Below are positions 1 through 64,000 of a DNA stretch of 64,000 nucleotides, in pieces. Source of the DNA: Coriobacteriia bacterium (GTDB lineage Bacteria; Actinomycetota; Coriobacteriia; Anaerosomatales; Anaerosomataceae); assembly GCA_030652115.1 (NCBI GenBank), contig JAUSBK010000003.1, positions 62,001 to 126,000 of the forward strand, written 5' to 3'. A program made the translations under genes and the position numbers. Under the pieces are notes generated by a model. It saw nothing but the letters and a program-made list of their open reading frames with translations, made no database searches and had not been told where the DNA came from. Within the stretch, counting starts at the first letter, position 1. Every line of letters begins with the position of its first letter.

Positions 1-1
1 G

Positions 2-157
2 CCCGCCGTCTTCGGCGCCATCTGCGGGCTCGGCGGGCGCGATGTGTCGCCCGACCACCTGGCTGCTGCCACGCGTGACGCGCTCGCGGACCTCGAGGCG
101 GGCGTGCGCGACCGCGAGCCGCAGTGGATCAACCTGGCCGAGGGGAGCATGCGATGA
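2..157 (+). CDS. 2-oxoacid:ferredoxin oxidoreductase alpha subunit, C-terminal end (5' truncated)
   Basis: Only the last 51 codons lie in the window; the frame is open from base 2 to a TGA at 155-157. The residues resemble the end of PorA/KorA-type alpha subunits (an ICGLGGRD stretch followed by a charged helix). The stop overlaps the ATG of the next gene (ATGA), and that gene is an unmistakable beta subunit, which supports the alpha assignment. A complete paralogous alpha gene at 9116-10312 has the equivalent YIYGLGGAD stretch near its own end. Substrate (pyruvate or another 2-oxoacid) cannot be told from this fragment. Confidence 0.75.
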   Translation, partial: PAVFGAICGLGGRDVSPDHLAAATRDALADLEAGVRDREPQWINLAEGSMR

Positions 158-1056
158 CGCGCGTGACCGAACTCCCCACCACCGAGCATCTGCTCTCCGG
201 CAATCGCGCGTGCGCGGGCTGCGGCATCGGCATCGGTCTGCGCGCCATCACCAAGGCGCTCGACGGCCAGATGGTGCTCGTCAATCCCGCGAGCTGCCTC
301 ACCGTCCTCGGCGGCATGTATCCAATCGCCTCACTCGACATCCCGTGGATCAACGTCGCGTTCCCGAGTACCGCGGCTGCAGCCGCTGGCGTGCGCGCGG
401 GACTGCGCGCCATGGGTCGCGAGGATGAGATGACCGTGCTCGCCATGGCGGGCGACGGCGGGACGGCCGACATCGGCATCCAGGCGCTCTCGGGCGCGGC
501 CGAACGCAACGACGACTTCATCTACGTCTGCTACGACAACGAGGCGTACATGAACACCGGCACGCAGCGCTCCGGCTCCACGCCTGCGGGCGCGCGCACC
601 ACCACCACCTGGGCGGGCAAGCGCGAGAACCCCAAGGACGTGCCCGCGATCATGGAGGCGCACGGTATTGGTTACGTTGCGAGCACGAGCGCCGCGTACC
701 CCACCGACGTCTATGACAAGGTCCTCAAGGCACGTGGCCGCAGCGGTCTGCGCTACATCCACATGAACACCCCGTGCCCGAGCGGCTGGAACTTCGACCC
801 AAAGGACACTGTCCGCCTCGGCAAGCTTGCCGTGGACACCGGGCTTGTCGTGCTCTACGAGGTCGAGGATGGCGTCTTCCGCCTCACCGGCAGGAGCGCG
901 GCACTCGCGAAGTCCGACAAGTCGCGCACGCCCGTGGCCGACTACCTGAAGACGCAGGGCCGCTTTCGGGGCGTCTCCGATGAGACGGTCGCCGAGGTAC
1001 AGGCGTGGGTCGACGAGCGGTGGGCGAGGTACCTCGCCCGACACGCAGGCGAGTAG
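154..1056 (+). CDS. 2-oxoacid:ferredoxin oxidoreductase beta subunit (TPP-binding)
   Basis: A 300-residue thiamine-pyrophosphate subunit of a CoA-acylating, ferredoxin-reducing 2-oxoacid oxidoreductase. Visible features are the N-terminal NRACAGCGIG motif (Cys pair used for an Fe-S cluster in PorB), the TPP/Mg motif GDGGTADIG around residue 107, and the CYDNEAYMNTG segment typical of PorB. The ATG at 154 overlaps the alpha stop and has GAGGGGA upstream; an ATG at 124 in the same frame would run deep into alpha and is not preferred. It is clearly paralogous to the beta subunit at 10315-11247. Alpha-beta order implies an operon starting outside the window. Probably pyruvate or a related 2-oxoacid; substrate not resolved. 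Confidence 0.9.
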   Translation: MTRVTELPTTEHLLSGNRACAGCGIGIGLRAITKALDGQMVLVNPASCLTVLGGMYPIASLDIPWINVAFPSTAAAAAGVRAGLRAMGREDEMTVLAMAGDGGTADIGIQALSGAAERNDDFIYVCYDNEAYMNTGTQRSGSTPAGARTTTTWAGKRENPKDVPAIMEAHGIGYVASTSAAYPTDVYDKVLKARGRSGLRYIHMNTPCPSGWNFDPKDTVRLGKLAVDTGLVVLYEVEDGVFRLTGRSAALAKSDKSRTPVADYLKTQGRFRGVSDETVAEVQAWVDERWARYLARHAGE

Positions 1057-1057
1057 C

Positions 1058-1450
1058 GTGCCCGCCTCGGAGGACTTCGAGCTCTGCAACGAATGTGGCG
1101 GGCTCTGCTGCGCGCTTTACCTCGCGCACGACGAGAACGGCGAGTATATCGGCGACGGGTGGCTACCCGATTACATCCAGCTGTGGCTGGAGCGGCTGCA
1201 GGAGTCCGGCGCACTTCTCGTGACCGACGCCACGTACGGCGCGGGTCGGGCCGGCGTGGAGCCCCTGCACGACCCGCGGCTCAGCCACCCACCCACGCTC
1301 GAAGGCGAGGCATACCGCGCGTCGCTGCCGGCGTGGGTCGACGTCCGCAAGTGCCAGTTCTGCCATCCGGAAACGGGATGTATGCTGCCGCGGGAGTACC
1401 GTGCCGACATCTGTCGCGAGTGGACCTGCGAGTTGTGGCGGTCTTCCTAG
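1058..1450 (+). CDS. YkgJ-like cysteine-cluster protein
   Basis: A 130-residue cytosolic protein that starts with GTG one base after the porB-like stop, so probably cotranscribed. The N-terminus holds a CNECGGLCC motif, and two further cysteine groups follow (CQFC...C around residue 104-112, then CREWTC near the end). CxxCxGxCC is the hallmark of the YkgJ/UPF0153 family, predicted to chelate zinc or an iron-sulphur cluster; the function of the family is unknown. Its placement behind a ferredoxin-dependent oxidoreductase is compatible with a role linked to Fe-S metabolism, but that is inference only. Confidence 0.7.
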   Translation: MPASEDFELCNECGGLCCALYLAHDENGEYIGDGWLPDYIQLWLERLQESGALLVTDATYGAGRAGVEPLHDPRLSHPPTLEGEAYRASLPAWVDVRKCQFCHPETGCMLPREYRADICREWTCELWRSS

Positions 1451-1461
1451 CGGGTCGGTGA

Positions 1462-1491
1462 TTCGCTTTCTGGCGCGGAACCTGTCATACT
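1462..1491 (+). promoter_or_regulatory. candidate promoter of the cold-shock gene
   Basis: CATACT at 1486-1491 with TTCGCT at 1462-1467, 18-base spacing. Matches to the sigma-70 consensus are partial. It would give a leader of about 100 bases before the start codon at 1601, in keeping with the long leaders of cold-shock mRNAs. Confidence 0.4.
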
Positions 1492-1500
1492 GCGCCCACG

Positions 1501-1600
1501 GACCGATGGGGTCCGAAGGATTGCGACGTGACACACCGCATTCTAAGCGGCAGTCACGTCGTTTTGTTTTGCCCCGATGGGGCGAGGAAGAAGGTTAGGA
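1501..1600 (+). promoter_or_regulatory. structured 5' leader of the cold-shock gene with terminator-like hairpin
   Basis: CGACGTGAC at 1524-1532 pairs perfectly with GTCACGTCG at 1553-1561; nested inside are CCGC (1536-1539) and GCGG (1547-1550). The hairpin is followed at once by TTTTGTTTT (1562-1570), the layout of an intrinsic terminator. A second small hairpin, GCCCC/GGGGC with a GAT loop (1571-1583), sits just before the ribosome binding region and ATG. The arrangement looks like an attenuator or a temperature-dependent leader of a cold-shock mRNA; this mechanism is inferred. Confidence 0.55.
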
Positions 1601-1804
1601 ATGGCTGAAGGTACCGTTAAGTGGTTCAACGCGGACAAGGGCTACGGTTTCATCTCGCGTGAGGATGGCGACGATCTGTTCGTCCACTTCTCCGAGATCC
1701 AGACCGAAGGCTTCAAGACCCTCGATGAGGGCCAGAAGGTCTCGTTCGAGGAAGCCACTGGCAACAATGGCAAGAAGCAGGCGACCAACGTCCGCGCGCT
1801 CTAA
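1601..1804 (+). CDS. cspA: cold-shock protein, CspA family
   Basis: A 67-residue single cold-shock domain with the usual family length. The start [19 protein letters not shown] contains RNP1 (KGYGFI), and DLFVHFSEI is RNP2. The protein binds single-stranded nucleic acid and melts RNA structure at low temperature. The ATG at 1601 is the canonical start; an in-frame upstream ATG at 1577 lies in the leader hairpin and is rejected. It is monocistronic, with a structured leader and a strong hairpin terminator downstream (1833-1860). Confidence 0.95.
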
Positions 1805-1832
1805 ACAGCGAGCTCGGCGTTAGATCGTAGCC

Positions 1833-1860
1833 GAAGGGCGGCCCTCACGGGCCGCCCTTC
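1833..1860. terminator. hairpin terminator after the cold-shock gene
   Basis: GAAGGGCGGCCC (1833-1844) pairs perfectly with GGGCCGCCCTTC (1849-1860) around a TCAC loop. No long T-run follows. The hairpin and its flanks reappear at 2041-2076. Confidence 0.75.
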
Positions 1861-1896
1861 GTGCGTTCAAGAGTCCTTGGAATCGGGAATCGTGCA

Positions 1897-1990
1897 TGTC
1901 GAGGAGGGCTGCGGTGGTGAGTTGCTACTGGATGCCGTGTCGAGCGGTTCACCACCGCTGCCCTCTCGCAAGTCGTACGTTGCGAGACCT
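1897..1990 (+). other. non-coding stretch with overlapping alternative hairpins
   Basis: No credible gene lies in 1805-2099. GAGGAGGGCTGCGGTGGTGA (1901-1920) is complementary, with one mismatch and one extra base, to 1949-1967. The right arm of that stem overlaps a second perfect stem, TCTCGCAA (1964-1971) with TTGCGAGA (1980-1987). The two stems compete for 1964-1967. The stretch lies between two near-identical terminator hairpins, so it may be a small RNA; I do not recognise a family. No convincing promoter was found. Confidence 0.35.
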
Positions 1991-2042
1991 GGCCGTACCT
2001 TAGCAGGGCTGAACCACTTCGGCAATCAGTGAGTGACGTGCC

Positions 2043-2067
2043 GAAGGGCGGCCCGGGGCCGCCCTTC
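2043..2067. terminator. second copy of the terminator hairpin, convergent position
   Basis: GAAGGGCGGCC (2043-2053) pairs with GGCCGCCCTTC (2057-2067). It shares the flanks (CC before, GTGCGTTC after) with the hairpin at 1833-1860, so the two are copies. It lies between the plus-strand unit and the stop of the minus-strand lipoprotein gene and may terminate both. Confidence 0.65.
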
Positions 2068-2099
2068 GTGCGTTCGGCGAACGATGCGGCAGGAAGCTG

Positions 2100-2813
2100 C
2101 TACTCGGCCTCCTGGATCGGGAAGGGGAGTTCGAACGTGTCGGCGGGAATCGGCGCACCGGCCTTCACATCCGACCAGATCTCACGGTTCACATCGAGTC
2201 CCTCGATGCTGCCGTCGTCCTCGGGCACGGCGCCCCTGGTGATGACCCCGATCACCACATCGTCCTTCACGAGGTAGGTGACATCCTCCGAGTACCAGGA
2301 GTTGGCCGCCCCGGCCATGTCGTCGGTCTCCTGCACCGCGTAGACGATGCGCGTGGCGCCGGACTCTTCATCCGTTCCGTCTTCAACGCCTTCCCCGTCG
2401 GGCATCGTGTAGCGTGTCAGGTAGTAGTCCACGCTCGCCACCGACGGCTCACAGATCTGTTCGTCGTAGAAGACGAAGTACGCGGTCACGCCGTCGGGGG
2501 AGATGACCGAGCGCACGAGATTCCCATCCTCGTAGATGTCGTACCGGAACAAGCGTCCGTCCACCCAGAACTCACCGGTCTGGTCGAACGAGTCACCCTC
2601 ATACCACTCGGTATGGGTCTGGTAGGAGCCGGTCTTGGCATCGGCGTCGAGGAACTCCTCGAGCGACGGCGCGCTGATAACGGCGTTGGCTGAGTCACCT
2701 GTGGCGCCGGTGTCGTTGCTGGCCGACTCGAGTAGCGGGCAGCAGCCTGCGGCAGACAGGGCGGTCACCGCGCCGAGCGTCACGAGCAGGAGCAGCGCGA
2801 GTGCACGTCTCAT
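2100..2813 (-). CDS. uncharacterised lipoprotein
   Basis: A 237-residue secreted lipoprotein. Residues 1-20 form a signal peptide (MRRALALLLLVTLGAVTALS) ending in a lipobox with Cys around residue 23 (AAGC). The mature part is acidic and includes alternating beta-rich segments (EFWVDGRLFRYDIYEDG, YLTRYTMPDG) that recall LolA/LppX-like lipid-carrier folds, but no family could be recognised with certainty. The start at 2813 is preceded by GGGGGAGA; the ATG five codons upstream (2828) lies ahead of that ribosome binding site and is rejected. The gene is divergent from arsR and shares its 120-base upstream region. Confidence 0.7.
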   Translation of the reverse strand: MRRALALLLLVTLGAVTALSAAGCCPLLESASNDTGATGDSANAVISAPSLEEFLDADAKTGSYQTHTEWYEGDSFDQTGEFWVDGRLFRYDIYEDGNLVRSVISPDGVTAYFVFYDEQICEPSVASVDYYLTRYTMPDGEGVEDGTDEESGATRIVYAVQETDDMAGAANSWYSEDVTYLVKDDVVIGVITRGAVPEDDGSIEGLDVNREIWSDVKAGAPIPADTFELPFPIQEAE

Positions 2814-2868
2814 GTTTTCTCCCCCCATCGGTTGAGCACATCGTAAACTTCCTGCGACACGGGGGTAA

Positions 2869-2915
2869 GTACCGTTGACGCGCCACGGTACGAGAATCTA
2901 TCGTGAGATAACGAT
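2869..2915 (+). promoter_or_regulatory. ars operon promoter with palindromic operator candidates
   Basis: TTGACG (2875-2880) and TATCGT (2899-2904) with 18-base spacing form a promoter candidate. ATCGT-N6-ACGAT (2900-2915) overlaps the -10, and a second palindrome GTACCG...CGGTAC (2869-2874, 2886-2891) flanks the -35. Both are placed where an ArsR-family repressor would block RNA polymerase. Confidence 0.55.
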
Positions 2916-2934
2916 TAATGCGTTCGGGAGAGCC

Positions 2935-3240
2935 ATGATGGACGACGAACGAGCAGCCATGATCGCCCACGCGCTCGGCCACCCGGCCCGGGTGCGCATC
3001 ATGAGGTTGCTTGCGGCGCAGGACACCTGTCGCGGAGCCGAGGTCTTCGCCGAACTGCCGCTCGCGCAGTCGACCATCTCGCAGCATCTCACCGTGCTGA
3101 AGAGGGCCGGCCTCGTGCATGCCACACCACTGGGAACGAGCATGCTCTACTGCATTACTGCTGAGCCGCTGGAGGAGTTCGCCGATGCGCTCGGCGCTCT
3201 GCTCTGTGACCGACCGACCTGCACGGGAGAGGGCGCCTGA
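2935..3240 (+). CDS. arsR: ArsR-family metalloregulator
   Basis: A 101-residue winged-helix repressor of the ArsR/SmtB family. The recognition helix region is LPLAQSTISQHLTVLKRAGLV (residues about 39-59), typical of the family. Cysteines occur near residue 27 (DTCRG), in YC around residue 72 and at the C-terminus (LCDRPTC), the latter suited to thiolate binding of arsenite; the classic helix-3 ELCVC motif is absent. The gene sits one base upstream of the arsenite permease. Start chosen at 2935 (MM; GGGAGAG upstream); 2938 is equally possible. Likely autoregulated through the palindromes at 2869-2915. Confidence 0.85.
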   Translation: MMDDERAAMIAHALGHPARVRIMRLLAAQDTCRGAEVFAELPLAQSTISQHLTVLKRAGLVHATPLGTSMLYCITAEPLEEFADALGALLCDRPTCTGEGA

Positions 3241-3241
3241 C

Positions 3242-4357
3242 ATGTCCAAGCCGACCGCGAAGCGTATGAACGTGTTCGAGCGCTACCTGACCGTGTGGGT
3301 GGCGTTGTGCATCGCGGCCGGCACGTTCATTGGCAGCCGCTGGCCTGGCGTGGCCGACTGGCTGAACCGGTTCACTGTCGAACAGATCTCGCTGCCGGTA
3401 GCGGTGCTTATCTGGCTCATGATCTATCCGATGATGCTGCAGATCGACTTCGCCTCGCTCAAGCGGGTGGGGGAGAAGAAGCAGGGCCTGGTCGTCACGA
3501 CCGTGACGAACTGGGTCATCAAGCCGTTCACGATGTTCGCGATCGCGTGGTTCTTCTTCAACGTCGTCTTCAAAGCGTGGATCACGCCGGAGCTTGCCGA
3601 GCAGTATCTTGCCGGAGCGATCCTCCTCGGAGCAGCGCCCTGCACCGCCATGGTGTTCGTCTGGTCGTACCTGGCCGACGGCGATCCGGCCTACACGCTC
3701 GTGCAGGTCGCGGTGAACGACCTCATCATCCTGGTCGCCTACGTGCCGATCGTCTCATTGCTCCTCGGCGTTGGTGGTGTTGAGGTCCCCTGGGCCACCC
3801 TCGCACTGTCGGTCGTGCTCTTCGTGGTGGTGCCGCTCGCAGGCGGATGGATCACCCGCTCCTCGCTCGTCAAGCGTCACGGCGAGGCCTGGTTCAAGGA
3901 ATCGTTCCTGCCGAAGTTCGGCCCGGTGACCATTGTCGCGCTGCTCGCAACGCTCGTGATCATCTTCATCTTCCAGGGTGAGATCATCGTCTCGAACCCC
4001 TTCCACATCCTGCTCATCGCGGTCCCGCTCGCGATTCAGACGTTCCTGATCTTCGGCATCGCGTACGGCTGGGCGTACTGGTGGCGTCTCGAGCACCCGA
4101 TCGCCGCGCCGGCCGGATTCGTTGGCGCCTCGAACTTCTTCGAGCTCGCCGTGGCCGTCGCCATCGCCCTGTGGGGCCTTGAGTCGGGCGCCGCGCTCGC
4201 CACCGTTGTCGGCGTGCTCGTCGAGGTGCCGCTGATGCTCACGCTGGTGAAGATCGCCAATGCCACCCGGGCGCAGGTCTGCGCACGCGCGGAGTGCGCC
4301 CTGCCGAAAGTGGAGGCGGCCGTAGAGCAGGCCGCGATCTCCCCCGGGGAGGTCTGA
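3242..4357 (+). CDS. arsB (acr3 type): arsenite efflux permease, ACR3 family
   Basis: A 371-residue polytopic membrane protein that exports arsenite. It has about ten hydrophobic segments and the ACR3 signature GAAPCTAMVFVWSYL with the essential cysteine, followed by the conserved QVAVNDLI segment. Length fits the bacterial ACR3 group. The ATG at 3242 follows the arsR stop by one base; a longer reading starting inside arsR is rejected. It is cotranscribed with arsR and followed one base later by a metallophosphoesterase. No arsenate reductase (arsC) is present nearby. Confidence 0.92.
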   Translation: MSKPTAKRMNVFERYLTVWVALCIAAGTFIGSRWPGVADWLNRFTVEQISLPVAVLIWLMIYPMMLQIDFASLKRVGEKKQGLVVTTVTNWVIKPFTMFAIAWFFFNVVFKAWITPELAEQYLAGAILLGAAPCTAMVFVWSYLADGDPAYTLVQVAVNDLIILVAYVPIVSLLLGVGGVEVPWATLALSVVLFVVVPLAGGWITRSSLVKRHGEAWFKESFLPKFGPVTIVALLATLVIIFIFQGEIIVSNPFHILLIAVPLAIQTFLIFGIAYGWAYWWRLEHPIAAPAGFVGASNFFELAVAVAIALWGLESGAALATVVGVLVEVPLMLTLVKIANATRAQVCARAECALPKVEAAVEQAAISPGEV

Positions 4358-4358
4358 C

Positions 4359-5090
4359 GTGCGTCGCATCGCGCTCTACTCGGACATCCACGCGAACCTT
4401 CCCGCGCTCGAGGCGGTACTCGCCGACATCGAGGCCAGCGGCGCCGAGGAGCGCTACTGCCTCGGCGATCTGGTGGGGTACGGCCCCGACCCGTCTGGCG
4501 TGATCGCGCGCGTGCGCGCCACGGGTCACCCGGTGATCCGTGGCAACTACGATGACGGGGTGGGCAAGCGGGCCGGCAGTTGCGGCTGCTACTACCCCAC
4601 GGATGAGGACAAGCGCGTCGGCGCCGAGAGCTACGCGCGCACGGACGCCGCGCTCGACGGTGCCGAGCACGAGTATCTGGCGGCGCTCCGTGACGACATC
4701 CGCTTTGGGGCCGACGAGGCGCGTGTGCTGCTGTGCCACGGCAGCCCCCGGCGCATCAACGAGTACCTCATGCCCGACCGCCCTGACGACAACCTCGCCA
4801 AGCTCGCCGATATCGGCGAGGCGGACGTAGTGTGCGTCGGGCACATCCACATCCCGTATCACCGCGTGGTCACCGCGGTCGACGGCCGCGCCGTGCACTA
4901 CGTGAGCGATGGAAGCGTGGGCAAGCCCAAGGACGGCGACCCGCGCGCGTGCTGGGCCGAGCTCGTCTTCGGCACCAAGGCCGAGGTCAACAAGGCGTGT
5001 GAGGGCGACCGTGCCGCGGGGCCAGTGGGCATGCCGGGCGAGCGCGAGCGCGTTTGGCTCGGGGTGAGGTTCCACCGGGTGGGCTTCTAG
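4359..5090 (+). CDS. calcineurin-like metallophosphoesterase in the ars operon
   Basis: A 243-residue protein starting with GTG directly after the acr3 stop. The family motifs are all present: DxH (SDIHAN near the N-terminus), GDLVGYG, GNYDD (the GN[HY]D motif), CHGSP and GHIHIPY. This is a dinuclear metal phosphodiesterase/phosphatase of the type often annotated YfcE-like or DevT-like. Metallophosphoesterases do occur in arsenic operons, but the substrate is unknown. A cysteine pair within GSCGCYY (residues about 70-76) lies in an insert after the GNYDD motif. The operon appears to end here, before the SRP RNA promoter. Confidence 0.8.
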   Translation: MRRIALYSDIHANLPALEAVLADIEASGAEERYCLGDLVGYGPDPSGVIARVRATGHPVIRGNYDDGVGKRAGSCGCYYPTDEDKRVGAESYARTDAALDGAEHEYLAALRDDIRFGADEARVLLCHGSPRRINEYLMPDRPDDNLAKLADIGEADVVCVGHIHIPYHRVVTAVDGRAVHYVSDGSVGKPKDGDPRACWAELVFGTKAEVNKACEGDRAAGPVGMPGERERVWLGVRFHRVGF

Positions 5091-5126
5091 CCGTCTCCCG
5101 CTCTCGCACCGGCGCGGATGACCCCC

Positions 5127-5132
5127 TATACT
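5127..5132 (+). promoter_or_regulatory. -10 element of the SRP RNA gene
   Basis: TATACT lies 10 bases before the predicted 5' end of the SRP RNA at 5142. No good -35 hexamer is visible at the expected position. Confidence 0.55.
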
Positions 5133-5141
5133 GAGGTACCG

Positions 5142-5262
5142 GCTCCGGCGCTCCGGCCCGGGTCTCGGGCGGCGGCATGTCGTGAACCTGGTCAGGTCCG
5201 GAAGGAAGCAGCCATAAGCGGCCTCTACCGGGTGTCCGGGGCTCGGGTCCGAGCGCCGGAGC
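5142..5262 (+). ncRNA. ffs: signal recognition particle RNA, small bacterial type
   Basis: The conserved SRP core is present: GTGAACCTGGTCAGGTCCGG at 5182-5201, followed by AAGGAAGCAGCC, the Ffh-binding symmetric and asymmetric loops. The ends pair perfectly as GCTCCGGCGCTC (5142-5153) with GAGCGCCGGAGC (5251-5262), forming the long hairpin of the short 4.5S-like RNA without an Alu domain. It carries the RNA scaffold of the SRP for cotranslational membrane targeting. The position immediately before dnaX is common in bacteria. Confidence 0.95.
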
Positions 5263-5335
5263 GCGCGCGTCGCTAGGGCCCTCACGGCCGGGAGCGGCGC
5301 AAGACAGTCAGCGTTGAGCGAGGAGCGGCGCGTTC

Positions 5336-7090
5336 ATGACCCACCTGTCGTGGTACCGCAAGTACCGCCCGCAGAGCTTCAACGACGTCGTCGGCCAGAC
5401 GCACATCGAGCGCACCCTGCGCAACGCGGTCGCCGAGAACGCGGTGGCGCACGCATACCTCTTCACCGGCCCGCGCGGGACCGGCAAGACCACGACCGCT
5501 CGCATCCTCGCCAAGGCGCTCAACTGCGAGAAGGGCCCAACACCGGATCCGGACGAGACGTGCGAGCAGTGCATCGCCATCGCCGAGGGCACGCACCCCG
5601 ATGTGCACGAGCTCGACGCGGCATCGCGCACGGGCGTGGACGACGTCCGCGAGCAGATCATCGGCCGCGTGAACTACGCACCGTCGCGGGGCGGCTGGAA
5701 GCTCTACATCATCGACGAGGTCCACATGCTCTCGGCCTCGGCGTTCAACGCACTCCTCAAGACGATCGAGGAGCCGCCGAGCCACACGGTCTTCATCCTG
5801 TGCACCACGCATCCGCATAAGGTGCCCGAGACGATCCACTCGCGCTGCCAGCGCTTCGACTTCCATCGCCTCTCGGTCGAGGACATCGTGAGCCGCCTGC
5901 GCACGATCGCCGATGCCGAGGGTGTGAACGTGCCCGACAGCGCGCTCACGCTCATCGGGCGCCACGCGCTCGGTGGGATGCGCGACGCGATCACCACCCT
6001 CGAGCAGCTCGCTTCCTTCGGAGGAGGCGCCATCACGCTCGAGGATGTCGAGGGCCTGCTCGGCGAGGTGGATGCCGAGCTGCTCTTCCAGGCCGCCGAA
6101 CTCGTGTTGGAGCGTGACGTGGCGGGCGCTTTCCGCTTCGTGGCGCGGCTGGCCGAGGGCGGCGTGGACATGAGCGAGTTCGTGAAGGCGCTCGTGCGGC
6201 ATTTCCGCGACCTGTTCGTGATCGCGGCGGTGGGAGCCGACGCTGCCGTGGACACCACCGCGCGCGACCTCGGCAGGCTCGAGAGCCAGGCTGGTCGCTT
6301 CGGCGCAGATCGCGTCGCACGCGTGCTCGACTTGCTCGGCCGCCTTCAGTCCGAGCTGCGTACGGCTTCGGACCAGCGTCTGGCCGTGGAGGTGGCGCTC
6401 ACCCGGATGGCACGGCCGCAGGCCGACATCACGCTCGAATCGCTGGCCGAGCGTCTCGACGCGCTGGAGGCGGGGACGCCGCTGCGCGACGTCCCGATCG
6501 CCGAGCCGGCAAGTCCTGCGGTGGCTGCCGCGTCGAAGCAGCCCGCTGCTGCCGCCAATGTAGGGACTCCCGAAGCGACTCCGGAGACCGTCGCGGCACC
6601 CGCCGAGGCGCCCCGTCCGCACGCGAGCGCGCAGCGCGGACCGCTCGATGTAGCCACGCTCAAGCGTGCGTGGCCGGGCATCCTCGCTGAGTTCAAGAAG
6701 CTCAAGCCATCACGGTCTCACAGCTTCAATGGCACCGAGGCCGAGGTCGAGGACGACACGCTCATCGTCGAGTTCCCGGCCGACCAGCAGTTCATCATGG
6801 AACTCGTGAGCGACTCCGAGACTCTGGCGCTGCTGCGCCGGAGCGTCTCGGCCGTGCTCGGCGTCGACCCACCGGTCGAGTACCGGCTGGGCCGCGCGGG
6901 ACGATCGGGCGTCAAGGCGCCGACGGCGCCGCAGGCCGCACCCGCCGAGTTGCCCGCGCCGCAGGCCGCCGAGGCGGACCCGGTGCCCGTCGACCCGGTA
7001 CTCTCCACCGACGAAGCCACAGATCTCGAGGCGTCGGTGATCGCTGATCTCGGCGCCGAGGTGCTCGAGGATGTCACACCCGACAGCTAG
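5336..7090 (+). CDS. dnaX: DNA polymerase III subunits gamma/tau
   Basis: A 584-residue clamp-loader ATPase. Walker A is GPRGTGKTT near residue 44, a zinc-binding cysteine cluster follows (NCEKG...CEQC), then Walker B IIDEVHMLS and the sensor segment CTTHPHKVP. Residues 370-584 form a Pro/Ala-rich linker and a tau-type C-terminal domain (ILAEFKKLKPSRSHSFNG onwards). The start MTHLSWYRKYRPQ is canonical for the family. First gene of a conserved dnaX-ybaB-recR block. No obvious slippery sequence for a programmed frameshift was seen. Confidence 0.96.
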   Translation: MTHLSWYRKYRPQSFNDVVGQTHIERTLRNAVAENAVAHAYLFTGPRGTGKTTTARILAKALNCEKGPTPDPDETCEQCIAIAEGTHPDVHELDAASRTGVDDVREQIIGRVNYAPSRGGWKLYIIDEVHMLSASAFNALLKTIEEPPSHTVFILCTTHPHKVPETIHSRCQRFDFHRLSVEDIVSRLRTIADAEGVNVPDSALTLIGRHALGGMRDAITTLEQLASFGGGAITLEDVEGLLGEVDAELLFQAAELVLERDVAGAFRFVARLAEGGVDMSEFVKALVRHFRDLFVIAAVGADAAVDTTARDLGRLESQAGRFGADRVARVLDLLGRLQSELRTASDQRLAVEVALTRMARPQADITLESLAERLDALEAGTPLRDVPIAEPASPAVAAASKQPAAAANVGTPEATPETVAAPAEAPRPHASAQRGPLDVATLKRAWPGILAEFKKLKPSRSHSFNGTEAEVEDDTLIVEFPADQQFIMELVSDSETLALLRRSVSAVLGVDPPVEYRLGRAGRSGVKAPTAPQAAPAELPAPQAAEADPVPVDPVLSTDEATDLEASVIADLGAEVLEDVTPDS

Positions 7091-7123
7091 ACAGTAGGTA
7101 CACGGACCGAGGACGGAGCGGGC

Positions 7124-7441
7124 ATGAAGCAGAACATGCAGGCGATGATGAAGCAGGCGCAGAAGATGCAGGCGGACATGCTGCGCGCACAGGAGGAGCT
7201 CAAGGACGAGCGCGTGGAGGCGTCGGTGGGTGGCGGCGCGGTGAAGGTGGTCATGACCGGCGAGCTTCAGATCGAGTCTGTGACCATCGACCCCGACGCA
7301 ATCGACGCCGAGGACATCGGCATGCTTGAAGACATGGTGGCCGCGGCTGTGAACGAGGCGGTCCGCCAGGCGCAGGACCTCGCCGCTCGCAAGATGCAGG
7401 CGGTCACCGGTGGTCTCGGGCTGCCCGGGGGGCTCTTCTAG
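7124..7441 (+). CDS. ybaB: nucleoid-associated protein, YbaB/EbfC family
   Basis: A 105-residue protein with the typical start [16 protein letters not shown], an amphipathic coiled segment, and the family core ([20 protein letters not shown]). YbaB proteins form tweezer-like dimers that bind DNA. The gene lies between dnaX and recR, the standard bacterial arrangement, and stops two bases before recR. Confidence 0.94.
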
Positions 7442-7443
7442 CC

Positions 7444-8046
7444 ATGGCGTTCTACGCTCCGCCGATCGCACGACTTCTTGAAGAGCTCGAACGCCTTCCC
7501 GGCATCGGCCCGAAGTCGGCGCAGCGTCTCGCGTACCACATCCTTCGCGGCGATACCGAGGCGGCGGATCGACTGGCCGATGCCATCGTCGAGGTCAAGC
7601 GCTCGATACGCTTCTGCGAGCGCTGCTTCAACTTCGCGGAGAGCGACCGGTGCGACATCTGCGCGGACCCTGCGCGAGATGAGACCATCATCTGCGTCGT
7701 GGAGGAGCCGCGCGATGTGGTGGCCGTCGAGCGAACGGGCGAGTTCCGCGGCACGTACCACGTGTTGCAGGGAGCCATATCGCCCATCGACGGCATCGGT
7801 CCCGAGCAGCTGCGCGTGCGGGAGCTCATCGATCGGCTGGGACGCGAGCAGATCGCCGAAGTCATTCTCGCAACCGACCCGGACATCGAGGGCGAGACGA
7901 CCGCACTCTACATCGCGCGTCTCGTAAAGCCGCTCGGCATACGCGTCACGCGCATCGCTTCGGGCCTTCCGGTGGGCGGTGACCTCGAATACGCGGACGA
8001 GGTGACGCTCGGCCGCGCCCTCGAGGCCCGGCACGAGATGCGGTAG
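7444..8046 (+). CDS. recR: recombination mediator RecR
   Basis: A 200-residue protein with the full RecR layout: helix-hairpin-helix ([15 protein letters not shown]), a four-cysteine zinc finger ([16 protein letters not shown]), and a Toprim domain beginning [13 protein letters not shown] with [10 protein letters not shown]. RecR acts with RecF/RecO to load RecA at gaps. The start at 7444 lies two bases after ybaB. Confidence 0.96.
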
Positions 8047-8136
8047 TTGGAAGATTTTGTCCACCGTTCACCGATTGCGTCGAGCCGCTCGCAGTGCGAA
8101 AGCAGCCGCTAACCGCGGTCACGCACGTATCCTGGT

Positions 8137-8142
8137 TAGACT
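8137..8142 (+). promoter_or_regulatory. -10 candidate for the porGDAB operon
   Basis: TAGACT in the 176-base gap before porG; the same hexamer serves as the -10 of dnaK in this window. No clear -35 is visible. The leader then contains a CCGGC-TTCG-GCCGG tetraloop hairpin near 8185-8200 and a strong ribosome binding site, GGAAGGGGGAGG. Confidence 0.35.
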
Positions 8143-8222
8143 CAGCCGCACTTCCTCACGATTCACACTCACCGGCTCAGAAACCCGGCTTCGGCCGGAT
8201 CGACGAAGGAAGGGGGAGGTCC

Positions 8223-8798
8223 ATGCCACAGCTGACGGAGATTCGTTGGCACGCGCGCGCCGGCCAGGGCGCTGTCACGGCCGCCAAGGTCGTTGCGGAG
8301 ACGGCGCTCGCCGCCGATCAGTACATGCAGGCGATGCCCGAGTACGGTCCCGAGCGGATGGGGGCGCCCATCAAGGCGTTCACCCGCATCGCGTCGGAAC
8401 CCATCGAGATCCACTGCAACATCGAGAACCCCGACATCGTGATCGTCCTCGACGACTCGCTGCTCGAGATCGTCGATGTGGCCGAGGGTCTCACCGACGA
8501 CGGTGTCATCATCGTGAACACATGCACGCCGCCGGCGCAGGTCCGCGCAGCGCTTCGCGTGCCGGCAAGTGCCCGCGTGGCGTGCGTGGATGCCTCGGGC
8601 ATCGCGCTCGACACCATCAAGCGCGACATCCCCAACACCCCCATGGTGGGTGCGCTCATCAAGCTCACCAGCGTGGTGGATCTGGACTCGTTCAAGGGTT
8701 TGCTCGCGAAGAACCTCGGCAAGAAGTTCGGTCAGGAGATGATCGACGCCAACTGGGCATCGGTCGATCGTGCGTTCGAGGAGGTGACCGTAGCGTGA
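8223..8798 (+). CDS. porG: pyruvate/2-oxoacid:ferredoxin oxidoreductase gamma subunit
   Basis: A 191-residue subunit of the four-subunit oxidoreductase. RWHARAGQGAVTAAKVVAE is the PorG N-terminal signature, and MPEYGPERMGAPIKAFTRI is the second conserved block. The ATG at 8223 is preceded by GGAAGGGGGAGG; longer upstream readings are rejected. First gene of porG-porD-porA-porB; its TGA overlaps the GTG of porD. Confidence 0.93.
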   Translation: MPQLTEIRWHARAGQGAVTAAKVVAETALAADQYMQAMPEYGPERMGAPIKAFTRIASEPIEIHCNIENPDIVIVLDDSLLEIVDVAEGLTDDGVIIVNTCTPPAQVRAALRVPASARVACVDASGIALDTIKRDIPNTPMVGALIKLTSVVDLDSFKGLLAKNLGKKFGQEMIDANWASVDRAFEEVTVA

Positions 8799-9115
8799 AG
8801 TGGGACATCTCCCAGATGGGCTCCTGGACCTACAAGCAGTTCCCGCCCGGGGCAGTGATCCCCGAGGCCGGCAACAGCGATGACTACGTGACGGGCGGTT
8901 GGCGCTCCGAGCGTCCGTGGCGTAATGACGAGAAGTGCACGCAGTGCCTGCTGTGCTGGATCGTCTGCCCCGACAGCTCGATCCGTGTGGCCGACGAGAA
9001 GGTCACCACCTTCGATCTCGAGCACTGCAAGGGCTGCGGCATCTGTGCGCAGGTCTGCCCGGTCGACGCGATCGATATGGTTCCTGAAGGCTGCGACCTG
9101 CCGGAGGTGAAGTAG
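8795..9115 (+). CDS. porD: pyruvate/2-oxoacid:ferredoxin oxidoreductase delta subunit (2[4Fe-4S] ferredoxin)
   Basis: A 106-residue electron-transfer subunit with two complete [4Fe-4S] motifs, CTQCLLCWIVCP and CKGCGICAQVCP. The GTG start overlaps the stop of porG (GTGA), and the stop abuts the porA ATG. It passes electrons from the TPP centre to external ferredoxin. The N-terminal SYKQFP-like segment (TYKQFPPG) is typical of PorD. Confidence 0.94.
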   Translation: MKWDISQMGSWTYKQFPPGAVIPEAGNSDDYVTGGWRSERPWRNDEKCTQCLLCWIVCPDSSIRVADEKVTTFDLEHCKGCGICAQVCPVDAIDMVPEGCDLPEVK

Positions 9116-10312
9116 ATGCCTACGCACAAGACACTCGCCGCCACCGGCAACAGCGTTGTCGCCGAAGCCATGCGCCAGTGCGCTCCCGACGTGATGGCCG
9201 CCTACCCGATCACCCCTCAGACGACCATCGTGGAGGAGTTTGCCGGATTCGTGGCCAAGGGCCGCGTCCACACCGAGTACGTCACCGTGGAGTCCGAGCA
9301 CTCGGCGATGAGCGCCTGCGTGGGCGCCTCGGCAGCCGGCGCTCGTGTGATGACCGCCACGTCCTCGCAGGGCCTCGCGCTCATGTGGGAGGAGTTGCAC
9401 ATCGCCTCCGGCATGCGCCTGCCCATCGTGATGGCCAACGCCAACCGCGCGATCTCCGCGCCGATCAACATCCACTGCGACCACAGCGACATCATGGGCG
9501 CCCGCGACTCCGGCTGGGTGACCTACTTCGCCGAGACCGCGCAGGAGGCCTACGACAACACCATCATGGCGGTGCGCGTGGCCGAGCATTCCGACGTGAT
9601 GCTTCCCGTTATGACCTGCCTCGATGGCTTCATCACGACGCACTCGATCGATCGCGTCTCCGTCATGGATGACGAGTCGGTCGCGGGCTTCGTGGGCAGC
9701 TACAAGCCTAAGAACGCTCTACTCGATACTGATGCCCCCGTGCTGCACGGCGCGTTCGCTGGCCTCGGCGGCCCGTACTTCGAGTTCAAGAAGCAGCAGC
9801 GCGTGGCTATAGAGAATGCGCGCGCGGTCATCAAGTCCGTGGGCGAGGAGTATTCGGCGCTTTCCGGTCGTCCCTTCGACGTTGTCGAGACGTGGGGCAT
9901 GGAAGACGCCGAGACCGCGATCGTCGTGATCGGCTCCACTGCCGGCAACGCCCGCCACGTGGCTCGCGATCTGCGTGCCAAGGGCCAGAAGGTCGGCATC
10001 GTGAAGATCCGCGTGTGGCGCCCGTTCCCGTACGCCGAACTCGCATCGGTGCTCAAGGGACTCAAGGCTGTGGCGGTGCTCGACCGCGCCGAGTCCTTCG
10101 GCGCCGAGGGCGGCCCGCTCTACCTTGAGGTGCGCAGCGCGCTCTACGATGCCGAAACCCGCGTGCCCGTGGTCGGCTACATCTACGGACTCGGCGGTGC
10201 AGACGTGAAGCTCGAACTCATGGAGAAGGTGTACAGCGACTTGTCCGACATCGCCGCGGGTACCGCGGCTCCCGCCGGGCTCGTCTACCTCGGCGCACGA
10301 GAGGAGGCGTAA
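9116..10312 (+). CDS. porA: pyruvate/2-oxoacid:ferredoxin oxidoreductase alpha subunit
   Basis: A 398-residue subunit with the PorA hallmarks AAYPITPQTTIVEEF, EYVTVESEHSAMSACVGAS and the RVWRPFP segment of domain II. It forms the active site with PorB. GGAGGTGA lies five bases upstream of the ATG, inside the end of porD. The pattern gamma-delta-alpha-beta is that of archaeal/Thermotoga-type pyruvate synthase; pyruvate is the most likely substrate. Confidence 0.94.
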   Translation: MPTHKTLAATGNSVVAEAMRQCAPDVMAAYPITPQTTIVEEFAGFVAKGRVHTEYVTVESEHSAMSACVGASAAGARVMTATSSQGLALMWEELHIASGMRLPIVMANANRAISAPINIHCDHSDIMGARDSGWVTYFAETAQEAYDNTIMAVRVAEHSDVMLPVMTCLDGFITTHSIDRVSVMDDESVAGFVGSYKPKNALLDTDAPVLHGAFAGLGGPYFEFKKQQRVAIENARAVIKSVGEEYSALSGRPFDVVETWGMEDAETAIVVIGSTAGNARHVARDLRAKGQKVGIVKIRVWRPFPYAELASVLKGLKAVAVLDRAESFGAEGGPLYLEVRSALYDAETRVPVVGYIYGLGGADVKLELMEKVYSDLSDIAAGTAAPAGLVYLGAREEA

Positions 10313-10314
10313 GC

Positions 10315-11247
10315 ATGGCGAACCTCAAAGAACTCACCCATCGCGAAGACCGTCTCGCCGGCGGCCATCGCCTCTGCGCAGGTTGCGGCGCATCGATCGC
10401 GGTCCGGCAGGTGCTGCTCGGTGCGGGCACAGATCCGCTCGTTGTGGGCTGCGCCACCGGCTGCCTCGAAGTGTCCACCACGATCTACCCTTACTCGTCG
10501 TGGAAGACCCCGTTCATCCACAACGCGTTCGAGAACTCGGCGGCCACCGTCTCCGGCGTGGAGGCGGCCTTCAAGGGACTCCAGCGTGCCGGCAAGATCC
10601 CGGCCGACAAGAAGATGAAGTTCGTGGCGTTCGGCGGCGACGGTGGTACGTACGACATCGGCCTGCAGTCGCTCTCCGGCGCGATGGAGCGCGGGCACGA
10701 CATGGTCTACGTCTGCTACGACAACGGCGCGTACATGAACACGGGTATCCAGCGCTCCTCGGCCACTCCGAAGGGTGCCTGGGCGACCACCGCCGAGGTG
10801 GGCGCGGCACAGCAGGGCAAGCTGCAACGTCGCAAGGACCTGACGCAGATCATCGCCGCGCACAACGTCCCGTATGCGGCCCAGGCGTCGATCTCGCACT
10901 GGAAGGACCTCACCTCGAAGGCTGAGAAAGCGTTCGCCGTGGAGGGTCCTGCGTTCCTCAACGTCTTCGCGCCCTGCCCGCGCGGCTGGCGAATCCCATC
11001 CAACCAGTCGGTTGAGAGCGCCAAGCTGGCCGTGCAGACCGGCTTCTGGCCGCTGTATGAGGTCGAGAACGGCGTCTTCCGGCAGACCGTCAAGGTGATG
11101 AACCGCAAGCCGGTCACGGAGTTCCTCAAGCCGCAGGGCCGCTTCAAGCACCTGTTCGCTCCTGGCAACGAGGCGCTTCTTGCGGAGATCCAGAGTGACG
11201 TCGATCGCGCGTGGGACTCGCTCATGGCGCGGTGCGTGACGGAGTAG
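10315..11247 (+). CDS. porB: pyruvate/2-oxoacid:ferredoxin oxidoreductase beta subunit (TPP-binding)
   Basis: A 310-residue subunit with LCAGCGASIAVRQV near the N-terminus, the TPP motif GGDGGTYDIGLQSLSGAMERG and CYDNGAYMNTG. It is paralogous to 154-1056, with the same motifs in the same order. Last gene of the operon, followed by a strong terminator at 11273. Together with porGDA it oxidises pyruvate to acetyl-CoA and CO2 with reduction of ferredoxin, or runs in reverse. Confidence 0.94.
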   Translation: MANLKELTHREDRLAGGHRLCAGCGASIAVRQVLLGAGTDPLVVGCATGCLEVSTTIYPYSSWKTPFIHNAFENSAATVSGVEAAFKGLQRAGKIPADKKMKFVAFGGDGGTYDIGLQSLSGAMERGHDMVYVCYDNGAYMNTGIQRSSATPKGAWATTAEVGAAQQGKLQRRKDLTQIIAAHNVPYAAQASISHWKDLTSKAEKAFAVEGPAFLNVFAPCPRGWRIPSNQSVESAKLAVQTGFWPLYEVENGVFRQTVKVMNRKPVTEFLKPQGRFKHLFAPGNEALLAEIQSDVDRAWDSLMARCVTE

Positions 11248-11272
11248 CGTCACGAGGCACGGTGTGCTCACG

Positions 11273-11305
11273 AAGGCCCCGGCGTGTGACGCCGGGGCCT
11301 TTCTG
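11273..11305 (+). terminator. intrinsic terminator of porGDAB
   Basis: AAGGCCCCGGCG (11273-11284) pairs with CGCCGGGGCCTT (11290-11301) around TGTGA, followed by TCTGTG. A long GC-rich stem directly after porB. Confidence 0.85.
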
Positions 11306-11373
11306 TGTTGTGGCACCCTTCATGCTATAGAATGATTAAGATTCGCCTTCCAGATGCCGGAGAGCTGACACGC

Positions 11374-12216
11374 ATGCAGCGACGCGATCGCGTACTTCTC
11401 GTAGTCACGGCCTCGGTCGTCGTGCTATCGCTACTCGGCTGCACCACCACGCCTGACTCCGCTCACGAGACCCCCGAACTCGAGCGAGTGCGCCTTTCCG
11501 GCTCAGGCACGTGCATCCCGCTGCTTCGCCTCCTCACGGACAACTACCCGACCGAAGCTGTCGAGTGGCGCTATCTTCCGGGCCTGCATTCGGGCGGTGG
11601 GATCACCGGTGTTGAGAACGGTGAGCTGGAGATCGGGGCCGTGTCGCGCGAACTGAGCGATGAGGAGGCGGCGCTGGGTCTCGTGTATACGCCGCTTTCG
11701 AACGACGGCATCGTGATCGCGGTCCACCCCTCGGTGACGATCGATGGGCTGACAACGCAGCAGGTCAAGGACGTCTACGCGGGCATGTATTCGAACTGGA
11801 GCGAGCTTGGCGGTCCCGACCTTCCCATCACGATCCTCGACCGCAATGAGGATGAGTCGGCGAAGATCATCATGCGTAAGTACGTCCTCGGTCCTGACCT
11901 GGTCATGGCGCCCCAGTCGGTGAGCCTGTACTACGAGTCGGACATGATCGACGGGGTTCAGTCCACCGCCGGTGCGATCGGCTACTTCTCTCTCGGCTAC
12001 AGCATCTCGCGCGACATCCCGGTGACGCACCTTGCGCTGGACGGCGTGGACGCCACTGTCGAGAACGTCGAGAGCGGGACGTATCCGGTCGTCCGTCCGC
12101 TCGGCGTGGTCACATCTCCCGATGCAAGCGCGGACATCCTCGCGTTTCTCGAGTGGGCTACCTCCGAGGAGGCCCGGGGTCTTCTGAGCGCCAACGGGTT
12201 CTCTCCGGCGGAGTGA
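11374..12216 (+). CDS. PstS-like substrate-binding lipoprotein
   Basis: A 280-residue exported lipoprotein. The signal peptide ends in a lipobox LLGC at residue about 23. The body is a type-2 periplasmic binding fold of the phosphate/PstS group: SGSGTCIPLL replaces the usual GSGTG-type anion loop, followed by the block GVENGELEIGAVSREL and the TQQVKDVYAGMYSNWSELGG segment. The start at 11374 has GGAGAG upstream; an in-frame ATG at 11305 is inside the preceding terminator and is rejected. No pst permease genes follow; instead the next gene is a membrane sensor with an HD-GYP output, so it may be a sensory rather than a transport component. Confidence 0.8.
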   Translation: MQRRDRVLLVVTASVVVLSLLGCTTTPDSAHETPELERVRLSGSGTCIPLLRLLTDNYPTEAVEWRYLPGLHSGGGITGVENGELEIGAVSRELSDEEAALGLVYTPLSNDGIVIAVHPSVTIDGLTTQQVKDVYAGMYSNWSELGGPDLPITILDRNEDESAKIIMRKYVLGPDLVMAPQSVSLYYESDMIDGVQSTAGAIGYFSLGYSISRDIPVTHLALDGVDATVENVESGTYPVVRPLGVVTSPDASADILAFLEWATSEEARGLLSANGFSPAE

Positions 12217-12227
12217 GTGATTAGCCG

Positions 12228-14792
12228 ATGAGACCGCCGGCTTTCGGCCGCCATCTGCACAGTCAGATCGTGCTGCCCTTGCTGGCCGTGCTCGTGATCG
12301 TCGGCACCGTCGCGACCATCGTTGCGGTCTCGCTCATCGGCAGGGTGATCAACGGCTGGATCGACGACACCGCGCGGGCGACGTCTGTGGCTGTGATCTC
12401 GCAGATCGAGGAGCGAGGCGCAGACGCGGTACAGTCGGCCAAGCTCGCCTCCGAGAATGCGGGGCTCGAGGCGGCCACGAAGTCGGAAGACGTCACCGCG
12501 ATCTCGGGCCAGCTCGTGCTTCTCAATCAGTCGCTCGAGGCGGACAACCTCATGCTCCTGGACGAGGACGGACGAGTCGTCGCATCGACCGGCGTTCTGC
12601 AGGTGATGCCGGGCGACCAGCCGCTCGAAGCGAAGGACCGCGCGTACCTGGCGCTGCTGATGAGCCACCCCATCCTCGCGCGCGTCGGTACCGGGTACAC
12701 CGTCTCGGCTCTCGAGCCGGTGAAGGGGCCCGACGGTCAGACGCACACGCTCGTTCTCTCGATCATCATCGACGACGACTACCTGGAGACGTTGGCCGAG
12801 GACTCAGGCGCCGCCCTTGCGCTCTACGACTCATCGGGCCGACTCGTCGCGAGCGCGGTTCCGTCCACGCTGAGCGACGCGCTCGCGCTGGTGATCGGGG
12901 CGCGTTCGCCGGAAGTCGAGGCCGCGGTCGCCGATGCGAAGTCCGGCGAGCCCGAACCCCACCCCCTAGAGGCGGCGGGCGAGGAGTATCGGACGATCGC
13001 GCGTAAGGTGATGTTCAGCACCGATCCCACCGACAGCACCGCCTACCTGGTGACAACGGTCGGAACCGGCGTGACTGAGCGAGCCGGTTCGACAACCACG
13101 ACCCTGATCGTCATGTGGTCGGTGGTCGCCGTCGCCATCCTCTTCGGACTGGGAGTGTGGGTGGCACGAAGCATCTCGGCGCCGCTGGCCAAGCTCTCCG
13201 CAAACGCCGCGCACGTTGCCGAGGGGGACTTCTCGGTGAAGGCCGAGATCGCCGGTATCAACGAGGTCAGCGAGCTGGCGGAGAACTTCAACCGCATGAC
13301 CGACTCGCTGCGCGACCGCAGTGAAACGCTCACCAAGAAGGTCCTCGAACTCGCGACTCTCTACGAGATGAGCCGGTCGCTCGGCGCGACCCTCGAGCTT
13401 GAGACGCTTCTCGACTCGGTGCTCGACTCGGCACTGCGGATCTTCGACGTTGAGATCGGGTACGTGACGATGCTCGATCGCGACACGGGCGCACTGGCTG
13501 TCCGGGCGTGGAAAGGGACCGACCTCTCGCGGGCCGATGACGCAACGGTGCGCAACTCCATGTCCGAGTGGGTCATTCGCGAGGGTAGGCCCCTCATCTT
13601 CAACCCGCAGTCGGGGCGAGACGAGTCCGGAGAGGGTGGGCGAGGCGACAGCTTCTCGGGTGCCCTCGCCGCTCTGTGCGTGCCACTGCCTTCGCCTGAC
13701 GGCACCATCGGGGCGATCACCGTCGGTAGCCGCAACGCCGATCAGCGCTTCACGAGCGATGATGTGCGACTGCTCGCCACGATCGCAAACCACGTGACGA
13801 TCGCCGTCGGTAACATCTCGCTCTTCTTGAACGTGCAGGAGGCCTACCTCGCAACCGTCCGTGCGCTTGCTGCGGCGGTGGACGCCAAGGACCCGTATAC
13901 GCGCGGTCACAGCGACGGTGTGGCCACGTACGCGCTGCGTATCGGGGATGCTCTCAGGTTCTCTCCCGAGCAGATGATCGCGCTCGAAATGGCGGCGTAC
14001 CTGCATGACATCGGCAAGATCGGTATCAGCGAGGACATCCTGCTGAAGCCCGGCAAGCTCACCGATGCCGAGATGAGCCAGATGCGGCACCACCCGCTCA
14101 TCGGCGCTAACATCCTCAAGCCCGTCGCTTTCCCGTGGCCCATCGCTCCGATCGTGCGGCACCATCACGAGCACTACGACGGCCACGGGTATCCTGCCGG
14201 CCTCAAGTCCGAGGAGATCCCGATCCTGGCACGCGTTCTCACGGTCGCGGACTCCTTCGAGGCGATGGTGGCCGATCGCCCGTACCGGCGTGGACGCTCG
14301 CAGCAAGAAGCGATGCTCGAACTCCGTCGCTGCTCGGGCAGCCAGTTCGACCCGCGTATCGTTGACGCGTTCATCGACGTGCTGGAGCATGACGAGATCG
14401 AGGTTCTGCAGCCGAGTGATGCCGATGATGAGATCGGTCCCGATGAGGCGCAGGCAGTCTACATCGCAGTGGGTGACGGGATGTTCTCCTGCTTCCGTCG
14501 GCTCGGCGGCCCACGCCTGGCGAACAACCTGGAGCGTTCGGTGAACGATCGCCTGCGCGACGAGGGCGTGCCGCTCGTGCTGCAGGCGGGGCGTCTCATG
14601 CAGCTCGATGAGGCTCTCGATGACGAGGGCATCGCCACGCACCTGGCGCGCGCGCTGCAGATCATCGGGCAGTGCATCGAGGATGTCTCGGGCACGGGTC
14701 TTGCGGACCATTTTCTCGCCGAGGCGCTTGAGAGCCTGCCCGAGCGCATGCGCTCTCACGCCGAGCAACTCGGCTTCACTCCGTCTTCCTGA
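12228..14792 (+). CDS. membrane sensor with HAMP, GAF and HD-GYP c-di-GMP phosphodiesterase domains
   Basis: An 854-residue protein. TM1 is at residues about 12-37, an extracytoplasmic sensing region (probably Cache-like) runs to about 285, TM2 follows at about 292-315, then HAMP (SAPLAKLSANAAHVAEGDF), a GAF domain (about 375-535) and an HD-GYP domain. Catalytic residues are intact: HDIGKIG (H593, D594) and HHEHYDGHGYP (from residue 645). HD-GYP proteins hydrolyse c-di-GMP to GMP or pGpG. A further conserved-looking C-terminal region (about 730-854) is unassigned. It sits 11 bases after the PstS-like gene, suggesting one signalling unit. Confidence 0.9.
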   Translation: MRPPAFGRHLHSQIVLPLLAVLVIVGTVATIVAVSLIGRVINGWIDDTARATSVAVISQIEERGADAVQSAKLASENAGLEAATKSEDVTAISGQLVLLNQSLEADNLMLLDEDGRVVASTGVLQVMPGDQPLEAKDRAYLALLMSHPILARVGTGYTVSALEPVKGPDGQTHTLVLSIIIDDDYLETLAEDSGAALALYDSSGRLVASAVPSTLSDALALVIGARSPEVEAAVADAKSGEPEPHPLEAAGEEYRTIARKVMFSTDPTDSTAYLVTTVGTGVTERAGSTTTTLIVMWSVVAVAILFGLGVWVARSISAPLAKLSANAAHVAEGDFSVKAEIAGINEVSELAENFNRMTDSLRDRSETLTKKVLELATLYEMSRSLGATLELETLLDSVLDSALRIFDVEIGYVTMLDRDTGALAVRAWKGTDLSRADDATVRNSMSEWVIREGRPLIFNPQSGRDESGEGGRGDSFSGALAALCVPLPSPDGTIGAITVGSRNADQRFTSDDVRLLATIANHVTIAVGNISLFLNVQEAYLATVRALAAAVDAKDPYTRGHSDGVATYALRIGDALRFSPEQMIALEMAAYLHDIGKIGISEDILLKPGKLTDAEMSQMRHHPLIGANILKPVAFPWPIAPIVRHHHEHYDGHGYPAGLKSEEIPILARVLTVADSFEAMVADRPYRRGRSQQEAMLELRRCSGSQFDPRIVDAFIDVLEHDEIEVLQPSDADDEIGPDEAQAVYIAVGDGMFSCFRRLGGPRLANNLERSVNDRLRDEGVPLVLQAGRLMQLDEALDDEGIATHLARALQIIGQCIEDVSGTGLADHFLAEALESLPERMRSHAEQLGFTPSS

Positions 14793-14843
14793 CGCGTCGT
14801 CGGTACCGCGCGCGTTTGCTGGTACACTATCTCCCACTGTCGC

Positions 14844-14860
14844 GCGCCACATCGTGGCGC
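14844..14860 (+). other. hairpin in the lysC leader
   Basis: GCGCCAC (14844-14850) pairs with GTGGCGC (14854-14860), loop ATC, in the 94-base gap before lysC. No lysine-riboswitch features were recognised; the gap is too short for one. Confidence 0.35.
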
Positions 14861-14886
14861 CGCGCTTTGTGACGAGGGGTAGTCAG

Positions 14887-16146
14887 ATGGCCGTCATCGT
14901 GCAGAAGTACGGGGGAACCTCGGTGGGTACGCCCGAGCGCATCCGCGCGGTGGCGGAGCGCATCGTTGCGGCCAAGGAGGCTGGCAACGGTCTGGTCGCG
15001 GTGGTCTCGGCGATGGGCGACGTGACCGACGACCTCGTCTCGCTGGCGGCCCAGATCAACCCCGAGCCGCCTGAACGTGAGATGGACATGCTGCTCGCCA
15101 CCGGGGAACAGGTCTCGATCGCGCTCCTTGCGATGGCGATCCACGCACTCGGCCATGAGGCGATCTCATTCACCGGACCGCAGGTGGGCATCGTCACCGA
15201 CCACGGTCACACCAAGGCCAAGATCCTCGAGGTGCGCGCCGATCGCGTTCGCGCCGCACTTGCCGAAGGACGGGTCGTCATCGTGGCGGGCTTCCAGGGG
15301 ATGACCGCTGACGGGCACATCACAACGCTTGGCCGCGGCGGATCCGACACCACCGCCGTTGCGGTGGCCGCCGGCATCGGCGCGGATGTCTGCGAGATCT
15401 ACACCGACGTCGACGGGGTGTATACGGCCGACCCCCGGGTCGTTCCGGACGCGCGCAAGATCGACGTCATCAGCTACGAGGAGATGCTCGAGCTTGCCGC
15501 GAGCGGAGCCGGCGTGCTGAATCTGCGCTCGGTCGAGTTCGCCCGCAATCACGGTGTGGTCATCCACTGCCGCTCGAGCTTCACAGGAGTGCCCGGTACG
15601 ATCGTCAAGGAGGCTGACGCATCGATGGAGCAGGCCATCATCTCCGGTGTCACACACGACACCTCCGAGGCGAAAGTGACCATTCGCGACCTTCCGGACC
15701 GACCCGGCGTGGCCGCGGCCGTGTTCACGCGCATGGCCGAGGCGAACGTGAACGTGGACATGATCATCCAGAACGTGTCCGAGGCCGGCACGACCGACAT
15801 CTCGTTCACGACACCGAAGGCCGATCTTGTCCGTGCCCGGCGGGCCGCCGATGCGGTCGTCGCCGAACTCGGTGCACGCGAGTGGCTCGTGGACGAGTCG
15901 ATCGCGAAGGTGTCGCTCGTGGGCGCGGGGATGAAGACCCACCCCGGCGTTGCCGCCCAGATGTTTCGGGCCCTGTCGGATGCGGGGGTCAACATCGACC
16001 TCATCGCGACCTCGACGATCCGCGTCACCTGCGTGGTCGAGGCATCTCAGGTTGAGAACGCGGTGCGCGCGCTGCACCGGAGTTTCGGTCTGTCCGAAGG
16101 AAGCGTCACTGTCGAGACGGTTCCGGCGTGCGGGGACGGGGAGTAG
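14887..16146 (+). CDS. lysC: aspartokinase
   Basis: A 419-residue kinase that phosphorylates L-aspartate, the first step to lysine, threonine and methionine. VQKYGGTSVGTPERI is the N-terminal signature, and GRGGSDTTAVAVAAGI and YTDVDGVYTADPR are the catalytic-domain motifs. Residues about 265-419 are two ACT domains for feedback control. The ATG at 14887 follows GAGGGG; a longer upstream reading is rejected. The stop is two bases before asd, so lysC-asd is an operon as in many actinobacteria. An internal translation start is likely (see 15625). Confidence 0.96.
   Translation: MAVIVQKYGGTSVGTPERIRAVAERIVAAKEAGNGLVAVVSAMGDVTDDLVSLAAQINPEPPEREMDMLLATGEQVSIALLAMAIHALGHEAISFTGPQVGIVTDHGHTKAKILEVRADRVRAALAEGRVVIVAGFQGMTADGHITTLGRGGSDTTAVAVAAGIGADVCEIYTDVDGVYTADPRVVPDARKIDVISYEEMLELAASGAGVLNLRSVEFARNHGVVIHCRSSFTGVPGTIVKEADASMEQAIISGVTHDTSEAKVTIRDLPDRPGVAAAVFTRMAEANVNVDMIIQNVSEAGTTDISFTTPKADLVRARRAADAVVAELGAREWLVDESIAKVSLVGAGMKTHPGVAAQMFRALSDAGVNIDLIATSTIRVTCVVEASQVENAVRALHRSFGLSEGSVTVETVPACGDGE
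15625..16146 (+). CDS. probable internal start: aspartokinase beta (regulatory) subunit
   Basis: Within lysC and in its frame, AAGGAGG (15607-15613) precedes ATG at 15625. Translation from here gives a 173-residue protein made only of the two ACT domains, starting MEQAIISGV. Corynebacterium and Bacillus class-2 aspartokinases make exactly such a beta subunit from an in-frame start with a similar beginning, forming an alpha2beta2 enzyme. Presence of the site is seen; its use is inferred. The spacing (11 bases) is slightly long. Confidence 0.5.
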   Translation: MEQAIISGVTHDTSEAKVTIRDLPDRPGVAAAVFTRMAEANVNVDMIIQNVSEAGTTDISFTTPKADLVRARRAADAVVAELGAREWLVDESIAKVSLVGAGMKTHPGVAAQMFRALSDAGVNIDLIATSTIRVTCVVEASQVENAVRALHRSFGLSEGSVTVETVPACGDGE

Positions 16147-16148
16147 CC

Positions 16149-17174
16149 ATGGGTTGGGATCGAGTCATGCCTGAAGCGCCGGTCGTCGCGGTCGCGGGAG
16201 CCACCGGGGCCGTCGGACGCGAGATGCTCACCGTTCTCGAGCAGCGTCGGTTCCCCGCGTCACGTGTCGTGGCGCTTGCCTCTGCGCGCTCGGCAGGCAA
16301 GACGGTGCCCTTCGGCGGCGGCGAACTTGTCGTCGAGGAGATGACCGAGAAGAGCTTCGAGGGCGTGGACATCGCGCTGTTCAGTGCGGGCGCCGTCATC
16401 TCGAGGCAGTTCCGCGATGCGGTCACGCGCGCGGGGTGCGTGATGATCGACAACTCCTCGGCATTTCGCATGGATGATGACGTGCCATTGGTGGTGCCCG
16501 AGGTCAATCCCGAGCACCTCGCGTGGCACAGCGGCGTGATCGCGAACCCGAACTGTTCGACCATCCAGATGGTGGTCGTCCTCGACGTGCTGCGCTCGCT
16601 CGCGCCCATCTCGCGCGTGGTGGTATCCACGTATCAGGCGGCGTCCGGGGCGGGCCAGGCCGCGATGGACGAGCTGTACGCCCAGACGGGGGACTTCCTG
16701 GACGGTCGCGCGTTGGTGTCGGAGGCGTTTGCTCATCGGATCGCATTCAACTGCATACCGCAGATCGACGTCTTCCTCGAGGACGGCTCCACCAAAGAAG
16801 AGTGGAAGATGGTCGTCGAGACGCAGAAGATACTCGGCGTGCCCGATCTTGCGGTCGCGGCTACGTGCGTGCGCGTGCCGGTGCTCCGCTGCCACTCGGA
16901 GGCCGTGAACGTCGAGTTCACCGCCCCGGTGCCGGTCGAAGCGGCGCGTGCGGCCTTGGCTGCCGCTCCCGGCGTGACGCTCATGGACGATCCGGCCGCC
17001 AAGGCGTACCCGATGCCGGGCCTGCTCGAGGGCACTGACGACTGCTACGTGGGGCGTCTGCGTGCCGACAGCAGCGTGCCGAACGGTCTGCAGCTGTGGA
17101 TCGTCGCCGACCAACTGCGCAAGGGCGCCGCCCTTAATGCGGTTCAGATAGCCGAGTCGCTGCTTCGGCGTTAA
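16149..17174 (+). CDS. asd: aspartate-semialdehyde dehydrogenase
   Basis: A 341-residue NADP-dependent enzyme that reduces aspartyl phosphate to the semialdehyde. GATGAVGREML is the nucleotide-binding loop, ANPNCSTIQMVV carries the catalytic cysteine, and SGAGQAAMDEL with a downstream RXXXXXXH-type block follows. The ATG at 16149 has GGGGAG upstream; 16167 (MPEAP) is an alternative. Directly downstream of lysC. Confidence 0.94.
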   Translation: MGWDRVMPEAPVVAVAGATGAVGREMLTVLEQRRFPASRVVALASARSAGKTVPFGGGELVVEEMTEKSFEGVDIALFSAGAVISRQFRDAVTRAGCVMIDNSSAFRMDDDVPLVVPEVNPEHLAWHSGVIANPNCSTIQMVVVLDVLRSLAPISRVVVSTYQAASGAGQAAMDELYAQTGDFLDGRALVSEAFAHRIAFNCIPQIDVFLEDGSTKEEWKMVVETQKILGVPDLAVAATCVRVPVLRCHSEAVNVEFTAPVPVEAARAALAAAPGVTLMDDPAAKAYPMPGLLEGTDDCYVGRLRADSSVPNGLQLWIVADQLRKGAALNAVQIAESLLRR

Positions 17175-17181
17175 TATTGTC

Positions 17182-17226
17182 GCAGGTGCACTGACCGCCG
17201 GTAGGACACGGCGGAGTCCCACCTGC
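17182..17226 (+). other. stem-loop between asd and the response regulator
   Basis: GCAGGTG (17182-17188) pairs with CACCTGC (17220-17226), and inside it CCGCC (17195-17199) pairs with GGCGG (17210-17214). It may terminate asd or form a leader of the next gene; no T-run follows. Confidence 0.45.
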
Positions 17227-17242
17227 TGAGGGGAGCGCGGCT

Positions 17243-17923
17243 ATGGCTGAGCAGACCATCCTCATCGTCGAGGACGACGCGACGATCGCTCGTTTCGTCG
17301 AGCTTGAACTCGAGCACGCCGGTTTCGGCGTGCTGAGGGCTGGCGAGGGACCGAGCGCGATCGATCTTCTCGAGAACAACGATGTGGACTTGGTGCTGCT
17401 CGACCTGATGTTGCCGGGCATCGACGGCATCGACGTCGCGCGGCACATTCGCAAGAAGGGCTCGCACGTTCCGATCCTCATGCTCACTGCGCGCGCCGAG
17501 ACGCAGGACGTGGTGTCGGGCTTCGACGCGGGTGCCGACGACTACCTTCGCAAGCCCTTTGAGATTCCCGAGCTTCTCTCGCGCATCCGCGCGCTGTTGA
17601 AGCGTTCCTCAGGGCCGCCCGTTCAGTCGCCGCTTGAGGCTTCCGGCATCAGGATCGATCCGGAGCGACGGCTCGCCACGCTTGGCGGCGACGCGCTCGA
17701 CCTCACGGCCAAGGAGTTCGACCTGCTTGCCTATCTCGTCTCCAATGCGGGGCGGGTCATCTCCCGCGACGAGATCCTGGGTGCGGTGTGGGGCACGCAG
17801 CACACGACTGATTCGAACGTGATCGAGGTCTTCGTGTGTCACATCCGCAACAAGATCGGTGACCGCGAGAATCGCGTCATCCAGACCATCCGTGGGGTCG
17901 GGTACTTCTTCGCGAGGGGCTAG
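17243..17923 (+). CDS. response regulator, OmpR/PhoB family
   Basis: A 226-residue two-component regulator. The receiver domain has the acidic pair in VEDDA, phospho-acceptor D54 (VLLDLMLPG), the Thr of MLTARAE and the Lys of LRKPF. The C-terminal winged helix carries LTAKEFDLLAYLVSNAGRVISRDEIL and ends IRGVGYFF. GAGGGGAG upstream of the ATG. It is followed seven bases later by its partner histidine kinase. Target genes unknown. Confidence 0.93.
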   Translation: MAEQTILIVEDDATIARFVELELEHAGFGVLRAGEGPSAIDLLENNDVDLVLLDLMLPGIDGIDVARHIRKKGSHVPILMLTARAETQDVVSGFDAGADDYLRKPFEIPELLSRIRALLKRSSGPPVQSPLEASGIRIDPERRLATLGGDALDLTAKEFDLLAYLVSNAGRVISRDEILGAVWGTQHTTDSNVIEVFVCHIRNKIGDRENRVIQTIRGVGYFFARG

Positions 17924-17930
17924 GATCCGC

Positions 17931-19436
17931 GTGCGGTTCAAGACGATACGGGCACGCGTCGCCGTGCTCTCCTCCCTCTTTGCCGTTCTGCTCGTGGGCG
18001 GCGTCACCGTCACGACCTATTTCGTGGTCGCAACCGGTGCTTCTGCGGCCGCGCAAGAGGCGTCGGATCGCCTGTCGCTTTCAGGCCGGCTGCTGCTTGA
18101 CAGCGCCGTTGACGCCAGCCTGTTCGAGGCGGATCGTCGAGGCCTGAGCGACATCGAGACCCATGCCTACGTGGCTCGCACGATCACTGCCGACGTCCCC
18201 GACACGATCACGGCGGGTATAGCCCGGGAGGCCACGATCTCCCTCCATGTGTGGGTCGGTCCCGACTCCGGGCCCGTTGAGGCCTGGTCTGCGGGGACGG
18301 CTGCAGCCGGAGGCTCCGCAGCCGACCGGCTGGAGGCGGTTGAGACCGGCGAGGTCGTGAACACCGTGCTGCGCGATCGTCCGCTCGTGGCCGGCATGCT
18401 GCTCAGCGCCGACCTCGGCCAGCATGTCGCCTACGTGCCGGTCGACATCCCCGGGATCGATCGGGCGGTGCTTCAGGTCGAGTACTCGCCTTTGGCCGAA
18501 GAGACGATGCTCGATACCACGCGGCTGCCGATGCTCCTCGTGGTTCTGCTGTCGCTCGCCATCGCTTTGTTCGTATCGAACCTGACCACACGCTGGACGT
18601 TGTCGCTCGTCGATGACTTGAGGCGGACTGCCGACTCGATCGACGTCGGGCAACTTGACGTCCAGCTGCCCGAGGAAGGCGAGAACGAGGTAGCCGAGCT
18701 GGCCCGGTCCCTGAATCGCCTGATCGTGAGCCTGCGCCGTCGCAACGAGGCGCAGTCCCGCTTCATCGCGGACGCTTCTCATGAGCTGGCAACGCCGGTT
18801 GCCGGCATCCGGGGGTACGTGAACATCCTGCGCGCCTGGGGTGCCGAGGACCCGGCGCTGCGCGAGGAGGCAGTGAGCGCCATCGACCGCGAGTCGCGTC
18901 GGATGGCACGCCTGTGCAGCGACCTGCTCTCCATGATCCGCAATGAGGAGGTCGTGGAGTACCGCCAGATCCGCTACGACGTGAACGCGGTCGCGCGCGA
19001 GGTTCTTGCCAACGCGGCGACCCGCTACATGGACAAGCAGTTCGACTTCCGCGGTCCCGAGGAAGGTCCGTTGTGGCTCTACGGCGACCCGGACCGGATC
19101 GAGGAGGCGCTCGGGATACTCGTGGACAACGCCTGCAAGTACACTCCTGATGGGGGCCGCGTGTCCGTGACCACGAGACGGCATCGAGATCGCGTGGTCA
19201 TGGACGTGGCCGACACGGGTCTGGGCATACCCGCCGAGGACCTGGCAAACGTTTTCGATCGCTTCTACCGCAGCGACCTCTCGCGCTCCAAGGATACGGG
19301 TGGCTTCGGCCTGGGGCTCGCCATCGCAAAGCACATCGTGGACGCCAGTGGCGGTACCATCGTCGTTCGCAGCATCGTAGGAAAGGGCACCACGTTCGAG
19401 GTCTCGCTGCCGAGGCAGAGAACCAGGATCGTGTGA
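17931..19436 (+). CDS. membrane sensor histidine kinase
   Basis: A 501-residue kinase. TM1 lies near residues 9-30 and TM2 near 197-217, bracketing an extracytoplasmic sensor domain of about 165 residues. Then HAMP, the HisKA box FIADASHELATPVAGIRGY with the phospho-accepting His, and a HATPase domain with DNACKYTPDGG (N box), DTGLGIPAEDL (G1) and GFGLGLAI (G2). The GTG at 17931 is chosen because TM1 follows at once; a longer reading overlaps the regulator gene. Pairs with 17243-17923. Confidence 0.9.
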   Translation: MRFKTIRARVAVLSSLFAVLLVGGVTVTTYFVVATGASAAAQEASDRLSLSGRLLLDSAVDASLFEADRRGLSDIETHAYVARTITADVPDTITAGIAREATISLHVWVGPDSGPVEAWSAGTAAAGGSAADRLEAVETGEVVNTVLRDRPLVAGMLLSADLGQHVAYVPVDIPGIDRAVLQVEYSPLAEETMLDTTRLPMLLVVLLSLAIALFVSNLTTRWTLSLVDDLRRTADSIDVGQLDVQLPEEGENEVAELARSLNRLIVSLRRRNEAQSRFIADASHELATPVAGIRGYVNILRAWGAEDPALREEAVSAIDRESRRMARLCSDLLSMIRNEEVVEYRQIRYDVNAVAREVLANAATRYMDKQFDFRGPEEGPLWLYGDPDRIEEALGILVDNACKYTPDGGRVSVTTRRHRDRVVMDVADTGLGIPAEDLANVFDRFYRSDLSRSKDTGGFGLGLAIAKHIVDASGGTIVVRSIVGKGTTFEVSLPRQRTRIV

Positions 19437-19438
19437 GC

Positions 19439-20002
19439 ATGAAGACGCGCACCATCGCACACGCGGGCGTCATCGCGGCGGTGTACGCCGCGCTGACCCT
19501 CCTCGTGATACAAAGCCCGTTCGGATACGGACCCGTGCAGTTCCGCCTGTCCGAAGCGTTGACGGTCGTAGCCTGCTTCACGTCGGCGGCGATCCCCGGT
19601 CTGTGGATCGGTGCGCTGGTGGCCAACGCCTTCATGCTCTCGCAGTTCGGTGTGCTCGGCCTGTTCGACGTCGTGTTCGGCGCATCGGCCACGCTGATCG
19701 GTGCGTGGTGGACCTGGCGTCACCGCGAGCGGCCCGTGCTTGCGCTTGCGGGGCCGGTAGTCGCAAACGCGCTCATCGTGCCCGCCTACCTGCCGATCAT
19801 GCTGGGAGGCGCAGCCGGTCTGGACTTCTACAGCATCCGGGCACTCGGCATCAATGCATCGGGTGCGTGGTGGAGCATGTACCTCTTCGGCGTCATCAGC
19901 GTAGGTGTGGGTCAGGCCGCCGTTGTGTACGGGCTGGGCCTTCCGCTACTCGGCGTCTTGAAGCGGCTCGGCGCTGGACGCATGCTATCGGACAGAACGT
20001 GA
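19439..20002 (+). CDS. queT: QueT-family transporter (predicted queuosine-precursor S component)
   Basis: A 187-residue protein with about five to six hydrophobic segments. The stretches GPVQFRLSEALTV and PGLWIGALVANAF match the QueT family, substrate-binding components of ECF-type transporters thought to import queuosine precursors. Start at ATG 19439; a GTG at 19433 overlaps the histidine-kinase stop and has poorer ribosome-site spacing. No PreQ1 riboswitch or ECF ATPase genes are visible nearby. Confidence 0.75.
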   Translation: MKTRTIAHAGVIAAVYAALTLLVIQSPFGYGPVQFRLSEALTVVACFTSAAIPGLWIGALVANAFMLSQFGVLGLFDVVFGASATLIGAWWTWRHRERPVLALAGPVVANALIVPAYLPIMLGGAAGLDFYSIRALGINASGAWWSMYLFGVISVGVGQAAVVYGLGLPLLGVLKRLGAGRMLSDRT

Positions 20003-20003
20003 G

Positions 20004-21821
20004 ATGGGGAGCGTCGTGAAGCAGACCGCTTTGGAGACCGCGCCGCTGATCGATCACCTCAAGGACTCGTGCAACGAGTGCTGGGGGTGCGTTCGCGTGT
20101 GCCCGGTGAACGCGATCCGCGTGATCAGCGGCTGCTCCGAGGTCGTACACGAGAAGTGCGTCGCCTGTGGGCTGTGCGTGACCGAGTGTGGGCGCGGCGG
20201 TCACATCGTGAGGGACGACACGCCGCTCGTTGCCGAGCTGCTTCGCTCGCGGCGACCGGTGGTTGCACTGCTTGCGAGCGAGTTCATCGCTGCGCTTCAC
20301 CCCATGGCCGTCGCGCAGGTGGAACGCGCGCTTGAGATGCTCGGCTTCCGGGCGGTCGAGACGACCCTTCTCGGCGAGGAGATCGTCGCCGAGGCGTACG
20401 AGCAGCTCCACCATCGCGACGACATGCTCATCAGCATGCGCTCGACCTGTCCGGTCGTGGTCGACTTCGTCCGCAAGTTCTACCCCGGCCTCGTGCCTGC
20501 CCTGGCGCCCATCGTCCCGCCGTACATCGCTCAGGCCCGGCTCATTCGCGCGCTCTACGACCCCGATACCGCAATCGTGTACGTGAGCCCGTGTTTCGCC
20601 CGCAAAGACGAGTTCCGGGATCCCGAGTTCGTCGGCGCAATCGATGCCGTCATCGACTTCCTCGAGCTGAAGCGGCTCATCGAGTCCACGAGCGACAACG
20701 ACGTGTCGGGACATCAGGCTACGCTGGCCAGCCGCCCGAACGTCCTCAAGGAGATCTCACTCACCGACGGCTTTCCACGCCAGACGCTCGTCTCACGGGA
20801 CCTTACCGATTCGACCGTGCACATCGTGCGGGGCCTCGACGAACTGGGCCGTCTGCTCCGCGCGCTCACGGCAGGCGAGGTGGGCCCGACGATCATCGAC
20901 GCTCTCAACTGCGAGGGCTGCATCGACGGCCCCGCGGTGAACCCGGGCCTGTCGGTATTCGCGAAGCGCAACATCGAGACAGGCGCACGGCAGCACCCGG
21001 GGACAACACGGGTGAGCACGCGAGCGATCCTCGGCGTACTGCCGTCGGTGGAGACCGTCCGCTCGTTCGCGGCTGCTCCAATAGCGGTACACCGGCCGTC
21101 CGAGGAGCAGGTCGATGAGATCCTGGCGGCAGGCCGCCTCACGCGCGAGACGGCACCGGACTGCGGCGCCTGCGGCTGGGGTAGCTGCGTGGAACACGCC
21201 GCAGCGATCTTCAACGCCGAGTCTTCCTGGGATCTGTGCCTGCCGCTCCAGCGTGCGCTTTACGAGGAGCAGGGCACTGCGCTCGACGAGAACCGCACCG
21301 CCCTCGAGGCGGCACAGACGCTCGATCCGGGCACTGGTCTGTGGAACCGGCGAGCATTCTCCGACCGGCTCGACGTGGAGCTTGCACGGCACATTCGCTA
21401 CAGCTCGCCGCTCGCCGTCGTGTTGATCGACATCGACGGATTCGCGGCAGTGAACGAGTTGCTCACGCGCGAGGGCGGCGATGCGGTCCTCGCCGCGATA
21501 GCCGAGCGGATCGCCGGATCGCTGCGCGCGACCGACTTCCCGGCACGCTGGGTCGGCGACCAGTTCGCGGTCATCCTGCCGGGGATTGGCAAGACGGCCG
21601 CCTTTGCCGTGGCCGAGAAGCTGCGGGCGTCGATCGGAGAGGGTGCCTTCACCGTACAGACGGGCGGGTATACAGGTGATGTGGGCGTGACCGCCTCGCT
21701 TGGCGTCGCGGCCGCCTCCGCCGCACTCAACGACGCACAAGAGCTGCTCGAGGCAGCCGACGTTGCGCTGCACGAGGCGATGAACGCCGGGAAGGACAGA
21801 GTGCATCTGGCGCCCGGCTAG
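20004..21821 (+). CDS. [FeFe]-hydrogenase-like sensor fused to a degenerate GGDEF domain
   Basis: A 605-residue soluble protein. Residues 23-62 hold two [4Fe-4S] ferredoxin motifs (CNECWGCVRVCP; CVACGLCVTEC). Residues about 85-345 are a hydrogenase large-subunit C-terminal domain: STCP with C149, SPCFARKDE with C197, and NCEGCIDGP with C303/C306. These correspond to the H-cluster loops, but the last is CxxC rather than the CxxxC of catalytic enzymes. Residues 387-395 are a DCGACGWGSC Fe-S motif. Residues about 440-605 are a GGDEF domain in which the signature reads VGDQF (517-521), so cyclase activity is doubtful. It is a probable redox or H2 sensor. The start is two bases after queT's stop. 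Confidence 0.85.
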   Translation: MGSVVKQTALETAPLIDHLKDSCNECWGCVRVCPVNAIRVISGCSEVVHEKCVACGLCVTECGRGGHIVRDDTPLVAELLRSRRPVVALLASEFIAALHPMAVAQVERALEMLGFRAVETTLLGEEIVAEAYEQLHHRDDMLISMRSTCPVVVDFVRKFYPGLVPALAPIVPPYIAQARLIRALYDPDTAIVYVSPCFARKDEFRDPEFVGAIDAVIDFLELKRLIESTSDNDVSGHQATLASRPNVLKEISLTDGFPRQTLVSRDLTDSTVHIVRGLDELGRLLRALTAGEVGPTIIDALNCEGCIDGPAVNPGLSVFAKRNIETGARQHPGTTRVSTRAILGVLPSVETVRSFAAAPIAVHRPSEEQVDEILAAGRLTRETAPDCGACGWGSCVEHAAAIFNAESSWDLCLPLQRALYEEQGTALDENRTALEAAQTLDPGTGLWNRRAFSDRLDVELARHIRYSSPLAVVLIDIDGFAAVNELLTREGGDAVLAAIAERIAGSLRATDFPARWVGDQFAVILPGIGKTAAFAVAEKLRASIGEGAFTVQTGGYTGDVGVTASLGVAAASAALNDAQELLEAADVALHEAMNAGKDRVHLAPG

Positions 21822-21830
21822 GAGGTCATC

Positions 21831-22847
21831 ATGCACGAGGCCTTGCTCTGGGAACCAGACGGCGACCGCGTCCACTGTCTCCTGTGTCCGAACGACTGTC
21901 GGATCGCCGACGGCGCGCGTGGGACGTGCGGCGTCCGGGAGAACCGCGGCGGCGTCCTCCAGGCACTCACCTACGGGCTCGTGTCCTCGGTGGCGGTCGA
22001 TCCGATCGAGAAGAAGCCGGTCTTCCACTTCCGCCCCGGCACGCGTGCGCTCTCGATCGGTAGCGTCGGCTGCTCCATGCGCTGCGGTCACTGCCAGAAC
22101 TGGCAGATCAGCCGCGCGCGTCCCGGCGAGGAGACGCGACTCGACCGGCTGCCCGCCGGGGAAGTGGTGGCGCTGGCCGACGAGCACGGGTGCGAAGGGG
22201 TGGCGTTCACCTACAACGAGCCGGTCATCTGGATCGAGTACGTGCTCGATGTCGCGCGCGCGTGCAAGGAGGCCGGACTGTACACCGTGATGGTGACCAA
22301 CGGCTACATCACCTCGGCCGGACTCGACCTCATCGGCGAGCACATCGACGTCTGGCGCGTGGACGTGAAGGGGTTCAGTGATGGGGTCTACCGCGAGCTG
22401 TGCAAGGTGCGGTCGGTCGCTCCGGTGCTGGAGGCCGCCGAACGGGCGCAGACGCGCTGGGGGATGCACGTGGAGGTCGTCACGAACGTGATCCCGACGC
22501 TCAACGACGACGACGAGACGCTGACCGGCATCGCGCACTGGATTCGGGACACGCTCGGTCCGGACACGCCGTGGCACATCACGCGCTTCTTCCCGTACCT
22601 CGAGCTCGATCACCTGTCGCCTACGCCGGTAGCGACGCTCGAGCGGGCGCGGCGTATCGGTCTCGAGTCCGGTCTCCACTTCGTCTTCCTCGGCAACGTT
22701 TCGGTGCCCGGCGGCGAGGACACCGTCTGCCCGAAGTGCGGTGAGGTCGCGATTGCGCGGACGGGATACACGATCACGGCGCGCGCGGTTCGCGACGGGG
22801 CGTGTTCGCGCTGCGGGACTCCGCTCGGCGTGAAAGGGTCCGGGTGA
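21831..22847 (+). CDS. amrS: AmmeMemoRadiSam-system radical SAM enzyme
   Basis: A 338-residue radical SAM protein. The N-terminal CxxC pair region (CLLCPNDCRIADGARGTCGVRENRGG) and the cluster motif CSMRCGHC (about residues 80-87) are those of the AmrS/PflA-like family; the C-terminus has CPKC...CSRC, a zinc-ribbon-like end. AGGAGGTC precedes the ATG. AmrS usually occurs with Memo and AMMECR1 homologues; neither is next to it here. It follows the hydrogenase-like sensor by nine bases. The substrate of the family is not established. Confidence 0.85.
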   Translation: MHEALLWEPDGDRVHCLLCPNDCRIADGARGTCGVRENRGGVLQALTYGLVSSVAVDPIEKKPVFHFRPGTRALSIGSVGCSMRCGHCQNWQISRARPGEETRLDRLPAGEVVALADEHGCEGVAFTYNEPVIWIEYVLDVARACKEAGLYTVMVTNGYITSAGLDLIGEHIDVWRVDVKGFSDGVYRELCKVRSVAPVLEAAERAQTRWGMHVEVVTNVIPTLNDDDETLTGIAHWIRDTLGPDTPWHITRFFPYLELDHLSPTPVATLERARRIGLESGLHFVFLGNVSVPGGEDTVCPKCGEVAIARTGYTITARAVRDGACSRCGTPLGVKGSG

Positions 22848-22878
22848 GTCGCGCCAACCAGGTGAACCCACGAACGGC

Positions 22879-22884
22879 TAGAAT
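22879..22884 (+). promoter_or_regulatory. -10 candidate before the glycosyltransferase gene
   Basis: TAGAAT in the 90-base gap between amrS and the next gene; no -35 match. A GGCCC-TCC-GGGCC hairpin follows near 22902-22914. Confidence 0.35.
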
Positions 22885-22937
22885 ACTACACACGTCTATC
22901 CGGCCCTCCGGGCCAGCGCATACGTGAAGGGACGTCC

Positions 22938-24179
22938 GTGCAACCTACCGTCGTGATCCCTACCTTCTGGACAAGACGCCGAAGCCGCGGCTTCGAGCGG
23001 TCGAGCGTCCGTTTCGACCACCCCACTCCGCTCGGCGAGACCGGCACGCTGCCCGACTGCCTTCGCTCGCTCGAGGCCGTTCAGGGACTGGGTCGCGTCG
23101 TCGTCATCGTCGCGGTCACCGATGCTGCGATCGAACATGCGGCCGAAGACCGCGTGCTCGAGATCCTCGCGGACTTCCCGGGCATCGATGCGCTGGTATG
23201 CGGCCCGGCCGAGATCGGCTCGCTGCATCGCCGAATGGAGCAGCTGGAGTTTGCGGATCTCATAGATGGCGTGAGCCTGTCGGGGTACGGCGGCGTGCGC
23301 AATGTGGGTCTCGTGCTGGGTTCGGTGCTCGGTAGCGAGACCGTCGTGTTCCTCGACGACGATCAGGTGATCACGGACCCGTCGTTCCTCGCCCGGGCGG
23401 TTCAGGGCATCGGCCAGCGCGACGGGCAGGGCCGCACGGTGCTCGCGAAGAGCGGCTTTTACGTCGACGATGCCGGGGCGTATGCGCTGGCGGGTGAGAC
23501 GCCCTGGTCCGATACGTTCTGGCGTCAGCGCGAGCTCTACAACAGGGCCATGGCGCAGGCGATGAAGCCGCCGCGGATCAAGCCCACCGCGCTGGCCTTC
23601 GGCGGGTGCCTGACGCTGCACCGGGACATGTACTGCAACGTCTCGTTCGACCCGTGGGCGGTGCGCGGTGAGGACATAGACTACGTGATCAACGCGCGCA
23701 TGCACGGCGGCGACGTGTTCCTCGACTCAGAGTGGTCGATCATCCATCGGCCGCCCGCGCAGGCGAGCCAGGCGGCCCGCTTCCGGGACGACGTCTACCG
23801 GTTCGTCTACACGCACAGGAAGCTCGAGTTCTCCAAGTCGCAGGTCGACCTGCGACAGGTGACCGCCGAGTCGCTCATGCCCTATCCGGGGCACCTCGTC
23901 GACTCTTCGGTGAACTGGCGGTCGCGGATCACCGCCTTGCTACGATCGTTCTCGGGCAAGGAGCGGGGTGCGTACCTGACGATCGGCCGAAAGGCCGTTC
24001 CCGAGGCGCAGCACTACGCGCGCGAGAACTGCGAGCGGTACTTCGCGTTCCAGCGCCGGTGGCCGATGCTGACCGACCGCGTATGGAACGATGTCGCGCT
24101 GAAGTCGCTGTTCACGGGCGAGCGGCGCGTGGACCGCGGGGCGCTCACGGGCCGCTTCCCGGTCATACAGGCCGACTGA
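22938..24179 (+). CDS. glycosyltransferase family 2-like protein
   Basis: A 413-residue protein starting with GTG (GAAGGGACG upstream). The start QPTVVIPTFW and the metal motif VVFLDDDQVI (around residue 139) are those of GT-A fold family 2 enzymes, and a later GEDIDYVINARMHGG provides the ED acceptor motif. The C-terminal 100 residues are helical and unassigned. It transfers a sugar from a nucleotide donor; donor and acceptor are unknown. No polysaccharide cluster surrounds it. Confidence 0.7.
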   Translation: MQPTVVIPTFWTRRRSRGFERSSVRFDHPTPLGETGTLPDCLRSLEAVQGLGRVVVIVAVTDAAIEHAAEDRVLEILADFPGIDALVCGPAEIGSLHRRMEQLEFADLIDGVSLSGYGGVRNVGLVLGSVLGSETVVFLDDDQVITDPSFLARAVQGIGQRDGQGRTVLAKSGFYVDDAGAYALAGETPWSDTFWRQRELYNRAMAQAMKPPRIKPTALAFGGCLTLHRDMYCNVSFDPWAVRGEDIDYVINARMHGGDVFLDSEWSIIHRPPAQASQAARFRDDVYRFVYTHRKLEFSKSQVDLRQVTAESLMPYPGHLVDSSVNWRSRITALLRSFSGKERGAYLTIGRKAVPEAQHYARENCERYFAFQRRWPMLTDRVWNDVALKSLFTGERRVDRGALTGRFPVIQAD

Positions 24180-24183
24180 GGCG

Positions 24184-24963
24184 ATGCCCATGGAGGGACC
24201 GCTCACCGTGGCCATCGGCCTCGTGGCAGGGGTCCTCTCGGGGATGTTCGGTATCGGTGGCGCGCTTGTCACCACGCCCGCCATCCGATTGCTGCTGGGC
24301 CGCCCCGAGCTCATCGCGGTGGGAACGCCTCTGCCTGTCATCATCCCAACGGCCGTGGCCGGCGCGCTTGTCTACGCGCGGCGGGGCCTGATCGACACGC
24401 GCACCGGCTTCGCCGTCGGTGCGATCGGCGGCGCCTTCGCGGTGCTCGGTGCGCGCGCTACCACGCTCGTCGGCGGAGATGTGGTGCTCGTTGTCACGGC
24501 AGCGCTTATCTGTTGGACCGCGATCGACATGCTGTACCTGGCGTTTCGGTCCGCGCGGCCCGAGCACGAACGCGTCTCTCATGCCGAGCGGACGCGGTCG
24601 TGGTGGTGGCTGGGCGGTCTTGGCGCGATAGCGGGGCTGTACTCGGGCTTCCTCGGCCTCGGCGGCGGGTTCATCGTGGTCCCGGCCCTGATCCGCTTCT
24701 TCGGCTTCCCGCCGAAACGGGCGGTGGCCACGAGCCTCGTGGTTGTAAGCGTGCTTGCCATACCGGGCACCATCACGCACTACCTGCTCGGCAATGTGGA
24801 CGTCGGCCTCGCATTGCTGCTTGCTGCGGGCGTTGTTCCTGGCGCGCTGCTGGGAGCGCGGATCACGTCCATAGCGAGCGAGCGGCCGGTGCAGGTGGGC
24901 TTCGCCATCGTGCTGCTCGCCGTCGGGGCAGTACTCGCGGCTACCGAGCTTGGGATCGTCTGA
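24184..24963 (+). CDS. TauE/SafE-family membrane transporter
   Basis: A 259-residue protein with about eight hydrophobic segments in two homologous halves. GVLSGMFGIGGALVTTPAI and GLYSGFLGLGGGFIVVPALI are the duplicated TauE/SafE signatures. The family exports sulphur-containing organic anions such as sulphite or sulphoacetate; the substrate here is unknown. Start ATG 24184, with an alternative two codons in. Confidence 0.88.
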   Translation: MPMEGPLTVAIGLVAGVLSGMFGIGGALVTTPAIRLLLGRPELIAVGTPLPVIIPTAVAGALVYARRGLIDTRTGFAVGAIGGAFAVLGARATTLVGGDVVLVVTAALICWTAIDMLYLAFRSARPEHERVSHAERTRSWWWLGGLGAIAGLYSGFLGLGGGFIVVPALIRFFGFPPKRAVATSLVVVSVLAIPGTITHYLLGNVDVGLALLLAAGVVPGALLGARITSIASERPVQVGFAIVLLAVGAVLAATELGIV

Positions 24964-25800
24964 ATGGCCGCTCAGCGCTTCCGCCCCGCCACTTCCGCCG
25001 AGATCGGCCGCCTTGCGCGCACGCTAACGGCCACACGCGTCTTCGGCGACGCGCTGGAACTGCAGGCGGTCTCAGGCGCGGAGTCCTGGAGGGTGCAGGT
25101 CAGCAGCAAGGGTGATGTCGTGGTGCTGGGCCGCTGGCGGGACCACCTGCCGTACCTCTCGATCGAGGCGCTCTGGTGTCCAGTGAGTCGTTCGGAAATG
25201 GCGCTGGCCGAGATCCGCCGGATCGCCACGGAGCAGGGAATGAACGACGTCATCAGCCCGCCCACGCCTGTGGAAGACATGCACTTCTACGAGTCGGCCG
25301 GCATGCGCATCCATACGCTCGTGTCCGCATACCGGCTGGTACGGTCGGCCGATGCTCCCGCCACGGACCCGCCTCAAGAGGTGAGTCTTCGAGTCGCCGG
25401 AGCGCAGGATCTGCCGGCCCTGCTCGATCTGGACGCGCGCTGCTTCGATGCGTTCTGGCGCTACGACCTCAGGCACCTCGAGCGTTTCCTGGCCTCGGCC
25501 AGGCTGGCCCTCGCCGAGCGTGGCGGTGAGGTCGTCGGCTATACTCTGTGCACGTTGAGCGGTGGCGAGGGGCTTCTCGGCAGACTGTGTGTCGCGCCCG
25601 AGTGGCGGCGGCGCGGAATCGGCTCCGCGCTCGTGCGTGACGCGGTCGGGCATGTGTGGGAGCAGGGCGGACGCAACGTGACGCTCTCAACGCAGATCGA
25701 CAACGCGGCGTCGCAGGAGCTGTATCGCCGAGAGCGCTTCAGGGACACAGGCCGCAGCTACGCCTTCCTGAGATTCGGGACCGACGAGAGGGTGAGGTGA
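24964..25800 (+). CDS. GNAT-family N-acetyltransferase, probably tandem
   Basis: A 278-residue protein that begins directly after the transporter stop. The C-terminal half (about 140-275) is a clear GNAT domain with the acetyl-CoA loop VAPEWRRRGIGSALVRDAV. The N-terminal half has the size and beta-pattern of a second, diverged GNAT fold without the acetyl-CoA loop. Substrate unknown. Its stop overlaps the GTG of the LytS-like kinase. Confidence 0.8.
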   Translation: MAAQRFRPATSAEIGRLARTLTATRVFGDALELQAVSGAESWRVQVSSKGDVVVLGRWRDHLPYLSIEALWCPVSRSEMALAEIRRIATEQGMNDVISPPTPVEDMHFYESAGMRIHTLVSAYRLVRSADAPATDPPQEVSLRVAGAQDLPALLDLDARCFDAFWRYDLRHLERFLASARLALAERGGEVVGYTLCTLSGGEGLLGRLCVAPEWRRRGIGSALVRDAVGHVWEQGGRNVTLSTQIDNAASQELYRRERFRDTGRSYAFLRFGTDERVR

Positions 25801-27095
25801 GGGCGATCTCAACCATGCGTTCGTGGGTGGTCGACGCCACGCTGCTCATCGCGACCTCCATCATCGCGATCGTCGTCGGGATGGGGCTCATCATCTCGCT
25901 GCCCCGCACGGTCTTCGTAGTGGCGATCGGAGGCCTGGCGCTGGTGGCCGTGGGGACCGCGGTGGCGCGGGTCGCTACCCGCCCCGACCACCTGCGGGCG
26001 ATGCAGTCGCACCAGATCCTTGAGATCGCTGACCGGTCGCTGGCGTATCTGAGGCGCGGCCTGGATCCCGAAACAGCCCAGGAGGTTTGCCGGCTCGCGC
26101 TCGAGGAGAGCGAGGCCGCAGCGGTGGCCATCACCGATACCGAGCAGGTGCTGGGCTTTGCGGGGATCGGGGAGGACCACCATGCCGTGGGCCGTCCGAT
26201 CATGACGCGGGCAACGCGCGAGTCCATCGAGATGAACGAGCACCGCATCCTCGGCTCGAAGGAGGAGATCGGTTGCCCGAAGCGCGACTGCATGCTGCGT
26301 GCCGCAATCGTGGTTCCGCTCGAGATACGCGGCGGGGCCGTGGGTACCCTCAAGTTCTACTACACAACGCCGCGCCTTCTGAACGAGACCCAGGTGACGA
26401 TGGTGGAGGGGTTGGCGGGCCTGCTCTCCACACAGCTCGAGCTCTCGGAGCTCGAACGCCAGACGGCACTCGCGTGCCGGATGGAGCTCAAGGCGCTGCA
26501 GGCGCAGATCAACCCGCACTTCCTGTTCAACACGATCAATACGATCGCGATGCTCATCCGAACCGACCCCGGCACGGCGCGCGAGCTGCTGCGCGAGTTC
26601 GCGTCGTTTTACCGTCGTACGCTCGAAGACAACGAGGGTCTGATACCGCTGCGACAGGAGCTCGAGTACGCCCTCACATACCTCCGCTTCGAGCAGGCGC
26701 GATTCGGCGACCGCCTGATCGTTGCCGAGGAGTTCGAGGCGGGCGTCCTGGACGTGTCGGTTCCCGCGTTCATCCTCCAGCCGCTCGTTGAGAACTGCGT
26801 GCAGCATGGGGTGTGTCCCGATCGCCCGCTCACCATCAAGCTCACCGGCTCCCGCGAGGGCCGGGTCATCCGGGTGCACGTTACAGACGACGGGTCGGGA
26901 ATCGGCGAAGCCGAGCTGCCGCGCGTGCTTGAGGCCGGATTCGGCAAGGGGCTAGGCATCGCGCTCAAGAACGTGGACGATAGACTGAAGGGGCACTTCG
27001 GGCCCGGAAGTGGGCTTGCGGTGGACAGCGTCGAGGGCCAGGGGACGACCGTGACCGTGTCGATCGTCGTACCCCTGGAGGAGGTGAGCGAGTAG
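25797..27095 (+). CDS. LytS-type sensor histidine kinase
   Basis: A 432-residue kinase. Two N-terminal hydrophobic segments (residues about 12-58) are followed by a GAF-like domain with cysteines in EEIGCPKRDCML, then the His_kinase motif LQAQINPHFLFNTINTI (phospho-His) and a HATPase domain (PLVENCVQHG, DDGSGIG). The GTG at 25797 overlaps the preceding stop; ATG 25815 is an alternative. The Cys pair could allow redox or metal sensing, which is inference. Pairs with the LytTR regulator five bases downstream. Confidence 0.88.
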   Translation: MRAISTMRSWVVDATLLIATSIIAIVVGMGLIISLPRTVFVVAIGGLALVAVGTAVARVATRPDHLRAMQSHQILEIADRSLAYLRRGLDPETAQEVCRLALEESEAAAVAITDTEQVLGFAGIGEDHHAVGRPIMTRATRESIEMNEHRILGSKEEIGCPKRDCMLRAAIVVPLEIRGGAVGTLKFYYTTPRLLNETQVTMVEGLAGLLSTQLELSELERQTALACRMELKALQAQINPHFLFNTINTIAMLIRTDPGTARELLREFASFYRRTLEDNEGLIPLRQELEYALTYLRFEQARFGDRLIVAEEFEAGVLDVSVPAFILQPLVENCVQHGVCPDRPLTIKLTGSREGRVIRVHVTDDGSGIGEAELPRVLEAGFGKGLGIALKNVDDRLKGHFGPGSGLAVDSVEGQGTTVTVSIVVPLEEVSE

Positions 27096-27099
27096 AGCG

Positions 27100-27807
27100 A
27101 TGCTTAAAGCACTGCTCGTAGACGATGAGGTGCCCGCTCGCTCCGAGCTGCGTTTCCTGCTGGGCGAAGCAGGCGGAGTCGAGGTCGTCGGTGAAGCGGG
27201 GAGCGCGAGTGAGGCGCTTCAGCTCATCAAGGCGATCCCGTACGATGTCGTATTTCTCGATGTGAACATGCCGGGGCTCTCGGGAATCGAGCTTGCCGAG
27301 ACACTCACCGGGCTCGCCCATCCGCCAGCGATCGTGTTCGTGACGGCGCACAGCGAGCATGCCGTACAGGCGTTCGAAGTGGCCGCGGTGGACTATCTCG
27401 TGAAGCCGGTCGAGATCCGCAGACTACGGATGGCTATCGATCGGTTGGTGCCGGCCACAGAGACGCCGGCGCGCCTCGAGCGGCTTCCCGTGGAACGCGG
27501 AGGCCGCAAGCTGCTTCTCCAGGTAGCCGACATCTGCCACATCATGGCGAAGGACGATTACAGCTACATATACACGGACGGTGAGCGTTACCTCTCAACG
27601 CTCTCGCTCGCCGATCTGGAGCAGAAGCTCGAGCCGCAGGGCTTCTTCCGGGTGCATCGTCGCTACCTGGTCAACCTCGCGCAGGTCAAAGAGGTTGCGC
27701 CGATGTATGGCGGCACGATGGAGCTCACACTCAAGGATGCTTCCGAGACCCGCATACCTGTCTCCCGCAGGCGCGCCCCGGCACTCAAGCGGTTCCTGGG
27801 GCTGTGA
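27100..27807 (+). CDS. LytTR-family response regulator
   Basis: A 235-residue regulator. The receiver has the DDE acidic cluster at residues 8-10, D54 (VFLDVNMPG) and KPV. The C-terminal LytTR DNA-binding domain has FFRVHRRYLVNLAQVKEV, the family core. In related systems such as BtsSR, LytS/LytTR pairs control carboxylate transporters; the sodium:solute symporter at 29411 is a plausible target here. I did not find a convincing LytTR direct repeat upstream of it. Confidence 0.9.
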   Translation: MLKALLVDDEVPARSELRFLLGEAGGVEVVGEAGSASEALQLIKAIPYDVVFLDVNMPGLSGIELAETLTGLAHPPAIVFVTAHSEHAVQAFEVAAVDYLVKPVEIRRLRMAIDRLVPATETPARLERLPVERGGRKLLLQVADICHIMAKDDYSYIYTDGERYLSTLSLADLEQKLEPQGFFRVHRRYLVNLAQVKEVAPMYGGTMELTLKDASETRIPVSRRRAPALKRFLGL

Positions 27808-27810
27808 GCG

Positions 27811-28269
27811 ATGAAGCTCGGCGCGGTATCTGATACCCACGGGACTCTCCCGGAATCTGCCGCTTCGGTGCTTGCGGGCGTGGATCGCATCGTCCACGCG
27901 GGGGACATCGGCAGTCAGCGCGTCCTCGATGACCTTGAGTCGATCGCACCGGTGATCGCGGTGCACGGGAACATGGACACCGGACAGCTCGAGTGGCGTC
28001 TTCTGGACACCGCCGTCCTGCGCATGAACGACCATCGCATCCTCGTTGCCCACAAGGCGAGCGACGTGATCGCCTCGGGCATTCCTGAGGGCGTCTCGGT
28101 GATCGTGAGCGGGCACACGCATCGCCCCGCCATCGAGCAGGTCGGAGACGTGCTGTTCGTCAACCCGGGCAGCGCGGGCGGCAAGAACCGCGACGGTCGT
28201 GGCGCCACTGCCGCGATCATCGACCTCGCCGTCTCCCCGCCATCGGCGCAGATCGTCGATCTGCCGTAG
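27811..28269 (+). CDS. YfcE/MJ0936-type metallophosphodiesterase
   Basis: A 152-residue phosphodiesterase of the short calcineurin-like group. Motifs are SDTHG, HAGDIG, HGNMD, HKAS and SGHTHRP, covering all metal ligands, although the fourth motif has HKA rather than HG. The ATG lies three bases after the LytTR gene, so it is probably cotranscribed. Substrate unknown. Confidence 0.85.
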   Translation: MKLGAVSDTHGTLPESAASVLAGVDRIVHAGDIGSQRVLDDLESIAPVIAVHGNMDTGQLEWRLLDTAVLRMNDHRILVAHKASDVIASGIPEGVSVIVSGHTHRPAIEQVGDVLFVNPGSAGGKNRDGRGATAAIIDLAVSPPSAQIVDLP

Positions 28270-28285
28270 ACACTCCCCACGCTCC

Positions 28286-28357
28286 AGAACGGCGGTAAGC
28301 GGTACTTCCGCGCGGTGAGCGGCGGGTACGCCGTTCTCCGACGGTGAGGCAGCCGTC
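28286..28357 (+). other. structured leader before the universal stress protein gene
   Basis: In the 223-base gap 28270-28492, AGAACGGCG (28286-28294) pairs with CGCCGTTCT (28329-28337), enclosing GCGG/CCGC (28299-28302, 28308-28311). A second hairpin GACGG...CCGTC (28340-28344, 28353-28357) follows. It may be the terminator of the upstream operon or a leader; no known riboswitch class is recognised. Confidence 0.35.
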
Positions 28358-28492
28358 TGCCGGCGCATTCCGCCCTTCCGCCGAGGCTTCGCCACCGCAG
28401 GCGGCAGGTTCGTTCCGCACGTCCCCTCATGCTCGTAGCCTTGTGGTGCGGGCGTGCGCACGCCGCCCGACAGTCGCTGGGAGGTGGAACGC

Positions 28493-28987
28493 ATGGAGGT
28501 CTGCATCAAAGGCTCAGCCGAGTCAGTGAAGCTCGGCGATATCGATGAGGTTTGCGTCGAGATCGGTCGCATCCTGCTGCCGACGGATGGCTCCGAGCCT
28601 TCGGTCGCGGCCACGGAGTACGCAGTGGCCCTCGCCAAGACGTTTGGCGCGACGGTGAAGGCCATTTACGTCGACACGGGGCTTGAGGCGCTCGAGTACC
28701 CCGAAGAGGTCATGACGGAGGACGTCTACGAGGGCGTTCATCCGTCGATCAAGGGACTCGCCCTCGCGTACACGCTCTGTGAGCGCAACGGAGTCGAGTG
28801 CGAGGTCGAGATCGTTCAGGGCGGCGTGGCCAAGCGCATCGTCGCGACGGCCGAGGACTGGAAGGCCGACATGATCGTCATCGGCGACACCGGCCGCACC
28901 GGCCTCAAGCGCATCGCGCTCGGCAGCGTGGCCGAGACGGTCGTGAAGGGCTCGCCTATTCCCGTGTTCGTTGTGAAGTCCGACTGA
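28493..28987 (+). CDS. universal stress protein, UspA family
   Basis: A 164-residue protein with a 35-residue N-terminal extension before the Usp fold. ILLPTDGSEPS opens the fold, and GDTGRTGLKRIALGSVAE is the ATP-binding G-x2-G-x9-GS motif, so it should bind ATP. GGGAGGTGG precedes the ATG at 28493. It lies between the LytS/LytTR block and a carboxylate symporter, as Usp genes often do next to transporters. Confidence 0.88.
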   Translation: MEVCIKGSAESVKLGDIDEVCVEIGRILLPTDGSEPSVAATEYAVALAKTFGATVKAIYVDTGLEALEYPEEVMTEDVYEGVHPSIKGLALAYTLCERNGVECEVEIVQGGVAKRIVATAEDWKADMIVIGDTGRTGLKRIALGSVAETVVKGSPIPVFVVKSD

Positions 28988-29030
28988 CCGCCGGAGACCC
29001 GGCTCGCTCAAGACAAGAGGAGGTGCACAC

Positions 29031-29414
29031 ATGCCAGACTCGAAACTGCACGTCATCTCGACGGTCTCCGGTGATTCGCAGCATATCCGGCACGGCGACC
29101 ACACGGACACCATCGAGAGCGTCGACATCGTGTTCCGCGCCCAGCGCAAGCTGAGCTTCACGTACGGTGCGATCTTCTTCGCTGTGACGCTCGCTATCCC
29201 CGCCGCTTCGGTGTGGTGGGAGGGCTGGTACGCGGTGCCGATCTGGGGCGGTTTCACCGCCAACTACCTGGTCGTTTCACTGCTTTACTACATCTTCTTG
29301 TGGACCATGGCCTGGACCTACTCCAAGCAGGCCGACAAGCTCGATGAGCAACTCATGGACATGGCCACAGCGATCACGGCCACTGAGACTGCGAAGGAGG
29401 TGGAAGCCGAATGA
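29031..29414 (+). CDS. small membrane subunit of a sodium:solute symporter (DUF485/YjcH-like)
   Basis: A 127-residue protein with two membrane helices (about 48-65 and 80-100) and a polar C-terminus. LSFTYGAIFFAVTLAIPA and the SLLYYIFLWTMAWTYSKQAD block match the small protein that accompanies ActP-type symporters. Its stop overlaps the ATG of the symporter gene, a strong sign of a joint complex. GAGGAGGTG precedes the ATG. Confidence 0.8.
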   Translation: MPDSKLHVISTVSGDSQHIRHGDHTDTIESVDIVFRAQRKLSFTYGAIFFAVTLAIPAASVWWEGWYAVPIWGGFTANYLVVSLLYYIFLWTMAWTYSKQADKLDEQLMDMATAITATETAKEVEAE

Positions 29415-31243
29415 ACACGATAGCCATCGTTCTCGTCATCGCTCTGATCGTCTTCACGATCTCGCTCTCGATCTTTAGCCGCCGCTTCACGCGCACCACT
29501 GCCGACTTCTACCTGGCAGGCCGCAAGGTCGGGTCCTTCTCGAACGCCTCGGCGATCTCTGGCGACTACCTCTCCGCCGCCTCCTTCCTGGGAGTCGCGG
29601 GAGCGGTGTACGCATCCGGACTCGATGGCGTGTGGTACGCTGCGGGCTTCGCCGGCGGCTTCATGGTCGTGGTGCTCTTCATCGCCTCGGCGCTCAGGCG
29701 CTTCGGCGAGTACACCGTGGCCGACTTCGCGTTCGGGCGCTTCGGCTCGAACCGCATCCGGCTGATCACCGTCATCGCGGTGTTGCTCACGTCGCTCTTC
29801 TACATGGCGCCGCAGATGTTCGGCGCCGGGACCACGTGGCAGGTGCTGGTGGGCAAGGGCGCATTCGGCATGGACCCGTACACCACAGGCGTTGTCGTCG
29901 TCGCCGGCATCATCGCTTTCTACGTGGCGGTCGGCGGTATGAAGGGCACGACGCTGAACCAGATCTTCCAGTTCTGGTGGCTCGCGTTCGCGATGACCAT
30001 GGTCGTCATCTTCTCGTTCGGCAACGGCTTCAGCTACCCGCAGGCGCTTGCCGATGCATCCGAGAGCCCGATCGTGAACACCAAGCAGATGACCGTCGCT
30101 GAGCTCACGACTGAGAATCCTGCGACGGGCAAGACCCCGTACGACTCAGCCGCAAGCCTCATGACCGAGGAGGAGCTCGCGAAGGTCGATGAGTTCATCG
30201 CCAGCGATGCCGAAGGCAAGATCCCGGTAGCGCTGCCTTCCGCAAACAAGCTACACGAGCTGCGTGACCAGCTCTTCTCCGAGCCCGGTCATCGCTACAA
30301 CACGTTCGACCAGTTCTCGATGGTGCTCGCACTCGTGTTGGGCACGGCCGGACTGCCGCACATCCTGAACCGGTACTACACCAACCCGTCCGGTTCGGCA
30401 GCCCGTCGCTCCACCTTCTGGGTGCTCGTGTTCATCGGGACGTTCTACATCTTCGCGCCGATCGCCGGTCTCGCCGGACTTGGCTTCATCAAAGAGTACC
30501 TCGCGGGCGGCGGCACCCTCAATGCAGCCACCGTGCACGGTCTGCTGGTCAAGCCCGACCAGGTCATGCCGACCCTCGCGGAGATCCTCGGCGGCCAGTG
30601 GCTGATGGGCATCGTGTCCGCCGGAGCGTTCGCGGCCATGTTCTCGACGGTGGGCGGTCTGCTCATCGCAGCGGCGTCGGCCATCGGCCATGACGTGTAC
30701 GAGAAGTACGTCGATCCCAACGCCACTGAGGCCAAGCGCGTGGCCGTGGGCAAGATCGCGGTGCTGGCGTTCGCTGCCCTCGCACTGTTCATCGGTCTAG
30801 CCATCCCCAAGTACGGTCTGGACCAGGCATACCCGGCGCTCATCGCCATGATGGTGACCTGGGCGTTCTCGGTCGGCGCCTCGGCCTTCGTGCCGATGCT
30901 GCTCACCGGCATCTGGTGGAAGGGTACGACCGAGAGGGGCGCGACCGCAGGTATGCTCGTTGGCCTGATCAGCGCCATTTCGATCATCTTCCTGAACATC
31001 TTCCAGCAGCTTGGGACGGTCGGAAAGGAAGGCATCCTCGGGTTCTTCGGGGCGCTCACCTTCCCGGTGCTCTTCACGTTCCCGCTGGGCCTGCTCACCA
31101 TCATCATCGTGAGCAAGATCGACGGGCAGCTTCCCAAGAACGTGGATCAGATCTGGATGCGGATCCACGGAACGGCGAGCGAACGTCACGAGAAGCAGCA
31201 CGGTCTCGACAAGGTCGGCAGCATGTTCACAAAGGGCAAGTAG
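29411..31243 (+). CDS. sodium:solute symporter, ActP-like monocarboxylate permease
   Basis: A 610-residue protein with about thirteen membrane segments. DFYLAGRKVGSFSNASAISGDYLSAASFLG is the typical SSS/ActP N-terminal block, and a GTAGLPHILNRYYT segment follows the large extracytoplasmic loop (about residues 215-295). ActP-type carriers take up acetate, propionate or pyruvate with sodium or protons. The long loop between TM helices 6 and 7 is a feature of the family variant paired with a small DUF485/DUF4212 subunit. Substrate not proven. Confidence 0.85.
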   Translation: MNTIAIVLVIALIVFTISLSIFSRRFTRTTADFYLAGRKVGSFSNASAISGDYLSAASFLGVAGAVYASGLDGVWYAAGFAGGFMVVVLFIASALRRFGEYTVADFAFGRFGSNRIRLITVIAVLLTSLFYMAPQMFGAGTTWQVLVGKGAFGMDPYTTGVVVVAGIIAFYVAVGGMKGTTLNQIFQFWWLAFAMTMVVIFSFGNGFSYPQALADASESPIVNTKQMTVAELTTENPATGKTPYDSAASLMTEEELAKVDEFIASDAEGKIPVALPSANKLHELRDQLFSEPGHRYNTFDQFSMVLALVLGTAGLPHILNRYYTNPSGSAARRSTFWVLVFIGTFYIFAPIAGLAGLGFIKEYLAGGGTLNAATVHGLLVKPDQVMPTLAEILGGQWLMGIVSAGAFAAMFSTVGGLLIAAASAIGHDVYEKYVDPNATEAKRVAVGKIAVLAFAALALFIGLAIPKYGLDQAYPALIAMMVTWAFSVGASAFVPMLLTGIWWKGTTERGATAGMLVGLISAISIIFLNIFQQLGTVGKEGILGFFGALTFPVLFTFPLGLLTIIIVSKIDGQLPKNVDQIWMRIHGTASERHEKQHGLDKVGSMFTKGK

Positions 31244-31285
31244 GCGTCTCGGGTCCCACCCCCCAGTAGGGACCCAGAGCGCGGC

Positions 31286-31317
31286 GCGCCGGCTCCACCG
31301 AGAGGTGGGGCCGGCGC
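31286..31317. terminator. convergent terminator between symporter and pgi
   Basis: A 14-base stem, 31286-31299 with 31304-31317, one wobble pair, loop GAGA. TGTCGTTT follows on the plus strand. It lies between the converging symporter and pgi genes. Confidence 0.8.
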
Positions 31318-31337
31318 TGTCGTTTCGGCGGGAGGGC

Positions 31338-32990
31338 TCAGCCTGCAGCGGCGATGATGTCCGCCGCGAGCTCACCGATGTCCTGAGCGCTCGTCGACGG
31401 CAAATCGACGCGCAGGATGCGGCGGTCGTGGCGGGCGAGTGTAACGAGATCGCCCTCGGCCTGCGCGCGGTGCAGCGCGGCGAGTGTGAAGCGCTTGCCG
31501 GGGATCTCGATGTCCTCGCGATCGCGCGCGGTCACCAGCACGAAGACGCCGGTGTTCGGGCCGCCCTTGTGCAGCTGACCGGTGGAGTGCAGGTAGCGCG
31601 GACCGAGTTCGAGGCAGACCGCGCGCCCGGTCGTGCGCGAAAGGTGGGCGCACGCTGCCCGGAGCGGTGCGAGCCGCATTTCGTCCTCGGGCGCGTAGAC
31701 GAGCAGGGCGAGGTAGTCGCCCTCGCGCGTGGCATCGATGGCAGTACGGAGCACCCCCACGCGGTCTGCGGGGAGCGGCTCGGGCGCAGCGAGCGCCCCG
31801 GCGAACGTGATCCACGTGCCGCTGAGATCGGCGACCGCGGCGGGCACGGAGGCGGCTCCGCCCTCAAGGATCTCCGTGGTCGCCTTCTTCGCCTCGGTCA
31901 CCGCTGGCTCGTCGAACGGGTTGACGCCGAGCAGCACGCCTGCGAACGCCGTCGCGAACTCCCAGCGCACGAACTCGGCCGCCACGTCGAAGACATCGGT
32001 GACGGTGAGCTCGAAGACCGGGTGGTCGGCGGCCACGTTCCGTGACCAGTCGGCGAGCGTCGTGTCGTCGCTAAAGCGGATGACCACGACCGCGCGGTCG
32101 GGACCGTAGCCCGAGGGCGTGGAAGGCTCGGTCTCGATCACCGGGACGACGCCCTTGCCGTCCTTGCCGAGCGACTCGGCCACCAGCTGCTCGATCCACA
32201 GGCCGAATGGCCGGAAGCGCTCACCGGTCACGAGCGTCAGCTTGTCCGCGCCGGCCTCCCAGGAGTCAGCGATCCAGCTGGCGAGCAGGGCCGCAGGATT
32301 CTCGGCCACCGGCGCGGCGCACGCACGCTCCATCGCCTCCGCGCGACTGATGAGGGTCGGCACGTGGACGCCGATGAGCGCGGCGGGTGCGAGCCCGAAC
32401 ATCGACAGCGCCGAGTAGCGACCGCCGACGGTGGCCGGACCCGTGAGCGCCGTGCGCATGAGCTCGCGCTCGCGCAGCTTCTCGAGTGGGGAGCCCGGAT
32501 CGGTGATGACGATGCAACGCCGGCCTGCCTCGCGGCGGTTCATGCCTTCGGCGGTGAGCCATGCGTGCACGATCGCGTAGAGCGACAGCGGCTCGATCGT
32601 CGAGCCCGACTTGCTCGCGATGAGCACGTAGGTGTGCTCCCGGTCGAGCGTTGCGAGCAGCTCGGTGATCTGAACCGGGGAGGTGGTGTCCAGCACATGG
32701 AGCCTGGGAAAGCCGTCCGCCTCGCCGATGATGCGGGCCATCACGAGCGGTGCAAGCGACGAGCCGCCCATGCCGAGCAGCAGCAGATCGGTGGCACCCT
32801 CGGAACTGAGAGCCTTGGCCAGACCATCGAGCAGCGGCAGACGTCCCGGCGCCTTCTCGGCGAGGTCGGTCCAGCCGAGGCGCTGCATGATGGGAATCCG
32901 CAGATCGATGTCGTCACTGAACAGCGACGCGTCGCGCGAGCGCAACCGCGCAACCGCGTCCAACGTCTCAAGCCGCTCGAGCGAACCCAT
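31338..32990 (-). CDS. pgi: glucose-6-phosphate isomerase (Tal-Pgi type)
   Basis: A 550-residue isomerase that interconverts glucose 6-phosphate and fructose 6-phosphate. GMGGSSLAP and SKSGSTIEPLS bind the phosphate, and LYLHSTGQLHKGGPN-like residues near 480 carry the late active-site block (PRYLHSTGQLHKGGPNTG). This version matches the isomerase half of bifunctional transaldolase-isomerase proteins rather than classical Pgi. No transaldolase half is fused or adjacent. GAGGAGG precedes the ATG. Follows the DMT transporter gene on the same strand. Confidence 0.88.
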   Translation of the reverse strand: MGSLERLETLDAVARLRSRDASLFSDDIDLRIPIMQRLGWTDLAEKAPGRLPLLDGLAKALSSEGATDLLLLGMGGSSLAPLVMARIIGEADGFPRLHVLDTTSPVQITELLATLDREHTYVLIASKSGSTIEPLSLYAIVHAWLTAEGMNRREAGRRCIVITDPGSPLEKLRERELMRTALTGPATVGGRYSALSMFGLAPAALIGVHVPTLISRAEAMERACAAPVAENPAALLASWIADSWEAGADKLTLVTGERFRPFGLWIEQLVAESLGKDGKGVVPVIETEPSTPSGYGPDRAVVVIRFSDDTTLADWSRNVAADHPVFELTVTDVFDVAAEFVRWEFATAFAGVLLGVNPFDEPAVTEAKKATTEILEGGAASVPAAVADLSGTWITFAGALAAPEPLPADRVGVLRTAIDATREGDYLALLVYAPEDEMRLAPLRAACAHLSRTTGRAVCLELGPRYLHSTGQLHKGGPNTGVFVLVTARDREDIEIPGKRFTLAALHRAQAEGDLVTLARHDRRILRVDLPSTSAQDIGELAADIIAAAG

Positions 32991-32999
32991 GGCGCCTCC

Positions 33000-33950
33000 T
33001 CATGCGTTTCCGGTCTCGAGCACCGCGTCGGGCGCCTCGATTCCGGGCATCGGTTCCATTCTAGCCACCAGCACGCCTCCGAGCACCACGAGTGTGCCGC
33101 CGATGAGCGTTGCCGCGGTCAGTGGCTCGCTGAGGAAGAGCGCAGCGAAGATCACCGCGCTCACCGGTTCGGCGTACATCAGGATGCCGGCGTGGTCGGC
33201 GCGGACGCGACGGAGTCCCGAGAGGAAGACGAACCCCGTGAGCGCGGTGTGGACGACGCCGAGCGTTGCGAGCGCCGCATACGCGCCTGCGGACGTAGGT
33301 GCGCCGCCGTGGGTGTAGGACCAGATCACGAGCGGCAGCAACACGATCGAGGCCACGCCATACTCGCCGAGCATGAGCGCGCCGCTCGAGATGTCGCGGA
33401 TGATCTTCTTCGAGCGCAACAGCAGTGCGGCGTAGGTGAGGGCCGAGGCCGCGGCGAGTCCGGCGCCGAGCGCCTGTCGTCCGCCGCCGAGTGCGAGGCC
33501 GTGCTGCGCGAGGATTATCACGATGCCGCCGAGCGCGAGGCCGAGCGGCAGCACGATCCGGCGGTCGAACCGCTCGCCGACAACCAGCGGCGTGAGCGCT
33601 GCGACGAACACGGGGCCCGTGTAGCCGAGCAGTTCGGCGGTGGCCACCTCGGTGAGGTCGAGCGCGGTGAGGAACAGCAGCCAGTTCACCATGAGGAGCA
33701 GGCCTTGCGTGATGACCTGCCACCACTTGCGCCTGTCGAGCGAGGCGACCTCTCGCCAGCCACCGGTCGCGAGCATCCAGATGCCGATCACGATCGTGGC
33801 AAAGAAGACGCGGTAGAAGACCTTCACCCACGGGTCGCCGTCGGCAGCGCGCAGCACGAGCGGGATGGTGCCCCACACGATGCCGGTGAGCGCCACTCTG
33901 ATCAGGCCGGAGACCCGCTCGCCGGAGGTCGCTGCGACGTCGTGCGGCAT
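33000..33950 (-). CDS. EamA/DMT-superfamily transporter
   Basis: A 316-residue membrane protein with ten predicted helices in two EamA repeats (PWVKVFYRVFFATIV... and GALMLGEYGV...). Ends with a short polar tail. DMT proteins export metabolites or take up small molecules; substrate unknown. It lies six bases after hypE and ten before pgi, so probably belongs to the same transcript. The presence of an unrelated exporter in the hyp operon may be incidental. Confidence 0.85.
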   Translation of the reverse strand: MPHDVAATSGERVSGLIRVALTGIVWGTIPLVLRAADGDPWVKVFYRVFFATIVIGIWMLATGGWREVASLDRRKWWQVITQGLLLMVNWLLFLTALDLTEVATAELLGYTGPVFVAALTPLVVGERFDRRIVLPLGLALGGIVIILAQHGLALGGGRQALGAGLAAASALTYAALLLRSKKIIRDISSGALMLGEYGVASIVLLPLVIWSYTHGGAPTSAGAYAALATLGVVHTALTGFVFLSGLRRVRADHAGILMYAEPVSAVIFAALFLSEPLTAATLIGGTLVVLGGVLVARMEPMPGIEAPDAVLETGNA

Positions 33951-33956
33951 GGCGTG

Positions 33957-34967
33957 CTAGCAGATCCGGGGCAGCTGCTCGCCCACGAGCATGTCCATGA
34001 TGCGTGTTGCGCCGAAGGCGGTGCGCACGTACACCTTGCCTGCAGGCCCCTCGGCGACCGTGCCGATGACGACGGCCTCGGCGCCGTACGGCGCGGCCTT
34101 CATCGCCCCAAGCGCCGCCTCGGCCTCATCTGCCGGTACGACGGCGACCATCTTGCCCTCGTTCGCCACCTGGAAGACGTCGTAGCCGAGCATCTCGCAC
34201 GCGCCGCGCACCTGGTCGTTCACCGGCACGCTGAGCTCCTCGACGGTGATCGACACGCCGGATGCGCTCGCGAGCTCGTTAAGCGTGCTGGCGAGCCCGC
34301 CGCGCGTGGGGTCGCGGAAGCACCGCACGTCAGGCGCGGCGGCGAGCACCGCGGCGACGAGCGCGGAGAGGGGTGCGGCGTCGGTACGGATGTCGGTCGA
34401 GAACGACAGTCCCTCGCGGGTGGAGATGACCGCGATGCCGTGGTCGCCGAGCGTGCCGGAGAGCAGCACCACGTCGCCAGCCTTGCAGTGCGACCCGGAC
34501 AGATCGAGCCCGTCGGGCAGTACGCCCACGCCAGCGGTGTTGATGTACACGCCGTCGCCGTGTCCGCGTTCCACGACCTTGGTGTCTCCGGTGACGATGC
34601 GCACGCCCGCCTCGGCGGCCGCGTCGTGCATCGAGACGATGATGCGCTTGAGCTCCTCGACCGGCATGCCCTCCTCGAGCACGAAGCCGACCGAGATGTA
34701 GAGCGGCGTGGCGCCCGAGGTGGCGACGTCGTTCACGGTACCGCAGATCGCGAGACGGCCGATGTCGCCGCCGGGGAAGAAGAGCGGGTGCACCACGTAG
34801 GTGTCGGTGGAAAACGCGAGTCGCGCTCCCGGGAAGGGGAGCGAGGCCGCATCGTCCATCCGCAGCAGCACCTCGTCGCCAAACTCGGCCACGAACAGCT
34901 CCTCGATGAGTTCCTTCATCATCGTGCCGCCGCTGCCATGAGCGAGCAGGATGCGGTCAGCGCGCAT
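33957..34967 (-). CDS. hypE: hydrogenase maturation protein HypE
   Basis: A 336-residue enzyme that dehydrates a thiocarboxamide on its own C-terminal cysteine to thiocyanate, the cyanide donor for the [NiFe] centre. LLAHGSGGTMMKELI is the N-terminal signature, and the chain ends PRIC with the required terminal cysteine. The ATG at 34967 has GGAGG at proper distance; a start six codons upstream lacks one. Member of hypC-hypD-hypE. Confidence 0.95.
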   Translation of the reverse strand: MRADRILLAHGSGGTMMKELIEELFVAEFGDEVLLRMDDAASLPFPGARLAFSTDTYVVHPLFFPGGDIGRLAICGTVNDVATSGATPLYISVGFVLEEGMPVEELKRIIVSMHDAAAEAGVRIVTGDTKVVERGHGDGVYINTAGVGVLPDGLDLSGSHCKAGDVVLLSGTLGDHGIAVISTREGLSFSTDIRTDAAPLSALVAAVLAAAPDVRCFRDPTRGGLASTLNELASASGVSITVEELSVPVNDQVRGACEMLGYDVFQVANEGKMVAVVPADEAEAALGAMKAAPYGAEAVVIGTVAEGPAGKVYVRTAFGATRIMDMLVGEQLPRIC

Positions 34968-35025
34968 AGGTCGGACCTCCGTCATCCGTGGGGCGGTGCC
35001 GTGGGCCGGATCGGCCCGACGCCGC

Positions 35026-36123
35026 CTACTCTTTGCCGTAGTCGGTGTAGCGGTAGTACGCCGCGCACGAGCCTTCGCTCGACACCATGCAGGGGCCGAT
35101 CGGATGCTCCGGCGTGCACCCCTTGCCGAAGAGCTTGCAGTCGAAGGGGAGCGTGACACCGCGCAGCACGTCGCCGCACTGGCAGCCCTTGATCTCGCGC
35201 GGCTCAGGAGGCGTGCACGGCACGCGCACGCGGGCGTCGTACTGCGCGAACTCGGGGCGCAGCGCCAGGCCCGTGCCCGGGATCACGCCGATCCCGCGCC
35301 ATTCGGCATCGACCGGCTCGAATGCGGCCTCCATCGCGGCTACCGCCGTGGGGTTGCCCTCGGCATCCACACCGCGACCGTAGGCGATCTCCACCTCGGC
35401 ACGGCCCTCGGCGAGCTGCTTGGAGAGCATCCACACACCCTGGAGCACGTCCACCGGCTCGAAGCCGGTGATCACGCTCGGCACCCCGTACTCGCGCGCG
35501 AGAAACTCGTACGGCTCGGTGCCGATGATGGTGGAGACGTGACCGGGCAGGATGAAACCGGTGATCTGCACCTCGGGATCGTTCACGAGCGCGCGCAGCG
35601 CCTCGGGCACGGTCTTGTGGAGCGACAGCGCCGACCAGTTGGGGAGCTCGCGCCGGGCAGCTTCACGGATGGTGAGCGCCACGGTGGGAGCGGTGGTCTC
35701 GAAGCCGACGCCGAGGAAGACGACGTGCTTGTCGGGCTCCTTCTCAGCGATGGTGAGCGAGTCGAGCGGGGAGTAGACGATGCGCACGTCGCGGCCGTCG
35801 GCCTTCTCTCCCGACAGCGATGAGTACGAGCCCGGCACCTTCATCATGTCGCCGAAGGTCGCCAGCACTACGCCAGGCTGACGGGCGATCTCGATCGCGA
35901 GATCGATGTCGGGGTTCGCGGTGACGCAGACCGGGCAGCCCGGACCCGAGAGCAGGGTGATCGTCTCGGGCATGAGGCCGCGGAGGCCGTGCTTGGCGAT
36001 CGCCATCGTGTGCGTGCCGCAGACCTCCATGAGCTTGCAGGGCACGGTGGCGGTGGCGTGGATCGCGTCCACAAGGCGCTTCGCGACCTCCGGGTCGCGG
36101 AAACCGTCGAGGACCGAGCTCAC
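35026..36123 (-). CDS. hypD: hydrogenase maturation protein HypD
   Basis: A 365-residue Fe-S scaffold on which Fe(CN)2CO is assembled. The conserved motifs CGTHT, GPGCPVC and GFETTAPT are present, and the C-terminus has the cluster cysteines of CQCGDVLRG...FGKGCTPEHPIGPC...GSC. The GTG start overlaps the hypC stop (GTGA), meaning coupled translation. HypD works in complex with HypC. Confidence 0.96.
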   Translation of the reverse strand: MSSVLDGFRDPEVAKRLVDAIHATATVPCKLMEVCGTHTMAIAKHGLRGLMPETITLLSGPGCPVCVTANPDIDLAIEIARQPGVVLATFGDMMKVPGSYSSLSGEKADGRDVRIVYSPLDSLTIAEKEPDKHVVFLGVGFETTAPTVALTIREAARRELPNWSALSLHKTVPEALRALVNDPEVQITGFILPGHVSTIIGTEPYEFLAREYGVPSVITGFEPVDVLQGVWMLSKQLAEGRAEVEIAYGRGVDAEGNPTAVAAMEAAFEPVDAEWRGIGVIPGTGLALRPEFAQYDARVRVPCTPPEPREIKGCQCGDVLRGVTLPFDCKLFGKGCTPEHPIGPCMVSSEGSCAAYYRYTDYGKE

Positions 36124-36398
36124 GAGGCAGCGGCCTCGGCGGCGTCGGCCTCGGCCTCGGCTGCCAGCTCGTCGGCGGTACGGATGCCCATCTGGCGCAG
36201 CATCGCGAGACTCTCCTGGGCGAACTCCTCGTCGATCACCTGGATCGCGAAACCAGCGTGCACGAGCACGTAGTCATCCACCTGGGCAGTAGGCGTCATC
36301 ATGAGGCAGACGTGACGCTTCACGCCGAGGATGTCTACCTCGGCCATCGCGTTGTCGTTGGGCTCGCCGACGATCTTCGCCGGGATTGCGAGGCACAT
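36120..36398 (-). CDS. hypC: hydrogenase maturation chaperone HypC
   Basis: A 92-residue chaperone with the invariant N-terminal MCLAIPAKI, whose Cys2 binds the iron. It is slightly longer than usual because of an Ala/Glu-rich tail (about residues 74-92). GGAGGT lies upstream of the ATG at 36398. First gene of hypCDE, separated from hypF by a toxin-antitoxin pair on the opposite strand. Confidence 0.95.
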   Translation of the reverse strand: MCLAIPAKIVGEPNDNAMAEVDILGVKRHVCLMMTPTAQVDDYVLVHAGFAIQVIDEEFAQESLAMLRQMGIRTADELAAEAEADAAEAAAS

Positions 36399-36540
36399 GC
36401 TGGGGACCTCCTGGTGTGGGCTTTCGAGCGGCCGTTGGCGGCACCCACCCACTATAGCGGGCGGGGCGCTCGTTGCCGAGTGCGGCGGGCGACGCGGCAC
36501 CGAGGCTGGTTCTGTGACACGCAGAGGGTGCGACAACTAT

Positions 36541-36579
36541 TTGATTGTAGAAACAACACAATCGTTGTATCCTCGGCGT
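36541..36579 (+). promoter_or_regulatory. promoter and palindromic operator of the XRE-MNT gene
   Basis: TTGATT (36541-36546) and TTGTAT (36565-36570), 18-base spacing, in a locally AT-rich stretch. ACAAC-N6-GTTGT (36553-36568) overlaps the -10; another ACAAC half-site is at 36533-36537. The predicted transcript starts a few bases before the ATG at 36580, so the mRNA is probably leaderless or nearly so. The palindrome is a natural binding site for the XRE domain of the first protein. Confidence 0.6.
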
Positions 36580-37170
36580 ATGACACCGCTTTCAGCCATA
36601 GGAGCGGCACTGGTGGCCGCGCGGCTCGCGCACGGTCTCTCGCAGCGCGAGCTGGCCGAGCGGATGGGCGTGCACCAGCAGCAGATCGCGCGCTGGGAGA
36701 AGGACCGCTACGGGTGCGTCTCGCTGAGCCGACTCTCCCGTGCGGCCGAGGTCCTGGGGGTGGACACGGAGTCATTGAGCGCCCCGGGCGAACAGCCGCT
36801 GTTGGCCGCCGAGGCGGCCGCGGCGTATGGCTCGGCGGTGCTCGATCGGCCGGCCGCGGTGACGCCGGCCCGGGATCTTGGCGAGGTCATTACACGCATT
36901 CGAGCGCACGCTGATGAGCTGCACGAGCGATACGGCGTCACGAGCATCGACGTCTTCGGTTCGTTCGCACGAGGTGAGCAGCGTTCGGACAGCGACGTCG
37001 ACCTCATCGTCGAGGTGGCGGAACCTACCCTCGAGACGGTGTTTGGCGCCGAGCGGCGGCTTGCCGAGATTCTAGGGCGCAGGGTGGAGTCCAGCTCGAT
37101 CCGGGCGATCAATCCGAGAGTGAAGGCGAGCGTGGAGGAGGACTTGGTTCGTGTGTGGTCGACGCAGTGA
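36580..37170 (+). CDS. antitoxin: XRE helix-turn-helix fused to MNT nucleotidyltransferase
   Basis: A 196-residue protein. Residues 9-60 form an XRE domain (GLSQRELAERMGVHQQQIARWEK). Residues about 105-190 form a minimal nucleotidyltransferase with GSFARG (127-132) and the catalytic SDVDL (D139, D141). MntA-type antitoxins neutralise HEPN toxins by adding AMP to a tyrosine; here the antitoxin also carries its own DNA-binding domain, so it probably autoregulates through the palindrome in its promoter. Upstream in-frame extension into hypC is rejected. The HEPN gene overlaps its 3' end by 20 bases. Confidence 0.88.
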   Translation: MTPLSAIGAALVAARLAHGLSQRELAERMGVHQQQIARWEKDRYGCVSLSRLSRAAEVLGVDTESLSAPGEQPLLAAEAAAAYGSAVLDRPAAVTPARDLGEVITRIRAHADELHERYGVTSIDVFGSFARGEQRSDSDVDLIVEVAEPTLETVFGAERRLAEILGRRVESSSIRAINPRVKASVEEDLVRVWSTQ

Positions 37171-37510
37171 GCCCGCATACGTCGAGGACATGATCCAGTC
37201 CTGTGAGCGGATTCTGATGTACGCCCGCGGCAATTCCGATGCGGACTTGATTGACGCAGACATGGCCTATTGGGACGCGATCCTCCGGCAGCTCATCGTC
37301 CTCGGTGAGGCGGCGAAGTACATTGGCGAGACCAGCCGGGTGCGATGGTGTCGGATTCCGTGGATCGAGATTGCTGGCATGCGAGACAAGATCGTCCATT
37401 ACTACCAGGGTATCGACGATGAACTTGTGCTCGGGGCAATCAAGACCAGTATCCCGGCCGTTCTGCCTCAGCTGCGTCACATGCTCGCTGAACTCCGGGA
37501 CGAGGCCTGA
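37151..37510 (+). CDS. HEPN-family toxin (HepT/DUF86)
   Basis: A 119-residue protein beginning with GTG inside the end of the antitoxin gene. EPAYVEDMIQSCERI is the usual DUF86 opening, and R78-D-K-I-V-H83-Y-Y85 is the RX4HXY motif of HepT RNases, including the tyrosine that is AMPylated by MntA. GAGGA precedes the start. The pair is convergent with hypF, whose stop lies 22 bases away. Predicted ribonuclease, held inactive by the partner. Confidence 0.88.
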   Translation: MCGRRSEPAYVEDMIQSCERILMYARGNSDADLIDADMAYWDAILRQLIVLGEAAKYIGETSRVRWCRIPWIEIAGMRDKIVHYYQGIDDELVLGAIKTSIPAVLPQLRHMLAELRDEA

Positions 37511-37531
37511 ACTACCGGGCGCCTGAAACCC

Positions 37532-40138
37532 TCACGCCTCGTGCCGGCGCGCCCATGCCACGACAGCCTGGCCGAAGGCGATGCCGCCGTCGTTCGCCGG
37601 GAGCCGCAGGTGGGTCAGGGGGGTGAGGCCGACTGCGGTGAGCTCCGCGACGGCGCCGTTCACCACGAGGCGGTTCATGAACACCCCACCCGCGAGCGCC
37701 ACGTGCGTGAGGCCGAGCGCTGGAGCGAGCTGCGCGCACGTTCCGACCACCGCCGCGACCACCGCACGGTGGAAGCGCATCGAGATAGCGCCGGGGCCCG
37801 CGCCCGCGGCAACGTCGTCGAGCACTGCGGTGAGCATCGGGGAGCTGTCGACCACGAGCGCACCGCCAGCGTCCTCGAGCGTGCCGAACGCGTACGCACC
37901 TTCGGCCGAATGATCGGCGAGCGCCTCGAGTTCGATGGCGGCCTGACCCTCGTAGAGGGCGTCGTCGCGGACGCCCGCGAGTGCCGCCACAGCGTCGAAG
38001 AGGCGGCCCATCGAGCTGGTGCGCGGGGTGTTGAGCTGCTGCGCGATCATCGCGAGCAGGGTGCGCTCCTCGCCCTCGGCCAGCCGGGAGCGAAGCGGCC
38101 CGGCACCGGGGTGGTCGAGAAGCCCGCACTCGGCGAGCGCGCCTACGGCCATGCGTGCGGGACGGCGGACGGCCGCTGCGCCGCCGGGCATCGGCAGCGT
38201 GCGCAGGTGCCCCACACGCTCGAAGCCCGCGAGGTCGGCCACGAGCCACTCGCCGCCCCAGATGGTGCCGTCCGGGCCGTAGCCGGTGCCGTCGAGCGCC
38301 ACGCCGAGAGCCCGTCCCTCCACGCCGTGCTCGGCGAGCACGCTCGCGATGTGCGCGTGGTGATGCTGCACGCCGATGGTGGGCAGGCCGAGCGAGAGGG
38401 CGTACTTGCTGGAGAGGTACTCGGGGTGGAGGTCGTAGGCGACGATCTCCGGCGTCACGCGGAAGAGCCGCTCGTAGAGCGCGATCGTGCGCTCGAAGCT
38501 CTCGAGCGTCTCGGCGTTCTCCATGTCGCCGATGTGCTGGGAGACGAACGCGTGCTCGCCGGTAAGCAGGCAGAAGGTGTTCTTCTGCTCGGGTCCGCAG
38601 GCCAGGATGTCCACGTCCGTCGGATGCGGCGCCGCAAGCGGGAATGGCGCGAAACCTCGCGCCCGCCTGAAGTACTCGGTCCCCACACCAGGCGTGTGCC
38701 GGAGCACCGAGTCGTCGTAGCGAGAGTAGATGTCGCGGTCGTGCATCAGAAACGCGTCGGCGATGTCGGCGAGCCGGGCCAGCGCCTCGGTATTCCCGGT
38801 GGCGATCGGCTCGTCGCTGCGGTTGCCCGAGGTCATGACGAGCGGTCCGCCGAAGGCGTCGAGCAGCAGGCGGTGGAGCGGCGTGTACGGCAGCATCACG
38901 CCGAGCTCGCGCAGGCCGGGTGCGAGGGAGGGCGCGAGCGCTGTGGCGGGAGTGGGGGTCGCGTGCTCAGACAGTCCTCGGCGGGGGCCCTCGGCGCCTG
39001 CGGACGCCTCGGGCGTCCTCGGCGCCTCCCCCTCCTGCGGAACTGCGCCGCCGACCCCCACTCCCGCCACGCTCGCGTCTTCACGGAGTCGCAGCAAGAC
39101 GATGGGGGCGGCCGGGCTCGTCAGGAGGTCCGCCTCCTCGGTCGAGACCTCGCAGTACCCGCGCACCGCCTCGAGGGACGGCACCATCACCGCAAGCGGC
39201 TTGCCCCAGCGGTGCTTCCGCTCGCGCAACCGCACTACCGCCACCTCATCGCTTGCATCGCACGCCAGCTGGAACCCGCCGAGCCCCTTCACCGCGACGA
39301 TCGCGCCTGAGCCGAGCAGCCGTACCGCCTCTGCGACGATCGCCGCCGCCCGGTGGCGTTCAGCAGCGACGTCCCGATGCGGTCTCGGCACTTGATCTTT
39401 CCGAGAATCCCATTCGGCATCGGTCGGCAGGCCGGTCGGGGGAGGGTCCGCCGCGAGTTCCGCAGCCGGGGGAGCCGCCGGAGCGCGCGGCGAGCGCGCG
39501 TCGGCGGCGAGGGCCCCCGGCGAGGACTGTCCGAGCGCCGGACCCTCCCCCGACGGACTGCCGTGGGAGCGATTGAGGTACAGCCTCGGCCCGCACCGGA
39601 AGCACGCGTTCGGCTGCGCGTGGAACCGCCGGTTGGTGGGATCGCCGTACTCGGCGGCGCACTCGTCGCACAGCGGGAAGTCGCGCATCGTCGTGAGGGG
39701 GCGGTCGTACGGCACGTCTTCGATGATCGTGAACCGCGGTCCGCAGTTGGTGCAGTTCGTGAATGGGTACCCGTAGCGCCGGTCGCCGGGGTCGCGCAGC
39801 TCGGCGGCACAGGCGTCACACGTGGCGATGTCGGGCGAGACGAGCGTCATCGCACCTGCGATCGTTTCGGACTCCACGATCACGAACGCGTCGTGTCCCT
39901 CGGCATCCACCTCTTCGACGACGACCGCTGTGACGACCGCCATCGGCGGCGCCTTGTCGCGGATGGCACGCACGAACGCGTCGACTGCAGCGCTGTCTCC
40001 CTCGGCGAGCGCGAAGACGCCGTCGGTGGTGTTCTTGACCCAGCCGGTCACGCGCAGGCGCAGCGCCAGGTTGTAGACGAACGGGCGGAACCCCACGCCC
40101 TGCACGACGCCCGTGACGTGCAGCGATACGGCGCGCAC
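37532..40138 (-). CDS. hypF: hydrogenase maturation carbamoyltransferase HypF with two in-frame insertions
   Basis: An 868-residue protein, over 100 longer than typical HypF. Domains in order: acylphosphatase (VQGVGFRPFVYNLA), two zinc fingers (CDAC...CTNC; CDEC...CFRC), a YrdC-like domain (VKGLGGFQLACDA), and the Kae1-like carbamoyltransferase domain with VQHHHAHIASVLAEHG. It makes the carbamoyl group that HypE turns into cyanide. Two Pro/Ala/Gly-rich inserts, residues about 196-235 and 357-399, coincide with palindromic DNA elements and account for the extra length. All recognised motifs are intact, so the gene is probably functional. GTG start at 40138. Confidence 0.93.
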   Translation of the reverse strand: MRAVSLHVTGVVQGVGFRPFVYNLALRLRVTGWVKNTTDGVFALAEGDSAAVDAFVRAIRDKAPPMAVVTAVVVEEVDAEGHDAFVIVESETIAGAMTLVSPDIATCDACAAELRDPGDRRYGYPFTNCTNCGPRFTIIEDVPYDRPLTTMRDFPLCDECAAEYGDPTNRRFHAQPNACFRCGPRLYLNRSHGSPSGEGPALGQSSPGALAADARSPRAPAAPPAAELAADPPPTGLPTDAEWDSRKDQVPRPHRDVAAERHRAAAIVAEAVRLLGSGAIVAVKGLGGFQLACDASDEVAVVRLRERKHRWGKPLAVMVPSLEAVRGYCEVSTEEADLLTSPAAPIVLLRLREDASVAGVGVGGAVPQEGEAPRTPEASAGAEGPRRGLSEHATPTPATALAPSLAPGLRELGVMLPYTPLHRLLLDAFGGPLVMTSGNRSDEPIATGNTEALARLADIADAFLMHDRDIYSRYDDSVLRHTPGVGTEYFRRARGFAPFPLAAPHPTDVDILACGPEQKNTFCLLTGEHAFVSQHIGDMENAETLESFERTIALYERLFRVTPEIVAYDLHPEYLSSKYALSLGLPTIGVQHHHAHIASVLAEHGVEGRALGVALDGTGYGPDGTIWGGEWLVADLAGFERVGHLRTLPMPGGAAAVRRPARMAVGALAECGLLDHPGAGPLRSRLAEGEERTLLAMIAQQLNTPRTSSMGRLFDAVAALAGVRDDALYEGQAAIELEALADHSAEGAYAFGTLEDAGGALVVDSSPMLTAVLDDVAAGAGPGAISMRFHRAVVAAVVGTCAQLAPALGLTHVALAGGVFMNRLVVNGAVAELTAVGLTPLTHLRLPANDGGIAFGQAVVAWARRHEA
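38943..39070. repeat. palindromic element A inside hypF
   Basis: GTGGCGGGAGTGGGGGTCG (38943-38961) and its perfect complement (39052-39070) form 19-base inverted ends around a 90-base core. An outer stem GCGAGC/GCTCGC extends it across a 3-base bulge. The core is homologous, in reverse orientation, to that of element B at 39435-39554. The element is read through in frame as low-complexity protein. Confidence 0.8.
39435..39554. repeat. palindromic element B inside hypF
   Basis: GTCGGGGGAGGGTCCG (39435-39450) and its perfect complement (39539-39554) form 16-base inverted ends; an outer stem CGGCAG/CTGCCG lies just beyond. Its reversed core shares ACAGTCCTCG-x-CGGGGGCCCTCG and TGCGGAACT with element A. 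The insertion keeps the hypF frame open. Confidence 0.8.
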
Positions 40139-40142
40139 GCGA

Positions 40143-40796
40143 CTACTTCCCGTGGTAACCGTCGGCGACGAACTTGTTGTTCATCAGCACGAACAGCTGG
40201 TAGTTCTGGTCCAAGAGCTGCATCGCATCGTTGCCCATAGAGGGTTGGAGCGACTCCTTGGCGCCGTTGAACGGTGAGTCGTGGATGAACGCGTTTCGGG
40301 CCTCGCGCATCTGCCGCCAGCGGTAGGGGAAGTCGCGGTAGCCGAGCTCGGCAGCGGCCTCCTCGAACTCCTCGCCGGCGAGCGCGGGGAAGAGCTTGCC
40401 GATGCGCGTGCCGATTGCGCGCTGCGTGTCCATCACCATGCGGCGCAGCGGCAGATCAGCGCCGTGTGCCTCCATGATGCGGTCGAGGATGTCTTCGAGG
40501 ACCGCCTCGAGGAGCGCCATCACCAAGATGATGACGATCTCGTGGTCGCCCTGTCGGTGGTAGACGCGGATACGCGCGTCGAGGCGGCGGATCCGCTCTG
40601 TGGGATAGACGCGTCGCTCCATGCCGGACGCAGCGCACTTCGGGCACGGATGCTCGTGATCGAGGAACGACGGGTCGGCGGTGAGGAAGCCGCAGACGGG
40701 GCACTCGTAGTACACGGGCGCCTCATCGGTCTGCGGCGCAAAGACCGTGCGGTGTGGCGGCTGATAGACCTGCGTGGCGCGATGCTTCTTGCTCAT
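40143..40796 (-). CDS. zinc-ribbon protein with HEPN-like domain
   Basis: A 217-residue protein of unknown function. Residues about 30-55 hold two CxxC pairs (CPVC...CPKC), a zinc ribbon. The rest is helical with REARNAFIHD (about residues 173-182), which resembles the RX4H motif of HEPN domains. The ATG at 40796 has no ribosome binding site; TACAAT (complement of 40803-40808) lies six bases upstream, so the transcript may be leaderless. It sits between cbiO and hypF on the same strand. The HEPN assignment is tentative. Confidence 0.65.
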   Translation of the reverse strand: MSKKHRATQVYQPPHRTVFAPQTDEAPVYYECPVCGFLTADPSFLDHEHPCPKCAASGMERRVYPTERIRRLDARIRVYHRQGDHEIVIILVMALLEAVLEDILDRIMEAHGADLPLRRMVMDTQRAIGTRIGKLFPALAGEEFEEAAAELGYRDFPYRWRQMREARNAFIHDSPFNGAKESLQPSMGNDAMQLLDQNYQLFVLMNNKFVADGYHGK

Positions 40797-40821
40797 GCGC
40801 CGATTGTAGCAGGAGGCGTGG

Positions 40822-41574
40822 TCACGGCCGCGTGTTCCTGACCGCCCAGGGCAGCTCCAGACCGTGCGCGTGCAGCAGGGCCTCGTCGGTGAGTATCTCG
40901 TCGCGCGTGCCGCACGCCACGATCGCACCGCCGTCGAGCACCGCCGCATCGGCACAGAGCTCCCACGCGACGTCCATGTCGTGCGTGGCGACGAGTGCTG
41001 TCGTGCCCACCTCGCGAAGCAGCTCGATCATCTGTCTCCGCGACCGGGGGTCGAGATTCGCCGTGGGCTCGTCAAGAACGAGCACGCGGGGGTCCATCAC
41101 GAGCACGGTCGCGAGCGCGGCGCGCTTGCGCTGGCCGAAGCTCAGATGGTGCCCCGGCCGGCTGGCCGCATCGGCGAGGCCCACTTCGTGAAGCGCCCGG
41201 TGGACGCGGGTGTCCGTCTCCCCCGCGGCGACGCCCATGTTGAGCGGGCCGAACGCCACGTCTTCGTAGAGCGTCGTCATGAACAGCTGGTCGTCCGGGT
41301 CCTGAAAGACGAGGCCCACGTCGCGCCGGATGTCGCGTACGGAGGAGTCGCTCACCTCGCGACCGCCCACACAGACGGTCCCGGCAGCTGCGCGCAGGAT
41401 GCCGTTCAGGTGCAGCAGCAGCGTCGACTTCCCGGCACCGTTCGGGCCGAGGAGGGCGAGCGAGCGCCCCTCGCGCACGACGAGGCTCACGTCGGTGAGC
41501 GCCTCGGTGCCGTCGGGGTACCGGTAGCTCACGTCCGCGAGTTCGATGAGCGGTATCTCACGACTTTCGTTCAT
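40822..41574 (-). CDS. cbiO: energy-coupling-factor ATPase for nickel/cobalt uptake
   Basis: A 250-residue ABC ATPase. Walker A is GPNGAGKST, the Q-loop is FQDPDDQLF, LSFGQRKRAALA is the signature motif, and VLVLDEPTANLD is Walker B. FQDPDDQLF is characteristic of CbiO/EcfA proteins. Together with CbiM and CbiQ on the same strand it forms a complete metal uptake system. The hyp genes alongside argue for nickel rather than cobalt. Confidence 0.93.
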   Translation of the reverse strand: MNESREIPLIELADVSYRYPDGTEALTDVSLVVREGRSLALLGPNGAGKSTLLLHLNGILRAAAGTVCVGGREVSDSSVRDIRRDVGLVFQDPDDQLFMTTLYEDVAFGPLNMGVAAGETDTRVHRALHEVGLADAASRPGHHLSFGQRKRAALATVLVMDPRVLVLDEPTANLDPRSRRQMIELLREVGTTALVATHDMDVAWELCADAAVLDGGAIVACGTRDEILTDEALLHAHGLELPWAVRNTRP

Positions 41575-41583
41575 GCGTGCCTC

Positions 41584-42462
41584 TCAGTAGAGCGCCAGTG
41601 CGGTGGCGGTGAGCAAGGCGGTCACGACCAGGAGCAGTTCGGCGGCACCTATGCTCGTCGTCGCCGTGACAGGGAGCGTTCCGGTGTAGCCGCGCGCGAG
41701 CATCGCCGCATACACGCGTTCGCCGCGTTCGTACGAGCGTACGAAGAGGTTCCCGGCGATGCTGCCGAGCGCCGCCAGTAGCGCGCGTCCGCGCAGGTGC
41801 GGCGCCCGGCTGGCGAGCGCGATGCGCAGCGAGTGCAGCTGGTCGCCGAGCACGCCAACGTACCGTGCGATGAAGGCGAGCAGCATTACGAAGACGCCGG
41901 GAACGCGAAGCCGGCGCAGACCGTCGAGAAGGTCGGCGGTGCGCGTGGTCGCCGCGAGCAGGAGCATGCAGACCGCCGAGAGCCAGGCCTTGCTCATGAT
42001 TCCCCAGGCGATCAGCCAGCCGCCGCCGGACCACGCTGCGGCGAGGCCAGCGGCGTTCCACGAGCCGCCGCTTGCCTGCAGCGGCGCGAGCAGCGCGATC
42101 GTCCCGGCCACCGGCAGCACGGCGAGACTCCTGGCGACCACACGACCCAGCGGCAGGCGTCCGAGCGCCGCAACCGCTGCGAGCAGCGCGCAGAACAGAC
42201 CGAACTCGGCCGGTCGCAGTGGAGCGGTAGTCACCACGCCGAGGACGAGCGCGAGTGCGGCGACGATCTTCGCGCGGGCATCGAGGGAGTGCAGCGGCGA
42301 GATGATGTACGTGAGCGATTCGAACGCGGTCGTGTGCGCGTGCCGGTGGGCCGACGGTGCCGGTTCCGCATGGTGATGGTGCGGGTGCCGATGCGCCGGC
42401 GCACCGGCGTGCTCGTGCGCGTGCTGGTGGAACCCGTCTTCATGCTGCGAACGATCCGGCAC
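41584..42462 (-). CDS. cbiQ: ECF transporter transmembrane subunit with His-rich N-terminus
   Basis: A 292-residue membrane protein with about five to six helices and the coupling motifs RTADLLDGLRRLRVP and SYERGERVYAAMLARGY that contact CbiO. The first 45 residues contain about fifteen histidines (HQHAHEH, HRHPHHHH, HRHAH), which should bind nickel. The GTG at 42462 is chosen because AGGAG lies six bases upstream; a longer reading overlapping cbiM is rejected. Most CbiQ proteins lack such an extension. Confidence 0.88.
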   Translation of the reverse strand: MPDRSQHEDGFHQHAHEHAGAPAHRHPHHHHAEPAPSAHRHAHTTAFESLTYIISPLHSLDARAKIVAALALVLGVVTTAPLRPAEFGLFCALLAAVAALGRLPLGRVVARSLAVLPVAGTIALLAPLQASGGSWNAAGLAAAWSGGGWLIAWGIMSKAWLSAVCMLLLAATTRTADLLDGLRRLRVPGVFVMLLAFIARYVGVLGDQLHSLRIALASRAPHLRGRALLAALGSIAGNLFVRSYERGERVYAAMLARGYTGTLPVTATTSIGAAELLLVVTALLTATALALY

Positions 42463-42484
42463 CGTCGGCTCCTGTCTACCCTGT

Positions 42485-43429
42485 CTACCCGGTCTGCCCC
42501 GAGCGGCGACTGCGTGCCGCGCTGAGCAGGGCGTAGAGGAGCACGCCTGTGATGATGATGCCGACCACGCCCGCCAGAACGCCCGCAAGCGTCTCGTTCG
42601 TGATTCCCGGCATCACGTAGTCCGGCATAGCGCCGCCGATGATCGGTGTCCCGTCGAACGTACTTCCGAGCCGCTCGTACACGAACTCGAGTCCGTCCGG
42701 ATTGGATGAGGCGATGAACGAGACTCCGACCGCCACGAGCGCGATGATGCCCAGTCCGAGCGCGGTCTTGCGGACCGACCGGGCGTCTGCGGGCGGGCGT
42801 TGGCCGCGTTCGAGGAGGTCGGGGCGGACCGCCAGCAGGTAGCCCACCAGTCCCGCGGTGATCGTGCCTTCGCCGAGGCCGATGAGCGCATGCCAGAAGC
42901 CCATCGCGCCGAGCACCGGGCCAAGCGGCGCTCTGCCGGAGAGCCACAGCAGCCCGCCTGCTGCGAGCGCGGCCACGACACATGCCGACCACGCGGCGGC
43001 GAAGGCCGCGACGAGCTTCACGGTGCGCGCATCGCGTAGACGCGTCACGGCCTGGTATACGCCGTAGCCCACAAGCGGGCCGACGATCGCCATGGTGAAC
43101 ATGTTCGCGCCGAGTGCGGTGATCCCGCCATCGGCGAAGAAGACCGCCTGCACGGTGACCACCGCGGCCATCACGAGCATGGCGGGCCACAGGCCAAGAA
43201 CGATCGCAGCGGCCGCGCCGCCGGCGAAGTGCCCCGACGTGCCGCCTGCCACCGGGAAGTTGAGCATCTGCAGGGCGAAGATGAGCGCGGCCAGGACCGC
43301 CATCATCACGATGGTTCCGTCGGACATCCGCTTGCGGACTTCGCGTATCGCGTACGCGAGCACGCCCGCCGAGCCAAGCCATGCAGGCACCCAGGTGGGT
43401 GCCTGGAGCATACCGTCAGGAATGTGCAC
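42485..43429 (-). CDS. cbiM: nickel/cobalt ECF transporter substrate-binding subunit, CbiM fused to CbiN-like part
   Basis: A 314-residue protein. It starts MHIPDGML, the invariant CbiM/NikM N-terminus whose residues, including His2, coordinate the metal, so the GTG start is certain. Seven or so helices follow (HFAGGAAAAIVLG, GLGEGTITAGLVGYL). From about residue 230 the chain continues into a membrane-anchored extracytoplasmic domain of the CbiN type (SSNPDGLEFVYERLG), so M and N are fused. GGAGG upstream. Confidence 0.93.
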   Translation of the reverse strand: MHIPDGMLQAPTWVPAWLGSAGVLAYAIREVRKRMSDGTIVMMAVLAALIFALQMLNFPVAGGTSGHFAGGAAAAIVLGLWPAMLVMAAVVTVQAVFFADGGITALGANMFTMAIVGPLVGYGVYQAVTRLRDARTVKLVAAFAAAWSACVVAALAAGGLLWLSGRAPLGPVLGAMGFWHALIGLGEGTITAGLVGYLLAVRPDLLERGQRPPADARSVRKTALGLGIIALVAVGVSFIASSNPDGLEFVYERLGSTFDGTPIIGGAMPDYVMPGITNETLAGVLAGVVGIIITGVLLYALLSAARSRRSGQTG

Positions 43430-43520
43430 GAGAGGCCTCCCTCATCAGACTACGGTCGTCTCGTGCGAACCCTTCTTGGGACGCGCTTTCGGCCCTGCGC
43501 CGGGCCGGTCGGTGGTAGTG

Positions 43521-43769
43521 CTAGAGTCGCTCGATCGTCACGTCGTCATCGGCGGCGACCGAAAGGCCATTCACGGCTGAGTCGAGCTTCTCGCGCGCCT
43601 CGCCGAGCATGACGGTGACCTGCGCGAGCTCCGCGCTCGTCGCCGAGCGGCGCCCCTGGTCGGCCAGGTGGTGCAGCTGCTCGAGGTGCTGCTGCGAGAG
43701 CGCGAGCGAGTCGTTGATCATTGCCACGGCCAGCTTCATCTGGCCGGTGTTGATGCCGCCTTCACACAT
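43521..43769 (-). CDS. small conserved-looking protein in the nickel cluster
   Basis: An 82-residue protein that I do not recognise. It begins MCEGGINTGQMKLAVAMI, is helical (SLALSQQHLEQLHHLADQG) with heptad-like leucines, and has two histidines in the middle. Like its neighbour CooT it starts MCE, which places a cysteine at position 2, a nickel or iron ligand in CooT and HypC. AAGGAG precedes the ATG. It lies between cooT and cbiM. Confidence 0.65.
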   Translation of the reverse strand: MCEGGINTGQMKLAVAMINDSLALSQQHLEQLHHLADQGRRSATSAELAQVTVMLGEAREKLDSAVNGLSVAADDDVTIERL

Positions 43770-43813
43770 AGTGGCTCCTTAGTCGTTCGGACTGACTGCC
43801 GCGATCGGGCGTG

Positions 43814-44005
43814 CTAGCGGGCGCTCAGGACCACGGTGTGGTCGAGCAGCCGCACCTCCTTGAGCGTCGCCTCCACGGCGCGATGACCGCCGTAGAGGTC
43901 GTAGAGCTTGAGGAGTCCGTCTTCGGGCACGATCGTCGTCACGTCGTCGATCGTCTCGATCTCGGAGCCGTCGGGCCCCTGGATGACCACGCGGGCCTCA
44001 CACAT
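43814..44005 (-). CDS. cooT: CooT-family nickel-binding protein
   Basis: A 63-residue protein matching the small CooT family in length and pattern: MCEARVVI at the start, a central DVTTIVPEDGLLKLYDLYGG and an end KEVRLLDHTVVL. CooT is a dimeric nickel-binding protein, with Cys2 as ligand, first described for CO dehydrogenase maturation. GGAGGTG precedes the ATG. Its placement three bases after the DUF3842 gene and upstream of the CbiMQO transporter supports a nickel role. Confidence 0.82.
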   Translation of the reverse strand: MCEARVVIQGPDGSEIETIDDVTTIVPEDGLLKLYDLYGGHRAVEATLKEVRLLDHTVVLSAR

Positions 44006-44008
44006 CGC

Positions 44009-44434
44009 CTACACCTCCTTGCCGAGTGCGGAAGCCACCGTCGCGATGACCTCCTCGAGCAGATGGGGAAGCGGGTCCTTCGTGGTCCCGACCAGGTCGA
44101 GCCTGGGATTCGTCAGTGGAAGCATAACCTTCCGCGCGCCGCTGAGCGAGAGCGCCTCGGCCATGCCGGGCGTGACCTCGCCCATCATCGAGTTGGGAAT
44201 CAGCGCCGAGAGCGGCCCGATCAAGATGTCGGCCTCGCGTACCGTGACCCGCACAGCGTTCTCGCCGGTGGCGCCGCGGTTGGCGCCGGCCTTGAGCATC
44301 GCCGAGGTGGCGGTGGAGTTCGTCCCCACAGCGAGGATCTCGACCGATTCGCCGAAGGACGCACGGAGGCGCTGCACGATCTCCTGACCGATGCGGCCGC
44401 CCATTCCGTCCACGACCATGATGCGCGAGGTCAC
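44009..44434 (-). CDS. DUF3842-family protein
   Basis: A 141-residue protein starting with GTG. IMVVDGMGGRIGQEIVQRL is a glycine-rich Rossmann-like opening, and the protein ends with a helix VIATVASALGKEV. The pattern fits DUF3842, a family found next to cooT in anaerobes. Function unknown; an NAD- or nucleotide-binding role is suggested only by the glycine-rich loop. GGAG upstream of the start. Confidence 0.75.
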   Translation of the reverse strand: MTSRIMVVDGMGGRIGQEIVQRLRASFGESVEILAVGTNSTATSAMLKAGANRGATGENAVRVTVREADILIGPLSALIPNSMMGEVTPGMAEALSLSGARKVMLPLTNPRLDLVGTTKDPLPHLLEEVIATVASALGKEV

Positions 44435-44456
44435 GCGCGTGGCTCCGTGTCGGCCG

Positions 44457-44780
44457 TTACAGCCAGGCCGCTAGCTCGTCGGCCAGGCGCTTCTTCGGCA
44501 TGGCGCCAACGAGCTTCTTCACGACGGCGCCGTCCTTGAACACGAGGAGCGTCGGGATGGAGAGCACGTCGAACTTCGTCGCGGTCACGGGGTTTTCGTC
44601 GACGTTGAGTTTCGCGACCGTGATGCCCTGGTGCTCGGCGGCGATCTCCTCGAGCACGGGTTCCATCATGCGGCACGGGCCGCACCACGGGGCCCAGAAG
44701 TCGAGCACGACAGGCTTGTCGCTGCCGACGACATCGGCCTCGAAGCTCGCGTCGGTCACATGCTTTAGCGTCTCGCTCAT
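44457..44780 (-). CDS. trxA: thioredoxin
   Basis: A 107-residue thioredoxin with [14 protein letters not shown] as active site and the cis-Pro region [11 protein letters not shown]. The ATG at 44780 gives the normal family length; a longer upstream reading is rejected. It follows the thioredoxin reductase gene by 32 bases on the same strand, so the two form an NADPH-linked disulphide-reducing pair. Confidence 0.96.
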
Positions 44781-44812
44781 CGAGTGCTCCCTTCGGGCGT
44801 CCTGTATGTCCC

Positions 44813-45754
44813 TCAGTCGATCTGACACAGACGGTCGTCGATATACCTGAGTGCCTCGAACGCTGCCGAGGCCCCACCTGATGCGGCCGTGATGACCTGC
44901 TTCAGGTCGGACACGGTCACGTCGCCCGCCGCGTACAGCCCAGGGTACGACGTGAGTCCGTTGTGGTCTATCTTCACGTATCCCTTCCCGTCCAGGTCGC
45001 AAAGGTCACGCACGAGATCGCTCTTCGGCTCGACGCCCACGAAGATGAAGATGCCGTCGAGGGGGAGGAACTCGTCCGGCTCGCCGTTGGTGGCCTGTAG
45101 CTGGAGACCGGCCACCTTGCCGTCGGCGCCCTTGACCTCGACCGGCACGCGGCTCCACTTCATCTCGATCTTCTCGTTTTCGAAGCAGCGCTCCTGGATG
45201 CACTTGGTGGCGCGGAGCTCGTCCCGGCGATGGATGACGTAGACCTTCGCCGCGAACTTGGTGAGGAAGAGCGCTTCTTCCACTGCCGCATCGCCACCGC
45301 CGATGATCGCGACCGTCTTCTCGCGGAACAGCGCGCCGTCGCAGGTGGCACACCAGGAGACGCCGCGCCCCGTGAACTCGGCCTCTCCCGGGATGCCGAG
45401 CTTCCGTGGCACCGCGCCTGTCGCGAGGATGACGGTCTTGGCGAGCGTCTGCTGCCCTTCCGAGTCGGTCAGCACGAAGTCCAGGTCGCTCGGCTCGATG
45501 CTCTCCACCGAGGCGAACGTGCGGAACTCGGCGCCGAAGCGCTCGGCCTGGCGATGCATGAGGTCCCCGAGCTCGGCGCCCGAGATTCCTTCGGGAAACG
45601 CGGGGTAGTTCTCCACGTGGTCGGTCGTGACGATCTGGCCCCCGGGCAGCGCGGTCTCGAAGACGACAGTCTTCGCGCGCGCACGGGCCGCGTAGAGTGC
45701 CGCGGTCAGACCGGCAGGTCCACCGCCGACGATAGCGATATCGACGCTCTCCAC
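44813..45754 (-). CDS. trxB: thioredoxin reductase
   Basis: A 313-residue flavoprotein. [17 protein letters not shown] binds [12 protein letters not shown] is the redox-active Cxx[15 protein letters not shown] binds NADPH, and the end has GLYAAGDVT. The GTG start overlaps the stop of the PIN-TPR gene (TAGTG). Reduces the neighbouring thioredoxin. Confidence 0.96.
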
Positions 45755-46893
45755 TAGATGCTCCCCTCGATCGGGAGGTACGAGGGGTCGATGTCGACGG
45801 ACACGCCCGCCTCCTCGGCCTCCTGCTTGATCGTTTGCAGGTATCCCCGGGCGTCGGCGTCGATGAGTTCGTCATGCGGTTCGCTCGAGTCGGCGAGCAG
45901 GTCGATCACCGTTATGAACTGACGTGAGGCCGCCTCGTAGTCCGAGCGGCCGCGCCAGTAGAACACGCCCAGGTTGAAGTTCGCCTGCGGGTGACCGGGA
46001 TCGGCCTCGATGACCTGGGAGGCCTCCTGGATCGCCCGATCGGTCTCGCCGATGTAGAAGTACAGGACCGCCATGTCGGTGCGGACATCGGTGTCGTCCG
46101 GCTCGGATTCGAGGTATCGCGTGTAGTAGTCGATGCCCTTCTGCGCGTACGCTGCACCGCCGGTCTGGCTGTGGATCTGGTAGTACGCGTTGCCCACCTG
46201 CTTGATCGCAGCGGGGTCGTTCGGGCTCGCCTGAAGGGCGGTCAGACCGTCGAGCAGATTGCGCTCGTCTGCCGAGAGCAGATCGCGGAACTCGGTTGGC
46301 ACGCCGGTGGAGCCACCGTTGTTCGCGCCGGTGAGCCGTGAGGTGTAGAAGGACAGGGCGAGCACGCCCGCGAACACCGCGACCGAGATGGCCAGAATGG
46401 TGATCGGCGTCTTGTAGCGCTGGAACCAGCGGATCGTCCGTCTGCCGAGACCAGCGTCCACCTCTGTGCGGCGCTCGACTTTGATGCCGTAGGTCTGAGC
46501 CTTGAGCAGCATGTTGAGGTCGTTGGTCACGAGCGTAAGGTTCTCGCAGCCGTCGACACACTGCTGATATGCCGTGGCGAGGATCCGATCGTCGGCGTTG
46601 CGGGTCCCGAGTCCTTCTGGCAGGCTCACGTCGCCGGCGAGCGGCGCGACGCGGATTGTCCCGCCGTCGGGGAGCGCGAAGCCCTCGATCAGACTGCCGT
46701 TCTCGGAGAACTCGAAGAGCATCCTGCTGACCTCGCGGCCCCGGAAACGCAGGTCGGGATCCACACGCGAGATCTTGAGCTTGTCGATCTCGCCCAGGAC
46801 CGTCTCCGGTATCACGACGTTCGCGTCGGGGTAGGCGAGGAGGGCCCCCGGGTCTGAGAGCAGGACGTTGGTGTCAAGGACTACGGTCCGCAT
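45754..46893 (-). CDS. PIN-domain protein with membrane anchor and TPR region
   Basis: A 379-residue protein with an unusual layout. Residues 1-145 form a PIN domain (VVLDTNVLLSDP, ETVLGEIDKL, RNADDRILATA, LVTNDLNM), with the acidic residues of a PIN RNase, most like the one fused to PhoH/YlaK. One membrane helix follows at about 170-192 (ITILAISVAVFAGVLALSFY). Residues about 210-370 are TPR-like helices, including YTRYLESEPDDTDVRTDMAVLYFYIGETDRA. The active domain should face the cytosol and the TPR part the outside. ATG 46893 has AAGAAGG upstream. Partner unknown. Confidence 0.75.
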   Translation of the reverse strand: MRTVVLDTNVLLSDPGALLAYPDANVVIPETVLGEIDKLKISRVDPDLRFRGREVSRMLFEFSENGSLIEGFALPDGGTIRVAPLAGDVSLPEGLGTRNADDRILATAYQQCVDGCENLTLVTNDLNMLLKAQTYGIKVERRTEVDAGLGRRTIRWFQRYKTPITILAISVAVFAGVLALSFYTSRLTGANNGGSTGVPTEFRDLLSADERNLLDGLTALQASPNDPAAIKQVGNAYYQIHSQTGGAAYAQKGIDYYTRYLESEPDDTDVRTDMAVLYFYIGETDRAIQEASQVIEADPGHPQANFNLGVFYWRGRSDYEAASRQFITVIDLLADSSEPHDELIDADARGYLQTIKQEAEEAGVSVDIDPSYLPIEGSI

Positions 46894-46903
46894 ATGGCCT
46901 TCT

Positions 46904-48871
46904 TCACTTCTTCCGCGGGGCCCGCACGGAGCGCCCGGTGTCTTGCACGATAGTACCAGCATCAGCAGCCCTGACCCGGCGGCGGATGATCACGAGCAGA
47001 ACGCCGAGCACCATCACCACCATGCCTACGGTGGCAAGCCGATCGATGTAGGACGCCTTCACGCCTACAGACGCTTCGGCGACCGTGAAGCCGCCCGCCC
47101 TGACGGTGACCTTCAGCTCGTCTGAAAGGGCGTTGCCGAGGTCGACCGGCAGCGTCAGGAAGTTCTGCGTGGGCTGGGCGACGATCTCCTCACTCCCGAC
47201 CGTGGAGAGCATCGTTTCCGATTGTGCGTGCAGGGTGAGAGCGAGTTCCTTGCCGGTGTCGTTGATCAGCGTGAGCGGCACGTCTCCCTTGCTGCCGGAG
47301 AGCGTCACGTCCTTGGCATCCAGCCTGATGAGCGCAAACTGGCCCAACGCGTAGTCGCCCGCCTCGGCCGCTCGGTCGCTGCCCTCGCGGATCCCGCGGT
47401 CGCCCGCTTCGCTCCGGGTGAGGAGCCAGCTCTCCGCGGTGAGCAGCGAACGGACTGCGGCGCCAGCTTCCTGATCCTGCGGCCCGACGGCGCCGGCATA
47501 GGCGAGTGTGGCCGAGCGGCTCTCCACGACCTCGGCCCAGTAATCTGCGGGCGCATCGCTTGCGCCCGGTCGCACGAGAGTGGCCTTCCTGGGTTCGCAT
47601 GCGCGCGCGAGCGTCTCCACGTCCGTTGCCTCGAGCCAGGACGCTTTGCCGATCCAGTCGAGCGCGTGCTGTGCGTCCAGCGTGGTGTTGGGCGCGCCCG
47701 GACCGGTCTCCAGGAGCACCACCACGGGGCCGCTGTCGAGCCGGTCGAACAGCGCGTCGTAAAACGCGTCCGGGCCGTTATGGATGCCCGCGGCAGCCGC
47801 TTCGTCCACGACGATGAGCGTGACGTCAGAGTCGCCGAGTGTGTAGCAGCCGGGCGCGGCGGTCGCGTCGTCGGACCGCAGGGAACCGCCGTGCGCGAGC
47901 ACGTACTCCGTGCCACGGGCCTCAGTACTCGTGATGCCCTCCGGAGTGAGTGTGCGTCCGAGATAGGCGGCCGTCGCCGGCGGTGCGGAAGGGAAGACGA
48001 GCGCATTCACGGTATCCGTGTACATCCAGTGGTGGGTGATGTCCGAGGCTCCGCCGATCGCTGCAAGTCCGGCGTTGTCGGGGAGGCCGTACGGGACGTC
48101 GAGAAGCTCGACTGTACCGGTCGCCACGGCGCTGCGAAGCGTCTCGAGCATTCGTGCGTAACGTGTCGGCTGATCGTCGGTCGCGGCGACCTCCACGCCG
48201 GAGGTCGTCTCGTACCCCCCCGCGACGCGCGCCAGCTGCTCGGTGAGCACCGGGGCCAGGGCAAGCGCGAGCGGTTCGTCCCGGGCGAGCGCGAGCTGCG
48301 TCAGGAAGGAGATGTCGTCGCGGAGGCTCGTGTCGGCGGAGGGATCGGACGACAGCGCGCCCGACATGGTGATGGACGGAATGTCCACGGGTGCCACGAC
48401 GACAGCCACGGCGAGGGCGTCGGCGTCAGGATCCACCACGAGCAGGCGGCTCGAGATGAGGGTCGCGTCCGCGCCGGTGGCGAGCACTCGCACCTCTATC
48501 GGGTACCGGCCCTGTGCCAGGTCCAAAGACGAGACACCGTAGTCGTACGCGATCGCATGCAGTCCGGCCGGGAGGTCCGAGCGCACCTCGGTCTTCTGGT
48601 AGACGAGCTTGCCGGAGGGGCTCCGCAACCGCACGCGAACTTCCAGGTACTCGGCGGGAGCCGCGGTTGTTACCGCCACCGAAAGCCGCAGTCGTTCGTC
48701 GGGAGCGATCGAGGGCGTCGGTTGCGTGACCTCGACGTCGACGGTCTGCTCGGCAGCAGCGGTGACCAACGACTCCTCGGGGACGGCGAGCACGTCAGCG
48801 GGAGAAAGGCCGAGGAGCAGCGCGGCCGCGAGGAGTATGCGAGTGGCCGAGCGGAGGCGGTTGTGCAGCAT
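46904..48871 (-). CDS. large exported single-pass membrane protein
   Basis: A 655-residue protein with a signal peptide ([22 protein letters not shown]), a long extracytoplasmic part and one C-terminal helix (about 608-630: [22 protein letters not shown]) with a short basic tail. Residues about 35-130 look like an immunoglobulin-type domain; 145-420 resemble the alpha/beta glycoside-hydrolase-like part of actinobacterial DUF6049 proteins. I do not recognise a catalytic motif. The start at 48871 fits the signal peptide; 48931 is possible. It lies ten bases from the PIN-TPR gene, so the two may act together at the membrane. Confidence 0.65.
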
Positions 48872-48997
48872 GCGAACGTCCGATCCGCCGTCCCGGCGAG
48901 GACGTGGGCGGCAGGAGGCTTCGTGTACCATGGCGAAGTACCAGGGAGATTATCACACGACTCGCGCCGATTCTTAAGCCGGGAGGGCGGCGGCAAC

Positions 48998-51337
48998 ATG
49001 TCGAGCAAGGACGAACGCACCCAGATACCCGAGGTCCTGCCACTCATCCCGCTGCGTGACCTCATCATCTTCCCGAATCTCGTCGTGCCGCTGTTCGTGG
49101 GCCGGGAGCGCTCGATCAGCGGCCTCGAGCAGTCGATGCGCACCGACCACCTCGTGGCGCTCGTCACTCAGCGTGCGGCCGAGACCCAGGATCCGGGGCC
49201 GGACGACATCTACGAGGTGGGCTGCGTCGTCACCGTGTTGCAGGAGCTGAAGCTTCCCGACGGCACCGCGAAGGCACTCGTCGAGGGCATTCAGCGCATT
49301 CGCATTGTCGAGTACCTGGCGACCGACCCGTATCTGCAGGTGCGCGTGGAGGTGATCGAGGAGCCCGAGCGTGCGGACCTCGAGGCGCAGGCGCTCATGC
49401 GCAACCTGGTCGCTGACTTCGAGAACGCCTCGCAGCTTGGCAAGCCGATCCCGCAGGAGGTCCTGATGGCCGCCACGGCGATCGAGGAGCCGGGTCGGCT
49501 GGCCGACTTCGTCACCTTCCATCTCTCGCTCAAAGTGGAGGAGAAGCAGCAGATCCTCGAGGCGCTCGACCCCAAGGAGCGCCTGCGGAAGACCTCCGAG
49601 TTCCTCCGCAAAGAGCTGGAGATCCTCGAGCTCGGAAGCAAGATCCAGAATCGCGTGAAGGAGTCGATGTCCAAGAGCCAGCGCGAGTACTTCCTGCGCG
49701 AGCAGCTCAAGGCGATCCAGCAGGAGCTCGGCCAGTTCGACGAGATGCAGGCCGAGATGGACGAGTACAAGGACAAGATCGCGGGCGCCGGTATGCCCGA
49801 GGAGGTCGCCGAGAAGGCCCTGAAGGAACTCGGCCGCCTGGAGAAGATGCCGCAGGCGGCAGCAGAGACCGCCGTCATCCGCACCTACCTCGACTGGCTC
49901 GTTGGGCTGCCGTGGGACACCGCCGACGACGAGAAGCTCGACCTGTTGGAGGCGCAGCAGATCCTCGACGAGGATCACTATGGGCTCGAGAAGGTCAAGG
50001 AACGCATCCTGGAGTACCTCGCGGTCCACAAACTCACCGACCACATGCGTGGCCCCATCCTGTGCTTCGTAGGACCGCCGGGCGTGGGGAAGACGTCGAT
50101 CGGCAAGTCGATCGCCCGTGCGCTCAACCGCAAGTTCATCCGCGTATCGCTCGGCGGTGTGCGCGACGAGGCGGAGATCCGCGGCCACCGCCGCACGTAC
50201 GTGGGCGCGCTGCCCGGCCGCATCATCCAGTCGATCAGCCAGGCGGGCACGAACAACCCCGTCTTCATGATGGATGAGATCGACAAGGTGGGAGCGGACT
50301 TCCGCGGCGACCCGACCTCGGCGCTGCTCGAGGTGCTCGATCCCGAGCAGAACAACTCGTTCCAGGACCACTACCTTGAAGCGCCGTTCGACCTCTCGGA
50401 CGTCATGTTCATCACCACCGCGAACGTGCTCGACCCGATTCCTGCGGCCCTCAAGGACCGGATGGAGGTCATCCACTTCCCCGGCTACACCGAGGACGAG
50501 AAGCTGCACATCGCGCGGAAGTATCTCGTGCCAAAGCAGCTGAGAGAGCACGGCCTCAGGCCGTCGCTTCTCACGATCAGCGACAGCGCGCTGCGCGAGA
50601 TAGTCCGCCGTCATACCCGTGAGGCCGGTGTCCGGAACCTCGAGCGACAGATCGCCACGATCTGCCGGCAGGTGGCGCGCAAGGTGGTTGAGGGGCAGAC
50701 GGGTAAGACCTCGGTCACCGGCAAGAGCATCCACGGCTACCTGGGTCCCGCGCGCTTCACCTTCGGACTCGCCGAGAAGAAGAACGAGGTCGGCGTGGCC
50801 ACGGGTCTCGTGTGGACCGAGGTGGGCGGCGATGTCATCTTCATCGAGGCCACGAAGATGAAGGGGAAGGGCGCCCTCATGCTCACGGGCCAACTCGGCG
50901 ACGTGATGCGCGAGTCCGCGCAAGCCGCCGTGAGCTGGATCCGCGCGAACGCAGCCGATCTCGGCATCGATCCGGCGTTCGCCGAGGAGCTCGACCTGCA
51001 CATCCACGTTCCGGCAGCTGCGATTCCCAAGGACGGGCCTTCGGCGGGCATCACGATGGCAGCCGCGCTCGCCTCCGTGCTTACCGGCACGAAGGTGCGC
51101 CGTGAGGTCGCCATGACTGGTGAGATCACGCTCCGGGGTCGGGTCCTGCCGATAGGCGGCCTCAAGGAGAAGTTGCTCGCCGCGCACAGGGCAGGAATCA
51201 AGATGGTTCTCATCCCGAAGGAGAACGAGCGCGACCTCGAACTCGTGCCGGAGCACGTGCGCACCGAGATGGAGATCGTGCCGGTCGAGCGGATGGACGA
51301 GGTGCTCGACCGCGCCTTCGTCGGCCGCACGGTCTAG
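48998..51337 (+). CDS. lon: ATP-dependent protease Lon
   Basis: A 779-residue cytosolic protease. The N-terminal substrate-binding domain starts [15 protein letters not shown], Walker A is GPPGVGKT (359-366), Walker B is [11 protein letters not shown], and the serine-lysine protease domain has [11 protein letters not shown] with catalytic Ser682. GGGAGGG precedes the ATG. The open frame continues about 1.8 kb upstream, but that part is antisense to the large exported protein gene and is not coding. No HAIR-type site was seen in the upstream gap. Confidence 0.97.
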
Positions 51338-51533
51338 AGCCCGCCCGGCATCACGCGCGGTCGCTCGCATCCTTCGCACCGTTGCGGGTGCGCTTCTCGG
51401 CACACCCGGTCGATTCCTGGCATCTACCGACCGCCTATCCGCCCGAATCGCCCGCTCGGCGGAGTGGAGTGTGATGCAGATTACATTTCGCTCCAGGCGG
51501 GGATGTAGTTAGCGCATGGTAAGGATTTCGTAA

Positions 51534-51562
51534 TTGACAACCTGAAGATAGGCTCGTAGAGG
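51534..51562 (+). promoter_or_regulatory. promoter of LPFTG cassette 1
   Basis: TTGACA (51534-51539), 17-base spacer, TAGAGG (51557-51562). The start site would be near 51569, at the 5' end of the leader RNA. The 190 bases between lon and this promoter contain nothing recognisable. Confidence 0.6.
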
Positions 51563-51660
51563 GAGACGCGGATACGTCGGACATATCCACGGTCACCGGA
51601 GTCCGACGAGGAGCCAATGGTGAGACCGGCCCGCCTAAGGGTCGGCCTTTGTTTTTTCAG
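51563..51660 (+). ncRNA. candidate riboswitch/attenuator leader, copy 1
   Basis: GGATA (51570-51574) pairs with TATCC (51584-51588), and its loop CGTCGGAC is complementary to GTCCGACG (51601-51608): a pseudoknot or a switch. CGGTCACC (51590-51597) can pair with GGTGAGACCG (51619-51628) across a 2-base bulge; the ACCG of that segment is also needed for the hairpin ACCGGCCC/GGGTCGGC (51625-51632, 51639-51646), which is followed by CTTTGTTTTTT. That is an antiterminator-terminator choice. A near-identical RNA precedes the next surface gene. No known class recognised. Confidence 0.65.
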
Positions 51661-51705
51661 CGAGTTTGGATTGGCTGCCAAAGGGCAGCCGGGGAGGTGC
51701 CTACA

Positions 51706-53898
51706 ATGACAAACACACTCTGGAGCAAGACACGGGGAGGGTCGTCCGGCACTCGGCTATTCGCCGCGTACCTGGCACTCGCACTCGTGGTAGCGATGGT
51801 GGGCCCGGGGCTTTCGGTGTTTGCGGCCGAGGGCCACGCCGGTGATGGGGAGGCGCCTGTAGAGGCGGTGCCCGTGGAGCCGGTGATAGAAGCACCCGTG
51901 GTTATCGTTGAAGAGCCGGTAGCCGAGAAACCCGAGTTCGTGGCGGAGGAGCCTGTTGTTGAGGTCGCCGCCCTCGAGTCGCTCGAAGTACCGGTTGTAA
52001 CGGTCGCCGCGGCTGCGGCTACTGTCGTGGCTTTGACCGCGCCCATACCCACACCCGATGACAGCAACTGGATCTGCGCCGGCGGCGTCAAGCTGGACGA
52101 GAATCCGCGAACCGGCACCTACACGTGGGACACGGCGAACACCGAGGAGACCCCGACCACTCCGTCGGACTACTCGATCACCATCACGACCTACCCCGGT
52201 CCTGACGGCGCGATGCTGATGGACTTCACGTCCAACTATCCGGTCGCGCAGGTCAAGGTCAAGGGCAGCGACGGCGCGCTGTTCTACAACTACAGTCCCG
52301 CGGTCACTTCGGCCACCGGGCTGCACGCGCCGGTGAATGCGTCCGGGAAGTACGCGGACATCAGCCACATCGTCTTCTGCTTCGGCACGATCGTGACGCC
52401 GGAGACCGGCGACCTCGATGTCTTCAAGTACCTGGATGCGAATGAGAACGAGAGCTACGACGACGGCGAAGAGATGCTCGCGGGCTGGGAGTTCAGCCTG
52501 TACGACGACGAGGATGCTCTCGTCGGGAGCGGCTCGACAGACGCGCTCGGCAAGCTTTCGTTCACGGGTCTGACCCCCGGCGACTACTACGTCACCGAGA
52601 CGCTCAAGCCTGGCTGGGAGAACACCACGCTGCTCACGCAGTCCATCACCGTTCTTGGTGACGGCACCGTGGAACTGTGGTTCGGCAACATCGAGACCGT
52701 GCTTCCGCCGACGACCGGCGACCTGATCATTTACAAGTTCGAGGACGACAATAGGAACGGCGTGCACGACCCCGGCGAGGCCATGCTGGCCGGCTGGGAG
52801 TTCACCGTGACCCTCGAGTCGCCTCCCATCCTCGATGTGGCGATTGGCGCCTCGGCGATCATGCCTATCGGCTCCGGTCTCACCGATGGTGCTGGCGAGC
52901 TCGAGTTCCTCGGTCTGCTTCCCGACACCTATACCGTGACCGAGACGCCTCAGCCCGGCTGGGACAACGTCACCCCGCTCGTGCAGACCGTCGAGGTCGT
53001 TGCTGGTCAGACCGCCGAGGTCTGGTTCGGCAACGTGCCCCAGGAGGAAGAGCCCGAAACGGGCGGCCTCATCATCTACAAGTACAACGATCTCAACCGG
53101 AACGGCGTTCATGACTTCGGCGAGCCGATGCTCGAGGACTGGGAGTTCACAGTCACGCGTGCGATCGACGGCCAGCTCGAAGTCATGCCTTCGGCCATCG
53201 CGGTCATCGGTAGCGGTCTTACCGATGAGTACGGCGAGCTGTACTTTGGCGGGCTGTGGCCGGGCGAGTACACCGTGACCGAAACGCCGCAGGAAGGGTG
53301 GGACAACATCACCCCGCTCGTCCAGACCGTTCAGGTCGTGGTTGGCGAGGACACCGAGGTTTGGTTCGGCAACGCCGAGGAGTTCCTGCCGTTCTCGTGG
53401 CTCGACCTTGCGATCACCAAGATGGCGAACAGGGAGACCGCTACCGAGGGTGCCCTGATCACCTACACGCTCACCTACTGGAACAACGGCAACATCCCCG
53501 CGGAGAACTACACGATCGTCGATGACTTCGACGAGCGCTACGTGTCCGTGGTCAATGCCAACGGCGGCGTCGTCTCGGGCGGCAAGATCACCTGGACGTT
53601 CTCCGGTCCGCTGACGCAGGAAGCCGGCAAGCAGACGCTCACTTACACCGTGCGCGTTTCGGCCAACATGCCTACAGGGACCACGAACGTCGATAACACA
53701 GTCGTCATCAGCCATCCGCGTGACGAGGATTCGTCCAACAACACGGCCAGGGAACGTGTGGTCGTGAGTGTGGTCGCGAGTTCGGGCGAACCGTTCCTGC
53801 CGTTCACCGGTGGGGACTACACCCTGTTGTTCGGATTCGCTGTGGCCATCGCGGCACTCGGACTGCTGCTTAGGTCACGGACGGATACCGCAGCGTAG
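51706..53898 (+). CDS. LPFTG-anchored surface protein with SdrD B-like repeats, copy 1
   Basis: A 730-residue wall protein. Signal peptide at residues about 15-40, then a Pro/Glu/Val-rich stalk and a unique domain (about 120-240). Three SdrD B/CnaB-like repeats follow, each with a Ca-site-like DxNxN(G/E)xxDxGE loop, a Lys in the first strand (VFKYLD, IYKFED, IYKYND), Glu in VTET and Asn in WFGN, as needed for internal isopeptide bonds. A DUF11-type domain (about 560-680) precedes the sortase signal LPFTG (698-702), a membrane segment and a basic tail. GGGGAGGTG precedes the ATG at 51706. Confidence 0.9.
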   Translation: MTNTLWSKTRGGSSGTRLFAAYLALALVVAMVGPGLSVFAAEGHAGDGEAPVEAVPVEPVIEAPVVIVEEPVAEKPEFVAEEPVVEVAALESLEVPVVTVAAAAATVVALTAPIPTPDDSNWICAGGVKLDENPRTGTYTWDTANTEETPTTPSDYSITITTYPGPDGAMLMDFTSNYPVAQVKVKGSDGALFYNYSPAVTSATGLHAPVNASGKYADISHIVFCFGTIVTPETGDLDVFKYLDANENESYDDGEEMLAGWEFSLYDDEDALVGSGSTDALGKLSFTGLTPGDYYVTETLKPGWENTTLLTQSITVLGDGTVELWFGNIETVLPPTTGDLIIYKFEDDNRNGVHDPGEAMLAGWEFTVTLESPPILDVAIGASAIMPIGSGLTDGAGELEFLGLLPDTYTVTETPQPGWDNVTPLVQTVEVVAGQTAEVWFGNVPQEEEPETGGLIIYKYNDLNRNGVHDFGEPMLEDWEFTVTRAIDGQLEVMPSAIAVIGSGLTDEYGELYFGGLWPGEYTVTETPQEGWDNITPLVQTVQVVVGEDTEVWFGNAEEFLPFSWLDLAITKMANRETATEGALITYTLTYWNNGNIPAENYTIVDDFDERYVSVVNANGGVVSGGKITWTFSGPLTQEAGKQTLTYTVRVSANMPTGTTNVDNTVVISHPRDEDSSNNTARERVVVSVVASSGEPFLPFTGGDYTLLFGFAVAIAALGLLLRSRTDTAA

Positions 53899-53954
53899 AG
53901 TGTGTGTGCTCTGATTCCGACTGGGACCGCACACAGGGGTCTCTAGGCTGCAGG

Positions 53955-53990
53955 GAGGCGCGTCTGCGAGAGCAGGCGCGCCTCTTAGTT
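53955..53990 (+). terminator. terminator of LPFTG cassette 1
   Basis: GAGGCGCGTCTGC (53955-53967) pairs along all 13 bases with 53972-53984 (one G-T pair), loop GAGA, followed by TTAGTTT. The same hairpin ends cassette 2. Confidence 0.85.
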
Positions 53991-54128
53991 TCCCGAGCCG
54001 GGTGGTGTGGTGACCGTGTGAGGAGCATTGCGCAGCCGTTCGTCGAGGGGCGTTGCCGTCTAGATGGTCGTTTTGTGCCGTACGTCACAATTCGCGTGCA
54101 ATCGCTGCGGAGTGGTACTAGTCTGAGG

Positions 54129-54159
54129 GCGGACCCGATCGCAGGGGTCCGCGTTGACA
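54129..54159 (+). promoter_or_regulatory. promoter region of LPFTG cassette 2
   Basis: TTGACA at 54154-54159, as in cassette 1; the matching -10 is unclear here. A perfect hairpin, GCGGACCC (54129-54136) with GGGTCCGC (54145-54152), ends one base before the -35. The region 53991-54128 holds nothing else recognisable. Confidence 0.4.
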
Positions 54160-54183
54160 TGCGTGGTTGCGAATAGCACGAAC

Positions 54184-54284
54184 AGGGAGCGCGGATACGT
54201 CGGAACTATCCACGGTCACCGGAGTCCGACGAGGAGCGAATGGTGAGACCGGCCCGCCCAAGGGTCGGCTTTGTCTTTTTTTGG
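54184..54284 (+). ncRNA. candidate riboswitch/attenuator leader, copy 2
   Basis: Near-identical to 51563-51660. GGATA (54193-54197) and TATCC (54207-54211) close a loop with CGTCGGA (54198-54204), complementary to TCCGACG (54225-54231). CGGTCACC (54213-54220) faces GGTGAGACCG (54242-54251), which competes with ACCGGCCC/GGGTCGGC, followed by TTTGTCTTTTTTT. Differences from copy 1 lie mainly in loops and at single positions. Same position relative to the second surface gene. Confidence 0.65.
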
Positions 54285-54335
54285 GATGCGCCGTCTGTCG
54301 GAGACGGTCCGCACATCAGCAAGGGGGGCACAGCA

Positions 54336-56120
54336 ATGCCGAGTAGACTGAACACGCTGTGGAAGAGAATCTCGGGAGGGGACCGGGGAAGGCGGGTCTT
54401 TGCCGTCTACATGGTGCTCGTCTTCGTGATCGGCGTGACGGCGCAGGGGATCGCGTCCTCCGCGTCTACCGACGAATCGACCACCACGCCGGAGCCGGTC
54501 GTTGTCGAGGAGCCGGTCGTCGTTGAGGAACCTGTCGCTATCGAGGAGCCGGTCGTTACCGAGGAACCGGTCGTTACCGAGGAACCGGTCGAGGCTCCTG
54601 CCGAGGAGACCCCGGCGCCTGTCGAGATACCTGCGGTAGAGTCGGCGCCTATCGAGGATGTCGCGCCGACCGCCGTCGCGCTTGCGCAGATCGCCACCAC
54701 CACCTTCCATGATGACGGCGCCGCAGACGCGTGGGGTAACGGTATCTACAACGGCACCGAAGAGGAGTGGCTCGCCGGCTTCGCGTACGACCTCTATGGC
54801 GGCTCGAGCGCGGACGGTCCCTGGACCTACATCACCTCGGCCACCAGTGACACCAACGGCGAAGCCGATCTCGGGGCACATCCCTACGGCTGGTACAAGG
54901 TCGTTCAGACGCTCACCGACGACCAGCTCTTCAACGGCTGGGAGTGCATGACGAGCGGCGGGGTGAAGATCTTCGAGGCCACCGGTGAGCAGAACCCGGG
55001 CCTGTGGTTCGGCCTCACCCAGCGGACCATCATCGAGGTCTACAAGTACAGCGACGATGATGAGGACGGCCGCCACGATGATGAAGAGGCCATGCTCTCC
55101 GGCTGGGAGTTCACCCTCTACGACAGCGCCGGCAACGAGCTCAGGTCCGGCCTGACGAACGATGACGGCTTGCTCGTCTTCTTCCCCGTGCCGAATGGCG
55201 CGTACCTGGTGACGGAGACCCCGCAGGCCGGCTGGGAGAACACGACGCCCCTGACACGTGAGCTTGCCATCAACGGCCAGTGCACGGAGGTTTGGTTCGG
55301 CAACAGCCGTGACCGTGGCGATCTCGAGGTCTACAAGTACTACGACGATGACGGGGACGGCGTGCACGACGGCATCGAGGACATGCTCGAGGGCTGGGAG
55401 TTCACGCTCTACGACAGCACGGGCGCAGTGGCCGACAGAGGCCTGACGGACGCAAACGGCCTGCTCGTCTTCAGCGACCTTACCCCCGGCGACTATACCG
55501 TCGTCGAGACGCTCAAGCCTGGTTGGAAGAACACGACCAGCCTCAGGCAGTCCGTCGTCGTGGTCGATGACGAAACCATGTCGGTCTGGTTCGGCAACGT
55601 GGAGTTCCAGCCCTTCACTGAACTCGATCTCGCTATCACCAAACTCGCGGATGACCACACCGTCGATGAGGGCCAGCTCGTGACCTACACGCTCACGTAC
55701 TGGAACCTCATGACCGAAGAGGACGCCTACGACTACACGATCGTTGACGACTACGACCAGCGCTACCTCACCATCGTGAACTCCAACGGAGGGACCGTTG
55801 CTGACGGCAAGATCAGCTGGAAGTTCGCCGGTCCGCTCTCCTACGAGATGGGCAAGCAGACCCTCACGTACACCGCGCGCGTCTCGGCAGACATGCCCGA
55901 CAAGACAACCTACATCGACAACGTTGTCGTCATCGACGACGACCGCGACTTCAACTACACGAACAACCGCGACGACGAGCGCGTCGTCTACAACCCGGGC
56001 GACCCGGACGACCCGTTCCTGCCGTTCACGGGTGGAGAGTATCGGATGTTGTTCGGATTCGCCGTGGCTGCGGCAGTGCTCGGACTGCTGCTCAGGCTAC
56101 GGACGGATAACGCGGCCTAG
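54336..56120 (+). CDS. LPFTG-anchored surface protein with SdrD B-like repeats, copy 2
   Basis: A 594-residue paralogue of 51706-53898. Signal peptide at about 20-45, a stalk of EEPVV-type six-residue repeats, a diverged CnaB-like domain (about 125-230), two SdrD B-like repeats (VYKYSDDDEDG..., VYKYYDDDGDG..., each with VTET/VVET and WFGN), a DUF11-type domain with the shared LDLAITKLAD...LTYTLTYWN-like pattern, then LPFTG (562-566), membrane helix and RLR tail. AAGGGGGG precedes the ATG at 54336. The shared leader, gene and terminator show that the whole cassette was duplicated. Confidence 0.9.
   Translation: MPSRLNTLWKRISGGDRGRRVFAVYMVLVFVIGVTAQGIASSASTDESTTTPEPVVVEEPVVVEEPVAIEEPVVTEEPVVTEEPVEAPAEETPAPVEIPAVESAPIEDVAPTAVALAQIATTTFHDDGAADAWGNGIYNGTEEEWLAGFAYDLYGGSSADGPWTYITSATSDTNGEADLGAHPYGWYKVVQTLTDDQLFNGWECMTSGGVKIFEATGEQNPGLWFGLTQRTIIEVYKYSDDDEDGRHDDEEAMLSGWEFTLYDSAGNELRSGLTNDDGLLVFFPVPNGAYLVTETPQAGWENTTPLTRELAINGQCTEVWFGNSRDRGDLEVYKYYDDDGDGVHDGIEDMLEGWEFTLYDSTGAVADRGLTDANGLLVFSDLTPGDYTVVETLKPGWKNTTSLRQSVVVVDDETMSVWFGNVEFQPFTELDLAITKLADDHTVDEGQLVTYTLTYWNLMTEEDAYDYTIVDDYDQRYLTIVNSNGGTVADGKISWKFAGPLSYEMGKQTLTYTARVSADMPDKTTYIDNVVVIDDDRDFNYTNNRDDERVVYNPGDPDDPFLPFTGGEYRMLFGFAVAAAVLGLLLRLRTDNAA
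54491..54592 (+). repeat. 18-base tandem repeats coding the EPVVxE stalk
   Basis: Five full units and part of a sixth of an 18-base repeat (GGAGCCGGTCGTT-like, 54491 onwards) encode six-residue EEPVVx units of the wall-spanning stalk. Unit number may vary by slippage between strains. Confidence 0.75.
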
Positions 56121-56174
56121 CGTGTGTGCGCTCTGATCCGACCAGGCCGCACATAGGGGTCGCCAGGCTGCAGG

Positions 56175-56205
56175 GAGGCGCGTCTGCGAGAGCAGGCGCG
56201 CCTTT
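56175..56205 (+). terminator. terminator of LPFTG cassette 2
   Basis: Same hairpin as at 53955: GAGGCGCGTCTGC, GAGA loop and its complement, followed by TTTCG. About 50 bases upstream of it are also shared with cassette 1. Confidence 0.8.
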
Positions 56206-56232
56206 CGCATGCGTGGGTGGCCTCCGGAACAT

Positions 56233-56269
56233 GACGAGACCCCGGGGAGGGAGTTTCCGGGGTCTCGTC
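56233..56269. terminator. convergent hairpin between cassette 2 and the HExxH gene
   Basis: GACGAGACCCCGG (56233-56245) pairs perfectly with CCGGGGTCTCGTC (56257-56269). It lies 22 bases beyond the stop of the minus-strand gene; probably bidirectional. Confidence 0.7.
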
Positions 56270-56290
56270 GGGCGACTGTTCTGAGTGGGC

Positions 56291-56875
56291 CTAGTTGGGG
56301 GGAACGTTCTCGCCCCAGTCGATGACGCCGTTGTCGCGGTAGTCGATGATGTGCCAGATCTCGTGGCCGATGATCCTTGAGAGGCTCGCGGTGTGCGTCG
56401 GGCTGATCACGATGCGGCCTGACTTGTAGTACGCCACTGCCTGGTAGCCGCTTGCGTCACCGAAGGTCACCGAGGTGCCGGCGAGGATCGGGTACTGTGC
56501 GATGTATCCCGCAAGGATGCTCTGCGCTTGGGCCAGTTCGTCGCCGGAGGCGGCAGGGGCGGCGGCGGTCGCCGAGCCGGTGCTCACCGTGCGGGTCGTG
56601 GACCGCGTGGTAACGACCGGCTGGATGACCGTCTCGGTCCGAGCGCGAGCGGTGAAGCTTGTGGAGAGCGGCTGCTCGGTTGCCACAGCCAGCTTGGTGG
56701 CGGTCGTGGTGCTCGCGGTGATCTTGCTCCTGAAGTCCGACGCCCGGGTGGCCGCGTCAGCGGCGACGGCGTTCGGCAGGATGCCTGCCACGAGGGTGAG
56801 GGTCAAAGCTGCCGTGATGGTGGTCGCGGCGAAGCGGAGCCAGCGGCTCTTGCCCCAGTTGGTCTTGCTTGCCAT
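56291..56875 (-). CDS. exported protein with C-terminal HExxH motif
   Basis: A 194-residue protein. The signal peptide (about 10-38) is followed by a Thr/Ala-rich linker, then a compact C-terminal domain ending GHEIWHIIDYRDNG (H171, E172, H175), a zincin-type HExxH. A third metal ligand cannot be identified with certainty, and the chain stops only about 20 residues later, short for a complete metallopeptidase. Similar endings occur in uncharacterised actinobacterial exported proteins. ATG 56875 has AAGGGGCG upstream; a start 70 codons earlier lies in the riboswitch and is rejected. Controlled by the c-di-GMP-I riboswitch at 56965-57060. Confidence 0.75.
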   Translation of the reverse strand: MASKTNWGKSRWLRFAATTITAALTLTLVAGILPNAVAADAATRASDFRSKITASTTTATKLAVATEQPLSTSFTARARTETVIQPVVTTRSTTRTVSTGSATAAAPAASGDELAQAQSILAGYIAQYPILAGTSVTFGDASGYQAVAYYKSGRIVISPTHTASLSRIIGHEIWHIIDYRDNGVIDWGENVPPN

Positions 56876-56907
56876 TCGAATCGCCCCTTGTCCGAGTTCC
56901 CGCGCAC

Positions 56908-56951
56908 ATCGGCCCGACTCATCCCTGAAAGGTTTGGATGGTGTCGGGCCG
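56908..56951 (-). promoter_or_regulatory. expression-platform hairpin of the c-di-GMP riboswitch
   Basis: On the minus strand, CGGCCCGAC pairs with GTCGGGCCG, and inside it CATCC pairs with GGATG. It lies between the aptamer and the start codon of the HExxH gene. There is no T-run after it, so whether it works as a terminator is open. Confidence 0.5.
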
Positions 56952-56964
56952 CTGGTGCTTGGGC

Positions 56965-57060
56965 TCGAACCTTCGGTAATCCGGCTGTCGTGGGAAGCGA
57001 GGCTTCCTTTAGACCCGTGACTTTGCGGAGCTGGCCTTTCGACCGGCTGTGCCTTTTCGG
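56965..57060 (-). ncRNA. c-di-GMP-I (GEMM) riboswitch
   Basis: Read on the minus strand, the aptamer shows AGCCGG-TCGAAAGG near its 5' end, the conserved CCGCAAAGTCACGGGTCTAAAGG block (complement of 57007-57029), then GACAGCCGGATTACCG (complement of 56974-56989). This matches the class I layout: GAAA-type tetraloop, GCAAAG, the receptor-side CUAA, and the closing GGUUACC-like strand. It precedes the HExxH gene by about 90 bases. The remaining gap 57061-57205 holds the divergent start region of the sortase gene. Confidence 0.85.
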
Positions 57061-57205
57061 GAGCGTTCCGATGTTCGCTTTTCAAACACTTACACTGTGT
57101 CTATCGGCACTGGTGCTGTGGACTTGAGTCCGTTTGTGGCATTCGTCACAGGTTTCATGTGCGTGCCGTCACAGCCTGAGCACGGCGAGAGGAGGGTCAG
57201 GCCCC

Positions 57206-57877
57206 ATGAAGCGCTCTGCGCGATGGACCCGTGCGGCGAGCAATCTCCTGCTCGGCGTGGCGCTCGGACTCCTCTCGTACTACACCCTCACAACGCTGCT
57301 CACCGAGGTCGCCCAGCGTGACCTCCGTGACGAGCACGCTGACGTCGTGGCGTTCGCGGCGGAGGATCCCGAAGCGTCGCTCGAGACGTCAGCCGGCCCC
57401 GCGCTCGACTTCACCGGGTGGAGTGAGCAGGACGAGACGTACTGGGTCGCGCTCGCCGAAGGCGAGGCCTTCGGCAGGATCGTCATCCCTGTTATCGGCC
57501 TGGATGCGATCGTCATGAACGGTGTCAGCCCAAACGATCTTCGCCGTGGCCCCGGCTGGATCGACTGGACGGATCTGCCCGGGCCCACAGGCACCTGCGG
57601 CATCTCGGGGCATCGCACGACGTACGGCGCCCCGTTCCGCCGCGTGGATGAACTCAAACCGGGTGATACCATCGACGTGTACTCGCCGTACCGCCGCTAC
57701 CGCTACGAGGTCACCGGCACGCTCATCGTGCTGCCGAGTCAGACCGAGGTGGTGGATTCGACCGAGCAGCCGACGCTGACGCTCACCGCATGCCATCCGC
57801 TGTACAGCGCGGCGTACCGGATCGCGGTCCAGGCCAAGCTCGTGGACGTGCGGCTCGTCGAGGCAACCGAGGAGTAG
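57206..57877 (+). CDS. srt: sortase (class D/E-like)
   Basis: A 223-residue membrane-anchored transpeptidase. N-terminal helix at about 12-35, then the sortase barrel with catalytic H136 (CGISGHRTTYGAPF), C196 (TLTACHP) and R205. The TLTAC form and overall length suggest class D or E. It is the only sortase in the window and lies beside two LPFTG proteins, which are its likely substrates. AGGAGGG precedes the ATG at 57206; an earlier in-frame start is rejected. Confidence 0.93.
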   Translation: MKRSARWTRAASNLLLGVALGLLSYYTLTTLLTEVAQRDLRDEHADVVAFAAEDPEASLETSAGPALDFTGWSEQDETYWVALAEGEAFGRIVIPVIGLDAIVMNGVSPNDLRRGPGWIDWTDLPGPTGTCGISGHRTTYGAPFRRVDELKPGDTIDVYSPYRRYRYEVTGTLIVLPSQTEVVDSTEQPTLTLTACHPLYSAAYRIAVQAKLVDVRLVEATEE

Positions 57878-57886
57878 GGGACGCAC

Positions 57887-58828
57887 ATGCGAGTCGTCGT
57901 GACCGGCGGGGCGGGCTTCATCGGCAGCAGCCTGGTATATGCGCTCATCAGCGGCAGGTCGGAGGTCTCGATCATCGACGACCTGTCCACGGGATCCATG
58001 GACAACGTCCATCCCGCCGCAGCCTTCCGCAGGCTCGATATCACAGGGCCCGGCCTGGCCGAGGCCATCGCAGCGGCATCCCCGGACGTGGTCGTCCACC
58101 TTGCGGCGCAGGTGAGCGTGCATGTCTCGATCGCGGACCCCGAGCTCGATCGTCGCGTGAACGTCGAGGGCACCCGGGCCGTAGCGGAGGCAGCGGTCGC
58201 AGCCGGCGCTCGGCGTGTGCTCTTCGCGTCGTCGGCGGCTGTCTATGGCGACCCGACCGAACTTCCGCTTACCGAGGAGTCGCCCACCGCGCCCGCGGTG
58301 CCGTACGGCCACTCCAAACTCGCTGCCGAAGGCGTGCTTGCCGAGGTCCTGCGACCCGCTGGCGTCGACTTCGCGGCGTTCCGCTTCGCCAACGTCTACG
58401 GCCCGCGTCAGAAGGCCGAGGGGGAGGGCGGCGTCGTGGCCCAGTTCGGCACGCGCATGGCGCGGCGCGAGACGCCGGTCATCTACGGGACCGGCAAGCA
58501 GACGCGCGACTTCATCTTCGTGGCCGACGTGGTGAACGCGTGCGTGCAGGCTGCCGAGTTCGAGGGCACGCTGGCGCTGCCCGGTGCGAACGGTCCTGCG
58601 TACAACATCTCCACCGGCAGGGCCACCTCGGTGAACATGCTTGCCGAGGGGCTGCGGGTGACGATGCGCTATCCCGGCACGATCGAGCACGTCGATCCGC
58701 GTGCGGGCGACGTCGATGAGAGCGTCCTTTCGCCCGAGAAAGCCGAGCGCATCTTCGGCTGGCGCGCCGCTGTAGAGCTGCAGACCGGCCTTGGCGGAAC
58801 GGCTGCCTGGTTCCTTCAGCACCAATGA
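57887..58828 (+). CDS. NAD-dependent epimerase/dehydratase, UDP-glucose 4-epimerase-like
   Basis: A 313-residue short-chain dehydrogenase of the extended type. GGAGFIGSSL binds NAD, SSAAVYGDP holds the catalytic Ser, and YGHSK (YxxxK) the Tyr/Lys pair; FRFANVYGPRQ is the extended-SDR block. The closest pattern is GalE-like nucleotide-sugar epimerases. It lies nine bases after the sortase gene and overlaps the next gene by four bases. It may supply sugars for the cell envelope. Confidence 0.85.
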   Translation: MRVVVTGGAGFIGSSLVYALISGRSEVSIIDDLSTGSMDNVHPAAAFRRLDITGPGLAEAIAAASPDVVVHLAAQVSVHVSIADPELDRRVNVEGTRAVAEAAVAAGARRVLFASSAAVYGDPTELPLTEESPTAPAVPYGHSKLAAEGVLAEVLRPAGVDFAAFRFANVYGPRQKAEGEGGVVAQFGTRMARRETPVIYGTGKQTRDFIFVADVVNACVQAAEFEGTLALPGANGPAYNISTGRATSVNMLAEGLRVTMRYPGTIEHVDPRAGDVDESVLSPEKAERIFGWRAAVELQTGLGGTAAWFLQHQ

Positions 58829-59376
58829 GCTCACCACAGGACACGGATGACGGAGCACGGAGGGTCGAGGATCTCTACCGCGCGAAGGCCCGTGCCGAGG
58901 TGGACGCCGCCGAGGCGCTGGTCCCCGGGGCCAGCGTGGTGCGTGGGCAGGGCGATGTGCTCGCAGATGTGTTGCTCGTGAAGGGCGAACCCGGTCCCGG
59001 GGACCGTGCGAAGAAGCGCGCGCTTGCTGGCGAGGACGGTGCGGCGATCGGCCGTGCGCTCGACGCTCTCGGCATGTCCCCGGCACGCTTCGCTGTGTGT
59101 ACTCGCGTTGGACCGGCGAAGGCGAAGCGCATCGAACGTCTCCGGCTGCTCGCCGAGGCCGTCGACCCGCGTACGATCGTGCTGCTCGACGAGCACGCCT
59201 CCGAGGACTTCGGGCGCGCGTTCGGGATGCCGACGCCTGCACCCGGCATCGTGGTCAGCATACTCGGGCGGGACGTGCTGGCGGTGGATGGCTTCGAGGC
59301 GTCACTCGGCGATGAGAAGCACAAGCGACGCGTGTGGAGCCAGCTGAAGGCGCTCGAGAGACACGGGCAGCTCTAG
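58825..59376 (+). CDS. degenerate uracil-DNA-glycosylase-fold protein
   Basis: A 183-residue protein. VLLVKGEPGPGDRAKKRALAG followed by GRALDALGM resembles the GExPGxxED...G..LL opening of family 4 UDGs, but the catalytic acidic position and the four cluster cysteines of that family are absent (only C92). The C-terminal half (TIVLLDEHASEDFG onward) keeps the alpha/beta pattern. It may be an inactive relative; the assignment rests on pattern only. The ATG overlaps the epimerase stop. Followed by a terminator. Confidence 0.5.
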   Translation: MSSPQDTDDGARRVEDLYRAKARAEVDAAEALVPGASVVRGQGDVLADVLLVKGEPGPGDRAKKRALAGEDGAAIGRALDALGMSPARFAVCTRVGPAKAKRIERLRLLAEAVDPRTIVLLDEHASEDFGRAFGMPTPAPGIVVSILGRDVLAVDGFEASLGDEKHKRRVWSQLKALERHGQL

Positions 59377-59385
59377 AGAACACGA

Positions 59386-59408
59386 ACGGGCGCCCATCGG
59401 GCGCCCGT
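59386..59408. terminator. convergent terminator
   Basis: ACGGGCGCCC (59386-59395) and GGGCGCCCGT (59399-59408), loop ATC, between the UDG-like gene and the oppositely oriented ferredoxin gene. Confidence 0.8.
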
Positions 59409-59430
59409 CTGGTCATTGGATGCGGTGGGG

Positions 59431-59619
59431 CTAGTCCTCTTCGATCTCCGTGATGGCGCCCATCGGGCACTCCTCCATGCAGGTCCCGCAGCCCGTGCAG
59501 TCGTCCTCGTTCACCGGCTGAGTGACGTCATCCACGAGTTCGAGCACGCCCTCCGGGCACGCGTCCACGCAGATACCGCAGCCTGAGCACTCGTCCTCGT
59601 CGATGATGGGTCGGGGCAT
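59431..59619 (-). CDS. 2[4Fe-4S] ferredoxin
   Basis: A 62-residue ferredoxin with two full motifs, CSGCGICVDACP and CTGCGTCMEECP, in an acidic chain (the classic clostridial-type arrangement). It is a natural electron acceptor of the pyruvate:ferredoxin oxidoreductases in this window. GGAGACG precedes the ATG at 59619. A perfect promoter lies upstream (59678-59706). Single-gene transcript, divergent from dnaK. Confidence 0.94.
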   Translation of the reverse strand: MPRPIIDEDECSGCGICVDACPEGVLELVDDVTQPVNEDDCTGCGTCMEECPMGAITEIEED

Positions 59620-59677
59620 GGGCGTCTCCTTCTGGCTCTCGCACCGCGCACGCGCGGCGGCGGGTGTGTCGCGGCGG

Positions 59678-59706
59678 ATGATACCGACCGCGGGGCCGCG
59701 TGTAAA
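59678..59706 (-). promoter_or_regulatory. promoter of the ferredoxin gene
   Basis: On the minus strand TTTACA (complement of 59701-59706), 17-base spacer, TATCAT (complement of 59678-59683). Leader of about 50 bases. Confidence 0.75.
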
Positions 59707-59794
59707 GGGTATGAAGGGGGGTGGCCACAGACTCCCCATCTGCGGGTTTCGGGCCGCAGCTCCGGGGGTATATCAACGGGGCGCAGTAAGGAAA

Positions 59795-59824
59795 CTTGAC
59801 AATGCAACACTCAGATTTTAGACT
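59795..59824 (+). promoter_or_regulatory. dnaK promoter with overlapping HAIR operator
   Basis: TTGACA (59796-59801), 17-base spacer, TAGACT (59819-59824). CTTGACA-N7-ACTCAGA (59795-59815) has the 7-7-7 geometry of the HspR-binding HAIR element, whose consensus is CTTGAGT-N7-ACTCAAG; each half keeps its five core bases. The operator covers the -35, so HspR should repress by blocking RNA polymerase. Confidence 0.8.
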
Positions 59825-59924
59825 CGGCAGGGCTGCGGACGAGTGACAGAATCCGCAGTCGCCGCATCTCGTGAACAAGCCGCTCCGGACGTGCGCCGGG
59901 GAGGATTCGAAAGGAGCACTACTC

Positions 59925-61814
59925 ATGGGCAAGATCATCGGTATCGACCTTGGCACCACCAACTCGGCGGTCGCGGTTCTCGAAGGTGGCGAACCTACGA
60001 TCATCGTGAACGCCGAAGGCGACCGCACCACGCCGTCGGTCGTCGCGTTCCGCAAAGACGGGGAGCGCATCGTCGGCAAGGCCGCCAAGAACCAGGCGAT
60101 CACCAATCCCGAGAACACCATCACGTCGATCAAGCGCTTCATCGGCCGCAAGTTCGAGGAGACCTCCTCGGAGCGCGGAACCATCGCGTACAACGTTTCG
60201 AAGGGCAAAGACGGCCGCTCGGTCGTCGACATCGAAGGCAAGCACTTCACCCCCGAGGAGATCTCGGCGATGGTGCTGCAGAAGCTCAAGGCCGACGCTG
60301 AGGCGTACCTCGGCCATCCGGTCACCGAAGCGGTCATCACGGTCCCGGCGTACTTCAACGACTCACAGCGCCAGGCCACGAAGGACGCGGGCAAGATCGC
60401 CGGTCTCGAGGTCAAGCGCATCATCAACGAGCCTACGGCCGCTGCACTCGCGTACGGTCTCGACAAGGGACACCAGGACCAGACGGTTCTCGTCTTCGAC
60501 CTCGGCGGCGGCACGTTCGACGTGTCGGTCCTCGACATCGGCGAGGGCGTCTTCGAGGTCAAGTCCACCAACGGTGACAACCACCTCGGCGGCGATGACT
60601 GGGACCAGCGCGTGATCGACTGGCTCGCGGACAAGTTCAAGGCCGACCACGGCATCGACTTGCGCGCCGACAAGATGGCGCTCCAGCGTCTCAAGGAGAA
60701 GGCCGAGCAGGCGAAAATGGAGCTCTCCACCACGCAGACCACGCAGATCAACGCCCCGTTCATCACGGCGGACGCGTCAGGCCCGAAGCATCTGGACTAC
60801 ACGCTCACGCGTGCCGAGTTCCAGAAGATCACGAGCGACCTGCTCGATCGCTGCAAGAAGCCGGTGGAGTCCGCGATCAAGGACGCAGGCATCAAGGCGA
60901 GCGAGATCAGCGAGGTCATCCTGGTCGGTGGCTCGACCCGTATGCCTGCGGTGCAGGAACTCGTGAAGGGCATCACCGGCAAGGACCCGCACAAGGGCGT
61001 CAACCCGGACGAGGTCGTGGCGGTCGGAGCGGCCATCCAGGGCGGCGTGCTCGGCGGCGACGTGAAGGACATCCTGCTCCTCGACGTGACCCCGCTTTCG
61101 CTGGGCGTTGAGACCCTTGGCGGCGTGATGACCAAGCTCATCGAGCGCAACACCACCATTCCGACTCGCAAGAGCGAGACGTTCACCACAGCTGCCGACG
61201 GTCAGAACTCGGTGGAGATCCACGTGCTCCAGGGTGAGCGCGAGATGGCCACCTACAACAAGACGCTCGGCAAGTTCCACCTGATGAACATCCCGCCGGC
61301 GCCGCGCGGTATCCCGCAGATCGAGGTCACGTTCGACATCGACGCCAACGGCATCGTGAATGTCTCGGCCAAGGACCGCGGCACGGGTCAGGAGCAGAAG
61401 ATCACCATCACCGGCACGACCGCGCTTTCCGACGAGGAAGTGGACCGCATGGTGAACGACGCGGAGAGCCACGCCGACGAGGACAAGCAGAAGAAGGAAG
61501 AGGCCGAGGCACGCAACACCGCCGACAGCCTCGTTTACGGCACCGAGAAGACCCTCGTCGACCTTGGCGAGAAGGTCCCTGCCGAGACCAAGAGCGACGT
61601 CGAGGCGGCGGTTGCAGAGGTCAAGAAGGCGCTCGAGGGCGACGACACGGACGCGATCCGCACCGCCACGCAGGCGCTGCAGGAGAAGAGCTACAAGCTC
61701 GCCGAGATCGTGTACCAGCAGGTCTCCGAGGAGCAGGGTGCCGAAGGCGCCGAGGCTGCGCCCGAGGGTGACGAAGAAGTGGCCGACTACGAAGTCGTCG
61801 ATGAGGATCAGTAA
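59925..61814 (+). CDS. dnaK: chaperone DnaK (Hsp70)
   Basis: A 629-residue Hsp70. [19 protein letters not shown] opens the ATPase domain, [15 protein letters not shown] and [13 protein letters not shown] are the other Hsp70 signatures, and the C-terminal substrate-binding domain ends in an acidic tail ([13 protein letters not shown]). GAAAGGAG precedes the ATG at 59925; an upstream in-frame start at 59871 lies before it and is rejected. First gene of dnaK-grpE-dnaJ-hspR, repressed by HspR through the HAIR site. Confidence 0.98.
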
Positions 61815-61816
61815 TC

Positions 61817-62461
61817 ATGGACCGCACGCGCAAAGACCCGACCGGGGGTAACCCATCCGGTCTCGGTCCCCGGGCCGATCGCCCTGCGGAGGTTCCCTTC
61901 GGGGTTCCCCCGGTCGGCTCCATGCCCGTCGATGATCCTGAACTCCGGGACGACCTCGGGGCTGAGTATGAGTTCAGGGGCGACGTGCTCGAAGACGAGC
62001 TCGAGGCTGCGCGGCGGGAAGCCGCCGCGCACCTCGATACCGCGCAGCGTCTGCAGGCCGACTTCGACAACTACCGCAAGCGGGTTGCGCGGGACGCGGA
62101 GGACGCGGCCAAGCGCGCGGGCCAGCGCGTGATCTCCGAGATGCTGCCCGCGCTCGACAACCTCGAGCGCGCGCTTGCGCACGTGGAATCGGGCGGCGAG
62201 GGCCAGCAGCTCACGGATGGCGTGCGGATGGTGGTCCAGCAGGTGCTCGACGTCTTCGCCAAAGAGGGCGTGGAGCGCATCGATCCTCTCGGCCAGCAGT
62301 TCGATCCGAACGAGCACCAGGCGGTCGGACAGTCCGCACGCGACGACGTGCCCGAGAGCACGGTGGTGGACATGTTCCAGGCCGGCTACCGGATGCACGG
62401 TCGCGTGCTTCGGCCCGCGGCGGTCGTCGTGAGCACCGGAGGCCCCGCGCCGAAGGAGTAG
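61817..62461 (+). CDS. grpE: nucleotide exchange factor GrpE
   Basis: A 214-residue protein with a disordered N-terminus of about 50 residues, a long coiled helix (LQADFDNYRKRVARDAEDAAKRAG), and the beta-domain end with GAE-like VGQSARDDVPESTVVDMFQAGYRMHGRVLRPA. Releases ADP from DnaK. Two bases separate it from dnaK and three from dnaJ. Confidence 0.94.
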   Translation: MDRTRKDPTGGNPSGLGPRADRPAEVPFGVPPVGSMPVDDPELRDDLGAEYEFRGDVLEDELEAARREAAAHLDTAQRLQADFDNYRKRVARDAEDAAKRAGQRVISEMLPALDNLERALAHVESGGEGQQLTDGVRMVVQQVLDVFAKEGVERIDPLGQQFDPNEHQAVGQSARDDVPESTVVDMFQAGYRMHGRVLRPAAVVVSTGGPAPKE

Positions 62462-62464
62462 GCC

Positions 62465-63595
62465 ATGGCCGACAAGGACTACTACGACATACTCGGCGTG
62501 CCCAAGACGGCCACGACCGACGAGATCAAGAAGGCGTTCCGCAAGCAGGCGCGCAAGCATCATCCCGACGCGGGAGGCTCCGAGGAGAAGTTCAAGGAGC
62601 TGAACGAGGCGTACGAGATCCTCTCCGACGACGAGAAGCGCACGCAGTACGACACCTATGGCCGGTACTTCGGCGGGAACATGCCGCCGGCCGGTGCCGG
62701 TCCCGGAGGCGCGGGTTACCCGGGCGGCTATCCCGGTGGCGGCTTCCCGGGCGGAGCGAGCTATCAGACGGCCGACATGGGCGACCTGGGCGATCTGTTC
62801 GGCAACCTGTTCAGCGGGACCTCAGGTGGCGGTGGCGGCCGAAAGGCCGCGCATCGCGGGGCCGACCTGCAGTACGACCTCACGCTCTCGTTCGACGAGG
62901 CGCTCAAGGGCACGTCGACGAAGGTGGACGTCAGGCGAACCGAGACGTGTGCCGCATGCAAGGGCACGGGCGCGCGGCCGGGTACGAGCCCGGTCACCTG
63001 TCCCACCTGCAACGGTAGCGGGCACGTGAGCCAGGGCCAGGGCCTCTTCGGCTTCTCGCGGCCGTGTCAGCGCTGTGGCGGCAAGGGCACGATCGTCGAG
63101 AGCCCGTGCGCCACATGCAAGGGCAAGGGCAAGGTCGTGCGCGTCAAACCGCTCACGGTGAACATCCCGCCGGGCGTGACCGACGCCGGAAAGTTGCGCT
63201 TCGCCGGGAAGGGCGAGCAGGGCACAGGCGGCGGACCTGCGGGCGACCTCTACGTGATCACGCACATCACGCCGCACAAGTTCTTCGCGCGTGATGGCGC
63301 GGACGTGCTGATCGACCTGCCGGTGACGATCGTGGAAGCGACGCTCGGGGCCGACGTGACCGTCCCCGTGCCGGACGGAAGCAAGGTCAAGCTCAAGGTG
63401 GCGCCGGGCACCGCGGATGGCAAGGTTCTGCGGGTGCCGGGCAAGGGCGCCCCGAAGCTCAAGGGCAAGGGCAACGGCGACCTCAAGGTCCGCGTGAGGA
63501 TCGCGGTGCCGGACAAGGTCACCGCCGAGCAGAAGGAACTACTGCGCCGATTCGAGTCGTCGCGTGACGAGGACGTTCGGGCGCACATCGCATGA
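62465..63595 (+). CDS. dnaJ: co-chaperone DnaJ
   Basis: A 376-residue Hsp40. The J-domain spans residues 4-65, with the DnaK-activating HPD at 34-36. A Gly-rich linker (about 75-115) precedes the four-repeat zinc domain ([32 protein letters not shown]), then the two substrate-binding domains. Full-length type I DnaJ; canonical start [12 protein letters not shown]. Confidence 0.97.
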
Positions 63596-63611
63596 GGAAG
63601 GAGTCCCGGCC

Positions 63612-64000
63612 GTGGTGAGACAGCAGCGAGGCAGCAGTGGCAAGGACCGGCCGGTCTACATGATCAGCGTGGCCGCCGAGTTGGCGGGCGTGCATCCACA
63701 GACGCTCAGGATCTACGAGCGCAAGGCGCTCGTGCAGCCCACGCGTTCGCCGGGCGGCACGCGCCTGTACTCGGAGGCCGATATCGAGCGGTTGCGGCTC
63801 ATCCAGCAGCTCACGCAGGACGAGGGAGTCAACCTCGCGGGCGTGATGCGGATCATCGAGCTCCAGATCGAGAAGGAGCGGCTCGAATCGCAGCTCGCCG
63901 ACGCCGAGGCCGCGGCGTCGCGCGCCGAGCGGCAGCTGGCGAACGAGATCAACGAGTTCCGCCGCTCGATGCGGGCCGACATCGTGCACGTGCCGCGTGG
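63612..64000 (+). CDS. hspR: heat-shock repressor HspR, MerR family (3' truncated by the window)
   Basis: The first 129 residues are present, open to the window end. Residues about 15-85 form a MerR winged helix with VYMISVAAELAGVHPQTLRIYERKAL-type recognition helices and the GGTRLYSEADIERL wing, followed by the coiled dimerisation helix (IEKERLESQLADAEAAAS). The GTG at 63612 follows AAGGAG by seven bases. HspR binds HAIR sites with DnaK as co-repressor; the HAIR site at 59795 makes this an autoregulated operon. Confidence 0.92.
   Translation, partial: MVRQQRGSSGKDRPVYMISVAAELAGVHPQTLRIYERKALVQPTRSPGGTRLYSEADIERLRLIQQLTQDEGVNLAGVMRIIELQIEKERLESQLADAEAAASRAERQLANEINEFRRSMRADIVHVPR

Follow-up and report, generated by a model that had tools for sequence, protein, structure and literature searches.

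The adhesin locus

The window analysed here, i.e., a stretch of 64,000 nucleotides from contig JAUSBK010000003.1 of a Coriobacteriia bacterium, harbours two genes for LPFTG surface adhesins that are each preceded by a leader RNA, together with a gene on the opposite strand that encodes a secreted protein (referred to as HEIWH protein) and a sortase gene divergent from the latter (Table 1). As described in an earlier note on this DNA, the two leaders are nearly identical and both precede LPFTG genes. The leaders were found to share 91% identity over 91 nt, and the LPFTG proteins are secreted and carry SpaA/SdrD_B and DUF11 domains. That note recognized the adhesin leaders, but overlooked the HEIWH protein, the c-di-GMP-I aptamer in front of its gene and the sortase. 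Elsewhere in the window, a bacterial small SRP RNA was found at 5156–5251 (RF00169, 67.3 bits). Among related loci, the C-termini of the GAG targets of L070, L076, L093 and L155 show a doubled LPFT motif immediately ahead of their sorting signal, as in EPFLPFTEPFLPFTG, which could be a spare anchor or cleavage site.

Table 1. Coordinates of the features at the adhesin locus, numbered from the first nucleotide of the window.
Feature	Position	Strand	Remarks
c-di-GMP-II-GAG aptamer, copy 1	51553–51640	+	RF03169, 55.3 bits; covariation in relatives
P1 core, copy 1	51561–51563/51630–51632	+	
P3, copy 1	51575–51581/51602–51608	+	
Pseudoknot, copy 1	51590–51597/51619–51628	+	
Intrinsic terminator, copy 1	51626–51657	+	CCGGCCC/GGGTCGG and T-rich tail; –14.3 kcal/mol
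LPFTG surface adhesin 1	51706–53898	+	730 aa; SpaA/SdrD_B repeats, DUF11
c-di-GMP-II-GAG aptamer, copy 2	54176–54263	+	RF03169, 51.5 bits
Intrinsic terminator, copy 2	54249–54283	+	T-rich tail; –14.3 kcal/mol
LPFTG surface adhesin 2	54336–56120	+	594 aa; SpaA/SdrD_B, DUF11
Secreted HEIWH protein, putative minimal zincin	56291–56875	–	194 aa; no Pfam family
Shine-Dalgarno region of HEIWH gene	56877–56887	–	GGGGCGATTCG; can pair with 57070–57060
c-di-GMP-I aptamer upstream of HEIWH gene	56972–57063	–	RF01051, 60.8 bits
Anti-Shine-Dalgarno strand	57060–57070	–	CGGAACGCTCC; just 5′ of the c-di-GMP-I aptamer, overlapping its first bases
Sortase, divergent from HEIWH gene	57206–57877	+	class E as best match in NCBIfam, though under the cut-off

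Both leaders belong to the c-di-GMP-II-GAG class

In an Rfam search, both leader copies matched RF03169 (c-di-GMP-II-GAG) over model positions 1–86, i.e., its full length, with E-values of 3e-8 and 3e-7 and with scores (Table 1) well above the gathering score of 40. Moreover, the GAG signature, which was taken as G67 A68 G69 in 3Q3Z numbering from two Rfam consensus lines, was present as GUGAGACC in both window copies. Both leaders are members of this known, though little studied, RNA class. The earlier note had presented them as unclassified and as possibly a new cis-regulatory RNA, while adding that a strong Rfam match would remove the novelty; because such a match was found, the novelty is gone, and the candidate of a new RNA class was rejected.

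The pairings put forward in that note find a place in the known fold. CGTCGGA and TCCGACG do pair, but they constitute the P3 hairpin stem itself rather than a contact between a loop and a distant segment. Similarly, CGGTCACC is able to pair with GGTGAGACCG, but this pairing, in which the P3 loop contacts the 3′ strand, is the pseudoknot of the aptamer and not an antiterminator. Covariation, which had been proposed as a check on the stems, was observed for P1, P2 and P3 among 73 GAG aptamers from relatives: pairing held in 92.2% of the cells, both sides of a pair had changed in 150 cells (versus 53 in shuffles), and the covariation score was 0.266 (versus at most 0.090 for slid structures). 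The pseudoknot was paired in 99.8% of the cells, and because seven of its eight pairs never vary among the GAG copies, covariation within this class is hardly informative for it. Between classes, the canonical G40-C68 pair is replaced by U40-A68 in GAG aptamers, i.e., a pair-for-pair exchange. Two loci (L108:6531-7236 and L110:6709-7416) carry tandem GAG aptamers ca. 620 nt apart, the upstream one being followed by short ORFs only and lacking an adhesin gene of its own.

The aptamer shares a strand with an intrinsic terminator

The terminator hairpin with a T-run that had been read from the sequence was found in both copies, as 7-bp stems (51626–51645 and 54249–54268) followed by a T tail. The 5′ arm of the copy 1 terminator overlaps the 3′ strand of the aptamer and, more generally, the aptamer strand GACCGRCCC served as the 5′ arm of a T-tailed terminator hairpin in 63 of the 75 GAG copies retrieved from the order (see below), versus 5% in shuffles. 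Position R77 of the terminator covaried with its partner (G-C in 29, A-T in 16, G-T in 9 and A-C in 1). Rfam matches, covariation and terminator overlap all place the leaders far above chance. Aptamer and terminator are mutually exclusive, and the idea of an attenuator, controlled by a ligand or factor and situated in front of sortase-anchored adhesin genes, is supported. Since the two structures exclude each other, ligand binding should favour read-through, and the overlap predicts a transcriptional ON switch for the GAG leaders.

The TTGACA at 51534–51539, on the other hand, which had been proposed as a –35 box, is doubtful, because a 17-nt spacer would put the transcriptional start inside the aptamer (P1/P2); a promoter scan found no sigma-70 site near it. 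Many of the GAG copies that do not precede adhesin genes (e.g., L108, L156, L161 and L177) lack a TTGACA-like box and in its place have GGGTA(T) at 20–45 nt ahead of the aptamer, which suggests a different sigma factor.

GAG and canonical aptamers precede disjoint gene sets

Searching 61 genomes of the order with RF03169 yielded 111 hits, of which 106 were fetched. Treating these as one family was rejected: because the model also picks up canonical c-di-GMP-II copies, the hits were split by core motif into 75 GAG copies (CGGUCAC/GUGAGACC) and 31 canonical copies (UGGGC(A/G)C/G(U/C)GCAACC), with most of the tested canonical copies being assigned to RF01786 by cmscan. Sites 37, 40, 68 and 69 change together between both classes. 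The 3Q3Z numbering was mapped here through a sequence that agrees with the published contact list. GAG aptamers differ from canonical ones at U37, C68 and A69, which are listed as c-di-GMP contacts in 3Q3Z (PMC7288161). A type-II aptamer outside the order (L274, reverse strand 1585–1501) has the core UGGUCAC/GUGAAACC, with the 40-68 pair exchanged but U37 and A69 kept; this intermediate between canonical and GAG indicates that the 40-68 exchange can occur alone.

The downstream genes separate along the same line. Multihaem proteins (at least three CxxCH motifs) were targets of 0/74 GAG versus 23/26 canonical aptamers, and LPxT C-termini were present in 31/59 versus 0/19 of the complete targets, respectively. 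The remaining GAG targets that were sampled are secreted as well and, for the most part, lack confident Pfam domains. In the 24 genomes with both aptamer classes, the target sets are disjoint. The multihaem cytochrome genes behind canonical aptamers of the order (e.g., L140, L168 and L190) contain 10–41 CxxCH motifs, and a T-box leader (L174:2382-2643; RF00230, 104 bits) lies downstream of one such cytochrome locus. The canonical copy in the genome of the window itself (G000:C11:127930-128014) is located at a contig end, with its downstream gene out of view.

An adhesin-HEIWH-sortase module recurs across the order

The survey of the 61 genomes gave 50 HEIWH matches and revealed that the adhesin-HEIWH-sortase module recurs across this one order of Coriobacteriia. 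A c-di-GMP-I aptamer was located 72–430 nt upstream of 41 of the 50 HEIWH genes. In 28 HEIWH loci, type-II aptamers were present at a distance of up to 8 kb; these 32 aptamers were without exception of the GAG class and convergent with the HEIWH gene, and 29 of them preceded an LPxT protein. Of 49 loci, 44 had a divergent sortase gene 176–1445 nt upstream of HEIWH; the remainder comprised two loci cut by contig ends and three paralogues without a c-di-GMP-I aptamer. Second HEIWH paralogues that lack both this aptamer and an adjacent sortase occur in L113, L115 and L116.

The HEIWH protein itself contains an HExxH zinc motif. Across 48 HEIWH sequences H171, E172 and H175, as well as D178, W187 and E189, were invariant. 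No Pfam family was common to the 48 members (one had a stray weak TPR match), and assignment to PPEP or to any named family was rejected, as neither Pfam and NCBIfam nor the PDB sequences yielded a match. An AlphaFold2 model was confident for the catalytic domain (residues 110–180, pLDDT 94–98). Its best Foldseek matches in the PDB, all weak, were minigluzincins (selecase 4qhi with an E-value of 0.02 and a probability of 1.00; TM-score of ca. 0.5 by target length), and no PPEP structure was among the 50 best matches. Judged by this model, the protein is a likely candidate for a minimal zincin, and its putative metalloprotease activity is assumed from the HExxH motif. According to named records, the family occurs in Coriobacteriia, Anaerosomatales among them, and mostly in environmental MAGs. 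It would represent a putative protease family without an entry in Pfam or NCBIfam.

The c-di-GMP-I leader may sequester the HEIWH Shine-Dalgarno region

In 31 leaders, the segment just 5′ of the c-di-GMP-I aptamer can pair with the Shine-Dalgarno region ca. 170 nt downstream. Because the structure expected for these leaders was only partly recovered by RNAalifold, specific duplexes were tested. With sequence relatedness only partly controlled by the permutations, the cognate anti-Shine-Dalgarno helix had a mean energy of –16.8 versus –14.0 kcal/mol when permuted, and a second helix, between the 3′ flank of the aptamer and the segment before the Shine-Dalgarno region, of –15.0 versus –11.5, with 0 of 2000 permutations being as good in either case. 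With a shuffled flank, the anti-Shine-Dalgarno helix of the 31 leaders weakened to –9.7. Both helices together form a junction of which the aptamer is one arm. This arrangement suggests an OFF switch, in which the ligand would stabilise the junction and hide the Shine-Dalgarno region. The second c-di-GMP-I aptamer of this genome (L132, G000:C1:432205-432296) had no HEIWH gene matched downstream.

Proposed mechanism and alternative explanations

The best explanation for these observations, to which we assign a probability of roughly 0.6, is that the leaders are c-di-GMP-II-GAG riboswitches of the transcriptional ON attenuator type that, together with an OFF leader on HEIWH, place adhesins and putative protease under inverse control. 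Upon binding of a cyclic dinucleotide, most likely c-di-GMP, the pseudoknot and P1 would hold the strand GGUGAGACCGGCCC; with this strand also being the 5′ arm of the terminator, termination would be blocked and the LPFTG adhesin made, whereas the terminator would win when no ligand is bound. On the opposite strand, ligand would close the c-di-GMP-I aptamer, stabilise the form with the sequestered Shine-Dalgarno region and turn HEIWH off. Opposite responses to c-di-GMP are in this way predicted from sequence, ON by the terminator overlap and OFF by the anti-Shine-Dalgarno helix. At high messenger levels, the cell would produce adhesins and the adjacent sortase would anchor them; at low levels, adhesin transcription would stop and the putative protease would be made, possibly releasing the adhesins.

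With regard to the ligand, all 61 genomes searched encode GGDEF proteins, and a GAG-carrying genome without GGDEF, which would have been a case against c-di-GMP, was sought among them but not encountered. In this genome, the clear GGDEF domains have Asp at the specificity site, where Hypr cGAMP synthases carry Ser (PMC6456294). This favours c-di-GMP, while being compatible with other messengers, and no report of a GAG ligand was found in the literature searched.

The concerted change of sites 37, 40, 68 and 69 over the 75 GAG and 31 canonical copies, the inclusion of ligand contacts among these sites (PMC7288161) and the disjoint targets in the 24 genomes with both kinds could also mean that GAG aptamers sense a different messenger (e.g., 3′,3′-cGAMP or another cyclic dinucleotide), so that adhesins and cytochromes answer two signals. 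We consider this rather unlikely, as every module that has both shows the GAG aptamer convergent with the c-di-GMP-I gene, the clear GGDEF domains in this genome lack the Hypr serine, and the leaders may each just have been passed on together with their gene family. Marginally less likely still is the complete scenario in which sibling riboswitches would assign adhesins and extracellular cytochromes to two signals, the protease answering to c-di-GMP and the GAG aptamers recognising something else. Because both classes serve disjoint targets in the 24 genomes, and the convergent c-di-GMP-I gene provides an internal reference, the ligand question is directly testable.

Alternatively, the switches might be independent, with HEIWH acting elsewhere (e.g., in the maturation of sortase or the turnover of the envelope) and the neighbourhood being just one envelope cluster. 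HEIWH-sortase pairs in which no c-di-GMP-I aptamer was detected (G032, G042, G045 and G058) fit such independence, and no substrate site for HEIWH was identified. What argues against it, and leaves it doubtful, is that a convergent GAG aptamer is present in all 28 HEIWH loci that have type-II aptamers at up to 8 kb, 29 of these 32 aptamers having LPxT targets. Finally, that the leaders would form a new attenuator class is extremely improbable, for although their attenuator anatomy is real, they match RF03169 from end to end.

Comparison with known systems

The window RNAs do not differ from RF03169 and have the same P1, P2, P3, pseudoknot and GUGAGACCG signature. To that class, the present analysis adds the genes and the module to which it belongs, together with a count of the terminator overlap in 75 copies. 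Weinberg et al. reportedly separated the GAG variant from canonical c-di-GMP-II in 2017 by differing binding-site bases. Canonical c-di-GMP-II (RF01786) has the same fold, and its terminator likewise lies on the aptamer 3′ strand (18 of 31 copies), but its core is UGGGCAC/GUGCAACC instead of that of the GAG copies, and its targets in these genomes are multihaem cytochromes. The cGAMP riboswitches and Hypr GGDEF enzymes of Geobacter offer a parallel, in that a variant c-di-GMP aptamer there has a gene set of its own as well (PMC7266159, PMC6456294); those riboswitches, however, are built on a class I scaffold, and no Hypr signature is seen in the clear GGDEF domains here. The minigluzincins selecase, abylysin and jannalysin are small HExxH zincins like the putative one described here; HEIWH differs in being secreted and in lacking any sequence match to them, the structural match being at an E-value of 0.02 only.

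The module also resembles a circuit of Clostridioides difficile, in which class I riboswitches are OFF and class II mostly ON switches, and in which PPEP-1 and its LPXTG substrates are inversely regulated (PMC11477304). As with CD2831/CD3246 and PPEP-1, type-II aptamers precede LPXTG adhesins and a type-I aptamer precedes a secreted, here putative, metalloprotease (PMC11477304). The present module differs in its phylum, its GAG variant aptamer and its sortase gene; moreover, HEIWH does not belong to the PPEP family, and its type-I leader looks translational. The Coriobacteriia module is not a member of the C. difficile system, but resembles its logic on paper and, if the proposed inverse control is true, would independently exemplify, in uncultured Coriobacteriia, the choice between adherence and release known from that species.
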